Below, one piece after another: positions 1 to 64,000 of a DNA stretch of 64,000 nt. Numbering within the stretch: position 1 is the stretch's first letter; each line of letters starts with the position of its first letter. Location: contig NZ_CP027806.1 in NCBI RefSeq assembly GCF_003353065.1, positions 4,050,501 through 4,114,500 of the forward strand, given 5' to 3'. The position numbers were made by a program, and so were the translations under genes. The notes below the pieces were generated by a model that made no database searches, was not told where the DNA came from, and worked only from the letters and a program-made list of their open reading frames with translations. Source of the stretch: Cyclonatronum proteinivorum (lineage in GTDB: Bacteria > Bacteroidota > Rhodothermia > Balneolales > Cyclonatronaceae).

Positions 1-2190
1 CGTTTTAGAACAAGCATCCCAAACCCGCTATGACATCGTCACAGCCCCGGCTTGGTAGATCCCGAATAATGCTGCACAATACTTCGAGATAGTTATAAAA
101 TGGCCGATACGCAGCATTTCCGGGATGACACGCTCGGGGGTTGGGGTGAGAAAAATAATCGCAATTACCGTCTGTCTCTATTCCATTCGCTTGCTTCGCA
201 CACCCTTTCCGTTCGGAACCCCCAACCTTGCACAACGAGATCCTTCGACTCCGCTGCGCTTCGCTCAGGATGACAGGCCTCCCTTCGCGACAAACGGCGC
301 GGCTCGCCGCGCCGGGGGTTTTCAAAACGACACTGTCATCCTGAGCGCAGCCGGAGCGCAGCGAAGGCGAAGTCGAAGGATCTGGGGATAGGGATTTGGA
401 GGTTGGCTCGGACGCTCTGTTATTCCGTACTGTGTTTATGTTCCGGAGTCCCGAAGTCACGTCCCCCCTACGGCGTCATCCCGGAAACGCCCACGCAGGT
501 GCCTGATAAATATCAGCATAGCGCACCGGCGTTATCCGGGGTCTACCAGTTTTGATGTGTGTCAATGCCGGTAGCAGGCATCCACGTGCGGGTTTAGCCG
601 TTTTAGAACAAACATCCCAAACCCGCTATCACACCGCGACAGCGACAGCTTGGTAGATCCCGGATAATGCTGCACATAACTTCTCGATGGTAAAAAAATG
701 CCGATACGCAGCATTTCCGGGATGACGCCGTTGGGGGTTGGGGTGAGAAAAATAATCGCAATTACCGTCTGTCTTTATTCCATTCGCTTGCTTCGCACAC
801 CCTTTCCGTTCGGAACCCCCAACCCTGCACAACGAGATCCTTCGACTACGCTGCGCTTCGCTCAGGATGACAGGCCTCCCTTCGCGACAAACGGCGCGGC
901 TCGCCGCGCCGGGGGTTTTCAAAACGACACTGTCATCCTGAGCGGAGCCGGAGCGCAGCGAAGGCGAAGTCGAAGGATCTGGGGATAGGGATTTGGAGGT
1001 TGGCTCGGACGCTCTGTTATTCCGTACTGTGTTTATGTACCGGAATCCCGAAGTCACGTCCCCCCTACGGCGTCATCCCGGAAACGCCCACGCAGGTGCC
1101 TGATAAATATCAGCATAGCGCACCGGCGTTATCCGGGATCTACCAGTTTTGATGTGTGTCAATGCCGGTAGCAGGAATCCACGTGCGGGTTTAGCCGTTT
1201 TAGAACAAGCATCCCAAACCCGCTATGACATCGTCACAGCCCCGGCTTGGTAGATCCCGAATAATGCTGCACAATACTTCGAGATAGTTATAAAATGGCC
1301 GATACGCAGCATTTCCGGGATGACACGCTCGGGGGTTGGGGTGAGAAAAATAATCGCAATTACCGTCTGTCTTTATTCCATTCGCTTGCTTCGCACACCC
1401 TTTCCGTTCGGAACCCCCAACCCTGCACAACGAGATCCTTCGACTACGCTGCGCTTCGCTCAGGATGACAGGCCTCCCTTCGCGACAAACGGCGCGGCTC
1501 GCCGCGCCGGGGGTTTTCAAAACGACACTGTCATCCTGAGCGGAGCCGGAGCGCAGCGAAGGCGAAGTCGAAGGATCTGGGGATAGGGATTTGGAGGTTG
1601 GCTCGGACGCTCTGTTATTCCGTACTGTGTTTATGTTCCGGAGTCCCGAAGTCACGTCCCCCCTACGGCGTCATCCCGGAAACGCCCACGCAGGTGCTTG
1701 ATAAATAATACCATAGCCCACCGGCGTTATCCGGGATCTACCAGTTTGGGTGTGTGTCAATGCCGGTAGCAGGCATCCACGTGCGGGTTTAGCCGTTTTA
1801 GAACAAACATCCCAAACCCGCTATCACACCGCGACAGCGACAGCTTGGTAGATCCCGGATAATGCTGCACATAACTTCTCGATGGTAAAAAAATGCCGAT
1901 ACGCAGCATTTCCGGGATGACGCCGTTGGGGGTTGGGGTGAGAAAAATAATCGCAATTACCGTCTGTCTTTATTCCATTCGCTTGCTTCGCACACCCTTT
2001 CCGTTCGGAACCCCCAACCCTGCACAACGAGATCCTTCGACTACGCTGCGCTTCGCTCAGGATGACAGGCCTCCCTTCGCGACAAACGGCGCGGCTCGCC
2101 GCGCCGGGGGTTTTCAAAACGACACTGTCATCCTGAGCGGAGCCGGAGCGCAGCGAAGGCGAAGTCGAAGGATCTGGTAATGGGGATTGG
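1..2190. repeat. Tandem array of ~598-bp nested inverted-repeat units
   Basis: Three full units (1-598, 599-1195, 1196-1793) and a partial fourth (1794 to about 2190) lie head to tail; the array probably continues left of the window. Each unit carries three pairs of inverted arms in nested order: an outer pair (GGTAGATCCCG... near 51, and its complement near 525-548), a middle pair (TTTCCGGGATGAC near 116, GTCATCCCGGAAA near 476), and an inner pair (GATCCTTCGACT...CAGGATGACAG at 240-275, mirrored at 330-382). Units 1 and 3 share variants, as do 2 and 4, so a ~1.2-kb dimer was duplicated. The inner arms are of the widespread REP-like type that yields spurious peptides containing VILSEAQRSRR. 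No coding function is supported. Confidence 0.9.
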
Positions 2191-2217
2191 GAGGCTGCCC
2201 CCCCATTCCATCAACAC

Positions 2218-3162
2218 CTAAACCGAGAACACATTCAGCAGGAAGAGCCTGATGAAGCGGTCGTTCCAGTGCCAGGTGTGGCGGGCGTCGGGGTGCAGGG
2301 GGATTCGGTTGAAGCCTGCGGTAATGCCGTGCTCGCGCAGCAGGGCGGTGAAGTATTTGCAGCGGTCGTGATTGCCTTCCTGCCCGTCGCCGGCGGCACT
2401 GCGAATCCAGAACATGGTTTCCTGTATTTCTTCGAGGGTTACGGGGTCAGCGTAACGAATCAGCTCGGCAGGGTTCCAGGGGGCGAGATTTTCCGGGGAG
2501 CGTTTTTCGGCCGGACAGAGGGCGGCGTCGGGTACAGCTGATTTCAGCCAGATTTCGTCAGGGGCATTGGTTCGGATATCTGTTTGACCGTCGAACATGA
2601 ACAGGCCGTCATAAATGCCCGCGTGATCAAGATAACCGGGGAAGGCCGTTGCAAGCAGCGCAGCCGTATAGCCGCCCAGGGAAAAACCCGCGGCCATCCG
2701 GATACCGCTGCCCAGCTTTTTCTGATAACGGGCTTCCAGGTAGGGAATGAGGTCAAGCGTAAGAAAATCCCAAACCTGCCCGGTGCCGAGACCGTCCCGC
2801 ATGTCCTGCGGCGGCACCAGGGTGTTAATCCCCATGCTGTGCTTTTTGCCGTCAAGGGAGGTCAGTCCGGGAATCACCGCCATCACCGGCGGAATTTCGC
2901 CGGACACAATCAGGGCATCGAGGTCTTCAATGGTCGTTGTTTCGCGGCTGTCGTCTTCATTGATGTAAACAAACTCCCGCTCATGTCCGCGGAACAGGTA
3001 CAGCAGGTGCATGTCCGACACGTTCCGCATATTGGGCGGCTCATACACAAATACCGTGCGGGAAACCCCGAGCGCGCGCGACCGAAACGGCAGCACCCGC
3101 AGGGCACCGCTGAGGGTGCCTTTGTGGCGTGCCAGAATGTTTCGGTGCAGCGGAGTGATCAT
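2218..3162 (-). CDS. Putative esterase, alpha/beta-hydrolase (esterase D-like)
   Basis: A 314-residue cytoplasmic protein with no signal peptide. It has the nucleophile elbow GFSLGG (Ser161) and a C-terminal ARHTWHW segment that can supply the catalytic His (295 or 298); the acid may be Asp259. The layout matches the putative-esterase family (PF00756) that includes S-formylglutathione hydrolases and enterochelin esterases. It is the last gene of a five-gene minus-strand cluster and starts 23 nt after the amidotransferase-like gene. The context suggests it hydrolyses an ester or amide on a metabolite made by the neighbouring ATP-grasp ligases (inference). The substrate is unknown. It is distinct from the second, shorter esterase at the other end of the cluster. 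Confidence 0.8.
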   Translation of the reverse strand: MITPLHRNILARHKGTLSGALRVLPFRSRALGVSRTVFVYEPPNMRNVSDMHLLYLFRGHEREFVYINEDDSRETTTIEDLDALIVSGEIPPVMAVIPGLTSLDGKKHSMGINTLVPPQDMRDGLGTGQVWDFLTLDLIPYLEARYQKKLGSGIRMAAGFSLGGYTAALLATAFPGYLDHAGIYDGLFMFDGQTDIRTNAPDEIWLKSAVPDAALCPAEKRSPENLAPWNPAELIRYADPVTLEEIQETMFWIRSAAGDGQEGNHDRCKYFTALLREHGITAGFNRIPLHPDARHTWHWNDRFIRLFLLNVFSV

Positions 3163-3185
3163 GCTTCAGCACGTTTCAACAGGAT

Positions 3186-4046
3186 TTAGCGGACGCCCGC
3201 AAGAGACTCTACCAGTTCGGGACGGTTGTTTTTCACCGCCCGCTTCAGAAAACCGGGGATGATATGCTTGTGCGTTCGCTCGATGTAGCCGGGATCTTTA
3301 AGGCCGGCAATGATGGAATCATACTTGGCCTGTCCGAACTCATCAATGATTTTCGTTTTTTGCTCTTTGGTCGAAAAGTGATAGAGCATCCCTTCAGGAT
3401 CCGCTTCGGGATGAAACTGCAGCGCGATCATTTCTTTCAGCAGACGGATGGCCATCACCGCGCGCTCCAGCTTCACATGCGGACGCTCTTTTTCAAGGCA
3501 CAGAATTTGGGCTCCCATCTCATCCATCAGATCCTTGCGGGGTTGCAGTACCTGCCAGTCCCGGAAATCAGCAGCATGAAACGGATTCGGCAGGTCTTTG
3601 AACATGGGGTCAACCGCCCCTACTTCGGTCTGATGAACAGGATATACGCCAAATGACTGTTTCTTCCGAGGCTTCACTTCCGCAAAATTGAAATGACGCG
3701 CAACCATCTGATACGAATGGCAGATGAACATAGCATACTTCGGGGGCGTCAGCTTGGCCGAATTATAGTGCCAAAGATCATCCAGAAAGTTGAAATAGTT
3801 GATCTCCCAGGTTTTGCCTTCACTGTCGAAAGGACTCCCCGGGCCACCGGTAGAAATATAAATATCGAAAGAAAGGTCCGGAATTTCGCCCTTGGCTCTC
3901 GCGTCAAATACAGTGAACTCAATGGGTACGCCGTAATAAGCGCCGGAAGATTCGGTAATCAGGTTCTTGATACAGCGCATACCCTGATTGGGCACGCCGT
4001 TGTATAAATCAATAATGGCTGCACGCAGCGGCTTGGTTGAAATCAT
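3186..4046 (-). CDS. Class I glutamine amidotransferase-like protein
   Basis: A 286-residue stand-alone protein with the class I glutamine amidotransferase signature. The nucleophile Cys109 sits in FICHSYQM, where the usual GxCxGxQ elbow is altered, and the His-Glu pair is in QFHPEAD (His212, Glu214), so the full triad is visible. A GGPGSP oxyanion-type loop lies at about 67-72. It could release ammonia from glutamine for a partner ligase, or act as a gamma-glutamyl hydrolase as some relatives do. No synthetase domain is fused, so the two adjacent ATP-grasp proteins are the obvious partners. It lies 81 nt after the permuted ATP-grasp and 23 nt before the terminal esterase. The substrate is not deducible. 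Confidence 0.8.
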   Translation of the reverse strand: MISTKPLRAAIIDLYNGVPNQGMRCIKNLITESSGAYYGVPIEFTVFDARAKGEIPDLSFDIYISTGGPGSPFDSEGKTWEINYFNFLDDLWHYNSAKLTPPKYAMFICHSYQMVARHFNFAEVKPRKKQSFGVYPVHQTEVGAVDPMFKDLPNPFHAADFRDWQVLQPRKDLMDEMGAQILCLEKERPHVKLERAVMAIRLLKEMIALQFHPEADPEGMLYHFSTKEQKTKIIDEFGQAKYDSIIAGLKDPGYIERTHKHIIPGFLKRAVKNNRPELVESLAGVR

Positions 4047-4127
4047 AAAAGTAAAGCAAGTTATTCAAAGCAAAGCCGGTTACAGCGGAGGGCTGCAACC
4101 GGCTTGTTAAACGGTATCAGTAAGGTA

Positions 4128-5483
4128 CTACAAATATCGGGCAATAAACAGCGGGATACTGCCGCCGCCCGCCGTCACATTCGCAAGGTTACTCGGCGAT
4201 GTGCGGGTGAGACAGCCGCTCATCATCGGACCATTCAGGTACGGATCAAAATCAATCACCGTATTGACCGATTCCCAGTTGCCTTCAATGGGTAACAGGA
4301 ACGGCTGCCGGCCGATTTCAATCACTTCCTGCACCACATAATCAAGCTGCAGCGCGTGACTAATAGCGGTTTCCCAGGTATCCTGCGATTCCTGAAAACC
4401 CAGCACAACGCCATGACCGCCGTAGTCGTCGTTTGGCTTCATGATGAAGGAATCCTTATTCCGGCGAATCAGCTCCAGCAGATCCTGATTGGCCCCGCGG
4501 TAGCGCACCTTCGAAGGTTTCAGCTTGCGGGTCCAGGGGATGTGATCGCGTATCGCCTTCAGCTCGGACTGATCCAGCACATGGTTGTAGTCCGGATCGG
4601 TGAGCAGGGCAAAAATCATTTTCTTGTGCACCAGTTTCGAGCGGAAGGAGTTCAGGTAGCAGGTTTTCTGCGCCTTGTAGCCTTCCAGGTATGCCTGACA
4701 GTCGTACTGAATTTCGAAGAATTCATTCATCAGCAGGCGCCGGTACAGAATGTCGATTTTTTTGCCGTTGGCATAAATCCAGCCGTCGCGGCACTCCAGC
4801 TCGCGCGGGTCGCAGATTTCGGCTTCGTAGCCCAGACGCTCCAGATATTCCTTGATGAGCACAAACTCCGGATACGTCGGAACATCGAGATGATCCACGA
4901 TCGCGAAGCTTGGCTTTTCCTTTAGCCCGCCAAACTCTTCGTGATAAATGCGGATCAGCCCCTGAAAGGTGTGCTCCAGCGGCGACACAAAGCGGACCGG
5001 GTAGCGCTCAATAAATTTCTGAAAGATGGGCAGCTTCTGATAAATATCCGCCATCTCTTTCATATAGGCGATACCTGCCGGAACTTCCGCGTTCAGCTCT
5101 ACGAACTTGAAGGAGTTATCCGTCAGAAAAGAATCCAGCCGCGCTGTAGCCGACATCCGGATCACGTTGGTCGGGATGGCGCACAACTCGATCTCGTACG
5201 GTGTCAGGCCCAGATGATCGAGCGTTTTGCGGCTGTTGAAAAACGTCGCAGCAATCTTCAGAATCGCCTGACGAATCACATAGACCGTATCGTGAATGTA
5301 CTGAAAGGTTCTCTCGCCCATCACCATAGGCCGCAGCGACTGCGTAAGCGGACGATCCCCAAACATCACATTTTGTGTGCGCTGCATTTCCAAAAGCATT
5401 TCATGCTGTTCGGTAGCCGCGCTCAGATCGGAAGCAATCAGGTGATTATAGTAATCAACTGCGGGTTTACTTGGACTTAGCAT
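4128..5483 (-). CDS. Circularly permuted ATP-grasp ligase-like protein
   Basis: A 451-residue protein from the ATG at 5483, which overlaps the upstream stop by 17 nt; the longer reading frame from 5552 would run far into the upstream gene. The C-terminal third has ATP-grasp features: FIMKPNDDYGGHGV (Lys349 and a glycine loop), QEV at the adenine-binding strand and a late AGGGSIPLF segment, after an N-terminal half resembling circularly permuted ATP-grasp proteins. An earlier FVELNAEVPAGIAY stretch resembles the displaced metal-binding N-E element of that group. Such enzymes make amide bonds through acyl-phosphates (family knowledge). Translational coupling to a conventional ATP-grasp gene suggests two successive ligations on one product. 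The substrate is unknown. Confidence 0.75.
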   Translation of the reverse strand: MLSPSKPAVDYYNHLIASDLSAATEQHEMLLEMQRTQNVMFGDRPLTQSLRPMVMGERTFQYIHDTVYVIRQAILKIAATFFNSRKTLDHLGLTPYEIELCAIPTNVIRMSATARLDSFLTDNSFKFVELNAEVPAGIAYMKEMADIYQKLPIFQKFIERYPVRFVSPLEHTFQGLIRIYHEEFGGLKEKPSFAIVDHLDVPTYPEFVLIKEYLERLGYEAEICDPRELECRDGWIYANGKKIDILYRRLLMNEFFEIQYDCQAYLEGYKAQKTCYLNSFRSKLVHKKMIFALLTDPDYNHVLDQSELKAIRDHIPWTRKLKPSKVRYRGANQDLLELIRRNKDSFIMKPNDDYGGHGVVLGFQESQDTWETAISHALQLDYVVQEVIEIGRQPFLLPIEGNWESVNTVIDFDPYLNGPMMSGCLTRTSPSNLANVTAGGGSIPLFIARYL

Positions 5484-6414
5484 CAGGCTCCAGCACTCCG
5501 TTGGCGGTAAACTGCGGGGTCTTGCGTTTTTCGAGTGCTTTCTCGACGGCAAATTCGGTCATGTGCTTCACAATCCAGTTGAAATTCTCCACACCCACAG
5601 AGTAGTAATCCGCATCCGGGGCCGGGTTCATGAAATCAATCGCATATGGAATGCCGTCGCGGATGGCGAACTCCACCGTATTCATGTCGTAGCCAAGCGC
5701 CTTGCAAAGCGCAAGCACATCGCGCTCTATCTTCTTCATCAGCTTCTCGGGCACGGGCTCGTGCGACACATCATAATAGCGGCGGTGCGGCTCGGCGTCC
5801 GGGTTGTAGCGCATAATCTGCGTATAGCGGCGGCCAATGCCATAGCACCGGAAATAATCTTCAAACTCAATGCCTTCCTGCAGCATCATACAATCCTGAC
5901 CCGACTCATTGTAGGCCTTAAAAAAGTCGTGCGGGTTGTTGCACTTGGTCACCCCGCGCCAGCCGCCCCCGTCAAAGGGCTTCAGGAAGGACGGAAAACC
6001 GATGTACTCAAAAACACCGTCCCACTCAATCGGGAACTTAAGGTTGCGGAAAGAAGTCGATTCTGTATTTGGCGGGTGCTGATTGTGCGGCAGAATCACC
6101 GTTTTCGGCACGGCAACGCCGGCCTGTTGCGCAATGATGTTATCGATAAACTTATCGTCAGCGCTCCACCAGAAAGGATTGTTGATGATATAGGTGCCTT
6201 TCAGCGACGCCCACTTCAGGTACGAGCGGTAAAACGGCACTTCATGCGAAATACGGTCGATGATGACATCATAGCCGGGGTCGGCATCCATGTTAACGGC
6301 TTCGAGCTGAATAAACTCCGCCTTCACCTGCGAGCCAAATTCCTTATTGATGTTATGTACCAGCGCGTCGGGGAAAGTGGTTTCCATCCCGCGAATAATT
6401 CCGATTTTTTTCAT
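5467..6414 (-). CDS. ATP-grasp ligase
   Basis: A 315-residue ATP-grasp protein of D-Ala-D-Ala-ligase-like or RimK-like layout. The N-terminal part (about 1-85) is a pre-ATP-grasp fold. FLKPFDGGGWRGV holds the ATP-binding Lys145 and glycine loop, the LQEGIEF strand follows, and the Mg-binding end includes Glu249 and AIDFMNPAPDAD (Asp260, Asn263). All catalytic positions expected for an active ligase are present. It overlaps the permuted ATP-grasp gene by 17 nt. Together they could activate one or two carboxylates for amide-bond formation. Neither an acyl-carrier nor a ribosomal precursor peptide gene was seen nearby, which points to a small-molecule or protein-tailing substrate (inference). 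Confidence 0.8.
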   Translation of the reverse strand: MKKIGIIRGMETTFPDALVHNINKEFGSQVKAEFIQLEAVNMDADPGYDVIIDRISHEVPFYRSYLKWASLKGTYIINNPFWWSADDKFIDNIIAQQAGVAVPKTVILPHNQHPPNTESTSFRNLKFPIEWDGVFEYIGFPSFLKPFDGGGWRGVTKCNNPHDFFKAYNESGQDCMMLQEGIEFEDYFRCYGIGRRYTQIMRYNPDAEPHRRYYDVSHEPVPEKLMKKIERDVLALCKALGYDMNTVEFAIRDGIPYAIDFMNPAPDADYYSVGVENFNWIVKHMTEFAVEKALEKRKTPQFTANGVLEPDAKSK

Positions 6415-6500
6415 AATCTGTTGTAGTTTGTAGTTGATAAAAAAGGCAATCGTTGTCGTTGTGTGTCCGTCGAAGGGATAAAATCAGTAGCCTGAAGCTG

Positions 6501-7214
6501 TCACAACAGGTGCTTGACGATCATTCCGCGCCATGCCGGCCAGTCGTGAATAATGCCGGGGCTCCAGACATCCAGTTCGTACCAGATACCTTTCTGATAC
6601 AGAATATGACAAAAGTGTTTGGTTGCATCAAGGCAAATATCATGATCGCCCACCACAAACCGCAAATCGTTACGACGGATTTGCTCCAGATGGTCATGGT
6701 TGTGCATGTTAGGCATGTAGGCCACCGGATTATTGAAGTAGATGTTATCACCTTCATGCCCGTCAGCAAATGCGGAAATATCATACTTACCGCTCATCGC
6801 AATCAGCTTGCGGAAAGTCCACGGGTTCTTCAGCGCAAAATTCGCGGCATGATACGCCCCAAAACTTGCCCCGGTCGTAATGATATAGCGGTTCGGATTC
6901 TTGTTGTTGATCAGCGGCACAACTTCATCCAGGATATAGCGCTCATATTGCTCATAGCGGGCAAAACGCACATGCGGGTGCACATTGCGGTTATAAAAGC
7001 TCTCGGCATCGACCGAATCGAGGCAGAAAAACTGATTCTGACCGCTCTCAATTTTGCCGCGCACGGCTTCAATCATCTTAAAATCTTCCCACTCATAAAA
7101 GCGGCCATTGCTTGAAGGAAAAACAAGTACAGGAGTTCCGCTGTGTCCGAAAACCAGCATGTCCATCTCACGGCCCAGACTCGGACTCCACCATTTAACA
7201 AATTCTCTGTGCAT
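6501..7214 (-). CDS. Small esterase-like alpha/beta-hydrolase
   Basis: A 237-residue protein and the first gene of the minus-strand amidoligase cluster. The nucleophile elbow is GASFGAY (Ser117), the acid may be Asp190 or Asp192 in VVGDHD, and the C-terminal His223 is in GIIHDWPAW. No signal peptide is visible. Its short form and the HREFVKWWSP start fit the COG4947-type esterase group within PF00756. It precedes the ATP-grasp gene by 86 nt. Two different esterases bracketing two ligases and an amidotransferase suggest a synthesis and turnover pathway rather than a general lipase. An interrupted inverted repeat lies just upstream of its start. Confidence 0.8.
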   Translation of the reverse strand: MHREFVKWWSPSLGREMDMLVFGHSGTPVLVFPSSNGRFYEWEDFKMIEAVRGKIESGQNQFFCLDSVDAESFYNRNVHPHVRFARYEQYERYILDEVVPLINNKNPNRYIITTGASFGAYHAANFALKNPWTFRKLIAMSGKYDISAFADGHEGDNIYFNNPVAYMPNMHNHDHLEQIRRNDLRFVVGDHDICLDATKHFCHILYQKGIWYELDVWSPGIIHDWPAWRGMIVKHLL

Positions 7215-7229
7215 CAGAAGTAGGTTGAA

Positions 7230-7296
7230 ATATCAGTTTAGCTGTGGTTAATTTACAGTTGTAAACCAGCTAAAATACGCTATTTCAAACTGATAT
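7230..7296. promoter_or_regulatory. Interrupted inverted repeat upstream of the amidoligase cluster
   Basis: ATATCAGTTT at 7230-7239 is mirrored exactly by AAACTGATAT at 7287-7296. The next block, TTTAGCTG at 7237-7244, is mirrored by CAGCTAAA at 7267-7274, with extra bases inserted in the right half. The structure begins 15 nt upstream of the first start codon of the cluster, so it could be an operator or a 5'-leader hairpin. Function is inferred from position only. Confidence 0.35.
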
Positions 7297-7814
7297 AGAA
7301 CAATCCCCCAAATATTTATTGCCTTCTGAAAGCCAGGCCGGGCCATGTGGTACAGCGCTTTTTTTCGGGGGATGTGTGCTGTGTCCGCAACCGTCTGCCC
7401 GCGCCATCCGCAATCCGGAAGCGGCAACAGCGGGCCGTTCACCCGTCAGGCGCACCGGCTTGGAAATTGGAGCGTTCCGGGTAGCGGGGTTTCGGGTTTC
7501 CGGTTTCGCGCTTTTGGTAATTGCGCGTTTGGGAGGTCGTAGCAAATTTGCGCGGGTCTTCGCTATTTCGGGCTTCGCCCGGGGTCACTGCGCGCCTTGC
7601 GGCGCTCGCGTACATTGAAGGGGGTGGCGTTTTATGCTACAAAGGTGTCGCTCCTACCGGAGCTGGCGGCTTAATTGCATTTTCGGCCTTTATTTGGATT
7701 GGGGGACAGAGGATTTCCGTTAGGCAAATACGCAATCTTTGGTATCCTTCTTTGAATCCGGGTTTTGTTAAAGCAATGTTGCCCCCGCCCGGACTCTGCA
7801 GGGCGGAGAAGTTT
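7297..7814. repeat. Intergenic region with short palindromic repeats
   Basis: No credible gene lies here; a plus-strand frame from 7521 continues over the ABC permease and has no family features. Two palindrome-rich stretches stand out: 7565-7612, with CGGGCTTCGCCCG followed by GCGCCTTGCGGCGC, and 7636-7668, around GCTCCTACCGGAGC preceded by CTACAAAGGTGTC. The latter resembles a CTACAAAG-type interspersed repeat found in many bacterial genomes (from memory, not checked). Confidence 0.55.
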
Positions 7815-8594
7815 TCAGAAATCGCGGGTTTCGGTGCGCCAGAGGTAGAGGCCGGCAAAGAGGAAGCCCCAGAGGACGGAGAAGGTTGCTTTGAGGGTGT
7901 CGGGACTCACGACGGAGGCGCCGCCGGCCATGGCGCGAAAGGGGCTTGGAATCAGGCCGTTCAGGCTGTTGACCGGCAAGTAGGCGGTTAAGCCGCTCGG
8001 ATCTATCCAGCGGATGATTCCTTCAATGAAGAGGCTCCAGAACAGCACGATCAGAAATGAGCCGGCCGTATTACCCACGAAGCTGTTTATGAACAGGGCC
8101 ATCATCATAAAAACAAAAAAGTACAGCACATAGGTCAGCATAAAGGGCGCAACCGCACTCAGGTCAGCCGTGCTGATGGCGATTTCCCGGCTCCATGCAA
8201 GTCCGTAGGTTGCAAGCGTGAGCAGTAAAATGGCCGCAAGGCTGAACAGGCCCGCAAGGCTGACATCCGAGCCGACAAGCTGCCGGCGGCTGAGTCCGTC
8301 GAGCAGGTACTGCCGACGGATTCCGAAACGGAAGTCGCGGTTTACGAAGCTGACCATCAGCAGAACAAACAAATGCACGCCGTAGCTGCCGGCGAACAGC
8401 AGGTAGTGCCAGAGTCCGGCGCCGTCGAGCGCAAAAAAGGCGCCCATATCAAGTTGCTCTTCGTTAATGGTAATCTGAGCAGAAAAGAAGACGCGGAAGA
8501 TGAGCGGCACGAGGGCGGTGTACAGGGCGAGCACCAGCCAGAAGAGCGGGTACAGGCGCAGCTTGAGCAGCTGTACGACAATCAGGGCTTTCAC
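7815..8594 (-). CDS. ABC-2 type transporter permease
   Basis: A 259-residue integral membrane protein with about six hydrophobic segments (roughly 14-36, 64-82, 108-130, 148-170, 176-195, 235-252) and the layout of ABC-2 family permeases. It begins with GTG, whose GTGA overlaps the stop of the ATPase gene, so the two are translationally coupled. With the adjacent ATPase it forms a two-gene exporter. The substrate cannot be read from the sequence; relatives export drugs, lipids or polysaccharides, or act as peptide-immunity pumps. The C-terminus is short and polar, with no extra domain. No terminator is evident after the stop. Confidence 0.8.
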   Translation of the reverse strand: MKALIVVQLLKLRLYPLFWLVLALYTALVPLIFRVFFSAQITINEEQLDMGAFFALDGAGLWHYLLFAGSYGVHLFVLLMVSFVNRDFRFGIRRQYLLDGLSRRQLVGSDVSLAGLFSLAAILLLTLATYGLAWSREIAISTADLSAVAPFMLTYVLYFFVFMMMALFINSFVGNTAGSFLIVLFWSLFIEGIIRWIDPSGLTAYLPVNSLNGLIPSPFRAMAGGASVVSPDTLKATFSVLWGFLFAGLYLWRTETRDF

Positions 8595-9526
8595 GGGCGG
8601 TTCTCCAATGCTTTGAGAAATGAGGTTTCGAGCCGGTCATGCACGTGCTGCAGGTGCGCAAGATAGATCTCATGTCCGCTCAGAAAGCGGTTCAGGGCCG
8701 CGGGATCGGCGCCGGGCTTCAGGCGAACCTGTACCCGGCCCGGCAGCAGCCCTGTGGCCGCTTCCGGCTTCGCCCCAAACGAATCGAGCAGGGGGAACAG
8801 GGCCGGCAGCTGTTCCGGCGCAACGCCCAGCTCAACTAACATGCCGGCGGCTTCTCCGCTTCCGCCAGCCGAATCCGCGCGCATTTCGCGGACATCAAGC
8901 AGCCGCCCCTGCTTGAGGATGGCGGCATGGGTGCAGACTTTTTCAACTTCATCCAGCAGATGACTTGCCAAAATAATCGTGCGGCCTTCCGCGGCAAGCT
9001 GCAGGATGAGGTGCCGGATTTCGATGATCCCCTGCGGATCGAGTCCGTTGGTGGGTTCATCGAGGATGAGCACGCGCGGGTCGGAAAGCAGCAGGGCCGC
9101 AATACCGAAGCGCTGTTTCATGCCGAGAGAAAACGCCTGCAGCGGACGGTCGGCGGCCTGCGACAGGCCTACTTTTTCGAGCAGGCGCGGAATTTCGCTG
9201 CGGCGGTGCGCTTCACCGAGCCCCCGCAGGCGCGCGATATGGCTGAGCTGTTCCGCGGCGCGAAGCTTGGGCAAAAAGTTTGGTTTTTCAATGATGGCCG
9301 CAACGTCCGGAGATGGCGTGTTTTCGGGAACCGATTGCCAGATGAAGCTGCCGGACGTGCGGTGCGCGAGTCCGGTAATGAGGGATAGCAGGGTCGTTTT
9401 CCCGCTGCCGTTGGGCCCAAGCAGGCCGAAGACGGCACCCTGCGGTATGGCCATAGATACCCCGTCAAGGGCACGGATACCGCCATAGTTTTTGGTCAGA
9501 CCGGAAAGTCTGAGAACTGATTCCAT
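8591..9526 (-). CDS. ABC transporter ATP-binding protein
   Basis: The ATPase of a two-gene ABC-2 exporter, 311 residues from the ATG at 9526; the frame extends to 9559, but a promoter-like TACCTTTG at 9557-9564 makes the shorter form more likely. It contains Walker A LLGPNGSGKTT (about 35-45), the signature SLGMKQR, Walker B VLILDEPTNG and the H-loop ASH. A C-terminal extension after about residue 215 carries a regulatory-like domain, typical of CcmA/NatA-type ATPases. Its stop overlaps the permease start by 4 nt. The role is to energise export of an unknown substrate. Confidence 0.85.
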   Translation of the reverse strand: MESVLRLSGLTKNYGGIRALDGVSMAIPQGAVFGLLGPNGSGKTTLLSLITGLAHRTSGSFIWQSVPENTPSPDVAAIIEKPNFLPKLRAAEQLSHIARLRGLGEAHRRSEIPRLLEKVGLSQAADRPLQAFSLGMKQRFGIAALLLSDPRVLILDEPTNGLDPQGIIEIRHLILQLAAEGRTIILASHLLDEVEKVCTHAAILKQGRLLDVREMRADSAGGSGEAAGMLVELGVAPEQLPALFPLLDSFGAKPEAATGLLPGRVQVRLKPGADPAALNRFLSGHEIYLAHLQHVHDRLETSFLKALENRP

Positions 9527-9556
9527 AGGGATGTTATGTGAAATTAAGCTGTGGAT

Positions 9557-9564
9557 CAAAGGTA
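9557..9564 (-). promoter_or_regulatory. Possible Bacteroidota-type -7 element for the ABC operon
   Basis: The minus strand reads TACCTTTG, matching the TAnnTTTG -7 consensus, 30 nt upstream of the ATPase start at 9526. No good -33 TTG lies at the expected distance, so support is weak. Confidence 0.35.
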
Positions 9565-9726
9565 CGAATTAATCTGCCGGATAGATAAATGCGGGAGGAA
9601 TCTGAAGATATTCTTTACGGTTAAGGATTTTCCGGGGCCATCCCGCATGCGCCTGTTTGTTTGCGCCGGACCGGAACCCTATTTTCCTGCGGAACTTCCC
9701 CATCATCCTAAAAAAACCAAAAAAAC

Positions 9727-10428
9727 ATGTGCGGCCGATACGTGCGCTTTTCAACCAAAACCGAGCTTGAACATCATTTTGAAACCATCTTCCGGATTGA
9801 GGAAGAGCCCGGTCCGAGCTACAATACCGCGCCGGGCACGCTCAATCCCGTAGTGCTCACCGGAAGGGCGCAAACGCGTGGGATTACCCTGATGAAGTGG
9901 GGCCTGATTCCGCCCTTCGCGGATTCGCCGAACATCGGCTACAAGATGATGAATGCGCGCTCCGAAACCCTGCATGAGAAACCCAGTTTTCGTCCCGCTT
10001 TTGAGCGGAAACGCTGCCTTGTGCCGGCCAACGGATTTTATGAATGGCAGCAAAGCGGCTCCGCCAAAGTGCCGCACTTCATCAGCCTGAAAGAGGAACC
10101 GCTGTTTGCTTTTGCCGGCCTTTTTGAGCGCTGGCTGAGTCCGGAGAACGCGTCCGTTTTCACCTATACCATTATCACGACGCAGGCCAATCCGCTGATT
10201 GCCCCGCTGCATGAGCGCATGCCGGTCATTCTGCGGCCCGAACAGTACGACACCTGGCTCGACCAGACACAGCGCAATCTTGGGGCGCTTCAGGAAATGC
10301 TGCAGCCGTATCCGGCGGAGGCCATGCAGTTTTGGGAAGTGCCTGAAGATGTAAACAAAGCAAGCGTGAACCATCCCGACCTGATGAAGCCGGGCAGCGG
10401 AAGCCTGCAGGCGCCTACTCTTTTTTAG
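9727..10428 (+). CDS. yedK: SRAP (HMCES/YedK) family DNA-protein crosslink protein
   Basis: A 233-residue protein starting MCGRY, so that after Met removal Cys2 becomes the N-terminal catalytic residue. SRAP proteins use this Cys to form a thiazolidine crosslink with abasic sites in single-stranded DNA (family knowledge). Other conserved active-site positions are present: Asn34 in YNTAPG, Glu106 in NGFYEW and His162 in LHERMPVIL. Length is typical of the family. It is a single gene on the plus strand whose last 14 nt overlap the end of the convergent cdaA gene. No LexA-type operator was recognised. Confidence 0.93.
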   Translation: MCGRYVRFSTKTELEHHFETIFRIEEEPGPSYNTAPGTLNPVVLTGRAQTRGITLMKWGLIPPFADSPNIGYKMMNARSETLHEKPSFRPAFERKRCLVPANGFYEWQQSGSAKVPHFISLKEEPLFAFAGLFERWLSPENASVFTYTIITTQANPLIAPLHERMPVILRPEQYDTWLDQTQRNLGALQEMLQPYPAEAMQFWEVPEDVNKASVNHPDLMKPGSGSLQAPTLF

Positions 10429-11218
10429 TTTCGGTGAAGGAGACTTCATTTTCGGTCGGCTCCTTCCCGATCTGCGCTTCCATTTCTTTGCGCAGCTTCT
10501 GAATGGTGAGTCCGCTGGTAAGCGAACCGTTTTTGGAAACAGAAATGCGCCCGGTTTCTTCCGAGACAATCACCACGAAAACATTGTTGGTTTCGCTGAT
10601 CCCTACGGCTGCCCGGTGACGTGTTCCAAACACGGAGCTGATGTTAGGATTCTGGCTGATGGGCAGGTAGCAGCTTGCCGCCACAATGCGGTCGTCGCGG
10701 ATTACAAGCGCGCCGTCGTGCAGCGGGGTATCTTTTTGAAAGATGGTTTCGATGAGCTGCGACGACACAACGGCGTCAATCCGGTGCCCGGCGTCTACGA
10801 GATCCTGAAGGGCGGAGGCCCGCGCAAAAACAATCAGGGCGCCGGTTTTGACGCGGCTCATGCTCTTGACCGCTGAAATAACTTCTTCGATCACCTGATT
10901 GGACTCGTTGGTTTTAAAGAAGCGGTCGAAGCTCGTATTATGCCCGATACGGTAGAGCAGCTTCCGGATTTCAGGCTGAAAGAGGATAACGAGCGCGAGA
11001 ATCCCGACGTCGGTGATTCGCAGCAGGATGAAATTAATCGTTGTGAGGCCGAGTACGCTCACAATGGCATTCACCGAGAAAATGATGATGAGCCCGAAGA
11101 AAACAGAAATGGCAAAGGTCCCCCGGATGAGGGTGTACAAATAATAGAGCGCACCTGCAATCAGCAGGGTCTCAATCAGCTCTTTAAGGCCAAAATCAAG
11201 AAATCCAAAAAAGGTCAA
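10415..11218 (-). CDS. cdaA: Diadenylate cyclase CdaA
   Basis: A 267-residue membrane-anchored cyclase that condenses two ATP into the second messenger c-di-AMP. It has three N-terminal transmembrane helices (about 14-30, 35-54, 61-80) and then the DAC domain with the DGA motif in LHDGAL (168-170) and the RHR motif in TRHRAAVG (200-202). The polar C-terminal tail is rich in Glu and Lys. It starts with TTG overlapping the TGA of folP by 4 nt, giving a coupled folP-cdaA operon, an order I recall from other Bacteroidota. Its 3' end overlaps the convergent SRAP gene by 14 nt. Confidence 0.93.
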   Translation of the reverse strand: MTFFGFLDFGLKELIETLLIAGALYYLYTLIRGTFAISVFFGLIIIFSVNAIVSVLGLTTINFILLRITDVGILALVILFQPEIRKLLYRIGHNTSFDRFFKTNESNQVIEEVISAVKSMSRVKTGALIVFARASALQDLVDAGHRIDAVVSSQLIETIFQKDTPLHDGALVIRDDRIVAASCYLPISQNPNISSVFGTRHRAAVGISETNNVFVVIVSEETGRISVSKNGSLTSGLTIQKLRKEMEAQIGKEPTENEVSFTETKKE

Positions 11219-12072
11219 GCAGGCTCCGTACTGTAGGGACCGGGGGAAACGTCGCGAATTGCTGTAAATATACGAATTGAATCGGAGGCTTCCTGCACAT
11301 CATGCACCCGAATTATGCCGGCCCCTGCCATGAGCGCGTGATAGTGCAGCGCGAGGGTTCCGGCAAGGCGACCGTCAACGGGGCGGGCGTCGAGGAGGTG
11401 ACCGATGAGGGATTTTCGGGAGGCGCCCATGAGCAAAGGGTACGGCAGGCGGGTGAGTTCGGGCAGCCCTGCAAACAGGGCGAGGTTGTGCTCCGTCGTT
11501 TTGCCGAATCCTATGCCGGGATCGGTGATGATGTACTTCACCCCGGCCTGCGCGGCAAAGGCGGCCTGCGTTTCGAGGAACTGCCGGACTTCCGCGACCA
11601 CATCTTCGTACTGCGGGTTTTGCTGCATGGTTTTGGGGACACCCTGCGCGTGCATAATTACGAGGGCGGCACCGTATTCGGCGGCGAGACGGGCTTTTTC
11701 GGGATCGCGCTGCAGGCCGCTGACGTCGTTCACGATGTGCGCACCGGCGTCGAGGGCCGCTTTTGCGACGTCCGCTTTCATGGTATCGGCGGAGAAGAGT
11801 AAATCCGGGAAGGCTTTCACGGCTTCATCAAAAACCGGCTGCACCCGGCGGATTTCTTCGGCAGCGGGCACGGGCTCACTTCCCGGCCGGGTGGATTCCC
11901 CGCCAATATCGATGATGGCGGCACCCTGCGCGGCCATCTCTTCAATGCGGCGGAGGGCACGGCTGCGGGTATCGAAACGGCCGCCATCCGAAAAGGAGTC
12001 GGGCGTTAGGTTGAGCACCCCCATCACGAGGGGACGGCGCTGAAGCTGCAGTTTGGTTAGGCGGTCTGTCAT
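11215..12072 (-). CDS. folP: Dihydropteroate synthase
   Basis: A 285-residue enzyme that joins 4-aminobenzoate to 6-hydroxymethyl-7,8-dihydropterin diphosphate in folate synthesis. Conserved elements in order are GVLNLTPDSFSDGG (18-31), IDIGGESTRPGSEPV, FSADTMKADVA, NDVSG, TDPGIGFGKT, GASRKSLIG and RVHDV near the end. The reading frame extends upstream to 12288, but the first 72 residues have no family character and run toward the terminator at 12293-12325, so the ATG at 12072 is chosen. The stop overlaps the cdaA start. The 220 nt upstream contain no clear promoter. Confidence 0.94.
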   Translation of the reverse strand: MTDRLTKLQLQRRPLVMGVLNLTPDSFSDGGRFDTRSRALRRIEEMAAQGAAIIDIGGESTRPGSEPVPAAEEIRRVQPVFDEAVKAFPDLLFSADTMKADVAKAALDAGAHIVNDVSGLQRDPEKARLAAEYGAALVIMHAQGVPKTMQQNPQYEDVVAEVRQFLETQAAFAAQAGVKYIITDPGIGFGKTTEHNLALFAGLPELTRLPYPLLMGASRKSLIGHLLDARPVDGRLAGTLALHYHALMAGAGIIRVHDVQEASDSIRIFTAIRDVSPGPYSTEPA

Positions 12073-12292
12073 CGGTTGGGCTGTATGGTGTGCAGGTGAG
12101 CGTGAGGGTTTGTTTGGGATGAAGGCTTTGGATACGCCCGGGAGCCCAAAAAGCAAGGGGTTCAAATTATGATTTGGGAGCGCTGAGCTGCCACGAAAGA
12201 CCGTGATGTTCACGGGATTTCCCCCTAAAAAAAACAACGCAGGGCTAAGCCGGTGGCAGGCGTCAGGCCGGGGAAGCTGGTTTTGCACAATA

Positions 12293-12325
12293 AAAAAGCC
12301 GCTAAACGGGCGCTCAGCGGCTTTT
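12293..12325 (-). terminator. Rho-independent terminator after fdxA
   Basis: The stem AGCCGCT/AGCGGCT is flanked by A- and T-runs on both sides, so it can work in either direction. It lies 24 nt past the ferredoxin stop and upstream of folP. Confidence 0.8.
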
Positions 12326-12348
12326 ATAAAAAGACAGGGGTGCTGTGA

Positions 12349-12684
12349 TTACCAGTCCTGAACAATGTCATCAACTGTTTTCTCTTTGTCAGCCCACTCG
12401 TCGGCTTCGGGCATAGGATCTACCGTTTCGTTGATCACGCGGTCGTCCCACTTTTCGGTGAGTTTTTCATTCCACTCGATGTAGTGTTCCCACTTTTCGG
12501 GCACTTCATCATCCGGGAAAATAGCTTCAACGGGACACTCTGAAACGCAGGCGTCGCAGTCTATGCAGTCGTCAGGGCTGATAACCAGGAAGTTGGGACC
12601 TTCACGGAAAGCGTCAACCGGGCAAACAGAGGCACAGTTGGTGTATTTACAATTGATACAGGGTTCAGTTACTACGTAGGCCAT
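12349..12684 (-). CDS. fdxA: Ferredoxin, 3Fe-4S/4Fe-4S type (FdxA-like)
   Basis: A 111-residue acidic ferredoxin of the Azotobacter FdI/FdxA type. Cysteines 9, 12, 17 and 21 form the first cluster region ([19 protein letters not shown]), and 40, 43, 46 and 50 the second ([14 protein letters not shown]). The extra Cys found after CPVD in Azotobacter FdI is Ala here. GPNFLVI between the motifs is typical of the family. The C-terminal ~55 residues are acidic and Trp-rich. It is a single-gene unit with its own Bacteroidota-type promoter (12742-12772) and terminator (12293-12325). It acts as a soluble electron carrier; the partner enzyme is unknown. Confidence 0.93.
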
Positions 12685-12741
12685 ATTTTTTGCTGAGATT
12701 TGTTGGGCGTTAAGTCATTCTGATACAATCAAAATTCCCTT

Positions 12742-12772
12742 CAAAGGTATCGCGAAGTGACCTTAAAACCAA
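12742..12772 (-). promoter_or_regulatory. Bacteroidota-type promoter for fdxA
   Basis: Read on the minus strand, TTG (at 12772) is followed after 20 nt by TACCTTTG (12749-12742), matching the TTTG-N19-21-TAnnTTTG pattern of the primary sigma factor in Bacteroidota. It is 57 nt upstream of the fdxA ATG. Confidence 0.55.
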
Positions 12773-12812
12773 TTCAAATAGGAATCCATTCACCCCTAAA
12801 ACCGGCTGAATT

Positions 12813-14036
12813 TTAGCGCCTGTTTACAATGGGAAGTAAAACGGAAAGGTCGCCGTCATTTTCTGCGGGCTCAAGGTTGAGGAGGTGCGCCATGAGTTCA
12901 TAAATGTGGACGACGGAGAACGGCTCGATGACCTTGCCTTCATGGAAGTCGGGGCCCGAGGCCAGGAAGAAGGCGTGCATATCGGGGTAGGCGTTGTCGA
13001 AGCCGTGCGTACCGGCGAGAATGCCGCGGCGCTCAAAGAAGGAGCGGCTTGTGATAGTCCAGCCGAGGTCGGCTACGGCAACCACATCGGGCACGCGGTG
13101 ATGGCCGCCAAAACGCCAGCGCTCTGGAAGGTCTTCCCGCATGAAGACGCGAAAGTTGTCTTCGGCGGCTTTCAGCTGATTGTACACCAGCTCTGTGTTG
13201 CCTTCGGTGGGCTGCAGCATTACAACCGGGGACCAGTTGATGACGTTGACCGTGTCGAGATCGATGATGTCATCCAGAAAGACAAGCCGGTCTTCGGAGA
13301 GGTCGATCATGCCGTGATCGGAGGTAATGAGGATGTTCACCTGATCTTCGAGTCCAATGCCGCGAATGCCGTTCATGATGGTGTTCAGGATACCATCCAC
13401 GTAGGTCAGCGCTTCCATGGTTTCTTCATGGTAGGGACCGTGGGAGTGCCCGCGGCTGTCCACGCGGCTAAAGTAGAGGGTGATGAAGTCGGGGCGGGTT
13501 TCGTCTTCGAGCGCAAGCCAGGTCAGTACGGAATCGGCGCGCATTTCGTAGGTCACGGAGTTATCGAACACGGACCAGCGGGTCGGACGAATGCCTTTGA
13601 TTTCGGCTTCGGAGCCGGGCCAGAACATGGTTGCGGTGCGGGTGTTCTGTTTTTCGGCCGTCACCCATAGCGGCTCCCCGCCGTACCAGCGGCCATCGCC
13701 TACGGCAGAGCGGTCGCTGAGCCGGAAGAAGCGTCCGATTTCTTCATCGAACATGGTGTTTGAAATTACGCCGGTGTTTTCGGTGTAGAGACCGGTTACC
13801 AGTGAATAGTGGTTCGGGAAGGTGGAGGTGGGAAAAACGGGAATCATGGATTCCGCAAGTACGCCCTTAGTAATGAGGCTGTCGAGGGTGGGCGTGTGGG
13901 TACGCTCCAGGTAGGAGGGTTTGAGGCCGTCGATGGAAACCAATAAGAGGGTATTCGGCTCGGTTTCTTTTTCATTGCAGCCCGTCAGGACCCATGTCAG
14001 CATAAGGGCGCTGAGTAACAGTAGTTTACGCTTCAT
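12813..14036 (-). CDS. Lipoprotein phosphodiesterase/nucleotide pyrophosphatase
   Basis: A 407-residue alkaline-phosphatase-superfamily enzyme of the ENPP/type I phosphodiesterase family. A lipoprotein signal ends in the lipobox LTGC (Cys20), so it is anchored in the cell envelope. Metal and catalytic residues are visible: Asp36 (SIDG), Thr72 in STFPNH as the nucleophile, Asp193 and His197 (VDSRGHSHG), Asp240-His241 (SDHGM) and a late His in AGTHGFDN. It probably hydrolyses phosphodiester or pyrophosphate bonds in extracellular nucleotides. It is a single minus-strand gene upstream of the ferredoxin unit; no promoter was recognised. Confidence 0.88.
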   Translation of the reverse strand: MKRKLLLLSALMLTWVLTGCNEKETEPNTLLLVSIDGLKPSYLERTHTPTLDSLITKGVLAESMIPVFPTSTFPNHYSLVTGLYTENTGVISNTMFDEEIGRFFRLSDRSAVGDGRWYGGEPLWVTAEKQNTRTATMFWPGSEAEIKGIRPTRWSVFDNSVTYEMRADSVLTWLALEDETRPDFITLYFSRVDSRGHSHGPYHEETMEALTYVDGILNTIMNGIRGIGLEDQVNILITSDHGMIDLSEDRLVFLDDIIDLDTVNVINWSPVVMLQPTEGNTELVYNQLKAAEDNFRVFMREDLPERWRFGGHHRVPDVVAVADLGWTITSRSFFERRGILAGTHGFDNAYPDMHAFFLASGPDFHEGKVIEPFSVVHIYELMAHLLNLEPAENDGDLSVLLPIVNRR

Positions 14037-14172
14037 TTTTCAGGAAATGTGGTGCTTGTTTTAATATGCTTTAATTTAGCTGTTTGTTCTTTGAGAGTTT
14101 TTCGCTTTCACGTTTTTTTAAGCCGGCTTGCAAGGGTTTATAGATTCAAGCTGCCGCGACGCCTGAAAACAG

Positions 14173-14200
14173 AAAAGGCCGCCCCGGAAGGCAGCCTTTT
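14173..14200 (-). terminator. Terminator after the TonB-receptor gene
   Basis: AAAAGGC/GCCTTTT arms around a GC-rich loop lie 39 nt past the receptor stop. On the minus strand the stem is followed by TTTTCTGTTTT. Confidence 0.65.
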
Positions 14201-14239
14201 CTTGGTCAGTTTTGCATGTGGCTCAAAAGCCGGCCTGTG

Positions 14240-17200
14240 TTAGTTGAACAGGTAGCGTACACCAACCTGCGCACTCCAGGTGCTGGCAATGCTGATGTTA
14301 TCGCGGAAGCTTTCGCGAAGGTTTTCGTTCGCGATGTTGAACTGTGCGTTACCATTGGCATCAGCACCGGTAAATACCATCGGATTTCTTTCAACCGGCA
14401 CACGGGCTACGCCCCAGGTGTTGTTGAGGAGGTTACCCACGTTGAGTACGTCGAAGGTAAGCTGCAGGCGGTGGCTCTGGAAACGTACATCCTGAGAGAC
14501 GCGCACATCGAAGCGGTGCAGCCAGGGCAGTTTGGCGCCGTTGCGCTCGGTTACGCTGCCGCGGTTGCTGCTCAGGTAGTCATCCTGCTCGATAAATGCG
14601 TCGAGAATTTCCCACTGCTGAGCGGCAGTGAGCTGTACGTTGCCATCGCCATCAACCAGATCAACCAGCTGTGACTCTTCGAAGTTGCGGGGCACGTACA
14701 TAAGGCGTATACCGGAACCGTCGCCGAAGCTGCCGGCGTAGGTATAGCTGTAACGACCCTGATCGCCACCCACATAAATAAGGGAGATGTTGGTCGGGAA
14801 TTGCGCGGTGAACATGTTCGTGCTGTAAGTTGCCTGCGCCACAATGCGGTTTGGCGTATCGAAACGGGAGTAGCCGATCTCGGGATCGTTACGATTGTCG
14901 AATACGACATCCGGCCAGAGGGACTGTGCCTGCGAACCGCCAATCAGACCGTAGTCGCGGGCACGGCTCCAGGTATAGTTGAAGCTGGTAAACAGGCCGA
15001 TATCCCAGGTTTTTTCGAGGCCGAGATTTACAGAGGTGTAGTTCCCTTTGTTGATGTTGGTGAGGTAGTACACTTCACGCAGATCTGAACCTGTTGCGCC
15101 CGGAAGCTGCTGTGTGTAAGTGTTGTAGGCATTGCCTGCAACATTTACCGATTCGCCGGTAGGCTGATTTGCGAGGTTGACGGCCAGCGGGCTGTTGTAG
15201 TCCTGAGAGTAGATAAACTCGAAGGTACCTACCATATCGAAAGGCAGGCGCTGATCAACGGCGATGTTGGTACGCCATACCTGTGGCAGACGGAAGTCAT
15301 CAGCGGTGAGGTTAATCTGACTTGGGATTTCCGCGTCGAGGGTAGCGGGATCAGGACGGTAGACATTCGGATCGGCCTGGAAACCCTGCCACTCAGGGGC
15401 GTTTCCGGTGCCCCAGTCGTCAGCAAAGTAGCCGCGCTGTCCGCGGGTTACGCCGTTAGCATTGAGCTGATTGGAAATCCACACAAAAGGCAGACGACCG
15501 GAAAACAGGCCTGTTCCCCCGCGCACCTGTGTGCTTCTGTCGCCAAATACATCATAGTTGAAGCCGAGACGCGGTGACCACAGTGGATTAACACCGGGGA
15601 AAGCACTCACATCAGGCTCAATATTGGCACCACCGCGCGGGTTGGGGATAGAGAGGTTGAGTGCTTCAACCGCTTCGTTACGCGGGGCGTCGATGGGGTA
15701 AAACGGCAGGTCAACACGAAGACCGGCTGTCACTTTCAGATTTTGATTTACCTGAAACTCATTTTGCAGATAAAGTCCGACCTGCGCAAAAGAGACTTCA
15801 TCGAGCGGCAACACGGTTGGGTTATCTACATCAAATGTGTAGCCGATGGCGAAGTGTGAGGGGCGAACGCTTGTGTCACCTTCAATCACAGAGCGGACAA
15901 AGTCGTCGTAGGTTGCGTAGCGGTACCATGAGTTCCAGACCGGGTTAAAGGCATTCGCGAAGGTCATGTATTCGAAGGAAGCACCGGCTGTGATGGTGTT
16001 GCGGCCCGTGAAATACGTCAGCGTATTTTCAATGTTGAAGGTGTCGTTTTCGAGGAGGTTCCCGACCGTGAACAGCTCGTTACCGAGTGCCATGTAATAC
16101 ACGTTCGGATTACCGCCTTCGGGTTCAAAGATTTCAATCATCGGAAACACATCGCCGCCGGGTACGCTGCGCTGCTGCGGCGTGCTCCAGGTGTTGCCGA
16201 CGCGGAAGCTGTTGGCCAGGTTGTTACCAAATGAGGAGTTCAGCTCAGCAACAATGGAGGTCACGGTAGCGTCGGTTGAGTAGTGCGTATTCCGGAAAGT
16301 GAGAGCTTCGGGACCAAAACGGTTGGTGTTTCTGAAGCGCTCAGAGCCGGGGAACCCGCGGATACTGTTCCCGTTCACGAAGTTATCAACAAAGGAATCG
16401 AACAGGTTGAACCGCACCATCGCACGGTGCTGCTGATTGATGTTGAAATCGAGGCGGGCATTGATACGGAGGGCTTCGTTGGCGAAGGCAATGTCTTCAA
16501 AACGGCCGGGATCGAATCCGTAGATGTCGCGAATGCTGTCGCGTACAAACTGCGCCTGCTCGACGGGCACGCGGGTAATCTGTGCTCCGTCGGGTGTCTG
16601 ACCCGGACGCAGGGCAAGGCGGTTGTCGCCGGGATTATCGGCTTCTTCCAGCTCGGCGTTGAAGAAGAAAAACAAGCGGTCCTGAATAATCGGGCCACCG
16701 ACAGAAGCACCGATGGTGCGGGTGAAGGTATCTTCTACATTGATTTCATTATCACCGATTTGGGTACCCAGGAAGTCCTGATTGCGGTAGAAGACGTAGC
16801 CTGTGCCGCGGAACTGATTGGTACCGCTTCGGGTGATGGCGTTTACGTTAGCACCGGTAAAGCCGCCCTGACGCACGTCATAGGGCGCGAGGTTAATCTG
16901 TACTTCTTCGATTACATCAAGGCTGATGGGGTTACCGGCTGCAAACTGCGCGTTGCCCAGACCGAAGTTATTGTTGTACACATTACCATCAATGGTGTAG
17001 TTGTTGAAGCGGTTATCGCGACCGGCGAAGCTTGTGCCGCTGCTTTGCGGGGTCAGCTTGGTGAGATCGTTAATGCTTCTTGTGATGGTCGGTACGCTCG
17101 CAATGCGGTCAGACGTAACGTTGGTTGACGCCCCTGTACGCTCCTGATTAAAGATACGGTCGCCCAAAGCCGTAACAACAAACTCTTCGAGCTCAATATC

Positions 17201-17539
17201 TTCAGAGCTAAGCTCGGCATTCTGCACATAGGTTTCACCCAGACGCAGGAAAACATCCTCAACAACAAAGGTGCGGAATCCTACAAAAGATATGCGGATG
17301 GTGTATGGCCCGCCAACCCTCATATTTGAAATGCGGTAAGAACCATCCATCAAAGTAGTGGTTCCAAAAGTTGTACCCGAGGGTACGTGAACTGCGGTCA
17401 CGTTTGCACCAGGCAGGGTTTCACCGGTATCATCGGTTACAACACCCGTAAGGGTAGAGGTAGTAACGCCCTGACCTATGGCCAGTGCCGGTATCATCAA
17501 CAAACAAAAAACAGACAGTATAAATGATTTCATGTTCAT
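14240..17539 (-). CDS. Oar-like TonB-dependent outer-membrane receptor
   Basis: A 1,099-residue outer-membrane protein. A signal peptide (about 1-22) is followed by a carboxypeptidase-regulatory-like domain (about 25-115, TGVVTDDTGETLPGANV to SFVGF), a plug domain (about 120-235, with ITRSINDLTKLTPQSSG and NAITRSGTNQFRG) and a long beta-barrel. This matches Oar-like receptors, which import or help export large substrates using TonB energy. The barrel C-terminus is RYLFN. No SusD-like partner gene is adjacent, so it is not a typical Sus pair. The start could be Met1 or Met3. A terminator lies at 14173-14200. The substrate is unknown. Confidence 0.9.
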   Translation of the reverse strand: MNMKSFILSVFCLLMIPALAIGQGVTTSTLTGVVTDDTGETLPGANVTAVHVPSGTTFGTTTLMDGSYRISNMRVGGPYTIRISFVGFRTFVVEDVFLRLGETYVQNAELSSEDIELEEFVVTALGDRIFNQERTGASTNVTSDRIASVPTITRSINDLTKLTPQSSGTSFAGRDNRFNNYTIDGNVYNNNFGLGNAQFAAGNPISLDVIEEVQINLAPYDVRQGGFTGANVNAITRSGTNQFRGTGYVFYRNQDFLGTQIGDNEINVEDTFTRTIGASVGGPIIQDRLFFFFNAELEEADNPGDNRLALRPGQTPDGAQITRVPVEQAQFVRDSIRDIYGFDPGRFEDIAFANEALRINARLDFNINQQHRAMVRFNLFDSFVDNFVNGNSIRGFPGSERFRNTNRFGPEALTFRNTHYSTDATVTSIVAELNSSFGNNLANSFRVGNTWSTPQQRSVPGGDVFPMIEIFEPEGGNPNVYYMALGNELFTVGNLLENDTFNIENTLTYFTGRNTITAGASFEYMTFANAFNPVWNSWYRYATYDDFVRSVIEGDTSVRPSHFAIGYTFDVDNPTVLPLDEVSFAQVGLYLQNEFQVNQNLKVTAGLRVDLPFYPIDAPRNEAVEALNLSIPNPRGGANIEPDVSAFPGVNPLWSPRLGFNYDVFGDRSTQVRGGTGLFSGRLPFVWISNQLNANGVTRGQRGYFADDWGTGNAPEWQGFQADPNVYRPDPATLDAEIPSQINLTADDFRLPQVWRTNIAVDQRLPFDMVGTFEFIYSQDYNSPLAVNLANQPTGESVNVAGNAYNTYTQQLPGATGSDLREVYYLTNINKGNYTSVNLGLEKTWDIGLFTSFNYTWSRARDYGLIGGSQAQSLWPDVVFDNRNDPEIGYSRFDTPNRIVAQATYSTNMFTAQFPTNISLIYVGGDQGRYSYTYAGSFGDGSGIRLMYVPRNFEESQLVDLVDGDGNVQLTAAQQWEILDAFIEQDDYLSSNRGSVTERNGAKLPWLHRFDVRVSQDVRFQSHRLQLTFDVLNVGNLLNNTWGVARVPVERNPMVFTGADANGNAQFNIANENLRESFRDNISIASTWSAQVGVRYLFN

Positions 17540-17708
17540 TTATTGTGGTGAATAATTAGGGATTGAACTGCGTCAGCAATTTACCACTTATCCACCCACA
17601 GTTACTTTATCTGCGTGTTAACTTTTGGTCCGGGAGCCAAAATTTAAAACGGCTACGAATTAGGATTTTGAGAAACGAAGTACATGCTACTCAGGGTTTT
17701 TTAACTCC

Positions 17709-18419
17709 TTAAATTTTGTTCTGACGAACAACATCCCTGTAGAACTGCACCAAAGCTTCCTGAGAAAGGCCGGCATAATGCAGAACAAATATGGCGGCAA
17801 AAATGAGCTGAAGGCGTACAAAACCGTTTTCCCGGTACTTTCGGGCTGACGTTGTGAGCTGTCTGGGAATGATCACAAATCGCTTGCGCCTTCGAAGCTG
17901 CCTGATGAACACGTTATCTTCCATTACCACCAGGCTTTCGTCAAAGCCACCCTCCACTTCAAAAACGGGCCGCTGCACGAAAAGCCCCTGATCTCCGAAT
18001 CGAAAAGGCAGCACATCGAAGCGCGTGAACCAGGCGTACAGCCGCATTACAGCAAGCGGCTCATCGAACGCAAGGCGGTAACAGCCGGACTCAGCCCCTT
18101 CCTTCACCCGGGCTCTGATGTCATCCAAAAATCCTTCCGGCGGGTATGAATCGGCATGCAGAAAAAACAGGATGGTTCCACGGCTTTTGGATGCACCATA
18201 ATTCATCTGCGCGGCGCGGCCTTTGCGCGGCGACTGCAATACGCGGGCACCGGCTGCGCGGGCTTCCGCTTCGGTACCGTCGTCGCTTTGCGCGTCTACA
18301 ACCAGACATTCGGCACGTCCGTCTTGTTCAAGCTGCGGTTTCAGAAAATGAACCAGCCTGCCGATGTGTCCGGCCTCCCGGTACACGGGTATGATGACGC
18401 TCACAAAAGCTTTGCTCAC
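17709..18419 (-). CDS. Arsenosugar-cluster family 2 glycosyltransferase (TIGR04283 type)
   Basis: A 236-residue GT2-fold enzyme: VSVIIPVYREAGHI at the start, a DAQSDDGT nucleotide-binding loop and FFLHADSYPP as the DxD-like metal site, then GGFDESLVVMEDNVFIRQL near the acceptor site. A hydrophobic segment near the C-terminus (about 205-222) may contact the membrane. It belongs to the group often found beside ArsS and named for arsenosugar loci. GTG is the start and its GTGA overlaps the preceding stop. Last gene of the four-gene operon; the exact acceptor is unproven. Confidence 0.85.
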   Translation of the reverse strand: MSKAFVSVIIPVYREAGHIGRLVHFLKPQLEQDGRAECLVVDAQSDDGTEAEARAAGARVLQSPRKGRAAQMNYGASKSRGTILFFLHADSYPPEGFLDDIRARVKEGAESGCYRLAFDEPLAVMRLYAWFTRFDVLPFRFGDQGLFVQRPVFEVEGGFDESLVVMEDNVFIRQLRRRKRFVIIPRQLTTSARKYRENGFVRLQLIFAAIFVLHYAGLSQEALVQFYRDVVRQNKI

Positions 18420-19072
18420 TGGCCTGCCTTTTTTTCTGACACTTCACGCAGATCAGAGAGATAGCGCTTCAGGCGCCTGTAATCGGCTTCCGTGTCCAGG
18501 TCACTTAACTCAGGAAGTAGGGCATAGCCCATCCGTTTTTGCTGTAAAATCTGCTGTGTTTCCGCAAAAACCCCGCTGTGACTCCACTGTTTCAGACCAA
18601 AAATACCAGGCACGTATCCGCGCATGCCAAGCAAGTAATAGCCTCCGTCGGCAGCCGGACCAATCACTACCGGGGCTGCGGTGAGATAGCGAAAGGCTTC
18701 CTTTAGCACCTCCGGCGACATCTGCGGGCAGTCGCTGCCAATGATTATCAGCTGCTCGTACCCCAAAGCAAAAACCTCCTGAAAAGCATGGGCCATGCGC
18801 TCACCGAGATTTGCCCCCTGCTGCACTTTCACTTTAAATCGGGCAGGAAACAAAAATCCTGTCGGGCCCGCCTCATGCATAAATGCAAAAACGTCCGCGC
18901 CGCTACGGCTTGCAGCGTCAATAGTTAGGTGCACGAGCGACTCATAAATACGCAGCGCCTTTTCAGCTCCGGTAGTTTGCGCCAGCCGCGTTTTTACCTT
19001 GCCCGCAATCGGACGCTTCAAAAACAAGATGATCGCTTTTTTTTCGGGGGATGTGTTTTCGGGCTGATTCAT
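18416..19072 (-). CDS. Arsenosugar-cluster glycosyltransferase (TIGR04282 type)
   Basis: A 218-residue nucleotide-diphospho-sugar-transferase-like protein. Features of the family are FLKRPIAGKVKTRLAQ near the N-terminus (nucleotide binding), IIIGSDCPQMSP as the metal-binding SDCP motif, GPAADGGYYLLGM and the LSDLDTEADYRRL end. The family is named for its link to arsenosugar synthesis. It starts 5 nt after arsS and overlaps the next glycosyltransferase by 4 nt, so the genes are co-translated. It probably provides or transfers the sugar used after arsenic has been loaded (inference). Confidence 0.88.
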   Translation of the reverse strand: MNQPENTSPEKKAIILFLKRPIAGKVKTRLAQTTGAEKALRIYESLVHLTIDAASRSGADVFAFMHEAGPTGFLFPARFKVKVQQGANLGERMAHAFQEVFALGYEQLIIIGSDCPQMSPEVLKEAFRYLTAAPVVIGPAADGGYYLLGMRGYVPGIFGLKQWSHSGVFAETQQILQQKRMGYALLPELSDLDTEADYRRLKRYLSDLREVSEKKAGQ

Positions 19073-19077
19073 ACCCC

Positions 19078-20133
19078 TCAGGTCGTAGCACCGCCACAGC
19101 TGCTGCCGGCACCGGCAGTACAGCCGAAACAGTGCTGATTGATGACGATCTCACGCTGATTGAGCGTATCTGCGTCAAAATCGCGAATGTGACGGCTTCC
19201 CGCCGAAGCTACCGGAATTTCAAGCATTTGGTTGAAGTCACAGTCGTACAAAATGCCGTTCCAGGCCACGGAGATGGTGTTGCGGCACATCACCCCTGCG
19301 GCTGCGGCCGGGTTGTAGGCATTCACCAGCTTCTGCATGTATTCATCCAGATTACCGGACATCAGCAAAAACTCGAGATAGCGGCTGATCGGCAAATTGG
19401 TGATGGTGAAGAGGTTGTTGAATACAATGCCGTGTTTCCGCTGCAGGTTTGCTTTGAAATCGGCTTCAAGAGACGCCTGATCCGCCGGCAGAAATGCACC
19501 TGCAGGGTTATACACGAGGTTCAGCTCGAGTCCGGTGCCCGGCTGTCCGTAGCCAATGCGGTTGAGATCCAGCAAGGCCTCAACAGAACGATCATAGGTA
19601 CCTTCGCCCCGCTGTTTGTCGGTCGTGAATTTGTTGTAGAACGGCAGCGAACAGGTCACCTGCAGGCCCTGCTTTTTGAAAAACTCCGGAAAAGCACGGT
19701 ATTTGGGGTTAGTGACCAGAATAGTGAGATTTGAACGCACGATAATAGTACGGCCGGGCTTGCTGATTCGCTCCACAAACCACTGAAAATCCGGGTGCAT
19801 TTCCGGCGCACCCCCGGTGAGGTCAACGGTATGGGCGTCAATTTCTTCAATGGCACGAATGCAGTGTTCGAGATTCTCCCGCGTCATTAGCTCTTTGCGA
19901 TCAGGCCCGGCATCCACATGGCAGTGCTTGCAGGTCATGTTGCAGAGATAGCCCAGATTCATCTGGAAAATATCAATGCCGGTTGGTTTGAGCGGGTACA
20001 GTCCGCTTTGTCCGAGCATCTGCCCAAACCTCGGCAGTGTAGCCAGCACCGGTGTCTCTTCATTCAGAATGCGCAGCTGTTCCCGCGGATCTTTGAGTGC
20101 GTGTCCCCTTGAAGCGAGCGAAGTCACCTTCAT
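19078..20133 (-). CDS. arsS: Arsenosugar biosynthesis radical SAM protein ArsS
   Basis: A 351-residue radical SAM enzyme. CNMTCKHC (Cys64, Cys68, Cys71) binds the 4Fe-4S cluster, followed by DLTGGAPEM as the GGE-like SAM-binding strand. The C-terminal domain carries more cysteines (VMCRNT, LYDCDFNQ, CFGC, SSCGG), as in the ArsS/DUF3641 extension. ArsS is thought to attach the 5'-deoxyadenosyl group to dimethylarsenic species, the first committed step to arsenosugars (family knowledge). The start codon directly follows the stop of the CMD gene with no spacing. No arsM methyltransferase lies in the window. Confidence 0.93.
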   Translation of the reverse strand: MKVTSLASRGHALKDPREQLRILNEETPVLATLPRFGQMLGQSGLYPLKPTGIDIFQMNLGYLCNMTCKHCHVDAGPDRKELMTRENLEHCIRAIEEIDAHTVDLTGGAPEMHPDFQWFVERISKPGRTIIVRSNLTILVTNPKYRAFPEFFKKQGLQVTCSLPFYNKFTTDKQRGEGTYDRSVEALLDLNRIGYGQPGTGLELNLVYNPAGAFLPADQASLEADFKANLQRKHGIVFNNLFTITNLPISRYLEFLLMSGNLDEYMQKLVNAYNPAAAAGVMCRNTISVAWNGILYDCDFNQMLEIPVASAGSRHIRDFDADTLNQREIVINQHCFGCTAGAGSSCGGATT

Positions 20134-20469
20134 CTACATACCCAGTTTTTTGGCTTTGTTCATCATTTGCACGCCGTGAACCAGCGAGGCGCCCCCGCGA
20201 ATGGCGCAGGCTACGTGCACCGCTTCCATCATTTGGGCTTCGTTGGCGCCCTTTTCGAGCGAGGCTTCCGTGTAGGCGTCAATGCAGTAGGGGCACTGAA
20301 CTGTGTGGGCTACGGCGAGTGCAATCAGGGCTTTTTCGCGGGCGCTAAGCTCCCCTTCTTCGAATACTGAGCCGTAATAATCAAAAAACTTCTGGGCGAG
20401 TTCTGGTTCAAAATCCGCGATATCACCGAATTTCTTGAGGTCTTTGGGGTCGTAATAAGTTTTTTCCAT
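20134..20469 (-). CDS. CMD/AhpD-like peroxidase-like protein of the arsenosugar operon
   Basis: A 111-residue carboxymuconolactone-decarboxylase/AhpD-fold protein. It has the redox CxxC in VQCPYCIDAY (Cys59, Cys62) and the helix EAVHVACAIRGGAS. It matches the small peroxidase-like protein that regularly precedes arsS. The frame extends upstream to 20553, but the extra 28 residues lack family similarity, so MEKTYYD at 20469 is taken as the start. First gene of the operon, running directly into arsS. The probable role is thiol-linked redox handling of arsenic intermediates or protection against oxidants (inference). Confidence 0.87.
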   Translation of the reverse strand: MEKTYYDPKDLKKFGDIADFEPELAQKFFDYYGSVFEEGELSAREKALIALAVAHTVQCPYCIDAYTEASLEKGANEAQMMEAVHVACAIRGGASLVHGVQMMNKAKKLGM

Positions 20470-20663
20470 CTCTGAATAGTAAAAGTAAAAGTGAGCAATG
20501 CATACAATTGAACTACCGGAATCTCTGGCTGAGAAGGTACCCTTCCATACCATACCGCTTCCATGTATCCGATTTTAAAGCAATACGGGCTGTAATAGTT
20601 CGCTGAAGTCGGTATTTTAGCCGCTGCTTCAATTCAAAATAATAACCATTACTCCCCTATTCC

Positions 20664-21152
20664 ATGAAAAAAACTATTCTTCTGTCAGCCTTTTTGTTTT
20701 GTCTGATTTCAGCTATGAGTCTCTTCGGACAAACGCAAACGGCAGAGGCACAAGCCACAGACGGGCTTGTTGGTGTTGGCATTATTCTGGGTGAACCCAG
20801 CGGACTTGCTGCACACTACTTTTTAACCGAGAACACCGCACTTGCCGCCGGGTTGGCATGGTCTTTTTCGGGCAATAACCGCCTGCACATGCACATTGAT
20901 TATCAGATCAACAACTTTGAGCTGTTCGATGTGGAGTCCGGAAGGCTCAGCTTTTATTACGGTCTGGGCGGCAGAATGCAAATTCGCGAAGACCGTCACG
21001 ACAAACTCGGGGTGCGTATCCCGCTCGGACTAAATTACTTCTTTGCGGATATCCCGCTCAGCATATTTATTGAAGCGGTCCCGGTTTTGGATCTGATCCC
21101 CGACACTGACTTCAGCGCTAACGGCGGGCTTGGCGTACGCTATCACTTCTAA
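20664..21152 (+). CDS. Small outer-membrane beta-barrel-like protein
   Basis: A 162-residue exported protein of unknown function. A signal peptide (about 1-22) is followed by alternating hydrophobic/polar strands with glycines (VGVGIILGEPSGLAAHYF, YYGLGG, GGLGVRYHF), and it ends in Phe after an aromatic strand, as outer-membrane barrels do. The size fits an 8-strand barrel. It is divergently placed from the arsenosugar operon and followed by a bidirectional terminator shared with the convergent mscS gene. No specific family was recognised. Confidence 0.7.
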   Translation: MKKTILLSAFLFCLISAMSLFGQTQTAEAQATDGLVGVGIILGEPSGLAAHYFLTENTALAAGLAWSFSGNNRLHMHIDYQINNFELFDVESGRLSFYYGLGGRMQIREDRHDKLGVRIPLGLNYFFADIPLSIFIEAVPVLDLIPDTDFSANGGLGVRYHF

Positions 21153-21186
21153 CCCGCATCATTCACCAGGAAATTTTCTTGTGGGT
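21152..21186. repeat. Fragment resembling the left end of the MITE at 23201
   Basis: AACCCGCATCATTCACCAGG followed by AAATTTTCTTG closely resembles the left end of the element at 23201-23435. Only this one end is present, so it may be a decayed or solo copy. Confidence 0.5.
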
Positions 21187-21223
21187 TAAGCAGCTCCTGT
21201 AAACATCACGAGTACTGAAAAGC

Positions 21224-21262
21224 AAAAAGCCTGATTCCATCGCTGAAATCAGGCTTTTTTTA
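21224..21262. terminator. Bidirectional terminator
   Basis: The AAAAAGCCTGATT/AATCAGGCTTTTT stem with A- and T-runs serves both the plus-strand barrel gene and the convergent mscS gene. Confidence 0.85.
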
Positions 21263-21286
21263 AAGGTATTCTTGCTATTCCGGCAG

Positions 21287-22105
21287 TTAGTCCTTGTGCT
21301 GATACAGGTGCACATCGCGCTGCGGAAACGGAATGCTGAGGCCTTCCTTGTCAAAGGTTTTGTACACTTCTTCATTCATCTTAAAAAATACGCCCCAGAA
21401 ATCGCCTGAATTCACCCATGCACGCACCACAAAATCGACGGAGCTGTCACCAAGTTCCTTAACAGCAATGAAAGGTGCGGGATCTTTGAGAATCCGCTCA
21501 TCGGCTGCAATGAGGCGGTTAAGGACTTCATAGGCTTTGTCAACGTCATCGCCGTAAGCAATGCCGAATGTCCAGTCAACCCTGCGGGTTGGCATCATTG
21601 AGAAATTGGTGAGTGAGCTTGTTGAAAGACCGCCGTTGGGAATGATGATAACTTTGTTATCCGGCGTGTGCAGCACAGTGTTGATAACCTGAATTTCCTT
21701 CACCGTACCCATGTGTCCCTGCGCCTGAATAAAGTGACCTACTCTAAAGGGCTTGAAAAGCAGGATCATAACGCCACCGGCAAAATTCTGTAGGGTACCG
21801 GATAGCGCAAGACCAACGGCAAAAAAGGAAGCCGTAATGATGGCAATGAACGAGGTCATTGGTACGCCAAGAATAGAGATGGCAGTTATATAGACCAATA
21901 CTTTCAGAAGAACATTGGTTACACTACCAATAAATGTCTGCAGGGCTTCATCGGTATCACTCTTTTCCAGAGATTTCTTTACCAGGCGGGTCAGCGCTCC
22001 GGTAATCCACAAACCGATAATGAGCACCAGGATCGCACCGACCAGCTTCGGACCAAAAGTAACAACTAAATCGGTGAGCGCTTCGGGGCTTAAATAGCTT
22101 TCCAT
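21287..22105 (-). CDS. MscS-family small-conductance mechanosensitive channel
   Basis: A 272-residue inner-membrane channel that opens on hypo-osmotic swelling to release solutes. It has three transmembrane segments (about 13-36, 60-82, 86-112). The pore helix AVGLALSGTLQNFAGGVMIL carries the Gly/Ala-rich pattern of MscS TM3 and is followed by the beta domain (FRVGHFIQAQGHMGTVKEI, NGGLSTSSLTNFS) and the alpha/beta cage. Length is close to that of E. coli MscS (286). It is a single gene with a bidirectional terminator downstream. An osmotic valve fits with the gpgS gene elsewhere in the window. Confidence 0.92.
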   Translation of the reverse strand: MESYLSPEALTDLVVTFGPKLVGAILVLIIGLWITGALTRLVKKSLEKSDTDEALQTFIGSVTNVLLKVLVYITAISILGVPMTSFIAIITASFFAVGLALSGTLQNFAGGVMILLFKPFRVGHFIQAQGHMGTVKEIQVINTVLHTPDNKVIIIPNGGLSTSSLTNFSMMPTRRVDWTFGIAYGDDVDKAYEVLNRLIAADERILKDPAPFIAVKELGDSSVDFVVRAWVNSGDFWGVFFKMNEEVYKTFDKEGLSIPFPQRDVHLYQHKD

Positions 22106-22277
22106 GTAGTATGTATATTAGAATTAGTTTTCCGTCAGGGGCTTTCCCTGATTTGTATTTAAATATGCCTCATAAAATAACACAGATACCTAAGACAGCC
22201 AAAATCTGCCAAACGGCACTAATTTTACCACCAAGTGGTTAGGGTTTCGAAACCGTTTATCCCCATTTATTTAGCTC

Positions 22278-23075
22278 ATGAGCATGAAAACTTACTACAA
22301 CAACACAATAGCCCTCATCACAGGGGCATCTTCCGGTATTGGCCGGGAAATGGCCCTTCAGCTTGCAGCATTGGGAAGCAAGCCCGTTTTGGTTGCCCGC
22401 CGCAAAGACCGTCTCGAGCAACTTGCCGACGAGATCAAAACCAAGTTCGGTATTGAATCCCTCATTTTAGCCAGTGATCTCTCCAAGCCTCATGCAGCCG
22501 CAGCCCTGTACAGCGCGGTGCAGGAAGCCGGTCTGAAGCCTGACATTCTTATCAACAATGCCGGATTTGGATTTCAGGGCGGATTCCTGAAAGGCGACGC
22601 CCGCACCTATCATGAGATGACCATGCTCAATATGACCGCCCTCACTGAACTCACCTATTTCTTTCTGCCGGCTATGGTTGAACAGAAAAAAGGCGGCATA
22701 TTAAATGTAGCCTCCATGGCCGGTTTCGCGCCCATCCCCTACTTTGCAGTATATGCGGCAACCAAAAGCTATGTAAACAGTTTCGGATGTGCACTTTGGC
22801 ATGAAATGAAAGATTGCGGCGTACACGTAACTACCCTTTGCCCCGGCCCGGTACAAACAGAGTTTTTTGAAGTTTCCGGGGCTAAACCTCAGGACCTGCC
22901 CGTGCGAAACATACAAACCGCACGGGAAGTAAGCGAAACCGGGCTGAAGGCACTTTCCAAAAATGAGATGCTGGTGCCGACTTCAACGACCTTAAAAGTT
23001 ATGAGCAAAATCAGCGCCCTCGTACCTCTTAAAGCCAATATGAGCACTGCCGCTTCCTTTATGAAAGACACCTAA
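22278..23075 (+). CDS. Short-chain dehydrogenase/reductase (SDR)
   Basis: A 265-residue classical SDR oxidoreductase. The cofactor motif TGASSGIG (about 15-22) is followed by VARRKDRL, which favours NADP(H). NNAGFG, Ser in NVASMAGF and the YAATK (YxxxK) active site follow, with CPGPVQTEF after the catalytic core. The substrate is not deducible; DltE/YqjQ-like SDRs of this type are often annotated simply as short-chain reductases. ATG at 22278 or 22284 could start. It is divergent from mscS and ends at a terminator (23110-23150). Confidence 0.9.
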   Translation: MSMKTYYNNTIALITGASSGIGREMALQLAALGSKPVLVARRKDRLEQLADEIKTKFGIESLILASDLSKPHAAAALYSAVQEAGLKPDILINNAGFGFQGGFLKGDARTYHEMTMLNMTALTELTYFFLPAMVEQKKGGILNVASMAGFAPIPYFAVYAATKSYVNSFGCALWHEMKDCGVHVTTLCPGPVQTEFFEVSGAKPQDLPVRNIQTAREVSETGLKALSKNEMLVPTSTTLKVMSKISALVPLKANMSTAASFMKDT

Positions 23076-23109
23076 AACCCGCATAACCGCAGCGTCCAAC
23101 TTTTATATC

Positions 23110-23150
23110 ATGCCGCTTACCCTGTTTCTTTGGGGGAGCGGCATTTTTTT
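23110..23150 (+). terminator. Terminator after the SDR gene
   Basis: ATGCCGCT/AGCGGCAT arms around a 19-nt loop are followed by seven T residues, 35 nt after the stop. Confidence 0.8.
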
Positions 23151-23200
23151 ATATGTAAAATGGACTTAATTTGATAACTTAAAAAACTGTAACGCCTGCA

Positions 23201-23435
23201 CTAACCCGCATTATTCACCAAGAAATTTGCTTGCTGGCAAGGCGAAGATGAAAACTCAGCGGAAGGGTACCTAAGTACCCTGAGTATGAGTTTTCCTCTT
23301 CAACGCAGCCAGCGGGGAAATTTCGCAGTCTTTACACCACACTCAAATTTGAGCCACTGGTGTTTTTTTTCTAAGCCAAATTTAAACATACACTTAGCAA
23401 ACAAATCCTGTTTAATAGTGAATAATGCGGGCTAA
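23201..23435. mobile_element. MITE-like element, 235 bp, with terminal inverted repeats
   Basis: The ends CTAACCCGCATTATTCAC (23201-23218) and GTGAATAATGCGGGCTAA (23418-23435) are inverted repeats matching at 16 of 18 positions. The left half folds into a long imperfect hairpin (about 23222-23322) with arms GCTGGC/GCCAGC, GAAAACTCA/TGAGTTTTC and AGGGTAC/GTACCCT. There is no ORF of useful size. It looks like a non-autonomous relative of an insertion sequence whose transposase is not in the window. It lies just upstream of the DUF349 gene and could affect its transcription. Confidence 0.65.
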
Positions 23436-23477
23436 CGCAATTCAACCTTAGATTCTCACTAACTCATATCAGTAAGC

Positions 23478-25745
23478 ATGCAGACTGACGCGACCAATTC
23501 GAATAACGCCCTGTTCGAAAATGATTATTGCCTCGTTTCCGCTGAAGGCAACTTTATCCTCAAAACCAATTCTTTTTTCGAAGCAAGAACGCTTGAAACC
23601 GGCATTACAGCTGAAAACGCTGCCGAAAAGGCAGCCCATTACGCTGAAGCCTTTTCCCGTTTTGCGGATGAGTTACGTGAGAAAATAAACGCGCTTCCCG
23701 CACTTCTGAGCACTGAAGAAGCTGAGAAAGCCAAAGCAGAGCTCAAAGGTGTTCTTGAAACCGCACAGGCAGCCGGTGATTTTGACGAACTTTTCGCCAC
23801 CCTATCCACCGCTATCGAAGCAAAGCAGGTCGCGCCCGGTTCAGATGAAGAAAAAGCAGCTGCAGCTGTAACCGAAGCGCCCGAAACAGTGGAAGCAGAA
23901 GCAGAAACGCCAGCCGAAGCCGAAGAAGCTGCCGAAGCACAGCCTGAAGCTGAAACGCCATCAGATCAAACTCCCGCTGCCTCAGCAGATAAAAAAACCG
24001 AGACCGGGACCGGGACCGAGCCGCAGGCAGAAACCGAATCTGACGCAGATGAATCCGGGGAAGTTACTCCTGAGCAGTATTACAAGAACCTGACGGCCAA
24101 GGCCGCGGCGCTTTCCGAAATTAAGAATACCAAGGAAGCCTCCGCACAATATGATAAGCTGAAAGAAGAGTGGTCAGCAGGTCCGGCTTTCGACCACGTT
24201 GACTACTACAAGCTCAAGGATAAATTTGAAGCAGTCGAAAAAGAGCTTGAAACCCGCCGCCTTGAGTATCAGAAGCAGCAGCAGCAGAAGCGCGAAAACA
24301 ACCTGAAGTACCGCGATGAGCTTTTAGACCGGATTCAGAAAATCATCGACAGTAAAAAGTGGAAAGCTTCCGGCGAAGTCAACAGCCTGAAACGTAAGTT
24401 CGAGAACGTAAAGCCGCTGCCGCAGGAAGGTACCGACGTACAGGAAGCGCGCATGCAGGAGCTCAGCGATACCTTCGAAGCCCATCGCGTTGAGTACATC
24501 GTTGAAATGCGCAAAAAAGAAGAAGAAAACGAGCAGGGTAAGCGACTCATTCTCGACAAGATGAAGCTTCTCATTTCCGGTGCAGCCGAAGGCACGCCCG
24601 ACTGGGATAAGCTCGATGGCGAAATGAATCAGCTCACCAAAGACTGGCGCAAAATCGGCCGGGTGGCCAAAGAAGTAGAAGATCAGCTGTGGAAAGAATA
24701 CCATCAGCTGCGCGATCAGCTCATCGAAACCCGCCTCGAACGCGACGCGGCCTACCGCGAACAAACCGAAGCGAATATCCGCAAGCGCGAAGCCCTGATC
24801 GAAAAAGCGCAGGCCCTTACAAGTGCTGAAAGCCTTGCCGAAGCCTCCCGTGAAATCAATCAGCTCCACAAAAAATGGAAGCAAATCGGCGCAACACCTC
24901 AGAAAAAGCACGACGAGCTCTGGGACGCCTTCAAACAGGCAACCGACGCTTTCAATGCGCACCGTTCTGAAAACAGCGATCAAATTGCCGAAGAAGAGAA
25001 CAAAAATCTCGAAGCCCGCGAACAGCTCATTAAGCAGATTGAAAAGCTCATTGAAGACGGTGCCTGGAAAGGCAGCACCAAAGCCGCCGAAAAAATCTTT
25101 GAGCAGTGGAAAGCCATTGGCCCCGTGCCGCGCCGTAAGTCTAACTCAACCTGGCGCACTTTCCGCAAGCTGATTGATACCTACTACAAAAACCGCCGCG
25201 AGCACTTCAAGAGCGTCCGCTCCGATCAGAAAGACAACCTCGCGCAAAAGCAGGAAATCGTAGATAAAATCACAACGCTTGCCGAAGCGGAAGACATCGA
25301 AGCCGCTCTCGAAGAAGTAAAACAGCTTCAGGAAGCCTACAAAGAAATCGGCTTTGTCCCCATCAAGCAAAAAGACAAAATCTGGGACGCTTACCGCAAA
25401 GCCTGCGATATTTTCTTCAATCAGCTCCGGGAGCGGGGCTCCAAAGGGGCAGCACGCAGCTCCGGTAACACCGGCGGCGGCAGAAGCAGCGCACCCGTTT
25501 CAGAGACCCGCAAGATCACCAACGACTTGTTCCGCCTGCGGAAAGAAGCCGAAGAAATCCGCAACCAGATCCTGAATTACGCGGATACAAAAACCTACTT
25601 CAAGCCCAACAAAAAAGGTCAGAAGCTGATTGATGAAATTCAAAACAACATCGATCAGGCGCAGCAGAAACTGGATCAGAAAGAAGCACAGATTCTGGAG
25701 CTCCAAAACAGACTCAACGACCTTGAGTCGGGCACAGCTGAATAA
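23478..25745 (+). CDS. DUF349 repeat protein
   Basis: A 755-residue, highly charged, mostly helical protein. After an N-terminal part (1-120) comes an Ala/Glu/Thr-rich low-complexity stretch (about 125-200). From about 205 to 670 there are repeated DUF349 units marked by a W-K-x-I-G/P type motif (LTKDWRKIGRV, HKKWKQIGATP, FEQWKAIGPVP, AYKEIGFVP), and the C-terminus (about 670-750) is a coiled coil. DUF349 proteins are common in Bacteroidota and Actinobacteria but have no agreed function. No signal peptide is seen, so it is probably cytoplasmic. It follows the MITE and ends at a strong terminator. Confidence 0.88.
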   Translation: MQTDATNSNNALFENDYCLVSAEGNFILKTNSFFEARTLETGITAENAAEKAAHYAEAFSRFADELREKINALPALLSTEEAEKAKAELKGVLETAQAAGDFDELFATLSTAIEAKQVAPGSDEEKAAAAVTEAPETVEAEAETPAEAEEAAEAQPEAETPSDQTPAASADKKTETGTGTEPQAETESDADESGEVTPEQYYKNLTAKAAALSEIKNTKEASAQYDKLKEEWSAGPAFDHVDYYKLKDKFEAVEKELETRRLEYQKQQQQKRENNLKYRDELLDRIQKIIDSKKWKASGEVNSLKRKFENVKPLPQEGTDVQEARMQELSDTFEAHRVEYIVEMRKKEEENEQGKRLILDKMKLLISGAAEGTPDWDKLDGEMNQLTKDWRKIGRVAKEVEDQLWKEYHQLRDQLIETRLERDAAYREQTEANIRKREALIEKAQALTSAESLAEASREINQLHKKWKQIGATPQKKHDELWDAFKQATDAFNAHRSENSDQIAEEENKNLEAREQLIKQIEKLIEDGAWKGSTKAAEKIFEQWKAIGPVPRRKSNSTWRTFRKLIDTYYKNRREHFKSVRSDQKDNLAQKQEIVDKITTLAEAEDIEAALEEVKQLQEAYKEIGFVPIKQKDKIWDAYRKACDIFFNQLRERGSKGAARSSGNTGGGRSSAPVSETRKITNDLFRLRKEAEEIRNQILNYADTKTYFKPNKKGQKLIDEIQNNIDQAQQKLDQKEAQILELQNRLNDLESGTAE

Positions 25746-25771
25746 ATCCGGCACTTAACATAAGCTTTCAC

Positions 25772-25807
25772 AAGCCCGGTTTACGCCATGTAAGCCGGGC
25801 TTTTTTG
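25772..25807 (+). terminator. Terminator after the DUF349 gene
   Basis: AAGCCCGG/CCGGGCTT stem followed by six T residues, 27 nt past the stop codon. Confidence 0.88.
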
Positions 25808-26235
25808 TGGCATTCATCCAAAATAATCCGCAACATTACAGCCTGCATGCGTAGGCATTTGCTTCAGAAATGCAACGACCTCTGGAGTAAACGCCATCAA
25901 AAGCCGGTCGCCCTGACCGCAACGCAGGGTGCAGGTTTAAGCTTTTATTTTTTTGGGTAAACTCCGTGAACATCAGGGGTTCCGGTGCAGATCGGGATAT
26001 CCCAATCCTGCGGTTAATCCCTTGCTTTTTTTCAGATTCGGACTAAACTTACGCATGTACCCTGAACCGGGCGCATGCATCTTGCTGTCTCACCCAAAGC
26101 TGAAGCAGTAAGCCGATAAAAGCCCGCCCGGACTGTTGCCGGCTTTCTGTATTTTACTTTACCCCAACACTGCGTCAGGGATTCAGGCCTGTCCCAAATA
26201 ACCGACTGATCCCGATTTCCAAAAATCATCCCGCT
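25808..26235. other. Intergenic region with one copy of a dispersed repeat
   Basis: No convincing gene lies here. A 70-codon minus-strand frame (26032-26244) has no family features and overlaps the start of the phosphatase gene. Positions 25942-26032 carry a repeat also found at 47541-47630. Confidence 0.5.
25942..26032. repeat. Dispersed ~90-bp repeat, copy 1
   Basis: It shares ACTCCGTGAACATCA, then a CAGATC block and CCCTTGCTTTTT, in the same order as at 47541-47630. The copies are diverged between these blocks. Both lie between genes. Confidence 0.5.
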
Positions 26236-28707
26236 TTGCCGCACGCCTCTTACAAATCGGCCCGCATCATCGACCGCCCCGGACTGCAGTTCAGCTACCT
26301 CGGCGTAGTGGGCATTGTCGTGTTTCTCCTACTGCGGCACAGCTTCGATTTTTACATGGGCATCAGTGACGCCCAAAACAAGGATCAGGCAACCCAAACC
26401 GCACTGCAGACCGCGGCACAACTCGGGCTTCACAGTGATACGCTAAGCACCATCACCCTGCGCTATCACGCATTACCCCTGTACCGGCAGCTGCAGCAGG
26501 AGCGCCTCATTTCTGCCTCACCACAGCAGTTCAACCGCTCCGACCTGCCTGTATCCGGCTGGGAAATCACAGCAGGGGAAAACATCCGGGAGCTTCAGCT
26601 CCTCACAAATGCCGATATCTTACTGGATCAGCCCGGCGGGTTCCGGGTCCGCCTCACCAACCGCGGTCGCGTCACAGATTTCACAACAGGCCGCCAAAAC
26701 AAACTGATTCTCCCCGGCATCCCGAATGAGACCCGGCTTGCCGCACTTGCCGATTCCGTCTTCGGCTACACCGTTTCGGGCTACGATTTCCAGGAAGAAA
26801 CCTTCTCAGCCGACAGGCAGCAGTTTATATTTGAACGCGACGCCCCAGGGTTCGGAAATCCGCAGCACCTTAAATTTGTGATCAGTACGCCCGCAAACGG
26901 TGAAGAAAACGCGTTTCAGCTGCACCGCTTTACGGCCGCTTTTTCAGCCGATCCGCCCTCCGAAACACCGTACTGGTCTGCCTTCTGGCAGTCAACCTCC
27001 ATACTCATCACGCTGGGAGCCTTCACCCTTCTCATTCTGGTAACCTCCATCCGGCAGATCTATCGTGGCCGCATGGAGTGGAAGCGGGCTTTATTCATTT
27101 TCGGCGGCGTTTTGCTGGCACAGTACCTGTGGCAGATTCTCTGGCTTGGCGGCACCTATTACGGCATCATCGACGCTTCCATCATCACCATCGATCAGCT
27201 CTCCCAACTGATTCTGGCCATCGGTATCGGTCTGTACGCTGCCTTTGCCTACGTGGCCTGGGAGTCGCTGGCACGGGAACTCAAAAGCGGGCAAATTCCC
27301 GTAATTGACGCCGTTTGGCGCTTCGATTTCATGAAATATGAAGCCGGAGCCGGCATTCTCACAGGCTATGGTTTCGCGGGCTTCTACTTTGCCATCCTCG
27401 CCCTCAGCCTGCACAGTTTCGACCTGATTTTACTCCCGCATCAGAGCTCAGGCGACAGCAGTCAGGAGCTCCTTTCTCTCGCGCCCGGTCTGTCGGTATT
27501 CCTGAGAAGCTGGCTGGTTTCTATGATTTTTGTTATCGCGCACGTAGGTTTGATTTACAACATAGTCAGCTTCACAACCCTAAACGACAGCCTGCGGATG
27601 GGCATCAGCATGATTGCAGCGGCTGCAGGAATGTTTGTGTTACTTCCGCCCTTCGGTACCGACGGCAGCCCGCTGCAGCTCTTTTTCATTTGTCTCACGC
27701 TGAGCGTCCCGCTCGTGCTTTCGTACCGTTTCTTTGGGATTGTTTCGGGCATCATCTCATGGTTCGTGTTTTTTGCAGGCCTGCGCCTGTTCTCCATCAG
27801 CGTTTTCGAGCCGCACTTTGCCTCCGCACAAAGCCTCCTCCTGTTAGCGGCACTCATCATACCTTTCTTACTGGGTCTCGTTTCCGTACTTTTCGGGCAG
27901 CGCCTTGGCAGCAGCAACTCTTATGTGCCGGCCTATGAAGCATCCCGCAAGCAGCAGCTGCGTACCGAAAAAGAGCTTGCCATTGCCAAGGAAAGTCAGT
28001 TTAACCTCCTGCCTGCCAAAGCCCCTGAACTCCCCGGACTGGATGTATATGGGTTTTTCCTGCCCTCTTACGAAGTCGGGGGCGATTTCTACGACTATCA
28101 GCTGCTCGATCAGCCCGATAACAAACCGGGCAAACTTGCTGTTGCCATTGTTGATGTTTCCGGGAAAGGTATGCAGGCCGCATTCAACGCTATCTTCACG
28201 AGCGGCCTGCTCCTGAGCCGCATATTCACCGACAATCCGGCCGGGGTTCTCACGCAAATCAACCCCACACTCTGCAAAAAAACGGACCCCCAAACCTTTA
28301 TCACCTGTCAGGTTGGTTATATCGGCCTCACCGACCTGAAGCTGGAAATGGCGAATGCGGGTCATTGTCCGCCCATTCTCAAACGCGACGGAAAGTGCCG
28401 TTACCTGCCGCTGCCAAATCCCCGCTTCCCGCTGGGTTTCCTGCCTAAAGTGACCTATCTCAACAGTGAAGTACAGCTTCAGCAGGGCGACCTGCTCATG
28501 TTCTATTCCGACGGGCTCCCCGAAGCCCAAAGTCCTGACGGCGACCGCATGAACCCGGAGCGGCTGTTGCATTACGTTGAAGCCCTGCAAACCGAGCCGA
28601 TGACCTCCGCAGAAATCTGCCGGGAAATCAAGCAGCACTTCCTCACGTTCAGCAACTACGAGCTTGCCGATGATACAACACTGATCTGCATCAAGGTCAC
28701 CGGTTGA
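26236..28707 (+). CDS. Membrane-bound PP2C/SpoIIE (RsbU-type) phosphatase
   Basis: An 823-residue membrane protein ending in a PP2C-type Ser/Thr phosphatase domain. A first transmembrane helix (about 18-37) precedes a probable periplasmic sensor region (40-245), then about eight hydrophobic segments (about 250-560), a linker helix, and the catalytic domain (about 585-823) with GGDFYDY, VDVSGKGMQAA, NAGHCPP, FPLGF, YSDGLPEAQ and DDTTLI, so the metal-binding Asp residues are kept. RsbU-type enzymes dephosphorylate anti-sigma-factor antagonists (family knowledge); no such partner lies nearby. TTG at 26236 is the only start that keeps the first helix. It heads a compact plus-strand run of five genes. 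Confidence 0.87.
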   Translation: MPHASYKSARIIDRPGLQFSYLGVVGIVVFLLLRHSFDFYMGISDAQNKDQATQTALQTAAQLGLHSDTLSTITLRYHALPLYRQLQQERLISASPQQFNRSDLPVSGWEITAGENIRELQLLTNADILLDQPGGFRVRLTNRGRVTDFTTGRQNKLILPGIPNETRLAALADSVFGYTVSGYDFQEETFSADRQQFIFERDAPGFGNPQHLKFVISTPANGEENAFQLHRFTAAFSADPPSETPYWSAFWQSTSILITLGAFTLLILVTSIRQIYRGRMEWKRALFIFGGVLLAQYLWQILWLGGTYYGIIDASIITIDQLSQLILAIGIGLYAAFAYVAWESLARELKSGQIPVIDAVWRFDFMKYEAGAGILTGYGFAGFYFAILALSLHSFDLILLPHQSSGDSSQELLSLAPGLSVFLRSWLVSMIFVIAHVGLIYNIVSFTTLNDSLRMGISMIAAAAGMFVLLPPFGTDGSPLQLFFICLTLSVPLVLSYRFFGIVSGIISWFVFFAGLRLFSISVFEPHFASAQSLLLLAALIIPFLLGLVSVLFGQRLGSSNSYVPAYEASRKQQLRTEKELAIAKESQFNLLPAKAPELPGLDVYGFFLPSYEVGGDFYDYQLLDQPDNKPGKLAVAIVDVSGKGMQAAFNAIFTSGLLLSRIFTDNPAGVLTQINPTLCKKTDPQTFITCQVGYIGLTDLKLEMANAGHCPPILKRDGKCRYLPLPNPRFPLGFLPKVTYLNSEVQLQQGDLLMFYSDGLPEAQSPDGDRMNPERLLHYVEALQTEPMTSAEICREIKQHFLTFSNYELADDTTLICIKVTG

Positions 28708-28772
28708 AGTATGTTTATTTTTCACGCAGCTCAATCACCAATCTGTCAATCAAACCCCGCCCTTACCGCACC

Positions 28773-29711
28773 ATGCTGAAATTTTTGGACTGTGCTTTTT
28801 TCCGCAGTTGTGCTGCCCTAACGCTGCTGCTTTTTGGGGGAATGATAACTTTCCCCGGCTATACGAAAGCCGCCGACGGGCTGCATGCTGCGTCTTTTAA
28901 CAGCAATTCTTTTGGGAGTGCGGACGACATCCGGCGGGCAACAGCAACCAGGCTTTTCGAACTTTCGCGCCTTGACGCATTCACCCGTAACAACACGTCC
29001 AGCATTCAGGAGATCCTGACCGATCTCATCGCAGATCAGCAGGATGAAACTTTTCGGGACGTCATTTTTGACGCCTTCCGGCAGGAGATTCTCGAAGAAG
29101 TGCTGAAACAGAGCCTGACCCGCAGCCTGCGTGAACCCGCAGCAACGGAGACCATCGCGCATTTGCGTGAGCCGGAAATACAGGCCCTCATGCAGCAGCT
29201 ACACGACAACGACACCGATTTCAGTGATCCGGATACAGCGGAAGCCTTTGAAGCCTACCTGCTTGAAACCGAGCTTCATCCGGAGAAATTTGAAACCCGC
29301 ATCAGCCTGCTCAGTGAAATCCTGCGCGTATCGCAGACAGCCCGCCTCACCGTGCAGACGCTTGAAGACTTTCTCACCATCATCATTTTTGCACTCAATC
29401 AGGCCAACCCGGAAGAGCAGCGGCTGAGTGACCGGGAAGTAAATGAACTCATAGTCTCGCTCCGGTCCAACTTCCGCCAGCTTTTTGACAACGTGCTGCT
29501 TTCTGTTGCCCTCTTTGCCACCCGCGACACAGACGAAGAAGTCCTTGGTAGGCACCTCCGTTTCCTCACTTCCGGGAGCGGTTCCTGGTACATCCGAACT
29601 TATAACAGCGCGGTGCTCAATGGTTTCGGCGAAATCAGTGAGCAGGTAGCCGCCGGACTCGCAGCATGGGCCATTGAACAGGCGGAAGAACCTGACGCTT
29701 TAGAGGATTAA
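28773..29711 (+). CDS. Secreted helical protein, DUF2059-like (paralog of 42109-43005)
   Basis: A 312-residue exported protein. ATG at 28773 gives a signal peptide (about 1-34, ending near GYTKAADG); the longer frame from 28704 starts with TTG and overlaps the phosphatase gene. The rest is helical and acidic. The segment LTSGSGSWYIRTYNSAVLNGF resembles the S-P-x-G-x-W-Y pattern of DUF2059-like proteins, and the same pattern occurs in 42109-43005 (NSPAGLWYTETLHN), so the two appear to be distant paralogs. Function unknown; probably periplasmic or outer surface. Confidence 0.65.
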   Translation: MLKFLDCAFFRSCAALTLLLFGGMITFPGYTKAADGLHAASFNSNSFGSADDIRRATATRLFELSRLDAFTRNNTSSIQEILTDLIADQQDETFRDVIFDAFRQEILEEVLKQSLTRSLREPAATETIAHLREPEIQALMQQLHDNDTDFSDPDTAEAFEAYLLETELHPEKFETRISLLSEILRVSQTARLTVQTLEDFLTIIIFALNQANPEEQRLSDREVNELIVSLRSNFRQLFDNVLLSVALFATRDTDEEVLGRHLRFLTSGSGSWYIRTYNSAVLNGFGEISEQVAAGLAAWAIEQAEEPDALED

Positions 29712-29756
29712 TATGTATCTTTAGTAATAGCCCGAACCCATTCTAAACGCGGATAC

Positions 29757-30167
29757 ATGTACGCATACCTTTCTCAGACGCTGCTGCTCACCTTTATGAT
29801 TACCCTCCTCACTGTACCGGTAAACGCGCAGGAAACTCAGCATCCCCGTACCGTTCAGCAGGCCGTCATTACCCTGGCCGAAGAACTGAATGAGGAAACC
29901 CGGCAGCAGTACCGGGAAATGGAAGAAGAAGCATTTGTGGGATATGGGATCAGTTTATCTGATCTGGGCAGCACAATCATCAGCCGCTGGGAGCTGGGCG
30001 GACATAACACGCTGAGCTCGTTTTTCAACAATCAGGGATTGCATACCCCTACGGAAATGGCCGAAGTCATCCTTACCAGCCTGCATCGCTACCTCAACGG
30101 ACGCCCCATGCGGCTACATGCTCAGATCCGGGAAATGCGGGCATTTTGGGAGGGGGAAGAGCCCTAA
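29757..30167 (+). CDS. Small secreted protein, possibly DUF6794-like
   Basis: A 136-residue exported protein with a signal peptide (about 1-24, ending VNAQ). The mature part has the pattern HPRTVQQAVITLAEEL ... GYGISLSDLGSTIISRWELGG ... LSSFFNNQGLHTPTEMAEVIL, which resembles small DUF6794 proteins as I remember them (not verified). It lies 45 nt after the previous gene and 20 nt before the next, so it is probably co-transcribed. Function unknown. Confidence 0.65.
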   Translation: MYAYLSQTLLLTFMITLLTVPVNAQETQHPRTVQQAVITLAEELNEETRQQYREMEEEAFVGYGISLSDLGSTIISRWELGGHNTLSSFFNNQGLHTPTEMAEVILTSLHRYLNGRPMRLHAQIREMRAFWEGEEP

Positions 30168-30187
30168 ACCGACATAAAGCTGTAATA

Positions 30188-30967
30188 ATGCGCACAAGCC
30201 AAACAAGCCAAAACAAAAACGAAGAAAGCAGTCGGGGTACCGGTATTGTGGTCATCTGTGTACTTCTCGTTTCAGTATGGCAGCTCATTCTGCTGATGCT
30301 TTTTCAGTTTGATCCGCAGGCTTTTTTACTTTCCGCAGTAACCGGTATGGCCATTGCCACCTCTGCGGGCTTTCTGGCGCTGTATTTCTCTGAGAAGCCA
30401 CACCGCGTACAAGGCGTCACCATCGTAGTCCTGCTTGCGGGTTATCTTCAGGTCGTCACCCTGCCGCATGATCGTTTTGAGGCTCGTCCGCTCGATGAAT
30501 TCCGGGCCGCGGCTGGTTTGCTGCTGCAACCCGAGGCCATACAGGCCGATATCCTTTTCCAGCGCCCGCGTGCTCCCTTTGCACTCGCCACCGCTGCCGT
30601 ACACAAATATCAGGACGACCTTCCGGAGCACTCCTGGTTCGTTCGCTTCCATGATGACGCCGCCGATTCGGGTCACCTGATTAATATTCGCAGCAATATG
30701 GCTGCAAGCTCTCATCCCGCATTCCGCAATGCACGCATTATTGAGGACTTTCTGGTGTTTGAGATCGAGCAGTACGGGGAACATGTACTCTACCGTCTGC
30801 CGCTATCCGACAGTGCCCTTCCCTTCACCATCTTCGGTACACCTCTGCACGATGAAGGGGGATATGACATTATAGAGGCGCAGGTCTATCCCCACATACT
30901 GTCGCCTGCACAGCAATCCCACTTTCACATCTTGTTTTTCAGACTGCTCAACCTTCGCTTCCGATAG
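30188..30967 (+). CDS. Hypothetical membrane protein
   Basis: A 259-residue protein from the ATG at 30188; the frame extends to 30146 and would overlap the previous gene. Three hydrophobic helices lie at about 18-40, 44-63 and 74-92, followed by a soluble domain of mixed alpha/beta character (FVRFHDDAADSGHLINI, VLYRLPLSDSALPFTIFGTPLHDEGG). No known family was recognised. It sits 20 nt after the previous secreted-protein gene and 11 nt before the COG0523 GTPase, in the five-gene run headed by the phosphatase. Confidence 0.6.
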   Translation: MRTSQTSQNKNEESSRGTGIVVICVLLVSVWQLILLMLFQFDPQAFLLSAVTGMAIATSAGFLALYFSEKPHRVQGVTIVVLLAGYLQVVTLPHDRFEARPLDEFRAAAGLLLQPEAIQADILFQRPRAPFALATAAVHKYQDDLPEHSWFVRFHDDAADSGHLINIRSNMAASSHPAFRNARIIEDFLVFEIEQYGEHVLYRLPLSDSALPFTIFGTPLHDEGGYDIIEAQVYPHILSPAQQSHFHILFFRLLNLRFR

Positions 30968-30978
30968 TCATTCCTTTT

Positions 30979-32061
30979 ATGTCTGAACCATCTCTTTCTT
31001 CCGCTTCATCCGCTGAACATCACATACCCTTGCCGGTAACGCTTATTACCGGATTTTTGGGAGCGGGCAAAACGAGCCTGCTCAACAAGCTGCTCACCCG
31101 CAGCGACGCAAGCCGGATCGCGGTCATCCAGAACGAATTCGGTGAAATCAGCATCGATCACGAGCTTGTGCTGCGCGAAGAAGACGGCATATTCGAGATG
31201 AAAAACGGCTGCCTGTGCTGCGCCGTACGCGATGATTTAATCCGCGTGCTGGAAACCCTCAAAACAAGACGGCAGGATTTCGACCGCATCATCATCGAGA
31301 CGACCGGTATGGCCGACCCGGTTCCGGTGGCGCAGACTTTTTTCAGCAGCATCTACATTCAGCGGGATTTCCGCCTCGACGGCATCATCACCGTGACCGA
31401 CGCCCTGCACCTGCCGCGGCAGCTCGCCGAAACTGCGGAGGCGCGGCAACAGCTGCTCTGCGCCGACCTCATCCTCCTTAACAAAACAGATCTGGCAGGA
31501 GATGCGCAGATCAGCGAAAATCTCAGACTGATCCGCGAAATCAACCCCGAAGCGCCGGTTGTGCCATGCACGCAAGGGAATGTTTCTCCGGAACAGCTTT
31601 TCAACATCTCGGTTTTTCATCCCGACCGGCTGCACGGTATTGAGGACAGCTTCGACCATCAGCCGCACGCGCACGAAACTTCGGAAGGTCACGAAGCCCA
31701 TCCAAAAAAACACACGCATACCCACGCGCCTGAGGCGGTTCATAGTGCAGGCGTTTCCTCCTTTAGTCTGTCGCTGCCCGGCGAAATGGATCTGGAACGG
31801 CTTGATGCCTGGCTGGGCATGCTCCAAATGCTGCACGGCGGCACGCTCTACCGCATGAAAGGCATCCTCAACCTGCCCGATGAAGACCGCTGTTTTATCT
31901 TTCAGGCCGTGTTCAGCGTCATTCAGGGCGACTTCGGACGCCGCTGGAAGCCGGATGAAGCGCGCCTCAACCGCTTTGTGTTCATCGGGCGTAACCTGAA
32001 CAAGCAACTGCTCGATGAAGGCTTCCGGGCCTGCCTCGTACAGCCGGAGACGGCCGGCTGA
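30979..32061 (+). CDS. COG0523 (CobW/ZNG-like) GTPase, metal chaperone
   Basis: A 360-residue G3E-family GTPase that delivers a metal, most often zinc, to target proteins (family knowledge). Walker A GFLGAGKT spans 25-32, the metal-binding CLCC is at 78-81, followed by ETTGMADP and NKTD (base recognition), and the CobW C-terminal domain runs from about 258. A His-rich insert (227-255, nine His including HTHTH) can bind extra metal. It is last in the run, 11 nt after its neighbour and followed by the terminator at 32142-32176. No Zur-type site was recognised, so zinc-dependent control is unproven. Confidence 0.92.
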   Translation: MSEPSLSSASSAEHHIPLPVTLITGFLGAGKTSLLNKLLTRSDASRIAVIQNEFGEISIDHELVLREEDGIFEMKNGCLCCAVRDDLIRVLETLKTRRQDFDRIIIETTGMADPVPVAQTFFSSIYIQRDFRLDGIITVTDALHLPRQLAETAEARQQLLCADLILLNKTDLAGDAQISENLRLIREINPEAPVVPCTQGNVSPEQLFNISVFHPDRLHGIEDSFDHQPHAHETSEGHEAHPKKHTHTHAPEAVHSAGVSSFSLSLPGEMDLERLDAWLGMLQMLHGGTLYRMKGILNLPDEDRCFIFQAVFSVIQGDFGRRWKPDEARLNRFVFIGRNLNKQLLDEGFRACLVQPETAG

Positions 32062-32141
32062 GGCCATTCGCCGGCTTGTCCGCTTTTGCAAAGAATCGTA
32101 TTTTGAGAAGATACTTCCTCCCTGATTCATCCACCCTTTTC

Positions 32142-32176
32142 AGGCCTTTACCGGTTCATGGTGAAGGCCTTTTTTC
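32142..32176 (+). terminator. Terminator closing the phosphatase-COG0523 run
   Basis: AGGCCTTTACC pairs with GGTGAAGGCCT with one wobble, followed by six T residues. It also covers the upstream end of the trhO frame, arguing against a trhO start at 32158. Confidence 0.85.
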
Positions 32177-32229
32177 GATTATTACTTCTAATCCTTTCGG
32201 TCAGCAGACCGACTGTTTTTCTTCGACTT

Positions 32230-33201
32230 ATGTTCCCCGTATTACTGTATTACAACTTCAAGCCCATCGCTGACCCGCAGGCTTTCCTGCAGCGGCAGCG
32301 CGATTTCTGCAAAGTTCACGGCCTGCTCGGCCGCATTTATGTTTCCGAGGAGGGCATCAACGGCACGGTCTCAGGTTCGCAGGAAGCTTCCGAAGCCTAC
32401 AAGCAAATGCTTCGCGCCGAGCCCGGTTTTGCGGATACAGAGTTCAAGGAAGACGAAGCCAACACCGTGCCTTTTGCACGCCTAAGCGTGAAACTGCGTC
32501 CCGAAATCGTGACCATCAAGAGTCCGATTCCGCTTGATCCGACAACGGAAGGCGGGCGGCATCTTAGCCCGCAGGAGTGGAAAGCCATTATGGAATCCGG
32601 CGATGATTACGTGATTATCGACGCCCGCAACAACTACGAGAGCAAGGTCGGGCACTTCGAAGGCGCCATACTGCCGGACCTCAAAAACTTCTATGATTTC
32701 CCGCAGTGGGTGGACGAAACGGCTGAGCAGGAAATCCCAAAAGACAAAAAAGTGCTGATGTACTGCACCGGCGGCATCCGCTGCGAGAAGTTTTCGGTGC
32801 TGATGAAAAAGAAGGGCTGGCTGGATGTAAATCAACTGCACGGCGGCATCCTCAACTATGCCAAAGAAACCGGCGGCGTGCATTTTCGGGGGAAGTGCTT
32901 CGTGTTCGATGACCGGCTCGTGGTGCCCGTAAATCCGGAAGATGAAGAGCCCATCGCGCACTGCGAAATCACCGGCGTACCGGCTGATACCTACCTCAAC
33001 TGTGCCAATATGGAGTGCAACCGCCTGTTTGTGTGCAGCGAAGAAGGCGCGCGGCTGATGGAAGGCGCCTGCTGCGAAACCTGCAAAAATCAGCCGTACA
33101 AGCGCCCTTTCAGCCCCGAAAACGCCTTTGCGCCCTTCCGGAAATGGTACAAATATTTCGGTGAAGACTTCAAAGTCCGCGAAACCGGCGGGTGCAGTTA
33201 G
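32230..33201 (+). CDS. trhO: tRNA uridine(34) hydroxylase TrhO (rhodanese-like)
   Basis: A 323-residue enzyme that hydroxylates U34 of certain tRNAs on the way to cmo5U-type modifications. It starts MFPVLLYYNFKPI, as the family does, so the ATG at 32230 is chosen over 32158, which lies in a terminator. It has an N-terminal acylphosphatase-like part (EEGINGTVSGS), a rhodanese domain (about 120-220) with the active-site Cys179 in YCTGGIRCEK, and a C-terminal Cys-rich zinc-like region (NCANMECNRLFVC, ACCETCKNQ). It is coupled to the following RluA-type gene with a 4-nt gap: two RNA-modification genes in one operon. Confidence 0.94.
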   Translation: MFPVLLYYNFKPIADPQAFLQRQRDFCKVHGLLGRIYVSEEGINGTVSGSQEASEAYKQMLRAEPGFADTEFKEDEANTVPFARLSVKLRPEIVTIKSPIPLDPTTEGGRHLSPQEWKAIMESGDDYVIIDARNNYESKVGHFEGAILPDLKNFYDFPQWVDETAEQEIPKDKKVLMYCTGGIRCEKFSVLMKKKGWLDVNQLHGGILNYAKETGGVHFRGKCFVFDDRLVVPVNPEDEEPIAHCEITGVPADTYLNCANMECNRLFVCSEEGARLMEGACCETCKNQPYKRPFSPENAFAPFRKWYKYFGEDFKVRETGGCS

Positions 33202-33205
33202 GGTG

Positions 33206-34114
33206 ATGCGCGAAGCGCTGCCGGTACCTGCCGGAGCCAGCTGTCCTGTCCGGATTCAGCAGCCCTACGCGCACACCTACGCGTTTCGCGTGAAGCCTGC
33301 CGATGCCGGGAAAAATCTCCTCAGCTTTTTATGTGAGCGCTTCCCTTTTCGGGACGAAACCGGCTGGCGGCTGCGCATCGCCGACGGTCGCGTGCAGCTG
33401 AACCAATTTCCCGCCGACCCGATTCAGCTGCTCTGCACCGGTGATATCATTCAGCACACCAACCTGCACGTCACGGAACCTTCCGTACCCGATTCGGTAC
33501 GCATTGTCGCAGAATCCCCGGACTTCCTCCTCGTCGAAAAGCCCGCCCCCATGCCCGTTCACCCCGGCGGACGCTACAACCGGAACTGCCTCACCGAAAT
33601 CCTCAAAGAAAACGGCTACGCGGAGCTGCACCTCATTCACCGGCTTGACGCAGTCACCTCCGGCCTGATGCTGCTTGGGAAAAACCCCGATTTCAGCCGC
33701 GAAGCCTCAGCGCTGTTCCGCTCCGGCGGTGTGGAAAAAATGTACTATGCGCGGGTTCAGGGTCTGCCGGACTGGGAGGAAACAAGCTGTGATCAGCCGA
33801 TTGGCCGGGCGAAGGGGTTCCGCTTTGCGTGTCTGCCGGAGGGTAAACCGGCACGATCCGTTTTTCGGGTGATGACGCGGGGCTCGGCCAACAGCATTGT
33901 GGCCTGCGAGCCGGTTACGGGACGTACGCATCAGCTGCGGCTGCACCTTGCCTGGCTGGGACATCCGGTTTCCGACGACCTCGTCTATCAGCCCGGCAAC
34001 GCGCACCGGCTGCAAAACCGGGCCATTTGCCTGCACAGCGCGCACCTCCGCATTCCTGCGCTTGCTGTTGATGGCAGTCTGCCCGTACCTTCAGACTGGT
34101 ATGAAAATCTCTGA
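33206..34114 (+). CDS. RluA-family pseudouridine synthase
   Basis: A 302-residue pseudouridine synthase. The catalytic motif is HLIHRLDAVTSGLMLLGK with the nucleophile Asp148, followed by EPVTGRTHQLRLHLAWLGHP and CLHSAHL, all typical of RluA/RluC/RluD enzymes. The N-terminal part (about 28-95) resembles a degenerate S4-like RNA-binding domain. It acts on uridines in rRNA or tRNA; the exact site cannot be told. ATG at 33206 follows the trhO stop by 4 nt. Its end overlaps the start of the downstream lipoprotein gene by 14 nt. Confidence 0.9.
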   Translation: MREALPVPAGASCPVRIQQPYAHTYAFRVKPADAGKNLLSFLCERFPFRDETGWRLRIADGRVQLNQFPADPIQLLCTGDIIQHTNLHVTEPSVPDSVRIVAESPDFLLVEKPAPMPVHPGGRYNRNCLTEILKENGYAELHLIHRLDAVTSGLMLLGKNPDFSREASALFRSGGVEKMYYARVQGLPDWEETSCDQPIGRAKGFRFACLPEGKPARSVFRVMTRGSANSIVACEPVTGRTHQLRLHLAWLGHPVSDDLVYQPGNAHRLQNRAICLHSAHLRIPALAVDGSLPVPSDWYENL

Positions 34115-34703
34115 TCACTTTCTGATACACCGCCTGACGCTTCTCACACTTCTGCTGAGCCTGAGCGCCTGCGGCATCTTTGAAACCCGCACCCCGGAAG
34201 AACCCGGCAGCGGTGCAGGAAGCGGCTTTCAGCAGCCGGACCGAGCCGAAGTGGTGATCCGCAACCTGCAGTCGGCCATTGCGGGCCTGAACACGCTCAA
34301 CTACATGCGCAGCCTGAATGAAGAAAATTTCAGCTTCAGTCCCTCCGCCTCCGCTTTTGACAACGACCCGCTGATCTGGCAAAACTGGAGCCGCCAAAGC
34401 GAAGAAAACTACTTCAACAATATGCGCGCTTCATCGCAAAACCAAACCGGGCATGCGCTTGTACTGTCCGATGAAGAACGCACACCGCTACCCGGCGGAG
34501 GCGAGCGCTATACCGCGAGCTACTCTCTAACCATTTTTCACAACCGCACGGGTCAGGGCATCCCGACGGTAGCAAGCGGCACTTTGATCATGGACCTTGT
34601 ACAGGGAGAAGACGGCTTGTGGTCTGTTGAAAGCTGGGCAGATAATGCCGGCGGCTCACCGTTTACCTGGAGCGACTTTAAGGTTACGTTTTCCCGTGAC
34701 TAA
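34101..34703 (+). CDS. Hypothetical lipoprotein
   Basis: A 200-residue lipoprotein of unknown function. ATG at 34101, inside the end of the pseudouridine-synthase gene (14-nt overlap), gives a clean lipoprotein signal ending in LSLSACGIFE. The mature part is Ser/Gly/Pro-rich at first and then mixed alpha/beta (VVIRNLQSAIAGLNTLNYM, YTASYSLTIFHNRTGQG, DGLWSVESWADN), suggesting a small SnoaL/NTF2-like or lipocalin-like fold; this is a guess. It is the third gene of the trhO operon by spacing. Confidence 0.7.
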   Translation: MKISDHFLIHRLTLLTLLLSLSACGIFETRTPEEPGSGAGSGFQQPDRAEVVIRNLQSAIAGLNTLNYMRSLNEENFSFSPSASAFDNDPLIWQNWSRQSEENYFNNMRASSQNQTGHALVLSDEERTPLPGGGERYTASYSLTIFHNRTGQGIPTVASGTLIMDLVQGEDGLWSVESWADNAGGSPFTWSDFKVTFSRD

Positions 34704-35288
34704 GCTGCATCAGGCTCCCGGAATGTTTCATGGCGCTTAGGCCGGGATATCAGGGATAAGTTTACCTCCACACAATTTTGCCCTTACTCAGGCTGCCATG
34801 AACACCACTTAGCACGCTGATATTCATTGGGTTACATCAAATAAAAGATCTTACCGTCAATAATGCGGAGGAGGTAAGCTTTTTAGAAGTCCCTGATTCC
34901 TTGATGGGAGATTTAGCCCAAACATGATGGTCAGCGCCTGCAAATAAACGGGATTGTGCGACCAATTATGCTGAAAATACAGCTGCTTTCAAACAGTCTG
35001 ACAAGCCGGGCAAAGCTTGCTATATCAGCTCATCGCTAAGCTTGTTTTGTAAAATATGATGAATCCACTATGGATATTCTGTATATAAATCGCACGCATT
35101 CCAGGAAAATACATCAATAATAAAAACATGTGCTTAAGAACATAAAATTGTATTTTGAACGAAGCGGTGAATTAGTTGTTCAAACATGTAAACACTCAAT
35201 AGCAGGAACTTGCACTATAGGTACGGGTATTTGGAAGGGTGTTACATTGCTGAAGTTCAATTGCTAACATAAAAACTAATTCATCACA
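34704..35288. other. Long intergenic region before the fasciclin gene
   Basis: Roughly 585 nt, more AT-rich than the flanking genes. No tRNA, complete ORF or clear terminator was found. A short coding-like stretch near 34838-34925 lacks a start and is stopped; it may be a gene remnant, but no family was recognised. It probably holds the promoter of the four-domain fasciclin gene. Confidence 0.4.
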
Positions 35289-36998
35289 ATGAGTAATCTT
35301 AAAATTTTGATTCTATTTGTTGCTTTCGGCCTTTTTCTGAAAGCCTGCGACAGCAGCAGTTCAACCTCTCCCATTGATCCGGAAGAGCCAAATATTGTAG
35401 AAGTCGCGGCGGCCAATGAGCAGTTCTCAACACTTGTTTCCGCCCTTCAGGATGCTGACCTTGTCGGTGCACTCGAAGGTGCAGGACCTTTTACCGTATT
35501 TGCGCCAACCAATGATGCATTTGCAGGACTACCCGATGGCACGCTCGAAAGTCTGACATCGGAGCAGCTCACTGATATTCTGACATATCATGTGATTACC
35601 GCTGAAGTACCTTCAACTGCATTGCAGCCAACACAAACCGTAACGGCTTTGAATGATCAGGAGCTGTTCATCACCGCTGAGAATGGAAACGTAACGGTTA
35701 ACGGCAACGCGGGTGTAATCACCGCTGACATTACCGCTTCCAACGGCATAATCCATGCGGTAAATCAGGTATTGCTGCCCGATGCTTTTGGCACCATCGT
35801 TGATAATGCGCAAAAGCGTTACTTCCTGAGCACTCTGGTTTCAGCTGTTGTGGATGCCGGCCTTGCCCCAACACTCTCCGATGCTGAAGCCGAGTTTACC
35901 GTATTCGCACCAACCAATGAAGCATTTGATGCCATTGCAGACGTTCTGCCGACCCTCACACCTGAAGAACTCACCAATGTGCTGCTCTATCACGTACTTG
36001 ACACAAGCGTGCTTTCATCAGATCTGCAGGGTGAGCAGACTGTTCCAACCCTTGCTGGTTCCGACATCACAGTAACCGTCACCGACGGTACCGTGCAGAT
36101 TAATGATGCAGCAACGGTAATCTCAGCTGACAATGTGGGAACAAATGGCGTTATCCACGTTATCGATACAGTCCTGATTCCGGGTGCACAAGACAACACC
36201 ATCCCCGGAATCGCCGCTGGTAATCCTGATTTCTCTACACTGGTAGATGCGCTTGGTCAGGCTGGTTTGATTGACGCACTTTCCGGTGAAGGGCCATTCA
36301 CCGTCTTTGCACCCACAAATGATGCGTTCGAAAGTCTTCCTGAAGGTACGCTTGAAAGCCTGACTCTTGATCAGCTCACCGGTATTCTGACCTATCACGC
36401 AATTGCAGCAGCCGTCGCTTCAGGAGATCTTGAGCCTGAGCAAACCGTTGCAACCCTGGGTGGCGAGCCGATTTTCATCACTTTTGACGGCACCAATGTT
36501 ACCGTGAATGGTACGGCAACCGTAACCATTGCTGATATCGAAGCTTCAAACGGCTTTATTCATGCCATTGACGGTGTGTTACTCCCCGACATATTTGGGA
36601 GCGTGGTTGATAATGCCATCAAGCGTTACTACCTGTCTACCCTTGTGGGTGCCGTAATTGACGCTGATCTTGTGACCGCCTTGAGCGACGAAGATGCGAA
36701 CTTTACGGTATTCGCACCAACAAATGACGCTTTTGACGCAATCGCTGATATCCTGCCAACCCTTACCCCTGAGCAGGTAACCGAAGTACTCCTCTATCAC
36801 GTACTGGACACCCGCGTACTCTCCGGCGATATCACCGGCGAAGCAGAAGTGCCGACCCTCAATGGCCAGAGTGTAACTGTGAATGTAGTGAACGGCAATG
36901 TCGTCATTAACGAAGACGCAACCGTTACAGAAGCCGACGTTGACGGTACCAACGGCGTAATTCACGTTATCGATGCAGTGTTGATTCCGGAGCTGTAA
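35289..36998 (+). CDS. Fasciclin lipoprotein with four FAS1 domains
   Basis: A 569-residue surface lipoprotein. The signal ends in FLFLKAC-like lipobox LKAC (Cys20). Four FAS1 domains follow, at about 35-165, 170-295, 305-440 and 445-569, each with GPFTVFAPTNDAF- or FTVFAPTN-type H1 and NGxIHxID/VLLP-type H2 motifs. Domains 1 and 3 resemble each other (GTLESLTxxQLTxILTYH) and so do 2 and 4 (KRYxLSTLVxAVxDA, ADxLPTLTPE), so a two-domain block was duplicated. FAS1 proteins act in adhesion and matrix binding. It is followed by a terminator; a single-domain relative lies downstream. Confidence 0.93.
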   Translation: MSNLKILILFVAFGLFLKACDSSSSTSPIDPEEPNIVEVAAANEQFSTLVSALQDADLVGALEGAGPFTVFAPTNDAFAGLPDGTLESLTSEQLTDILTYHVITAEVPSTALQPTQTVTALNDQELFITAENGNVTVNGNAGVITADITASNGIIHAVNQVLLPDAFGTIVDNAQKRYFLSTLVSAVVDAGLAPTLSDAEAEFTVFAPTNEAFDAIADVLPTLTPEELTNVLLYHVLDTSVLSSDLQGEQTVPTLAGSDITVTVTDGTVQINDAATVISADNVGTNGVIHVIDTVLIPGAQDNTIPGIAAGNPDFSTLVDALGQAGLIDALSGEGPFTVFAPTNDAFESLPEGTLESLTLDQLTGILTYHAIAAAVASGDLEPEQTVATLGGEPIFITFDGTNVTVNGTATVTIADIEASNGFIHAIDGVLLPDIFGSVVDNAIKRYYLSTLVGAVIDADLVTALSDEDANFTVFAPTNDAFDAIADILPTLTPEQVTEVLLYHVLDTRVLSGDITGEAEVPTLNGQSVTVNVVNGNVVINEDATVTEADVDGTNGVIHVIDAVLIPEL

Positions 36999-37017
36999 GC
37001 ATCCAACCTTTTTGACC

Positions 37018-37057
37018 TGAAAGGGCATCTCTTTTTTTAAAAGGGGTGCCTTTTTTT
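37018..37057 (+). terminator. Terminator after the four-domain fasciclin gene
   Basis: An imperfect stem AAAGGGCATCTC/GGGGTGCCTTT is followed by a T-run; its wording resembles the terminator after the second fasciclin gene. Confidence 0.6.
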
Positions 37058-37395
37058 ATTTGGGAAAATCACCATGCACAGCACCGGATTCAGTGCCGGC
37101 TCCGGAAATCCCGATTGATGTTGTGTTCCTTACTCTTTGAGCGATGCGTGCAGCGTGAGGCGTGAGATGTTTAGCCCGCTGCGTTTTCATCGCCGGGCAC
37201 ATATGCATACATGATTTAAACCCATACCCCGAAAATCATCACTCAATAATCCGCTGATCAGAAAAGCTGTACGCTGCGCGAATCGTTACCTGGTCATGAA
37301 AATTCAGGAAAGCAGGAACTTAATGCGCGTGTAGTGACATTCTAAACACACACTAACTTTGAAGTTTAACTACAACCACCAAAATATTCATCATA
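37058..37395. other. Intergenic region between the fasciclin genes, with possible -7 element
   Basis: No gene is visible. TAACTTTG at 37354-37361 matches the TAnnTTTG -7 consensus 34 nt before the start of the second fasciclin gene, but no -33 TTG is at the right distance. Confidence 0.35.
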
Positions 37396-37908
37396 ATGAG
37401 CAAAATTAAAATTCTGATTCTTGTAATCGCTTTCGGCCTGTTTCTAAAAGCGTGTGGAGCTGATGATCAAACCCCCGCCGCTGATACCACAGCCGATGCC
37501 GTAGAGCCATCCATCGTTGAGATTGCTGTGGCCAATGAGGAGTTCTCTACACTTGTTTCAGCACTTCAGAGCGCTGAGCTTGTAGCTGCCCTTGAAGGCG
37601 AAGGTCCTTTCACCGTATTTGCACCCACCAATGATGCTTTCGCGGCCATCGCTGAGGTCGTGGAAACCCTCACACCTGAGCAGCTTACCAACGTGCTCCT
37701 CTACCACGTACTTGATACCCGTGTCCTTTCCGGGGACATCACCGACGGTATTGAAGTCCCAACCCTGCTCGAAGGTCAGAACTTAACTGTCAATGTGGTA
37801 GACGGCAATGTCGTTATTAACGGCAACGCTACCGTTATCGCCGCCGATGTAGAAGGCAGAAATGGTGTAATCCATGTGATAGACGCAGTTCTCGTTCCGG
37901 AACTCTAA
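37396..37908 (+). CDS. Single-domain fasciclin (FAS1) lipoprotein
   Basis: A 170-residue lipoprotein with one FAS1 domain (about 40-170). The leader KILILVIAFGLFLKAC is nearly the same as in the four-domain protein, and the domain is closest to that protein's fourth domain (AIAEVVETLTPEQ, YHVLDTRVLSGDIT, NGVIHVIDAVLVPEL). The gene therefore looks like a partial duplication of its neighbour, or the unit from which the larger gene grew. It has its own upstream region and terminator (37931-37966), so it is probably transcribed separately. Probable role: surface adhesion. Confidence 0.9.
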   Translation: MSKIKILILVIAFGLFLKACGADDQTPAADTTADAVEPSIVEIAVANEEFSTLVSALQSAELVAALEGEGPFTVFAPTNDAFAAIAEVVETLTPEQLTNVLLYHVLDTRVLSGDITDGIEVPTLLEGQNLTVNVVDGNVVINGNATVIAADVEGRNGVIHVIDAVLVPEL

Positions 37909-37930
37909 GCACTATTTTCAAAAACCCTTA

Positions 37931-37966
37931 AAGGGCGCTTCTTCTTGTAAGAAGTGCCCTTTTTTA
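37931..37966 (+). terminator. Terminator after the single-domain fasciclin gene
   Basis: AAAGGGCGCTTCTT/AAGAAGTGCCCTTTT stem with one G-T pair and a T tail, starting 22 nt past the stop. Confidence 0.85.
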
Positions 37967-38530
37967 TTTTTGGGGAAACTTAGAAAGTGAAGCGTTCAAA
38001 GTTTTAGGTTACAGGCTGTTAATGCCTAAATGCCGTCAAATAAATTAGTATCTGAAATAAACAGCTACTCACTTTCCACTCTTCACTCTTCACTCTTCAC
38101 TCTTTACTCTTCACTCTTTACTCTGCACTCTGTACTCTGCACTCCAAAGCAAGAACTTACGAAACGATTTGGGATGCAGGAAGTCACACAGATGACTTTC
38201 ATGTTATCGCTGTTCCCTCAAAAAAATGACGGTATGCTGATTGGTTTAGCCGCTTGTTGCCGGTTCGAAAAGTTGTGGCAGGCGGAAAAAAACGGCTTGA
38301 TAATTTATAATTATAATATCTATATTTGATTATAGATACCATTCAATATACCCTGAACTGTGTGAGTTTTTTTCCTCTGTGACGGCCCTGAAGTATCACC
38401 GATTTTTATATCTACCCTGCCGCAGCAGATAACGTCAGCGCGATGACGGCTTACGGTTTGCCTTCTGAAAACAGCAGGTGCTAACAGGCTGCGGACGGGT
38501 CACTTTTTCCCACATCAATTCATCTTTCTC
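37967..38530. other. Intergenic region, holds the heptamer repeat
   Basis: No credible gene lies here; a 99-codon plus-strand frame (38030-38329) is built over a simple repeat. Apart from the heptamer array (38071-38145), the region is AT-rich and featureless. Confidence 0.5.
38071..38145. repeat. Heptanucleotide tandem repeat, ~10 copies
   Basis: About ten near-identical copies of the 7-mer ACTCTTC (variants ACTCTTT, ACTCTGC, ACTCTGT, ACTTTCC) lie head to tail. Such strings change length by slippage. It sits between genes, about 385 nt upstream of the CoA-transferase gene. Confidence 0.85.
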
Positions 38531-39814
38531 ATGAAAATTGTTCAAAACCCGCTTGAGGCGGTTGCCGGCATCAAATCGAATGACCGGGTCTTTATACAGG
38601 CGGCAGTTGCTGCACCGCAGCACCTTGTAAACGCCATGTCAGCGCGGGCATCCGAGCTGCGCAATGTTGAAATCATCAGCCTGCATACCGACGGCGAAGC
38701 ACCTTACGCGGCGCCTGAAATGGCTGACAGCTTTCATATCAATGCGCTTTTTGTCGGCGGAAACGTACGCCGTGCGATCCGCGAAGGCCGCGGCGATTAT
38801 ATTCCGGTCTTCCTGAGCGAAATCCCGGGATTGTTCACCAAAAACATTCTCCCGCTTGATGTTGCCCTGATTCAGGTTTCCCCGCCGGACAAGCACGGCT
38901 ACTGTTCGCTCGGCACTTCGGTAGATGTCACCCCGGCAGCCGTTCAAAGTGCGAAGCTCATCATCGCGCAGATTAACCCCAAAATGCCGCGCACGCACGG
39001 CGACGGTCTCATCCATAAATCGGCGATTCACTACGCCATCGAGGTTGACGAGTATCTCATCAGTCACGAACCGGGCGTACCCAACGATCAGGAAGCAAAA
39101 ATCGGTCAGTATGTCGCTGATCTTGTAGAAGACGGCGCAACGCTGCAAATGGGCATAGGCGCAATCCCAAATGCGGTACTTGCTGCACTGACCAATCATA
39201 AAAATCTGGGCATTCACACCGAGATGTTTTCTGATGGCGTGATTCCGCTGGTAGAAAGCGGCGTAATCGACAACAGCAAAAAGCGTGTACACCCCGGCAA
39301 GATTGTGAGCGGCTTTGTGATGGGTACCCAAAAACTCTACGATTTTATTGATGACAACCCGCTTGTGGCCATGCTCAACATCGCCTATGTGAATGATACC
39401 GGCGTAATCCGGAAGAACCCGAAGGTCACGGCCATCAACAGCGCCATCGAAATTGACCTAACCGGTCAGGTTTGTGCCGATTCAATCGGTATGTATCAGT
39501 ACAGCGGTGTGGGCGGACAGATGGATTTCATCCGCGGGGCTTCAAAATCCGAAGGCGGGAAACCGATTATTGCACTGCCGTCGGTCACAGCAAAAGGCAT
39601 TAGCAGAATCACCCCGTTTCTGAAGCAAGGTGCCGGTGTCGTTACCACCCGTGCGCACGTGCACTACGTGGTGACCGAGTTTGGCGTTGCTTATCTCTAC
39701 GGCAAAAACATGCGTCAGCGGGCACAGGCGCTGATCAGTATCGCCCACCCGGATCACCGTGAAGCGCTCGAGCAGGCAGCCTCCGAACGGTTTAACACGC
39801 TGATTACGGTGTGA
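38531..39814 (+). CDS. Acetyl-CoA hydrolase/CoA-transferase family protein
   Basis: A 427-residue enzyme of the acetyl-CoA hydrolase/4-hydroxybutyrate CoA-transferase family, which moves CoA between acetyl-CoA and short organic acids. The active-site Glu231 lies in GIHTEMFSDG, after QMGIGAIPNAV; VGGQMDFIRGA and the C-terminal VVTEFGVAYLYGK are also typical. The N-terminal half carries VSPPDKHGYCSLG. Length is normal. The substrate acid cannot be told; butyrate, 4-hydroxybutyrate and succinate are options. It is followed by a small basic-protein gene 22 nt downstream and then by a terminator. Confidence 0.9.
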   Translation: MKIVQNPLEAVAGIKSNDRVFIQAAVAAPQHLVNAMSARASELRNVEIISLHTDGEAPYAAPEMADSFHINALFVGGNVRRAIREGRGDYIPVFLSEIPGLFTKNILPLDVALIQVSPPDKHGYCSLGTSVDVTPAAVQSAKLIIAQINPKMPRTHGDGLIHKSAIHYAIEVDEYLISHEPGVPNDQEAKIGQYVADLVEDGATLQMGIGAIPNAVLAALTNHKNLGIHTEMFSDGVIPLVESGVIDNSKKRVHPGKIVSGFVMGTQKLYDFIDDNPLVAMLNIAYVNDTGVIRKNPKVTAINSAIEIDLTGQVCADSIGMYQYSGVGGQMDFIRGASKSEGGKPIIALPSVTAKGISRITPFLKQGAGVVTTRAHVHYVVTEFGVAYLYGKNMRQRAQALISIAHPDHREALEQAASERFNTLITV

Positions 39815-39836
39815 GGGTTCTTATCCAGCAAATAAA

Positions 39837-40007
39837 ATGGCTATCGTTAAGGAACCAAAAGGCGTCGATTTTACCGTAAAATCCAAACCCTGGACAACGG
39901 AAGAGCTTCGGGATTTTAGCAAACTGATTAAATCGAAAAAAGCAAAACTTGACCCGAAAGTCAAAAAGCAGATTCGAAAACGGTTCAAAAGAAATACGGT
40001 TTCTTAG
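39837..40007 (+). CDS. Small basic protein, 56 residues
   Basis: A 56-codon frame between the CoA-transferase and a terminator, starting MAIVKEPKGVDFTVKSKPW and ending KKQIRKRFKRNTVS. About a third of the residues are Lys or Arg, concentrated in the C-terminal half, suggesting nucleic-acid binding. The ATG is 22 nt after the upstream stop, the reading frame ends 47 nt before a strong hairpin, and the residue make-up looks protein-like. No family was recognised. Confidence 0.6.
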   Translation: MAIVKEPKGVDFTVKSKPWTTEELRDFSKLIKSKKAKLDPKVKKQIRKRFKRNTVS

Positions 40008-40053
40008 TTCTGCCAGCCTGCCGGATGCCAAGGGCAACAGCAAGAATTTACTA

Positions 40054-40091
40054 CAGGCCTGAATCCAAGTGGTTCAGGCCTGATTTTTTTC
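40054..40091 (+). terminator. Terminator
   Basis: CAGGCCTGAA/TTCAGGCCTG perfect 10-bp stem with a T-run; it ends the CoA-transferase/small-protein unit. The convergent Nramp-like gene ends 25 nt further on. Confidence 0.9.
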
Positions 40092-40115
40092 ATAGAAGCA
40101 CATAAGCAAATTTAC

Positions 40116-41381
40116 TCAGCTAAAAAACCGCCAGTAAAACCAAATCAGCGTAAAAACAACCAAAAACGCGAGACAGCAAAGACTAAAGATGCGGTACCCT
40201 CGCGATGGCTGCGCCTCAGGCGGTACCTGATCGCCGGTAATCAGGCGGTAGTTGAACCAGGCCAGGACCGGAGCTGCAATAAAGGAAAGGCTTGCAGCGA
40301 AATCCACCAGCAGCGTAAAGGCATCAGCGGTGAAATACAGTACCCCAAGGGCGGCAAGCGGCACCACAAGCAGCCCGATACGGTACACCTTCAGCCGCAT
40401 GGCCGACTCCCCGCCCTCCGCGGAAACCTCGGCCCAAAGCTCAGAGAGTACCCGCGGATAGGCGTCAGTAACGGCAAGGGTTGTACTCAGCATGGTGACA
40501 AAAGCGGCTACCGATATGAGCGGGGCGCTCCAGCTGCCCAGGGTTTGGCTGTAAAGGTCAACAATCTGTGCCGAGAATGCGACGCTGCCGGCCGCGAAAG
40601 GAACCCCGCTTCCAAACATTACCAGCGTCCCCAGCAGGAAAAACAGCAGACCAATCAGGGCCGCAGCGCCATAGCCAATGTCGAAATCATAGCGCGCTTC
40701 CCGAACCGTTGGCCTGTTTCCGGTCTGTTTGCTGCGCTCGCCTGTCCAGATGGAGTGCCATACCGCCGCATCAAGCGGAATCGGCATCCATCCCATAAAT
40801 GCAATGATAAACGCTATGCCCGCGGCATTCCAGTAAGAAGGCGACTCCGTTCTTGCAGCTTCCGTCCCCGCACCGGCCCCAAATGCAATCAGCACGGCGG
40901 CAAGGGTCAGCAAGGTGAGCAGGGTGATGATGACCTTCATGGATGTATCAAGGCCGGGGTATCGGCCAAACCAGAGCAGAAGAGCGCAGATCCCGAAGAT
41001 TAGGGCACTCCAGCCAAAGTTAGTCCAGCCCATCGCAAACAGCTGTTCCGCAAGTCCGGCAGTTACGATGGTTACCGCCGCCGTAATAATGAACATGGTA
41101 CCGGCTGTCATCCCCACATAAATCCAAAATGCAACAGCGCTCATGCGCCGGTAGCCGGATATCAGGTGCGACCCGGTAGCCGCAGCGAAACGGGGGCCGA
41201 ATTCCAAAAAAGGGTATTTGCTAATGACAGCAAGCAGCAGCACCCAAAGGATGGCAAATCCGTAATCGGCACCCGCGCGGGTTGCCTGAACCAAATGCGA
41301 AACCCCGACAGCTGCACCGGCCATCAGCAGGCCGGGACCAACAGCAAGCAGCACCCGGCGAAGTGTTTCAGATTCTTTCAA
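40116..41381 (-). CDS. Nramp-related transporter lacking the DPGN motif
   Basis: A 421-residue inner-membrane protein with about 11 hydrophobic helices in the Nramp/LeuT-like layout. Helix 1 reads VGPGLLMAGAAVGVSHLVQ, so the metal-binding DPGN of true Nramp proteins is replaced by a GVSH-type sequence. Helix 6 region AFMGWMPIPLDAAVW has Met-Pro-Ile-Pro where true transporters have a Met-x-His or related metal site. It therefore belongs to Nramp-related proteins with altered substrate, perhaps not Mn or Fe. TTG at 41381 is the only start in frame before a stop. No metal-responsive operator was recognised. Confidence 0.82.
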   Translation of the reverse strand: MKESETLRRVLLAVGPGLLMAGAAVGVSHLVQATRAGADYGFAILWVLLLAVISKYPFLEFGPRFAAATGSHLISGYRRMSAVAFWIYVGMTAGTMFIITAAVTIVTAGLAEQLFAMGWTNFGWSALIFGICALLLWFGRYPGLDTSMKVIITLLTLLTLAAVLIAFGAGAGTEAARTESPSYWNAAGIAFIIAFMGWMPIPLDAAVWHSIWTGERSKQTGNRPTVREARYDFDIGYGAAALIGLLFFLLGTLVMFGSGVPFAAGSVAFSAQIVDLYSQTLGSWSAPLISVAAFVTMLSTTLAVTDAYPRVLSELWAEVSAEGGESAMRLKVYRIGLLVVPLAALGVLYFTADAFTLLVDFAASLSFIAAPVLAWFNYRLITGDQVPPEAQPSRGYRIFSLCCLAFLVVFTLIWFYWRFFS

Positions 41382-41558
41382 AGCCTCATTTTTTTATTGG
41401 TTGCGATTCATGTATCATAACGATCCTGTGTATATCCCTCCGGATAGCATGGTCACGCCATTTTATAAATTAATGAAGCAATAAAAGCGATATTTTGATT
41501 GTTTGAAACCTGTTTCTGCAAAAAAAATCTGCGCTGATTATTTACCTCACCTCTCTAT

Positions 41559-42095
41559 ATGAAAACTATTGTACTATTTGCTGTTAGCCTGTTGCTTGTA
41601 ACTATTGCCCTTCCCGATGTAAAGGCACAATCCCTCCCTGAACCGCGCCAAAGTCCGATCGGCCTCAGCCGAACCATGCTGGGCGACACTTATGTGAAGG
41701 TCATCTACGGACGCCCCTATGTAAGGGAACGTCAGATATTCGGATCCCTCGTGCCGTTTGGTGAAGTCTGGCGGACCGGAGCCAATGAATCGACTGAAAT
41801 TACGCTCACTGGTGATGTTTACTTCGACAGCATGCCGCTCCCGGCTGGTACCTATTCCATGTTTACCATACCCGGCCCTGATGAGTGGGTTGTCATCCTA
41901 AATAAACAGCTTGGACTGTGGGGATCATACGCCTACAATGCGAGCTACGATGTGCTGAGAACAAGGGTGCCGGTAAACCAAAATGATGAGAAATCTGAAA
42001 TCTTCACCATCTCACTCGATAATAAAAATGATGAGACGGCCATGCTAATTTTCCAATGGGATACCACACGTGTTGAGCTTCCGATCCGGAAATAA
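41559..42095 (+). CDS. Secreted DUF2911 protein
   Basis: A 178-residue exported protein: signal peptide (about 1-23, ending VKAQ) then a DUF2911 domain with the usual markers, VIYGRPYVRERQIFGSLVP, GEVWRTGANESTEI, LPAGTYSMFTIPG, WVVILNK and LGLWGSYAYN. The family is common in Bacteroidota and has no known function; it is predicted to be a periplasmic beta-rich protein. It overlaps no gene and is 13 nt before the DUF2059-like gene, so they are probably co-transcribed. Confidence 0.9.
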   Translation: MKTIVLFAVSLLLVTIALPDVKAQSLPEPRQSPIGLSRTMLGDTYVKVIYGRPYVRERQIFGSLVPFGEVWRTGANESTEITLTGDVYFDSMPLPAGTYSMFTIPGPDEWVVILNKQLGLWGSYAYNASYDVLRTRVPVNQNDEKSEIFTISLDNKNDETAMLIFQWDTTRVELPIRK

Positions 42096-42108
42096 AATAA
42101 CGGGCCGC

Positions 42109-43005
42109 ATGACCGAAGCCTTTCGGAACAACTTAAGCCCGGGTCTTCAAACAAAACGATTCAATCCGGGTCGTCTATGGATTTGGGCACTAATGCTCCT
42201 CAGCTTTTCTCTCATCCGCCCGCAAACTGCAGACGCACAGGACAGCCCTGCGGATGCGGACGCTGACGCGCTGCATTACCGCATCATGGAAGCTTCAGGT
42301 TTTGACCATGCCCTTACTGACGTTTGGCTAAGTATGGAGCAAACCATCACCGAAACCAACGTAGATCCCGAGCAGCGTACCATGCTCCATCGCTGGCTTT
42401 CGGCAGCTTTCAATGATGAAGTATTGAAGCAGGATTTTAGCACCCTTCTCCGGCAAAATCTCGATGTGGATCAGGCTGCAGCCGTGATTCGCTTCTTAGA
42501 GTCTCCCAGCGGCAGCGCTATTCTTGAGACCGAAGAACAGCAGGTGAATGCTACCGATGATGAGCTTCTCGACTTTTCCGAAAGCTTCAATCCGCGCAGC
42601 AGCCGCAATGCAGCCCGCGTACGCCTTGTTGAAGATATCGCCGAAGGTACCCGCACTTTTGAAAACACGGTTCTGATCCTGCACAGCATATATGCCAACG
42701 TCATGCGCGCGGTTCAGGCCGTTAACGTTGCAGAAGACCGCAGAATGGGTGAAGAAGATTTTCAGTACACCTCAGCGCTCATCCGAACACAGATTGAAAA
42801 TCAAATGCGCGATTATGTGCGTCTCAATATGTTGTTCACCTACCGTGATACAGAAATTAGCGATCTCGAAAATTATGCAGCTCACCTTAACAGTCCTGCG
42901 GGACTTTGGTACACCGAGACCCTTCACAACATTCTTTCTGAAGTACTCGTTAATGCTGAGAACCGCCTCACAGCGGTCATGAATACCTCACACAAGACTG
43001 ATTGA
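42109..43005 (+). CDS. Secreted DUF2059-like protein (paralog of 28773-29711)
   Basis: A 298-residue exported protein. ATG at 42109 leads to a delayed hydrophobic segment (about 24-42) ending ADAQ, a plausible signal peptide; the upstream TTG at 42070 would overlap DUF2911. The mature part is helical with two DUF2059-type patterns: RFLESPSGSAILETEEQ (about 139-155) and LNSPAGLWYTETLHN (about 262-277). The second also occurs in 28773-29711, so the two are related. Function unknown. It is second in a pair with DUF2911 and is followed by a strong terminator. Confidence 0.7.
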   Translation: MTEAFRNNLSPGLQTKRFNPGRLWIWALMLLSFSLIRPQTADAQDSPADADADALHYRIMEASGFDHALTDVWLSMEQTITETNVDPEQRTMLHRWLSAAFNDEVLKQDFSTLLRQNLDVDQAAAVIRFLESPSGSAILETEEQQVNATDDELLDFSESFNPRSSRNAARVRLVEDIAEGTRTFENTVLILHSIYANVMRAVQAVNVAEDRRMGEEDFQYTSALIRTQIENQMRDYVRLNMLFTYRDTEISDLENYAAHLNSPAGLWYTETLHNILSEVLVNAENRLTAVMNTSHKTD

Positions 43006-43081
43006 TTAAAGCTGAACTCACCTCCGCAGGCCGGCTTCATTAACTGTGATTTATTTTATTGATGAACAACCTGCCCCATCA

Positions 43082-43127
43082 TAAAAAAAGCCTTCCTGAC
43101 CACATGCATCAGGAAGGCTTTTTTTAT
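43082..43127. terminator. Strong bidirectional terminator
   Basis: AAAGCCTTCCTGA/TCAGGAAGGCTTT perfect stem flanked by A- and T-runs; it ends the DUF2911 pair and the convergent helicase gene. Confidence 0.93.
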
Positions 43128-43144
43128 GATGGTACTTATGAAAC

Positions 43145-44821
43145 TCAGGCCGGTTTCACTTTCAGCTTCTTTTTCCGGATTTGCGCTTTCCCCATTTTAT
43201 CAATGATAAGCGAAACCTTATCGGAAGGTACATCCACAAAAGAGAAATTACTTTGAATGTCAATGTGACCAATGGTGTATCCCGGAATACCGGATTCTCC
43301 GGCAATGGCACCTACCAGGTCACCCGGACGAACCTTGTCACTACGCCCCACATTAAAGCGAAGGGTTTGCATATTGGAATCGTCGCGGGAATCTACGAAA
43401 TCCCCTTTTCCTTTCTTGCGGCCTTTATCGCGGTTTTTCTTCCCTTTTTTGAATTTACGGTCTTCCCGGTAATCCGGCTCCGGAGAGAAGTCGGTGTCTT
43501 CATTAAAATCTGAGCGGTTTTTTTCCAGCGTTTCCATCCGCATCTTCAGCAATGCAGCCGCAATTTCAACAGATGAATAACTAATTTCACTCAGTGCTTC
43601 AACCTGTTCGATATAGGGCTTGAGCCCTCCCTTCGCAAGCACTTCACCCAGCTCAGTAAGCTGAAGGGTCATGCGTGATTCTTTCACATCTTTCAGGGAC
43701 GGCATACGCACGGATTCAATCGCACTCTTGGTGATACGTTCGATGAACTTAATGCTGCGCATGCGCCGGCCTGAAGCAAAAGTATAGGCCGTACCAGACT
43801 TCCCGGCGCGGCCCGTGCGGCCGATACGGTGCACATACTGTTCGGGATCCTGCGGGATATCGTAGTTAAAGACCACATCCACATCATCCACATCAATACC
43901 GCGGGCGGCAACATCGGTTGCGATCAGCAAATCGATATATCCGCTCCTGAACTTATGCATTACCTTATCGCGCTGCCCCTGCGAAAGATCGCCGTTGAGA
44001 ATCTCACTCGAATACCCTCGGGACTGCAGCTGTTGCGAAACTTCTTCCGTTGCAACTTTGGTGTTGCAGAAAATAAGGCCGAGCTTATAGTTGTTCACAT
44101 CCATCAGCCGGGCGATACCCTCAACACGCACAGAATCGCGCACTTCAACCACGTACTGCCGGATATCAGGCGTCGTGACTGGTGAGCGTTCAATGGTGAT
44201 ACTCACCGGATCAACCATAAAGCGCTTCATAATTTCGCGTATCGGCTTGGGTACCGTAGCCGAAAACATAAGCATCTGCACGCGACGTGCCTGATCCTTG
44301 TAGGTGAGAATTTCCTCCATATCTTCACGGAAACCCATATTCAGCATTTCGTCGGCCTCATCAAAGATGACCATGCTGAGATGATTCAGCTTGAGCGTAC
44401 CCCGTTTAAGGTGATCAATAGTGCGGCCCGGTGTGCCTACTACAATTTGTGCGCCTCGGTTGATGGCTTTAATCTGATGGGAGATGTGCTGACCGCCATA
44501 TACCGGTACAACCCTCAGGCCGCCGGTATAGGAAGACAATTTCTGAATTTCGCCGGTAACCTGAATGGCAAGCTCACGGGTCGGACACTGAATCAATACC
44601 TGAACTTCATTCAGGGAAGCGTCTGTTTTTTCAATGGCAGGGATGGCAAAAGCGGCGGTTTTACCGGTACCGGTCTGTGCCTGACCGAGCACATCGTGCC
44701 CGTTGAGTAAAAGGGGAATGGTTTGTGCCTGAATTGCAGTGGGGGCTTCAAACCCCATTTTCTGAAGACTTTCAAGCACGTCATCACTGAGACCAAGCTC
44801 AGCAAAAGTTTGGACTGACAT
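43145..44821 (-). CDS. DEAD-box RNA helicase with DbpA-like RNA-binding tail
   Basis: A 558-residue ATP-dependent RNA helicase that remodels RNA, often in cold adaptation or ribosome assembly. It carries the Q motif, Walker A AQTGTGKT (48-55), DEAD (154-157), SAT (187-189), ATDVAARGIDVDDV and HRIGRTGRAGK. After a Lys/Arg/Asp-rich linker (about 430-465, KKGKKNRDKGRKKGK) comes a DbpA-like RNA-binding domain (GDLVGAIAGESGIPGYTIG, FSFVDVP). It resembles DeaD/CshA/CsdA. The start is MSVQTFAEL at 44821; the frame extends 17 codons upstream without family features. Confidence 0.93.
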   Translation of the reverse strand: MSVQTFAELGLSDDVLESLQKMGFEAPTAIQAQTIPLLLNGHDVLGQAQTGTGKTAAFAIPAIEKTDASLNEVQVLIQCPTRELAIQVTGEIQKLSSYTGGLRVVPVYGGQHISHQIKAINRGAQIVVGTPGRTIDHLKRGTLKLNHLSMVIFDEADEMLNMGFREDMEEILTYKDQARRVQMLMFSATVPKPIREIMKRFMVDPVSITIERSPVTTPDIRQYVVEVRDSVRVEGIARLMDVNNYKLGLIFCNTKVATEEVSQQLQSRGYSSEILNGDLSQGQRDKVMHKFRSGYIDLLIATDVAARGIDVDDVDVVFNYDIPQDPEQYVHRIGRTGRAGKSGTAYTFASGRRMRSIKFIERITKSAIESVRMPSLKDVKESRMTLQLTELGEVLAKGGLKPYIEQVEALSEISYSSVEIAAALLKMRMETLEKNRSDFNEDTDFSPEPDYREDRKFKKGKKNRDKGRKKGKGDFVDSRDDSNMQTLRFNVGRSDKVRPGDLVGAIAGESGIPGYTIGHIDIQSNFSFVDVPSDKVSLIIDKMGKAQIRKKKLKVKPA

Positions 44822-45373
44822 AAAAATATTTCTGATAAGATAAATAGGAAAACGGGCCTGGTATTCCTGCAAAGTGTGTTACTACTGATGCATCTGTCTG
44901 GGTAAAGGCTTGGTCATCATCATAGTGCGTGACGCCCGGGCTTCATACGGATGCTCCCCATAGTGCTGTTCCTAACCCGACCCGATGCCCGCTATTGCAA
45001 AAGTGTCTCTTATCAGGTTTCTGAACTGCGCTCCCGGATTATTCTGTCTGAACAGGTACCCGGTGTCTGCGAAAAACCAGCAAGTTTTCAATATACACTT
45101 AATTTTCACCAAATACGACGCACAATACAGACCTCGCAGAAAGAGAAAAAAACGCCCTCAAAAATTGCCTGCAACAAAACGTTACAGTTGGTAAATTGCG
45201 ATGTCCATAACGCCGGGTATATTCAGTAATATTTCAGTTTTTAATTCCGGCATCATGCTTCATCTCACTTGCAGAGTGAGCATACAGTTGATGTACCTTC
45301 ATACTTCCGTTCAGAAAAGGGGTTTTTCTGAACCGCATTTTTTGATCACCTGTCCATAATTTACTTTGTACCT
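44822..45373. other. Intergenic region between helicase and sorted surface protein
   Basis: About 550 nt between divergent genes. A 92-codon frame (44951-45229) shows no protein-like features. The 5' leaders of both genes lie here; DEAD-box genes of this type often have long leaders, but no cold-shock motif was identified. TTACTTTG just before the start at 45374 is a near match to the -7 consensus. Confidence 0.4.
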
Positions 45374-47470
45374 ATGCCTTCACCTGTCTCAAGAAAAACA
45401 CTGACCGCACTTACTGTCACAGTACTTCTGTTCTTTTTCCCCGCAACTTTATTTGCGCAATGGGGCGAAAATCCGGATGAAAACCTGGTGATTTCCCTGA
45501 AAAACTTCGAATCCGTCCAACCCATTATTGCCATGAATCCGGCTGACGGCGGCGCCTACGTGAGCTGGTTTGAGCTTTCGGGTCTGGGCGGCTACCACGT
45601 TTTTTTGCAGCGCCTTGACGCTGCCGGAAACCTACTATGGGATTCCAACGGCATCCGGGTTGCCGCCCGGGGCTTTTCAAGCACACAGGATTACGGACTT
45701 TCAGTTGACGCGCAGGGCAACGCTGTTCTCTCTTTCAGAGACGACCGGCGGGGCAGCGTACGTGTTACAGCCGCCAAAATAAGCCCAGAAGGCACCGCTG
45801 TTTGGGGCGAACTTGGTATCGACGTCTCCGGCCCGGCCGACTTCTTAGCCTCGCCTGCCATTGCCGCAACTTCCGACGGCAGCTACGTTGTAGCCTACAC
45901 CGGTGCTGGTCCGTCCTTCATTGTGAAGCTCGACGCCGATGGTGAAGTCGTATGGAGCCATCAGGAAACCGCCGGAGCCGCACTCGCTGTGTCTGACATT
46001 GTCGCTTCAGACGCCCCCGAAAGCAACGGCGAAGTTATCGTCCTTTTCCGGACCTTCGGCTCACCGGCAACACCGGGTCTCCTTTCGGCACAAAAATATG
46101 CCGCAGACGGCACCCGCATGTGGGGAGCATCACGGGTCGATATCATGGTCAGCGGCTCTCTCCAGCTTGGCAATTTCCCGGACATGCGGGCAGACGGAGC
46201 GGGCGGCATGATCGTGAGCTGGTACCAAAGTCAGCCCGCGCTTCAGACCTACCTGCAGCAGGTATTAGCCGACGGCAGCTTCCGCTTCCAGACAAACGGA
46301 CTGCCCCTTTCCGCCAACACCATGCAGCTGCGCACCGACCCCGACTTTGTACACGATGAAGACAGCGACGACATATATGTTTTCTGGCGTGAAACAAGCG
46401 GCAACCAAAACCAATTTGGCCTGTACGGACAGCGTGTGAGCGGCACCGGCACACTTGAGTGGGGTGACAATGCCCGCACCATCATTCCGCTCAGCGGCAC
46501 CAACGTCGGGAATATCCGGGCAGCGCTTATCGGCGGCGATCCGCTTGTAGCCTACATGACCTCTGCCGCCTTCGGTCAGGCTGATCTTCAGGCCGCAAGA
46601 CTAGACAGCAACGGCGACTTTGTCTGGGATTTCCAAAATACGACACTTGCACCGGATGGCTCCGGCAAAAACCGCCTTCGGGTCGTCAGTGCCCAAAGCG
46701 ACGAACTCTTTTTCGTTTGGGAAGACGAGCGCAGCGGCGTGCGCGGCATCTACGGACAAAACCTTCAGGCCGACGGCAGCCTTGGCCCCATTGACGAACC
46801 TGAGCCCGACCCGCTGCCCGAAGTCACCTTTCAGGTTGACATGAGCATCCAAAAACTAAAAGGCAACTTTGACCCCGCCCTTGAAGACCGGATTCACGTG
46901 CGCGGCACCTTCAATGACTGGTCTGTAAGCGACGAAAACGCCCTAAGTCCGGTATCGGATGATGTTCCCGGTATCTACAGTCTCACCCTTGCCATAGACG
47001 AAACCCCGGGCAGCCTCATCGCCTACAAATTCTATATTGAATCCGGCGATGGCCGCCCGCTGCCCAACGACGGTTGGGAAGGTGAAGTCGGTCCCGGCGA
47101 AAACGGAAACCGCGAATTCAACCTCGAACCCGACCTGATACTGCCGGTCGTATTCTTCAACAATGAAGACGAGCACGATACAAGCGCCGGAGAACACGAG
47201 TCACCGCACAGCTTTGTACTTTATCAGAACTACCCTAACCCGTTCAACCCCGGTACCATAATCGCCTACGAGCTGCCCGAAACCGCTGACGTTCGCCTTG
47301 AGCTCTACAACGCCGCCGGTCAGCGCGTAGCCGTTCTCGTAAACGGCACCCGCACTGCCGGTCAGCATCAGATCTACTTCGAAGCCGACGGACTCGCAAG
47401 CGGCCTGTACCTGTACAGGCTTCAGGCCGGCGATCAGGTACTCACCCGAAAAATGACGCTCATCAAATAA
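45374..47470 (+). CDS. Surface protein with repeats, starch-binding-like domain and T9SS tail
   Basis: A 698-residue secreted protein. A signal peptide (about 1-29, ending LFAQ) is followed by five or six repeats of about 60 residues with a core like QRLDAAGNLLWDSNG (also AKISPEGTAVWG, QKYAADGTRMWG, QRVSGTGTLEWGD, ARLDSNGDFVWD), suggesting a beta-propeller (about 40-475). From about 485 to 595 lies a domain like CBM20/48 (FQVDMSI, IHVRGTFNDWS, AYKFYIESG). The C-terminal ~80 residues (YQNYPNPFNPGT, YNAAGQRVAVLV, SGLYLYRLQAGDQVLTRKM) are a Por/T9SS sorting tail. No catalytic residues were recognised; it may bind glycans at the cell surface. Confidence 0.88.
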   Translation: MPSPVSRKTLTALTVTVLLFFFPATLFAQWGENPDENLVISLKNFESVQPIIAMNPADGGAYVSWFELSGLGGYHVFLQRLDAAGNLLWDSNGIRVAARGFSSTQDYGLSVDAQGNAVLSFRDDRRGSVRVTAAKISPEGTAVWGELGIDVSGPADFLASPAIAATSDGSYVVAYTGAGPSFIVKLDADGEVVWSHQETAGAALAVSDIVASDAPESNGEVIVLFRTFGSPATPGLLSAQKYAADGTRMWGASRVDIMVSGSLQLGNFPDMRADGAGGMIVSWYQSQPALQTYLQQVLADGSFRFQTNGLPLSANTMQLRTDPDFVHDEDSDDIYVFWRETSGNQNQFGLYGQRVSGTGTLEWGDNARTIIPLSGTNVGNIRAALIGGDPLVAYMTSAAFGQADLQAARLDSNGDFVWDFQNTTLAPDGSGKNRLRVVSAQSDELFFVWEDERSGVRGIYGQNLQADGSLGPIDEPEPDPLPEVTFQVDMSIQKLKGNFDPALEDRIHVRGTFNDWSVSDENALSPVSDDVPGIYSLTLAIDETPGSLIAYKFYIESGDGRPLPNDGWEGEVGPGENGNREFNLEPDLILPVVFFNNEDEHDTSAGEHESPHSFVLYQNYPNPFNPGTIIAYELPETADVRLELYNAAGQRVAVLVNGTRTAGQHQIYFEADGLASGLYLYRLQAGDQVLTRKMTLIK

Positions 47471-47540
47471 GCAATCCGCAAGTACGTGCAGCAAACAGCT
47501 TTGATCTCAGGTATACTGACCCGCGCTGCACAGCTATTCC

Positions 47541-47630
47541 TGTTTCTTTTTTTGGGGGAAACTCCGTGAACATCACTGTCAGCCGGGGCAGATCATAAAC
47601 CCCAAACCTAAGATAAGCCCCTTGCTTTTT
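47541..47630. repeat. Dispersed ~90-bp repeat, copy 2
   Basis: It carries the same ordered blocks as 25942-26032: a T-run with GGG, then AACTCCGTGAACATCA, GGCAGATC and CCCCTTGCTTTTT. The copies are clearly diverged. Confidence 0.5.
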
Positions 47631-47721
47631 GGGGGAGCTGCAACAAAATCCCGTGGCTGATCACCAATCGCAACGGGAAACCCGGGGTACGAATACATCC
47701 ACTCAAAAAAACAATCTGATC

Positions 47722-47759
47722 AACCAAAAAAGGCCCTCCGAAAGCGCCTTTTTTTGGTT
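47722..47759. terminator. Bidirectional terminator
   Basis: AACCAAAAAAGGC pairs with GCCTTTTTTTGGTT across a short loop. It lies between the convergent surface-protein and HAD genes. Confidence 0.75.
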
Positions 47760-47810
47760 GCAATAAAACCGGGGAACAGCCCGCCTGAGCTGTTTCGCAG
47801 TACAGCGTAA

Positions 47811-48728
47811 CTACAAACACTGCACCAGCTGATAAAGCCGTGTGATGGTGAGATCCGGGGTAATATCCGAAACCCTTGCGTCATCCTTGCGCCATTTCAG
47901 CGAGCGCTGATCACCTGCAAAAAGCGCCGTTTTAAACCCAAAATGATGTGCGGGATAAATATCTTTCAGCATATCATTGCCAACAAACAGCACCTCCTCC
48001 GGCTTGATACCATAATGCGCATCGAATGCTGTTTTAAGCCGCTTGTGGAAATCCAGCGATGGTTTGCAAAGCCGCTCTTCATAGCTCCAGATACACAGGT
48101 TGATATCAAAGTAAGCCTGATCCGGCTCCGTTTCTATATGCGCCTCATAAATCATCGGTGTATAGAACTGAGAGTTTGAAAGGATTCCAAGCTTAAGTGA
48201 TTTCCCCTCCAGCGCCTCAAGCGTGGACCTGAGATCGGGCATGGGCCAGGTGGGGTTGTTGCGCATTTCAAACTCAATGGTGAGCTCTTCGAGCAACTCC
48301 TGATCCGGGTTTTCGGGCAGTCCATCCGTACCGGAGCCGCGCAGCCGGCTAATAACATCACGCCAGACTTCCGTAATCTGCACCTCCGGATAGTCAACCC
48401 CCTCCGCTTTCATGGCCGCTTTATGATCGTGTATCACCTGTTTGTAAACCTGAACACCCTCATTGGCTTCGGGCTGTTCAGCAAGATCAGGGAACATGGT
48501 TTCAAAAGCCGCCTCGAATGCTACGGCCTCTTCATTTTTGGGATCATCGATGATGGTATCTCCCGTACCGGACATAAACATGGTTCCGTAAAAATCGAAC
48601 GCAACGGCTTTTATACCGGGCAGTTTACGCAGCACGGGCGGGGTGTAAGTAGGCTCAGGTTCCATCGCGGCTGAAAGTTCCAGAATACGGCGAAGCAGTT
48701 TTTGTCGGAGCGTGAATGCGGTGGTCAT
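47811..48728 (-). CDS. HAD-family hydrolase, haloacid-dehalogenase-like
   Basis: A 305-residue HAD-superfamily hydrolase. Motif I is AFDFYGTMF with the nucleophile Asp45; Tyr at the +2 position replaces the Asp of phosphatases and resembles the DAYGT motif of 2-haloacid dehalogenases. Motif II is GILSNSQF, motif III has Lys in CKPSLDFHKR, and motif IV is VGNDMLKDIYPA. The long cap (about 70-190) is unusual in sequence. It could be a phosphatase with relaxed motif I or a dehalogenase; the missing +2 Asp argues against a typical phosphatase. Single gene. Confidence 0.82.
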   Translation of the reverse strand: MTTAFTLRQKLLRRILELSAAMEPEPTYTPPVLRKLPGIKAVAFDFYGTMFMSGTGDTIIDDPKNEEAVAFEAAFETMFPDLAEQPEANEGVQVYKQVIHDHKAAMKAEGVDYPEVQITEVWRDVISRLRGSGTDGLPENPDQELLEELTIEFEMRNNPTWPMPDLRSTLEALEGKSLKLGILSNSQFYTPMIYEAHIETEPDQAYFDINLCIWSYEERLCKPSLDFHKRLKTAFDAHYGIKPEEVLFVGNDMLKDIYPAHHFGFKTALFAGDQRSLKWRKDDARVSDITPDLTITRLYQLVQCL

Positions 48729-48768
48729 AGAATCGGCGCTTTTTTATGCGTGCTTGTTTTTTATGATG

Positions 48769-48801
48769 AAAGAGCCTCACAAACATGTTGCAAGGCTCTT
48801 C
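48769..48801 (-). terminator. Possible terminator after gpgS
   Basis: AAGAGCCT/AGGCTCTT stem around a 15-nt loop lies 48 nt past the gpgS stop; the T-run on the minus strand is short and interrupted. Confidence 0.45.
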
Positions 48802-48848
48802 AAATTAGTGAAAAACGGCATTATTTACCGCTTAATGAGACGATATGA

Positions 48849-49829
48849 TTATCCGTCAAGATTATACTTTTGTCGGTATTCAGGGATGGTATTCATAGGC
48901 GGACGCTCATCCTCTACGATATGATGTTCAACAACATCATATTCGTTTTTGACGGCCTGAAACTGCCGGAAAACCGTCTCATAATCTTTATGCGTATCCA
49001 GAATGCCCATCTCTTTCCCTCTTGTCAGGAAGGTCTGCAGAATACCAAATGACATCTTGCCTAAGTCGCGGGTTGTCTTGTTATCGTGAATCCGCTGATC
49101 AAGATCACACTGCGCAAAGGCTTCCATGCCGTACTTGCCGTACACATCAAGCAGGTGAGACGTCTCAACCCCGTACCCGATCGGGAAAGCGATTTCCTCA
49201 AGTACCCCGCGGCGCACAGCGTATTCGCCGGAAAGCGGCTGAATAATAGCTGTAAGCTCAGGGAAAAACAGAGAAAACAAAGGCCGCGTCAGAATTTCCG
49301 TTACACGTCCGCCACCCGATGGCCGGGTGACATTCGACAGGGTCAACGGCCGGTCATAGAACCCTTTCACATACTTGACTTCCGGCCGGTAAATGAGCGG
49401 GCCGATCAGACCGTATGCAAAACGGGGATGAATGTTTTTGATATCCGCATCCACATAAACAATGATATCTCCTTTAAGCTGATAAATGGATTTCCAAAGG
49501 TTTTCACCCTTTCCCTTTTTCTTCTCAAGGTGCGGCAAAATATCAGCGGCAAGATAGGTATCGGCGCCGAAAGACTCTGCAATCTCAAGGGTTTTATCCG
49601 TTGAGCCGGAATCAATTACGGCAATTTCATCCAGCAACGGATAGCGGCTCATCAGCTCTGACCGAAAGAGTACAACCTCTTTTCCGATTGTGGTTTCTTC
49701 GTTCAGGGTTGGCAGACACAGGGAAATGGTAAGCCCCTGCCGCTCTTTTTCCTCCACCATCTTTTTGATGTCCCAAAAATCAGAATGGTGATAGGTATTT
49801 TGTTTAATCCACGATTTAATTGTGCTCAC
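48849..49829 (-). CDS. gpgS: Glucosyl-3-phosphoglycerate synthase
   Basis: A 326-residue retaining GT81-type enzyme that transfers glucose from NDP-glucose to 3-phosphoglycerate, the first step to the compatible solute glucosylglycerate. Visible features are LCLPTLNEE (38-45), IDSGSTDKT, the metal-binding VDAD (126-129), GPLIYRPEVKYVKGFYDRP and PLSGEYAVRR. The frame reaches 49862, but GTG at 49829 has GGAGG 5 nt upstream and overlaps the M20-like gene by 14 nt, so it is chosen. No phosphatase (gpgP) is adjacent; the HAD gene downstream is a candidate but has the wrong motif I. A mannosyl-3-phosphoglycerate role is not excluded. Confidence 0.88.
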   Translation of the reverse strand: MSTIKSWIKQNTYHHSDFWDIKKMVEEKERQGLTISLCLPTLNEETTIGKEVVLFRSELMSRYPLLDEIAVIDSGSTDKTLEIAESFGADTYLAADILPHLEKKKGKGENLWKSIYQLKGDIIVYVDADIKNIHPRFAYGLIGPLIYRPEVKYVKGFYDRPLTLSNVTRPSGGGRVTEILTRPLFSLFFPELTAIIQPLSGEYAVRRGVLEEIAFPIGYGVETSHLLDVYGKYGMEAFAQCDLDQRIHDNKTTRDLGKMSFGILQTFLTRGKEMGILDTHKDYETVFRQFQAVKNEYDVVEHHIVEDERPPMNTIPEYRQKYNLDG

Positions 49830-50997
49830 AAACGCCTCCGTCAATAGCTTTAATAGTTGCAATTAGCTGGGCGAGCCCTTTATAAACAGGCTCAATCATA
49901 ATTGATTCTTTGGCTTCGCCCATGCGGTTCCCGTCGGTGATACCAAGGGTAACAGCGGGAATCCCTTTGTCGATAAAGGCCACAAGCTCCGATGTTGATG
50001 GCGCAAGGTGTGGTTCTACACCCAGCGATTTTATAATTTTGCGGGTTGACCTTACAAGCGGATGTGAGAAGGCAATTCCCCCCGGATCACGGCGGGCAAA
50101 TATATCGAGCTCCACGGTTTCGCTGTGTCCGGAAGTCACCTCGGTTGTAATTTCTTCGATACGATCAGCGATTTCGCGGGTCAGCTCAGCCGATTCCGAA
50201 CGGATTTCAAATTTAAGACGCGCATAAGTAGTGATGGTATTGTAGGAGTTACCACCCTCAATCGAACCCATCACAACGCTGCTCTTCGGACGCTTGGGCA
50301 AGCGTATATCATTGATTTTATTGATTACCTCATTCAGAGTCAGGATGGCACTCGACGAACCAAAGCGGGACCAGTCGTATTGCTCGGGTATGCGGCAGGT
50401 AATATCGCCGCGCAGCATACCAATTGATTTGTGACTAAGCCTGCCCAGTCGTACCCCTTCAACGCAGATTCCATAGCTTACCGGCATTTTCCCGTTTGAA
50501 AGGAAGAAGCGTAGGCCTTCAAGGTTTCCCCGGCCCAGGCTTCGGGTGCCGGCAACAAGGATGATGTTGTTGTTTGGCTTATATCCAATTTTTTCAAAGA
50601 TGTAGGGCAAGGTAGCTAACACAGCAACACCCAGGCTGTTATCTGCAACACCGGGACCAATAACTTCCTCAGGCGTGATGGTGAATGTATGATTGACCGT
50701 TTCAGGTACGATGGTATCAGCATGCGCTACAAGCATGATATTCTTATCGCCTCCCTGTCCGTCAATCACGCCGACGCCGTTTCCGACTTCGTCGATGGAG
50801 GTTTTGCTAAGCCCGAGTTCGGTAAAGCGGTCAAGGAGCAGGCGGATTCGGTTTTCTTCTTTAAAACTTGGAGAAGGCACCTCGCCGAGCATTGCCAAAT
50901 TGGCCAGCAATATCTCTCTCATAGACCCTGTACTGCTGATTAATCCGGGCATTTCCTGTATTACAGCATCAAGAATCGGATTTTCAAATGGTGTCAT
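49816..50997 (-). CDS. M20-family peptidase-like protein with altered active site
   Basis: A 393-residue protein with an M20/M28-type fold: metal ligands His92 and Asp94 (LVAHADTI), bridging Asp119 (GVADNSLG), a dimerisation domain (about 190-300), and a late STSELVAFIDKGIPAVTLGI motif. The Glu-Glu pair that holds the catalytic base in active M20 enzymes is replaced: the equivalent stretch reads VAGTRSLGRGNLEG (about 148-161). It may therefore be a pseudo-enzyme or use another residue. It overlaps gpgS by 14 nt, an unusual pairing. No signal peptide, so cytoplasmic. Confidence 0.83.
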   Translation of the reverse strand: MTPFENPILDAVIQEMPGLISSTGSMREILLANLAMLGEVPSPSFKEENRIRLLLDRFTELGLSKTSIDEVGNGVGVIDGQGGDKNIMLVAHADTIVPETVNHTFTITPEEVIGPGVADNSLGVAVLATLPYIFEKIGYKPNNNIILVAGTRSLGRGNLEGLRFFLSNGKMPVSYGICVEGVRLGRLSHKSIGMLRGDITCRIPEQYDWSRFGSSSAILTLNEVINKINDIRLPKRPKSSVVMGSIEGGNSYNTITTYARLKFEIRSESAELTREIADRIEEITTEVTSGHSETVELDIFARRDPGGIAFSHPLVRSTRKIIKSLGVEPHLAPSTSELVAFIDKGIPAVTLGITDGNRMGEAKESIMIEPVYKGLAQLIATIKAIDGGVCEHN

Positions 50998-51258
50998 ATA
51001 GAACGAGTAATGAATAGATTGTTTAGTGAAGCGCTGCGAGCTTTCGTATTGTGCAGAAATGAATACTTATCGGATCGGACGACTCTGCAAGCTTTAAATC
51101 TGTTTTTATAGTTTCAGGGTATTTTTGACTAATAATTTTGACCCACAGCAATGTGTTACCCAAACTATTAACGTCCGTAGCCGCAAGGCGCCTTAAAATA
51201 ACGAAATGCAGGTGAAATCCAAATAAGCATTTGGTTATGCGGTCTGCCGGGCAATCCC

Positions 51259-51296
51259 TAACTTTGGGCTTTTTGAAAATTAACAAGCGCTTGTTA
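51259..51296 (+). promoter_or_regulatory. -7 element and perfect palindrome over the start codon
   Basis: TAACTTTG at 51259-51266 matches the Bacteroidota -7 consensus, and TAACAAGCGCTTGTTA at 51281-51296 is a perfect 16-bp palindrome whose last base is the A of the ATG. It could be an operator or an RNA hairpin that hides the start. No -33 at the usual distance. Confidence 0.45.
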
Positions 51297-51631
51297 TGGA
51301 AATATTACCGGTTGTTGCCGCTGTAGAACTCGAGTCAGCCTGGCTGCTAATTGGTTTTTTCGTTTTTGTTGCGGTGTGTGCAGCTGCAGCTATGCTCATC
51401 CTGCTCAAACAGCATAACTACGGGCTGCCGCCCAACTCAACCCAGGCCATCATGCTGGTTATGCTGCTGGTAACCATGCTGATATCCTTGCTCGTTGCAG
51501 CCGGACTTTACCGCCTCTCAAGTGAGCTGAGAGATCAGTCTCCCCCGCCTGCCATTGAATCCCCGCAGTCACACGCCCTGCCCGGGACTGAACCCCAGAC
51601 AAGCACAAGCCTTACAGCGGAGACGGAATAG
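51296..51631 (+). CDS. Small membrane protein of unknown function
   Basis: A 111-residue protein with two hydrophobic helices (about 15-37 and 51-73) and a Ser/Pro/Glu-rich tail. An A-rich start MEILPVVAAVELESAW precedes the first helix. No family was recognised. The context is an isolated plus-strand gene between the divergent M20-like operon and the convergent GT gene. The strong palindrome over its start codon suggests tight control of its expression, so it is probably real despite its size. Confidence 0.55.
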   Translation: MEILPVVAAVELESAWLLIGFFVFVAVCAAAAMLILLKQHNYGLPPNSTQAIMLVMLLVTMLISLLVAAGLYRLSSELRDQSPPPAIESPQSHALPGTEPQTSTSLTAETE

Positions 51632-51961
51632 CGCAGTTGCCGCTGTGCATGATGAGACAAACCGACTGACCTCAGGATACTTCAATTTTATCAAGCTTAA
51701 CCGGGCGGCAGAGGGTGTTTTTCTGAGAAGACGCGCGGGCACACTTTCGGCAGATATATGCGGGCTTAGCTGCAAGTTCAGCGAAAAAAGACAGGTTTTC
51801 GCGGATATACTTCTTGTCGTACTTACAGAATGCCTTATCAGACTTCATATGTATTTGACCTACCCTTGATGTGCAGTAAAACAATATTGATTAAAAACCC
51901 AAGCCTTCATCAGGACCCCGATGCAGCCCCGGGTATCATTTTATCATGCCTGATATAGAAT
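51632..51961. other. Intergenic region, no feature recognised
   Basis: 330 nt between convergent genes. The small frames here are short and lack family features. No clear terminator or repeat was seen. Confidence 0.45.
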
Positions 51962-54649
51962 TCAGGACTCTTCGCTTACAGAAGGATCCAGAGTTTGTGC
52001 ACGTTCCATGAAAGCCGCGGCCTGCTCTGTACCACCCTGCCGCTCGTAGAGTTTTGCAGCTATGAAATGTGCTTCAGCTGAGGCGGGATACGCCTCCAAA
52101 TATTCGGCAAGACGGGTTGAGGCCGTTTCAATATCATTTTCCTTCCAGGCTATGCGCAGTGCGTACATCAGCGCAACATGCGGCAGCTGATCCTGAAGCA
52201 TATCTATATATTTGCGGCAGCGGGAAAAAATCTGATTGCGGTAATAAAAAGCCAGCAGTTCAACACCGAACCCGGGATCCGGCAGGCTACTCAGGAGCTC
52301 CTCAAGATCACGCATGAGCCCGCGGTTGTTTACGGCCATCAGGGCCCGGATAAAATTGCGCAGGTCGTAGTCCGTAACGTCCTGAAGGTTTTTGAGCTCA
52401 GTAGCAAGCCTGTCGGTCAGTAGTGCATTGATTTTTTCCTGGATTTTTTTGGATGGCTTAAGCGGGTCTACCGTTTCACCAAGCTGCCAAATTTGCTCAA
52501 GCGGATGCGCGTCGCTTAACTCCGGCACTTCTGCCTCTCCAATCCATTTCTGCGTAAAAACATCAAGACTTCTCAGGAACTCATCTGAGTACAGCGATAC
52601 ACCAAGTTGTCTTGTAAAGGTGCCGTATGCATGATTCACCAATACCCCGGTGGCTATAAGAATTTTGTGGCCTTCATCCAGCTTTCGGTAACACAAATCT
52701 GTCGTTTCGTACCAGGCAAAGTGAAACCGCTCATCAAAGCGATTCTCATCGGCTGCACGCATAGCAAGGCAGAATCCATCAACCCAATTTGTTTCCAAAA
52801 CTTCTTCAGGGTTCTGTGCCACTGCCCTGACCTGCTCTTCCTGCATCGCATTTGTGGTTACCGGACCTGCAAGAGCTGCCTCCGGATTATGCTCAAGAAT
52901 GGTACTCAGCTGCCGGACAACATCAGATTTAAAAGTGACATCCGCATGCATCACAACCACATAGTCACCTTCTGCGGCCTGAATGCCCTGATTTAGCGCA
53001 TGTGATACCCCTTTATTGACCGTATTGGTAATGATGCGGACATGGAAAAAGTGATGTGCCTGCATCTCCTGCAGATATTCCCAGGTATCATCGAGGCAGG
53101 CATTATCTACAATGATGAGCTCCGTATCAGACGGATCGCAAAAGTTATGCAGACAGGTGACGAGGTCTTCGAAGGCTTGCATCGCAAAACCAGCAACAGG
53201 CACAACAATACTGTGCCTGAAATGGTCTGGCCGCTCATAAGGAGCTTCCGGCTCCTCCTTGGTTTCAGCACCTGTATCATGCTGAGCAGCGGTATCGGTA
53301 TCGGCATAGGGCTCTGTTCCTGCGTCTTCTTCAAACGCTTTCGTTTCGGGATTAGCGGTTTCGGTTTCAGCGTCAGAATCTGTTTCGGCCGCTGATTCTT
53401 TCACTGCTTCCTGAGCGATCCCCGCTGGTTCAGGTAAGGTATCTGTTTCTTCACGGCCTGCTGCTTGCTCATCCACCGCAGGATCTTCATCATATCCAAC
53501 TTCTGTCTCTTCATCGCCATCGTCATCTGCTGCTGTCGCTGTCTGAGGTTCGGGAATATGGCTGCCTGTGCCGTCTTCAGCACCGGATGTATGTTCTGTT
53601 TTAATCCCGCTTGTCTGATCGATATCTGATTCGGGTTCTGATTCAGCCGCATCAGTTGGAGCTTCGGTGCTGTTGCCAGTTGAATCACCGTTGTCAATTT
53701 CGGGCGCTGATTCCTTTTCATCCCGGGTCACATCCCGACCAATCATTTTGGACCGCTCAGAAGCTTCAATATATTTTTTGAGGCGTTTGAGCAACTCTAC
53801 GGAAAGTCTGAGGCTATTCTGATGGCCCGGAAAGCGTTTCAGGATATCATCACACAGCTCAAGGGCCGCAGCAATGCGTCCGTCTGATTTCAGGGCTTCA
53901 GCCTTCTCGTAGAGCAAATCCGGATCTTCATTGCTGCCTACCCCCCTCACCTCAGAATCACTCAGCTGAGAGTGAAACATGATAAGCCGGGAATCCTGTG
54001 TAGTGAGGTCTGAATAAACTTCCTCATTATAAGACAACTGAAAAAACGTTGGGGCTTCGAGTGCTTTTGCGGAAACCCCTGCACGCATCAGCATTTCTGC
54101 AGAATGTCCGTTATGCAGAAACGGATTGAAAAACAAACGATCCGGGCGGATGCGATCCTTCCGGATTATATAGTTGATGGAGGCCGGGACCTTCTTTTTA
54201 CTGGCATGCTTGATGGCAAGCTGCGTAGGATCGAGTGCAGGGTTGCTGGCCGGAAACGTGAATGCCGCCTGACTAAAAGACAACTCCCGCAGCAGAGAAG
54301 CAAAAACCTCTGTTTTTAGCGTGGAGTGCTTATCTACATAGTAAAAAGCTTTTGTGCTGCAGTCTTCAAGGGCGAGGTTGAGACACTGCCCAATACCACG
54401 CCGAAGGTCGTGCTTGTGGAAAATGATGTGATCGGATTCAGCCTGACCAATAAGTGACTCTATGACAAAGGGGGTGCCGTCTGTTGAGCCGTCATCATAA
54501 ATCAAAATTTGCAAAGGCAGCACTGCCAAAGCTTCAAGAAACGGCTGGAGCAGGTGTTCCACCTCATGCTCCTGATTATAAAACACAAAAACACAGCAGC
54601 ACTCAGGCTGCCCCTGCGCTGCTGACGTGCCTGAAGCTTTTGGATTCAT
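51962..54649 (-). CDS. Double family 2 glycosyltransferase fusion with TPR and acidic linker
   Basis: An 895-residue protein with two GT2 domains. Domain A (about 18-235) has VFVFYNQE, LIYDDGSTDGTP (51-60) and FYYVDKH at the DxD position. A TPR-like stretch follows (about 245-300), then a 160-residue acidic, Glu/Asp/Thr/Ala-rich linker (about 305-465). Domain B (about 475-710) has SIVVPVAGF, LIIVDNACLDDTWEYL, VVMHADVTF and WYETTDLCYRK, and the C-terminal part (about 780-895) is TPR-like (ALMYALRIAWKEND, AHFIAAKLYERQGG). In domain A the DxD is DKH, so it may be less active or inactive. Such fusions glycosylate surface polysaccharides or proteins. Single gene. Confidence 0.82.
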   Translation of the reverse strand: MNPKASGTSAAQGQPECCCVFVFYNQEHEVEHLLQPFLEALAVLPLQILIYDDGSTDGTPFVIESLIGQAESDHIIFHKHDLRRGIGQCLNLALEDCSTKAFYYVDKHSTLKTEVFASLLRELSFSQAAFTFPASNPALDPTQLAIKHASKKKVPASINYIIRKDRIRPDRLFFNPFLHNGHSAEMLMRAGVSAKALEAPTFFQLSYNEEVYSDLTTQDSRLIMFHSQLSDSEVRGVGSNEDPDLLYEKAEALKSDGRIAAALELCDDILKRFPGHQNSLRLSVELLKRLKKYIEASERSKMIGRDVTRDEKESAPEIDNGDSTGNSTEAPTDAAESEPESDIDQTSGIKTEHTSGAEDGTGSHIPEPQTATAADDDGDEETEVGYDEDPAVDEQAAGREETDTLPEPAGIAQEAVKESAAETDSDAETETANPETKAFEEDAGTEPYADTDTAAQHDTGAETKEEPEAPYERPDHFRHSIVVPVAGFAMQAFEDLVTCLHNFCDPSDTELIIVDNACLDDTWEYLQEMQAHHFFHVRIITNTVNKGVSHALNQGIQAAEGDYVVVMHADVTFKSDVVRQLSTILEHNPEAALAGPVTTNAMQEEQVRAVAQNPEEVLETNWVDGFCLAMRAADENRFDERFHFAWYETTDLCYRKLDEGHKILIATGVLVNHAYGTFTRQLGVSLYSDEFLRSLDVFTQKWIGEAEVPELSDAHPLEQIWQLGETVDPLKPSKKIQEKINALLTDRLATELKNLQDVTDYDLRNFIRALMAVNNRGLMRDLEELLSSLPDPGFGVELLAFYYRNQIFSRCRKYIDMLQDQLPHVALMYALRIAWKENDIETASTRLAEYLEAYPASAEAHFIAAKLYERQGGTEQAAAFMERAQTLDPSVSEES

Positions 54650-54953
54650 GCTAAATATAGATCGTACTTTATCTTGGATACTCAGAGCAACAAACGTTTA
54701 GAGAGGTTAACATTCTGCTGACAAAACTGCCTCAGAAGATAGAAAGATTTTCATCAAGCCTTCAATACATAAATAGATCAGAAGGCTCCATGCTGTTTTG
54801 ACGCTTTTTTTAACGAAAGCATTGTTTTTTATTCATTTTTTCAGCTAAAGGAATCCACCCCGTTTTTGGCATAAGCGGAATGTGTTATTTTAAATTGATT
54901 AATCCCGCTCAGGCTGTAAGCCTGCCACAAAATTCACTTTTCTTTATCTGACT
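54650..54953. other. Intergenic region between divergent genes
   Basis: 304 nt holding the start regions of the GT fusion and the S9 peptidase. It is AT-rich; no gene, repeat or good promoter match was found. Confidence 0.45.
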
Positions 54954-57578
54954 ATGACTGTACACAACTTTTTGAAAAATCGCTTTTTAGTTGTTTTCAT
55001 ACTGCTGTCCGTTCTGCTGACTGCCAAAGCTTCGGCAAGTACTGATACCCCTGAGAAGGATCAGCTTGATGTAACGCAGTGGCTGCAGGCTGGCCCCGTT
55101 TTACAAATCCTGCCGGCTTTCCACGATGTCTCCAATATTCGCGGCAACACTTTTGGGCTGCGTGAGCTCATGGATACCGAACTCATTTCCCCGGCCGATA
55201 TCGATCCCGTCAGCGGTACGGAGCTGCTTAACCGTTTCGGCACGAGTATCCGATGGCATGAGCGTGCCTTCGAAACCGGAAATGAAACCTTCTCAGTTGC
55301 TGAAGAGGCGCATCAGTTTCATACCTACTACCTTGCAACACAGCTTCACACCAACCGGTGGACGGAATCTAACCTCACCCTGACCTCTCCTCATGCGATG
55401 GCGCTGTATGTGAACGGGGAGCGCATGAATACCAAAACGAGCATCCAAAGCGGAGATGCCGATGCCGGAACCCTCACCCAAAACCTGCAGCTTGAGCGGG
55501 GGCGGCACACCATTCTGGTAAAGCTGATGTCCGGCAACGATACAGAAGTCAGCTCAGGCTTTTCCGCAAAGCTATCCTATGATGCTGTTTATGAGGATGC
55601 CTTCACGGTTTCGACCTCCCCGCAGCGTCCGCTTGCGCTTGATCACCTGATGACGCTGCCCGAAACGACCGGCATCTCCATTTCCGCTGAAGGCACCTAT
55701 GTGGCCGTCGTCGTGCGACAGGGCAATCCCGAAACCGGTAGCTGGGACAACTGGATCGAGCTGCGCAATTTCGAAACCGGTGAAACGGTACAGACCTGGC
55801 GCGGCGGCATGCGCATCACCGGCATCAACTGGTCGGATAAAGATCACATCCTCACCTACACTACCCGAAGCGGAAACAAGGGTACCATCTGGCAGATTGA
55901 CCTGAAAGCCGGTACGCACGAACCTATTTTGCAGGATGTAGAGCATCTCGGCGGGCATCAGTGGGGGCCGGACAACAGCTTCCTGCTGTTTACTGCGCAG
56001 GAGCGTCCCGCGGCCAACAGCACCGGCGTTCAGCGGCTCGACGGCATGCACGACCGCTACCCGACCTGGCGGCACCGAAGCTTCATTTTTCGTCTTGACC
56101 CCGCGACCGGGGCAACGGAGCGTCTCACTGCCGGCATCCTGAGCACCGGCATGGGCGGCATCAGTCCCGACGGCACGCAGCTCGTGTTCAGCCGCACCCA
56201 TGTGGACTACAGCACACGGCCCTTCACCTACGCCGAAATGCTGCTGATGGACCTCCGCACCCTCGAGACCGAAACCCTGTTCGAAGCGCCCTGGGTTGGG
56301 GGCGGCAGCTTCTCCCCCGATGGCCGTCAGCTCCTGCTCACCGGCAGCCCCAACGCCTTCGGCGATACCGGGCGCACCGTGGAAGGCCTTGCCAACGACT
56401 ACGACTCGCAGGCTTACCTCTTCGACCTGCAAACCCGTGAAGTCCGCAGCATCACGCGTCAGCTTGATCCCAATGTAAGCAGCGCGCAATGGGGGCACGA
56501 CGGGCGTCACATCTACATCACCGGCGGGGAAAAGAGCCGCACCGCGGTTTTCCGCTATGATGTCCGCAACGACCGCTTCGAGCGGCTCGATACCGGCGTT
56601 GATGTAACCTCCGGATTTACAGTGGCTTCAAATGCCCGCCGGGCGGCTTATATCGGGCACGGCATCAACGATCCACACAAAGCCTACACCTTCGACCTGC
56701 GCCGCGACCGCGCCAACATGATTCACTTTGCGGCTGCCGACACCTACCGGCATGTGCGCTTCGGCAGCTCCCGCGACTGGGTCTTCACCCTCGAGGATGG
56801 CACCGAAATTGACGGACACGTGTACTACCCCATCGATTTTGATGAAAGCCGTCAGTATCCCGTCATCGTGTACTACTACGGCGGCACCGCGCCGGTCAGC
56901 CGCGCCTTTTCCGGTCGCTACCCCAAGGAGCTGTATGCAGCGCACGGTTACATCGTGTATGTCCTGCAGCCAAGCGGTACGACGGGCTTTGGTCAGGAAT
57001 TCTCGCAGCGGCACCTCAATGACTGGGGCATCCGGGTTTCGGGGGAAATCATCGAGAGCGTGAAAGGCTTCCTCGACGCGCATCCCTACGCTGACCGCGA
57101 GCGCGTAGGTGCCATTGGCGCCTCCTTCGGCGGGTTTATGACCATGCTGCTGCTCACCGAAACCGACATGTTTGCCGCTGCGGTCTCCCATGCGGGTATC
57201 AGCAACATCACGAGCTACTGGGGCGACGGCTTCTGGGGCTACCTGTACAGCTCCGTCGCTTCGGCCAATTCCTTCCCATGGGATAGCCCCGAAATTTACG
57301 TCGATCAGAGTCCCATCTTCCGGGCCGACCGCGTTCGCACCCCGCTGCTGCTGCTGCACGGACTTTCCGACACCAACGTGCCGCCCTCGGAAAGCATGCA
57401 ATTCTTCACCGCCCTCACCCTGCTCGGCGCCGACGTAGAGTATGTCACCATAGCCGATCAGGACCACCATATCGTGGACTACAACAAATTCATCCTCTGG
57501 AAAAACACCATCATCAGCTACTTCGACCGCTACCTGAAAGATCAGCCTGAGTGGTGGAATCATAAGTATCCGGATTGA
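54954..57578 (+). CDS. S9-family prolyl-oligopeptidase-like serine peptidase
   Basis: An 874-residue exported peptidase. A signal peptide (about 1-29) is followed by a domain of beta-sandwich character (about 30-215), a beta-propeller (about 225-620) with repeated D-G-x-x-L/ISPDG patterns (GGISPDGTQLVF, GGSFSPDGRQLLL), and an alpha/beta-hydrolase domain (about 625-874) with the catalytic triad Ser724 (GAIGASFGGF), Asp806 (HGLSDTNVPP) and His838 or 839 (DQDHHIVDY). It fits the DPP4/acylaminoacyl-peptidase group; it cleaves peptides, probably in the periplasm. It is monocistronic as far as can be seen. Confidence 0.92.
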   Translation: MTVHNFLKNRFLVVFILLSVLLTAKASASTDTPEKDQLDVTQWLQAGPVLQILPAFHDVSNIRGNTFGLRELMDTELISPADIDPVSGTELLNRFGTSIRWHERAFETGNETFSVAEEAHQFHTYYLATQLHTNRWTESNLTLTSPHAMALYVNGERMNTKTSIQSGDADAGTLTQNLQLERGRHTILVKLMSGNDTEVSSGFSAKLSYDAVYEDAFTVSTSPQRPLALDHLMTLPETTGISISAEGTYVAVVVRQGNPETGSWDNWIELRNFETGETVQTWRGGMRITGINWSDKDHILTYTTRSGNKGTIWQIDLKAGTHEPILQDVEHLGGHQWGPDNSFLLFTAQERPAANSTGVQRLDGMHDRYPTWRHRSFIFRLDPATGATERLTAGILSTGMGGISPDGTQLVFSRTHVDYSTRPFTYAEMLLMDLRTLETETLFEAPWVGGGSFSPDGRQLLLTGSPNAFGDTGRTVEGLANDYDSQAYLFDLQTREVRSITRQLDPNVSSAQWGHDGRHIYITGGEKSRTAVFRYDVRNDRFERLDTGVDVTSGFTVASNARRAAYIGHGINDPHKAYTFDLRRDRANMIHFAAADTYRHVRFGSSRDWVFTLEDGTEIDGHVYYPIDFDESRQYPVIVYYYGGTAPVSRAFSGRYPKELYAAHGYIVYVLQPSGTTGFGQEFSQRHLNDWGIRVSGEIIESVKGFLDAHPYADRERVGAIGASFGGFMTMLLLTETDMFAAAVSHAGISNITSYWGDGFWGYLYSSVASANSFPWDSPEIYVDQSPIFRADRVRTPLLLLHGLSDTNVPPSESMQFFTALTLLGADVEYVTIADQDHHIVDYNKFILWKNTIISYFDRYLKDQPEWWNHKYPD

Positions 57579-57713
57579 TGGATGGTAGAACAAGTTGGTT
57601 ACACCCGGCTCGAGTTAACCATTTCCGCGCAAAGGCTGTGAATGCGGATGCCCACGGGAATAGTTAACTTATTCCGGAGTCAAACCAAAAACGAAGGGCT
57701 AAACAGCTGCTTT

Positions 57714-58793
57714 ATGATGCCGCATCAGATTTCCCGAATAAGGATAACCGGATACAAATCCATCCAATCCTGCGACCTTGCGTTAGGAAAGCTCAATATT
57801 TTGATTGGCCCGAACGGTGCTGGCAAATCCAATTTTATCAGCTTTTTTCGGCTTCTCCGGCACCTTTTTAGCCATAATCTGCAGTTTTATGTTGGAAAGC
57901 AGGGCGGGCCCGACGCCCTGCTGCATTTTGGTCGTTCTGTAAGCCCGAATTTAGGTGGTCAGCTATTTTTCGAAGAACATTCTTACCGCTTTACCCTTGC
58001 CCCTACAGCTGACAACAAGCTTATCTTTTCAGAAGAAATCATCAGCCCGTTCAATGGAGACCAAGAGGTTGCTTTGGGTCATGCTGAAAGCATTTTTCCC
58101 GATCAAAAAGGTACGCAGGCCAACGGAAGCACGTCATTCATGCAGCAAATAAAGTACTGGCGCGTCTATCACTTTCACGATACAGGGGAGAATGCGCGGC
58201 TCAAACAACTTGGCAATCTGAACGACTACCGGGCACTGAGAGCCGACGGCTCAAACCTTGCAGCTTTTTTGTACTTTCTGAAAAATAAGTACCCTCAGCA
58301 TTTTCATCGTATTCTCAAAACACTACAGCTTGTTGCTCCTTTTTTTGGAAACTTCCTTCTGGAGCCCAATCCTTATCATCCTGAAAAAATTGAGTTAGAG
58401 TGGCTTGAACAGGGAAACGATATCCCGTTTAAAGCACACATTCTATCAGACGGAACCCTCCGGTTCATTTGTCTGGCTACCCTGCTTTTACAGCCAGAAG
58501 AGCTCCAGCCGGAAACTATCCTAATTGACGAACCTGAACTCGGCCTGCATCCCTATGCCATACAAGTACTTGCGTCCATGCTGCGCTCAGTTTCCGTAAA
58601 AAAACAGCTCATCATTTCAACACAATCAACCGAACTGCTTAATCAGGTTGAATTAGAGCATGTGATCATCGCTGAGCGTAAAAACGGCTTGACGCACTTT
58701 TTTCGGCCTGACGCTAAGGATTTTGAAGAATGGATGGAAGAATATTCCCTCGGTGAACTTTGGCAAAAAAACCTCCTCGGCGGGAGACCCTGA
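57714..58793 (+). CDS. AAA-family ATPase (OLD/SMC-like), first gene of two-gene module
   Basis: A 359-residue ATPase with the AAA_21/OLD-like layout: Walker A IGPNGAGKSN (31-40) right after a conserved start ISRIRITGYKSI, a long middle part (about 60-230), the signature-like LSDGTLRF (244-251) and Walker B ILIDEPELGLHP (269-280), then STQSTELLN near the D-loop/switch. ATG at 57714 or 57717 is chosen over 57642 because the family starts at this point. It is linked to the DUF4276 gene: the 34-nt overlap (or a 2-nt gap with the alternative start) shows coupling. Such ATPase/TOPRIM-type pairs are often anti-phage modules (inference). Confidence 0.85.
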   Translation: MMPHQISRIRITGYKSIQSCDLALGKLNILIGPNGAGKSNFISFFRLLRHLFSHNLQFYVGKQGGPDALLHFGRSVSPNLGGQLFFEEHSYRFTLAPTADNKLIFSEEIISPFNGDQEVALGHAESIFPDQKGTQANGSTSFMQQIKYWRVYHFHDTGENARLKQLGNLNDYRALRADGSNLAAFLYFLKNKYPQHFHRILKTLQLVAPFFGNFLLEPNPYHPEKIELEWLEQGNDIPFKAHILSDGTLRFICLATLLLQPEELQPETILIDEPELGLHPYAIQVLASMLRSVSVKKQLIISTQSTELLNQVELEHVIIAERKNGLTHFFRPDAKDFEEWMEEYSLGELWQKNLLGGRP

Positions 58794-59431
58794 AGGTGAA
58801 ACGCGTCATCATTTTTTGTGAAGGTCAAACGGAGGAGACCTTCGTTCGGACCGTTTTAGCCCCTCACTTCCAGGGGCTTTCGATTTGGATCTACCCGGTA
58901 TTGCTGAAAACAAGCTCGTCCGGGAGAGGGGGTGTTGTCACCTACGGGAAAATCAAACGCCAACTCATCCGCAAATGTAAGGAAGACCCCTCAGCATGGA
59001 TTACGACCATGATTGATTTTTACGGTCTTCCGCAAGATTTCCCCATTTTTGAGCGATTTCAGCAACTTGCGGACACTATTAACGCTGCTGAAGCTGCTTT
59101 TGAGCAAGATATTGCCGCTCCGAACCTCATCGCAAATATCATTGTCCACGAGTTTGAAGGATTGCTCTTTAGCTCTCCCGATGCTTTCGCTGTTTTTACA
59201 GATGCCCCTGAAATACCTGCTCAGATTCAAAAGATCAGACAGCAATTTGACACCCCCGAAGAAATCGATGGCGGCCATGCAACAGCGCCGTCAAAAAGAA
59301 TTTTGCAGCTATGGCGCGGCTATGATAAAGTTTTGTTTGGAAGCCTGATTGCCCTCGAAGCCGGCCTCGAAACCATCCGCGCCGCTTGCCCTCATTTTAA
59401 CAGGTGGATAACCAAACTCGAAAACCTGTGA
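58760..59431 (+). CDS. DUF4276 (TOPRIM-like) protein, second gene of module
   Basis: A 223-residue protein with the DUF4276 hallmarks: IIFCEGQTEETFVR near the N-terminus (Glu21, Glu25), MIDFYGLP with Asp86, and VHEFEGLLFS (Glu129, Glu131), arranged as in TOPRIM-fold nucleases. ATG at 58760 overlaps the ATPase end by 34 nt; GTG at 58796, giving MKRVIIFCEG, is an equally good family-like start. Partnered with an AAA ATPase it may be the nuclease effector, comparable in plan to OLD or PARIS systems. A terminator follows. The function is not proven. Confidence 0.85.
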   Translation: MAKKPPRRETLKVKRVIIFCEGQTEETFVRTVLAPHFQGLSIWIYPVLLKTSSSGRGGVVTYGKIKRQLIRKCKEDPSAWITTMIDFYGLPQDFPIFERFQQLADTINAAEAAFEQDIAAPNLIANIIVHEFEGLLFSSPDAFAVFTDAPEIPAQIQKIRQQFDTPEEIDGGHATAPSKRILQLWRGYDKVLFGSLIALEAGLETIRAACPHFNRWITKLENL

Positions 59432-59448
59432 TAATTTTATCCAAAAAC

Positions 59449-59492
59449 AAAGCCCGCCCCCGAATATATGATCCGGAGGCGGGCTTTTTTAT
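59449..59492. terminator. Bidirectional terminator
   Basis: AAAGCCCGCC/GGCGGGCTTT stem with A- and T-runs, serving both the DUF4276 module and the convergent metzincin gene. Confidence 0.88.
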
Positions 59493-59536
59493 AGAGTGCT
59501 TGCTGAAGCGCCTTGTAGCGCAAATTCAGCTTGAAG

Positions 59537-62500
59537 TTACTTGATGAGGGTCATTTTCTCCGTACGCACCTGACCGTTGGTTTCCAGGCGGTAGAGATAC
59601 ACGCCTGATGACAGTCTTGAAGCGTCGAAAGTTACGGTGTGGAAACCGCTCGTCATTTGGGTGTTCACCAGCGTAGCAACGCGCTGACCCGCAACATTAA
59701 ACACATCGAGACGAACGTCACCGCTTTGCGGCAGCCCGAAGGTGATGTTGGTTGTTGGGTTGAAGGGGTTCGGATAGTTCTGACGCAGCTCAACCGTAGT
59801 CGGAACATCCAGGGTTTCTTCGTCAACGTTCACGACGGGCGGGCTTAGGTCAAACTGTCCCACAAAGCGCGACGTTGTGCCGCTCGGAATGTTGTAACCC
59901 GGAAGATTTGGCAGCGGGTTCAGCTGCGCCGGTGCGGCTTCCTCTTCCGGCTCAAAGGTAAAGGTGTAGCTGTCGCCCAGCCCCATACTTATGGTTTCGC
60001 CCGTCACCTGATCCACAAGGCTGAACGCATTGAAGTTATCGGCTTCCCCTGAAATATTGACCAGCGAAAGAGTGAGATCCCCGGCAAAGCTTGCGTCAAA
60101 ATGCATGGGCAGCTCAACTACCGTATCAGCGGTATTTAAGGGCAAAGAGTTAATCGTTCTGGGTCGATTATTTGCAACGGAATACAGGTAAAGGAATTCA
60201 TCACTCACTGAGCTGAGCAAATCTGCATCATAATCATCGTAGCCGGCATCTCCATCTTCAGAGAACATCACAACTTTATAGCTGGTGAAATCTCCGCTTG
60301 TAAGGGTGAAGGTGTAGTAGGCCGCAAAGGGGTTGCTGCGCATACTGCCATCCGTAAGTTCTTCCTGATCAAAAACAATACTAGCATTGCCGCCGCGTGC
60401 CCGTGCCCAGAAGCCCTCGAAAGCGTTGATCTGTCCGGTAAACTTCTGTCCGGTTGGTACGCCAGCGGGGAAGTAATCATGCCCATTCCATGCAATGAAG
60501 CCGCCGTTTCCGCCATTCAGGGAAGGCACCCAAACCTGGAATGAACGGGATACGTTGGCCAGGTTGTCCTCTGAAATACGACCAAGGTTAATGGCCGTAT
60601 TGTAGGGGTTGCCAAGGAGGTTCCAGCCCTGCTGCGGAGAGCCCGCAGCACCACCTATCGGGAAAATCAATTGATTGGTGAGCGGTCTGACGAAAGGAGA
60701 GCGGTTAAGAAAACCAATGCCACGGATAAAGCCCGGCAGATCGTCCCCGAAGATGTAGGTCAACAGGGCCTCACCGGCCTGCAGCTCGTAGTCTGCTGAA
60801 GGCGCAGCGACCAGACCGGTTGAGCCCATCACATAAACAGAAGGCTCTCCCGTAGCTTCATCCGCACCGGGGAATCCCTGTGTGGCGAAGTTGGAAAGGG
60901 TTTCACCAAGGGTAGCCCCTTCAACAGGTGGGGAAACGATACGCCAGCCTTCTCCTCCGGAAAGGAAACGCTGTAAGGTTACGCGCTCACGCACATCGAG
61001 AATGACCGTTACCGTTTCGTTGCCAACCAGCGGATCAGAGGTAAGCGTAACCCCGAAAGCGTACAGCTCCTCATCAAGTGCGCTGGTATCAACCGTAAAG
61101 TTGATCGTACGTGACTGTCCGCTTGGCACAAAGCCCGCCGGACTTTCAAAGCTGATGGCTTCTGCGGGTAGCGGGAGAGTACCATCCGGAAGGTCTTCAA
61201 AAGTCGCTGAAACTGTATAATTGTAAGTAGCTCCACCGCTGGCACTTACAGAAAAGCTTCCTTCAAAAACTTCGGCGGTGCTTGCATCTGACTCAATCGG
61301 TGCATCCGGTACCTGTACGACCGGCAGCGGGGCATCCACCGAAACCGAGAAGTCAGGTCTGGAAACATTGAAAAAGATGTGATTGTCAGCTTTTACCTTT
61401 ATGCGGGCATCAGAGGTGTTCAGGCCGTCAGGTACGGTTACAAAAGCGGCCCCGTTGTTGGGCACATTTTCCGCAAGTATAGTATCAAAGTTTTCCCCTC
61501 CGTCTGTAGAGAAGTAAATGCTTACGGTTTCAGCGTTAATTGGGTCTGCGTTGGTGTTGGCTACATCCCAGGCCACAAGTGATACAGTGCCGGCTCGCCA
61601 GTTCGTCCCTTGTGCGGGTACCGGTACAATAAATGGTCCGGCAGCTTCTGTTACAGCGAACTGCACTTCTGCGAAACCAACGCCACCACCGCCCTGAAAG
61701 TTATCGCGTGCCGAAAGGCGGAAACGCATATTTCTGTTATAGTTGGGCAGGAATTCACCAATACTGGGGTTACCGCTCAGTACATTTTGAAGACGAGGAA
61801 ACATACGGACCGGTTCTTCATTACCCGGGAACGAGCGGAATAAGGGCGCATTGCCTACCGGCTGTGTAGGCGCACCTGCAGGCCCGAGGTCGAACTGCTC
61901 CCAGGTGAAGACGAGCTCGTTGCCCTGCGGATCCACGCCGGAACCCTCCAGGATGAAAGGCGTGCTGACCGGCATGGTAAGTCCTGTAAGACCACCCTCT
62001 ACAACAGGGGGTTCATTTCCTGTTGGTGTCGTTTCTCCGCAATTGCTGCCTGTACCACTGTGGGCAAAATTCGACATCTGAATAATACTGAAAAGATGGA
62101 AATACGGATCTGTGGTGAACTGAAGGTTATGTGCCCCGCAAATTCCTGCGTATCCCATAATGGTACTGCCGCTACCCGGCTCATAAGCACCACCCGCCGT
62201 ACGATTCGAACCGCAACTGCCGGCTGTACCATTAAAGGTGTGCAACGCATTGTACTGATGGCCGATTTCATGGGCAACGAAATCAATGTAAAACGGATCG
62301 TTAATCGGCTGAGGAAGCCCCGTCACACCGCGCGCTTTCTGCCCGTTCACACACACAGATCCTAAAGCGGCAACCCCGCCGCCACCGGTTGAGAATACGT
62401 GACCAATATCATAGTTCGCAGGGCCAATCAGGTTGTCAATTCTGGCCTGATTTTGCCCGAGCATCGTAAAACCATTATTGTTAGCATAATCTGACGGATT

Positions 62501-63352
62501 TGTAGAGATCAGAATCTCATTATTGTCAATCAGCACCATGTTGGAGGATACCTCGGTTTCATACAAACCATTTACCCTGTTCATGGCAACCACGATAGCG
62601 GCCATAGCGCAGGCAATCGGATCATCAGGTGTTGCACAGCGGTTTGGCTGACTATGGAAGGTGGTATACTGTGCCGTTGCTGCCATCGCGAGGCGGTAGG
62701 TACGCAGCTCTGTGCCGCTGAAGGCCGGCGCTTCTTTATAGATGGCTGCTTCAGCCTCGCGTTTGATGGCCTCATCATGTACGATGGGCTCGTGCTGCTC
62801 AACACCCATGCGCTGCCGGAATGAGACAACATAGTTTTCACGGTTGTAAACCATCACCAACTCAGGCTGCTGCGCTGAGAACGGATCAATATAAAAGGTT
62901 CCCGAGGCACTGCGGATCATACCGTGGAAGCCGGCGGCTGTAAAACTGATTCGTCCGTAGGCAGTCGGATCATCAATACCACCTACGCGGTATGTTTTGA
63001 AATCAGGAAACCTCGCCGCAAGCCCTTCTTCCATAACCGAAGACGCTACCGCATAAAAACGCTGCAGGCTTCCATCGGGCATGGGTAATGTAATTTGAGC
63101 TCCCTGTAAAATCCGCCCTGCAGCCTGCTTAGGGGCCGTTGCAAGCTCCGTTTTAAGATTTTGGAGGCTGAGCTCAGCGGATTTGTAAGCCACAGGATGT
63201 ACGTCGCGCTGACTCTCTACTGCCTGGGAAACTTCCGTGAAGCGCCAGAAGGAATCGCTGCTTTGCTGTGCCTGCAGAGGTGCACCGGCAAAAAGCGGAA
63301 GCACAACTACGAGTACAAGCATCATTTTAAACAATGGTATACTACTTTTCAT
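59537..63352 (-). CDS. Secreted metzincin metalloprotease with T9SS tail
   Basis: A 1,271-residue secreted protease. ATG at 63352 gives a signal peptide (about 1-29, ending PLQAQ); the frame extends 21 codons upstream without a signal. After a propeptide-like part (about 30-215), a reprolysin-like catalytic domain (about 220-460) holds the zinc site HEIGHQYNALH (His361, Glu362, His365, His371), the metzincin HExxHxxxxxH type, with a Met-turn-like TIMGYAGICG after it. Further beta-sandwich and accessory domains (about 470-1180) precede a C-terminal sorting tail (NYPNPFNPTT, FNVAGQRVATLV). It probably degrades extracellular protein. No inhibitor gene is adjacent. Confidence 0.91.
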   Translation of the reverse strand: MKSSIPLFKMMLVLVVVLPLFAGAPLQAQQSSDSFWRFTEVSQAVESQRDVHPVAYKSAELSLQNLKTELATAPKQAAGRILQGAQITLPMPDGSLQRFYAVASSVMEEGLAARFPDFKTYRVGGIDDPTAYGRISFTAAGFHGMIRSASGTFYIDPFSAQQPELVMVYNRENYVVSFRQRMGVEQHEPIVHDEAIKREAEAAIYKEAPAFSGTELRTYRLAMAATAQYTTFHSQPNRCATPDDPIACAMAAIVVAMNRVNGLYETEVSSNMVLIDNNEILISTNPSDYANNNGFTMLGQNQARIDNLIGPANYDIGHVFSTGGGGVAALGSVCVNGQKARGVTGLPQPINDPFYIDFVAHEIGHQYNALHTFNGTAGSCGSNRTAGGAYEPGSGSTIMGYAGICGAHNLQFTTDPYFHLFSIIQMSNFAHSGTGSNCGETTPTGNEPPVVEGGLTGLTMPVSTPFILEGSGVDPQGNELVFTWEQFDLGPAGAPTQPVGNAPLFRSFPGNEEPVRMFPRLQNVLSGNPSIGEFLPNYNRNMRFRLSARDNFQGGGGVGFAEVQFAVTEAAGPFIVPVPAQGTNWRAGTVSLVAWDVANTNADPINAETVSIYFSTDGGENFDTILAENVPNNGAAFVTVPDGLNTSDARIKVKADNHIFFNVSRPDFSVSVDAPLPVVQVPDAPIESDASTAEVFEGSFSVSASGGATYNYTVSATFEDLPDGTLPLPAEAISFESPAGFVPSGQSRTINFTVDTSALDEELYAFGVTLTSDPLVGNETVTVILDVRERVTLQRFLSGGEGWRIVSPPVEGATLGETLSNFATQGFPGADEATGEPSVYVMGSTGLVAAPSADYELQAGEALLTYIFGDDLPGFIRGIGFLNRSPFVRPLTNQLIFPIGGAAGSPQQGWNLLGNPYNTAINLGRISEDNLANVSRSFQVWVPSLNGGNGGFIAWNGHDYFPAGVPTGQKFTGQINAFEGFWARARGGNASIVFDQEELTDGSMRSNPFAAYYTFTLTSGDFTSYKVVMFSEDGDAGYDDYDADLLSSVSDEFLYLYSVANNRPRTINSLPLNTADTVVELPMHFDASFAGDLTLSLVNISGEADNFNAFSLVDQVTGETISMGLGDSYTFTFEPEEEAAPAQLNPLPNLPGYNIPSGTTSRFVGQFDLSPPVVNVDEETLDVPTTVELRQNYPNPFNPTTNITFGLPQSGDVRLDVFNVAGQRVATLVNTQMTSGFHTVTFDASRLSSGVYLYRLETNGQVRTEKMTLIK

Positions 63353-63647
63353 AATGTGAGATAATCTTAGTGTTGAGGTAAACCCTGCACAGCTAAAGGC
63401 CTTATCTAAAAGCACCCGATTTAGCCGAAATTAAGTATAGCATTTCAGTCTGAGTCAGGTGCTTCATTTAATAGACGCAGGGTTGTTTGTGAGCGGAACG
63501 GGGCTTGAAAGCATCCGCCGGGCAATCAGGTCGTAAGATTCTGCTATGCCCGGCGGGAAGCTAATTTTAAAGTTATATGTTTCTTTGCTCTTTTTAAAAG
63601 TATTGTTATTACAAATAAGCACTAAGGAATAGCTCCTGCGCTATGGC

Positions 63648-64000
63648 TTACTGACAGCGGTTACTTGCCAGTTCCCCGTTGATGATGACCGTGCATACCC
63701 GGCTTGTGTACTCAAACGGATCGCCTTCCCACAGCACTACGTCGGCATCTTTACCCCGTTCGAGCGAACCTGTGCGGTCGTCTATGCCGAGGAAGCGGGC
63801 GGCGTCAATAGTGAGTGCACGCAGCCCATGCTCAAAGGGCAGTCCGTTTGCAACTGCAATTGCGGTTTCAAAGTGCACGACCCTGGTTTTGGGTACGTAG
63901 CCTTCAAAGCCGCTCTGGAAGGTAAAGGGAATACCGGCTTCGGCGAGCTTAGCCGCCGTGTTAAAGGCCGCGTTGGTGGTTTCGCCCCGGGTGCGCACCA
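63648..64000 (-). CDS. Amidohydrolase, C-terminal part (cut by window edge)
   Basis: The last ~117 codons of a protein that starts beyond the right edge. The visible part, GIPFTFQSGFEGY ... LPFEHGLRALTIDAARFLGIDDRTGSLERGKDADVVLWEGDPFE ... IINGELA, is the C-terminal section of an amidohydrolase of the imidazolonepropionase/dihydroorotase-like superfamily; GSLERGKDADVV is the standard end motif. The metal ligands lie outside the window, so the substrate cannot be guessed. There is no clear terminator. Confidence 0.85.
   Translation of the reverse strand, partial: VRTRGETTNAAFNTAAKLAEAGIPFTFQSGFEGYVPKTRVVHFETAIAVANGLPFEHGLRALTIDAARFLGIDDRTGSLERGKDADVVLWEGDPFEYTSRVCTVIINGELASNRCQ

Follow-up and report, generated by a model that had tools for sequence, protein, structure and literature searches.

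Here we report that a five-gene cluster of Cyclonatronum proteinivorum is one variant of a larger gene module that is real, widespread and uncharacterised, and that is itself a variant of the known ligase-plus-hydrolase operons. On balance, the five genes probably encode most of a cytoplasmic pathway in which two or three ATP-dependent ligases make a small gamma-glutamyl-type amide metabolite and hydrolases trim or recycle it. The original prediction, made from the letters of the window (the whole 64,000-nucleotide stretch of contig NZ_CP027806.1 that was analysed), was that the set builds, trims or turns over an amide-linked metabolite or a peptide tag on a protein; its metabolite version is supported, as an interpretation, by the protein families, the active sites and the co-occurrence of the genes.

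Table 1. The five genes of the cluster, from first to last; positions are those of the window.
Gene	Position	Strand	Length	Description
E1	6501..7214	-	237 aa	First gene; alpha/beta-fold serine hydrolase, PF00756
G1	5467..6414	-	315 aa	ATP-grasp carboxylate-amine ligase, LysX/ArgX/RimK/Ddl-like fold
CP	4128..5483	-	451 aa, counted from ATG (a longer, TTG-started frame extends to 5552)	Circularly permuted glutathionylspermidine-synthetase-like ATP-grasp ligase
GAT	3186..4046	-	286 aa	Stand-alone class I glutamine-amidotransferase-fold thiol hydrolase
E2	2218..3162	-	314 aa	Last gene; second PF00756 esterase

All five reading frames were found on one strand, at the positions and in the families originally proposed (Table 1), together with the 17-nt overlap between the G1 and CP frames; the intergenic gaps within the cluster are 86, 81 and 23 nt. 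For G1, CP and GAT, whose family scores are weak, the assignments are supported by profile and fold comparisons. Active-site residues are near-invariant across the five proteins (13-142 homologs per protein). Promoter and terminator scans yielded no more than scans of shuffled sequence, and no relatives of the cluster were found on plasmids. An ABC pair at 7815-9559 was considered as an exporter for the cluster; its permease recurs in same-genus loci only, and the pair is therefore probably a plain neighbour. A role in anti-phage defence was rejected, since no PADLOC model matched any of six proteins at E 0.01.

The ligase residues of both ATP-grasp proteins, whose loss had been named beforehand as evidence against the prediction, are intact in alignments of their homologs. 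G1 matched the ATP-grasp and RimK models weakly, and its AlphaFold model (pLDDT 85.9) has ArgX, LysX, Ddl and RimK as its best PDB folds (1e-14 to 1e-12), among them ArgX in complex with LysW and RimK in complex with RpsF. Residues Lys88, Lys145, Gly149-151, Glu248, Asp260 and Asn263 are kept in 139-142 of 142 homologs, and G1 is an ATP-grasp protein by its fold, its nucleotide lysines and its acidic and Asn metal ligands. The acid-to-Asn motif of ATP-grasp proteins is usually E-x-N, and the D-x-x-N spacing found in G1 is unusual. With 28.9 bits against a cut-off of 143.4, G1 falls far below the RimK alpha-L-glutamate ligase family TIGR00768; it resembles this family without being a member. 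CP likewise scores below the cut-offs of PF14403 (24.3 versus 32 bits) and PF04174 (18.9 versus 23.1 bits), and its profile matches 3n6x at 6e-8, which is its only sequence relative in the PDB and is annotated as a putative glutathionylspermidine synthase. A permuted motif order is suggested by the E-x-N motif (Glu129-x-Asn131), which sits near the N-terminus, ahead of the Lys/Gly motif, and Glu129, Asn131, Lys349, Asp352, Gly355-356, Asp411 and Asp413 are kept in 36-39 of 39 homologs.

Among the hydrolases, GAT lies just under the PF00117 cut-off (20.8 versus 22.8 bits), and its Dokdonia homolog scores above it. The nearest solved fold to the GAT model (pLDDT 91.9) is that of Arabidopsis gamma-glutamyl peptidase 1 (1.2e-14). 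The protein carries a GGPG motif at 67-70, and the predicted triad Cys109-His212-Glu214 is kept in all 43 homologs. Given this Cys-His-Glu triad in a GATase fold that has no synthase partner domain, the model suggests that GAT is probably a gamma-glutamyl peptidase. As an ammonia-supplying synthase subunit it was rejected, because the solved folds closest to it belong to stand-alone enzymes, because no synthase subunit accompanies it, and because an M29-type peptidase alternates with it in relatives. Both esterases exceed the PF00756 cut-off of 22 bits (E1 33.9, E2 45.6). In E1, the putative nucleophile Ser117 (G-A-S-F-G) is present in 81 of 84 homologs, Asp192 in all 84 and His223 in 82; in one homolog Glu replaces the nucleophile. 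In E2, which has feruloyl esterases as PDB relatives (1.4e-16), the nucleophile Ser161 (G-F-S-L-G-G) is conserved in 13 of 13 homologs, and His295 is also present.

The arrangement is far beyond chance, because the gene order is conserved and genomes with one of the genes tend to have the others. The order E1-G1-CP-GAT(-E2), for which a search in relatives had been proposed, recurs in Balneolia and Rhodothermia. In raw genome counts that ignore shared descent, full-length G1 occurs in 25 of 146 Rhodothermia genomes and CP in exactly the same 25; GAT is present in 23 of them and absent from the other 121, E1 (>300 bits) in 24 and no others, and E2, a lineage-specific accessory, in 15 and none elsewhere. 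Counted in the same way among about 179 genomes of other Bacteroidota, including those in which the module genes are unlinked, full-length G1 is found in about 70, the CP counterpart c19 in 72 and both in 69, while GCS2, a further ligase, is found in 67 and together with G1 in 64. At 33 loci, mostly from Pyrinomonadaceae and unlinked Bacteroidota genomes, G1 has no listed partner nearby on its strand.

Outside Rhodothermia, the Bacteroidota and Acidobacteria arrangement is E1-G1-GCS2-(GAT or M29-type peptidase)-CP-like ligase (CPL): E1-G1-GCS2-GAT-CPL was found in 17 loci and E1-G1-GCS2-M29-CPL in 9, with sub-sets elsewhere. GAT is present in 47 loci, M29 in 23 and both in none, the M29-type peptidase occupying the place of GAT in many Acidobacteria. 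CP and c19/CPL align as collinear homologs (hhalign E 1.9e-7 over 337 columns), and thus all variants have G1 and a permuted ATP-grasp ligase in common. The C. proteinivorum GCS2 gene lies about 107 kb from the cluster; its product scores 512 bits with the NCBIfam carboxylate-amine ligase model, whose cut-off is 371 bits, and keeps the G-h-E-x-E signature described in PMC2588565. Within the Rhodothermia class, GCS2 (>500 bits) is found in 10 of 10 Balneolales cluster genomes, in genome G143, which has the bridging order E1-G1-CP-GCS2, and in no others. In Balneolales it appears only alongside the cluster and is unlinked to it, whereas many Acidobacteria and the majority of the other Bacteroidota have it linked. 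Fourteen Rhodothermia genomes have the cluster without a high-scoring GCS2, so that the GCS2 step is not universal. The original proposal of the five genes as one functional unit is supported by their conserved order and intact ligase residues but was incomplete, as a GCS2-type ligase belongs to the set too. The range is also wider than the taxa proposed for the search: the module recurs in Acidobacteriota and Armatimonadota, far beyond Bacteroidota, Balneolota and near relatives. About one in three of the sampled Bacteroidota genomes has a related gene set, as do many Acidobacteria, and the flavobacterium Dokdonia sinensis is one of the carriers of the module.

According to PMC4431377, which cites work on amidoligase operons, ligases encoded side by side often carry out one ligation after another. 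The fuller Balneolales set would provide three ATP-dependent amide ligases and hydrolases. The YbdK-type GCS2 would activate a carboxylate, by analogy the gamma-carboxylate of glutamate, and join it to an amine, and the LysX/RimK/Ddl-like G1 and the glutathionylspermidine-synthetase-like CP would attach two further groups. GAT, as a gamma-glutamyl-peptidase-type thiol hydrolase, would remove or recycle the gamma-glutamyl group, a role that the M29-type peptidase may take over in many Acidobacteria. E1, and in some lineages E2 or E3, would act as serine hydrolases cleaving or transferring an ester, thioester or amide on a precursor or on the product. The order of the steps, the glutamyl substrate, synthesis rather than breakdown as the direction, and the role of the esterases are what we infer. 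Weighing against this reading are the 14 cluster genomes without a high-scoring GCS2, the 33 loci at which G1 stands without a listed partner, the E1 homolog with Glu at the nucleophile position and the D-x-x-N spacing of G1.

A specific form of this gamma-glutamyl pathway, in which the product is a thiol or polyamine conjugate resembling glutathione or glutathionylspermidine, appears unlikely, with perhaps a modest chance of being correct. GCS2 would then make gamma-Glu-Cys or a similar dipeptide, G1 would add a residue, CP would join the result to an amine, and GAT with E1/E2 would process the conjugates. The parallel with glutathione and glutathionylspermidine synthesis (GCS, GSH synthetase, GspS) lies in the ligase classes, namely a GCS2-type, a second ATP-grasp and a permuted ATP-grasp enzyme, found together in each of the 10 Balneolales genomes with the cluster and in the majority of the other Bacteroidota. 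The YbdK carboxylate-amine ligase (1r8g) as a structural relative of GCS2, the CP match to 3n6x, the GAT fold, and an E1 profile that touches S-formylglutathione hydrolase (7yvt, 2.1e-4) are all consistent with it. However, these likenesses are at superfamily level only. The C. proteinivorum GCS2 falls in an NCBIfam group other than that of YbdK, NF010039, which carries no name beyond carboxylate-amine ligase; G1 is closer to LysX/ArgX/Ddl/RimK than to glutathione synthetase; and where GspS has a fused amidase, the module has a separate GAT and PF00756 hydrolases. The strongest relatives of E1 and E2 are feruloyl-type and other esterases, and the 14 cluster genomes with no high-scoring GCS2 also speak against this version. 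Bacillithiol derivatives are argued, in the title of PMC6282198, to be the most widespread bacterial thiols, and a second thiol would therefore need direct proof.

The peptide tag of the original prediction fares worse, and we regard protein or carrier tagging as improbable. G1 would modify a protein or small carrier much as RimK or LysX do, CP would extend the tag, and GAT and the esterases would remove it; the LysW-bound ArgX and RpsF-bound RimK among the best folds of G1 fit such a role. G1 is indeed like the enzymes of LysX/ArgX-LysW lysine/arginine synthesis in fold and probable ligase chemistry, but LysW was found in 0 of 30 module genomes, with positive controls, and no lysine or arginine genes recur with the module. 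No conserved small carrier gene was seen: the intergenic gaps are short, small ORFs in them and in the stretch upstream show no conservation outside the genus, and GCS2 and permuted GSP-synthetase-like partners suit small peptides better. The breakdown of gamma-glutamylated putrescine pairs a ligase with a class I amidase. A comparable catabolic use of amines or amides, in which a ligase glutamylates the amine and GAT releases the group after processing, would suit that pairing and the GAT fold, but is very improbable, as the module has no recurrent partner among oxidases, dehydrogenases, aminotransferases or uptake transporters and two or three different ligases exceed the need.

Among known systems, plant GGP1 and other stand-alone class I GATases are alike to GAT in fold and Cys-His-Glu triad, but the identity to GGP1 is about 17%. 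Iyer, Abhiman, Burroughs and Aravind reportedly predicted non-ribosomal amidoligase operons by comparative genomics in 2009; these are of the same general kind as the module, in that genes for several ATP-dependent ligases sit beside peptidase or hydrolase genes. One of them, a peptide-tagging system, is said to comprise a permuted ATP-grasp, a permuted GS-like ligase, an NTN peptidase and an alpha-helical protein. Neither of the latter two had a family match among the scanned module proteins, and no genes for them recur near module loci. The original prediction knew of no described pathway with the five-part set; no characterised pathway matched with the tools applied here, and no description of the E1-G1-GCS2-GAT/M29-CP combination was found in the literature searched, a coverage outside which the 2009 predictions and operon listings fall.

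Genes that are inherited together this closely usually make a single product, also where they are unlinked. We put forward, tentatively and as less probable than the pathway itself, that this is a new small gamma-glutamyl peptide or peptide-amine conjugate. GCS2, the LysX-like G1 and the permuted GSP-synthetase-like CP would make it, a GGP1-like thiol peptidase would be responsible for its turnover, and much of Bacteroidota and Acidobacteriota would use it as a cofactor, redox buffer or solute of a general kind. A metabolite common to large groups of environmental bacteria may thus await discovery.

All five genes lie on the minus strand at the positions originally predicted, and the start of CP falls within G1, with a 17-nt overlap and a GGAG preceding its ATG. 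G1, CP and GAT scored weakly in Pfam and NCBIfam, but comparing profiles and folds established what they are. The predicted structure of G1 (mean pLDDT 85.9) matched the folds of ArgX, LysX, D-Ala ligases and RimK (E 1e-14 to 1e-12), and the CP profile matched 3n6x, a putative glutathionylspermidine synthase (6e-8). The GAT model (pLDDT 91.9) matched Arabidopsis gamma-glutamyl peptidase 1 (1.2e-14), which outranked GMP-synthetase and other amidotransferase subunits.

Module genes and neighbouring or related features (G000, window genome; L, loci of G1 relatives)
Feature	Coordinates	Strand	Description
E1	6501-7214	minus	PF00756 esterase, score over cut-off
G1	5467-6414	minus	ATP-grasp ligase, by fold
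CP	4128-5483	minus	putative circularly permuted ATP-grasp ligase, by profile
GAT	3186-4046	minus	amidotransferase-like thiol hydrolase, by fold
E2	2218-3162	minus	PF00756 esterase, score over cut-off
Repeats	1-2185		four head-to-tail copies, unit ~597 nt
ABC genes	7815-9559	minus	putative permease and ATPase
GCS2	G000:C1:4164557-4165657		YbdK-type carboxylate-amine ligase, ~107 kb from cluster
Second E1-family esterase	G000:C1:2723319-2724005	minus	more distant, 167 bits
E1 homolog	L115:11755-12471	minus	Glu at nucleophilic Ser position (GYEFGAYYS)
Extra ATP-grasp	L156:10345-11553	minus	402 aa, PF13535 30.1 bits (cut-off 27)

The repeats directly downstream of E2 are 95-99% alike in one part and alternate between 99% and 74% in another, and their open reading frames look like repeat translation, not genes. 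The ABC pair upstream of E1 is probably unrelated to the module, since the permease recurs in this upstream position only in the related loci L002, L004, L005 and L007.

Loss of ligase residues in G1 and CP would count against the original prediction; they are retained across homologs, and this objection therefore falls away. Among 142 distinct G1 homologs (31-100% identity), Lys88, Lys145, the Gly149-151 loop, Glu248, Asp260 and Asn263 each occur in at least 139. In CP, Glu129, Asn131, Lys349, Asp352 and Gly355-356 are invariant (39/39), with Asp411 in 37 and Asp413 in 36, two matches ending before these positions. GAT keeps Cys109, His212 and Glu214 in 43/43 homologs, and E1 keeps Ser117 in 81, Asp192 in 84 and His223 in 82 of 84. 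The L115 homolog is, judging from its sequence, perhaps a non-hydrolytic or altered enzyme.

A genome collection scan with G1 gave 376 relatives, of which 80 were kept. Gene order is conserved: E1-G1-CP-GAT, often followed by E2, is maintained across Balneolia and Rhodothermia. The typical pattern in Acidobacteria, Armatimonadota and other Bacteroidota is E1-G1 with GCS2 next, then GAT or an M29-type peptidase, and lastly c19/CPL, a ligase of ~390 aa that is homologous to and collinear with CP (hhalign E 1.9e-7, 337 columns). The commonest multi-gene arrangements among fetched loci were E1-G1-GCS2-GAT-CPL (n=17), E1-G1-CP-GAT-E2 (n=11) and E1-G1-GCS2-M29-CPL (n=9). GAT occurred in 47 of the fetched loci and M29 in 23, never together, which suggests interchangeable trimming work. 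Genome G143, with E1-G1-CP-GCS2, bridges the CP and GCS2 variants. An additional ATP-grasp protein occurs near the module in L127, L150, L151, L152 and L156; some lineages may thereby have a fourth ligase. In Pyrinomonadaceae-type Acidobacteria loci (e.g. L047, L050, L058, L065, L066, L068, L071), G1 sits amid unrelated genes and has no E1 nearby; a CP-type ligase lies on the opposite strand at a distance of several kb.

Full-length G1 was found in 25 of 146 genomes of the class Rhodothermia and CP in exactly those 25, with E1 (>300 bits) in 24, GAT in 23 (missing from G140 and G143 despite the cluster) and E2 in 15; none of the five was found in the other 121. GCS2 above 500 bits occurred in all ten cluster-bearing Balneolales and G143, nowhere else in the class; 14 cluster-bearing Rhodothermia are without a GCS2 of such a score. 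Among an estimated ~179 other Bacteroidota genomes, G1 was present in 70, c19 in 72 (both in 69) and GCS2 in 67 (with G1 in 64); Fisher values for co-occurrence ignore shared ancestry. Several of these genomes carry the module genes far apart, so linkage alone does not explain the co-occurrence. In a quickly built tree, the 134 G1 proteins included grouped mostly according to taxon, with 9 label changes where shuffling gave a mean of 62.7, which fits old, mainly vertical inheritance; CP-variant proteins of Balneolia and Rhodothermia formed one group of 25, with G143 apart, and the long branches L121, L122, L127 and L128 are unreliable.

The original prediction picked out a real system and was broadly correct, but covered one variant only; neither the unlinked GCS2 partner nor the phylum-scale spread was recognised. 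Ligases and hydrolases for a non-ribosomal amide are an already known kind of system. No description of this gene set turned up in the literature covered, within which the combination and its reach appear undescribed; Iyer et al. 2009, outside that literature and the first place to look, may list the set as a prediction.

Tagging of a protein, for which G1's likeness to ArgX and RimK might speak, is less likely, because the LysW carrier was absent from 30/30 genomes in a search whose controls worked and no small ORF in the intergenic gaps was conserved beyond the genus. Peptide ligases encoded together frequently carry out consecutive ligation steps (PMC4431377), and gamma-glutamyl peptidase 1, the nearest solved relative of GAT, removes gamma-glutamyl groups. 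The gene set fits stepwise synthesis, in which several ATP-dependent amide ligases, one of GCS2 type, would build a small gamma-glutamyl-type amide that GAT would then trim or recycle; we infer the reaction direction, the order of steps, glutamate as substrate and the role of the esterases.
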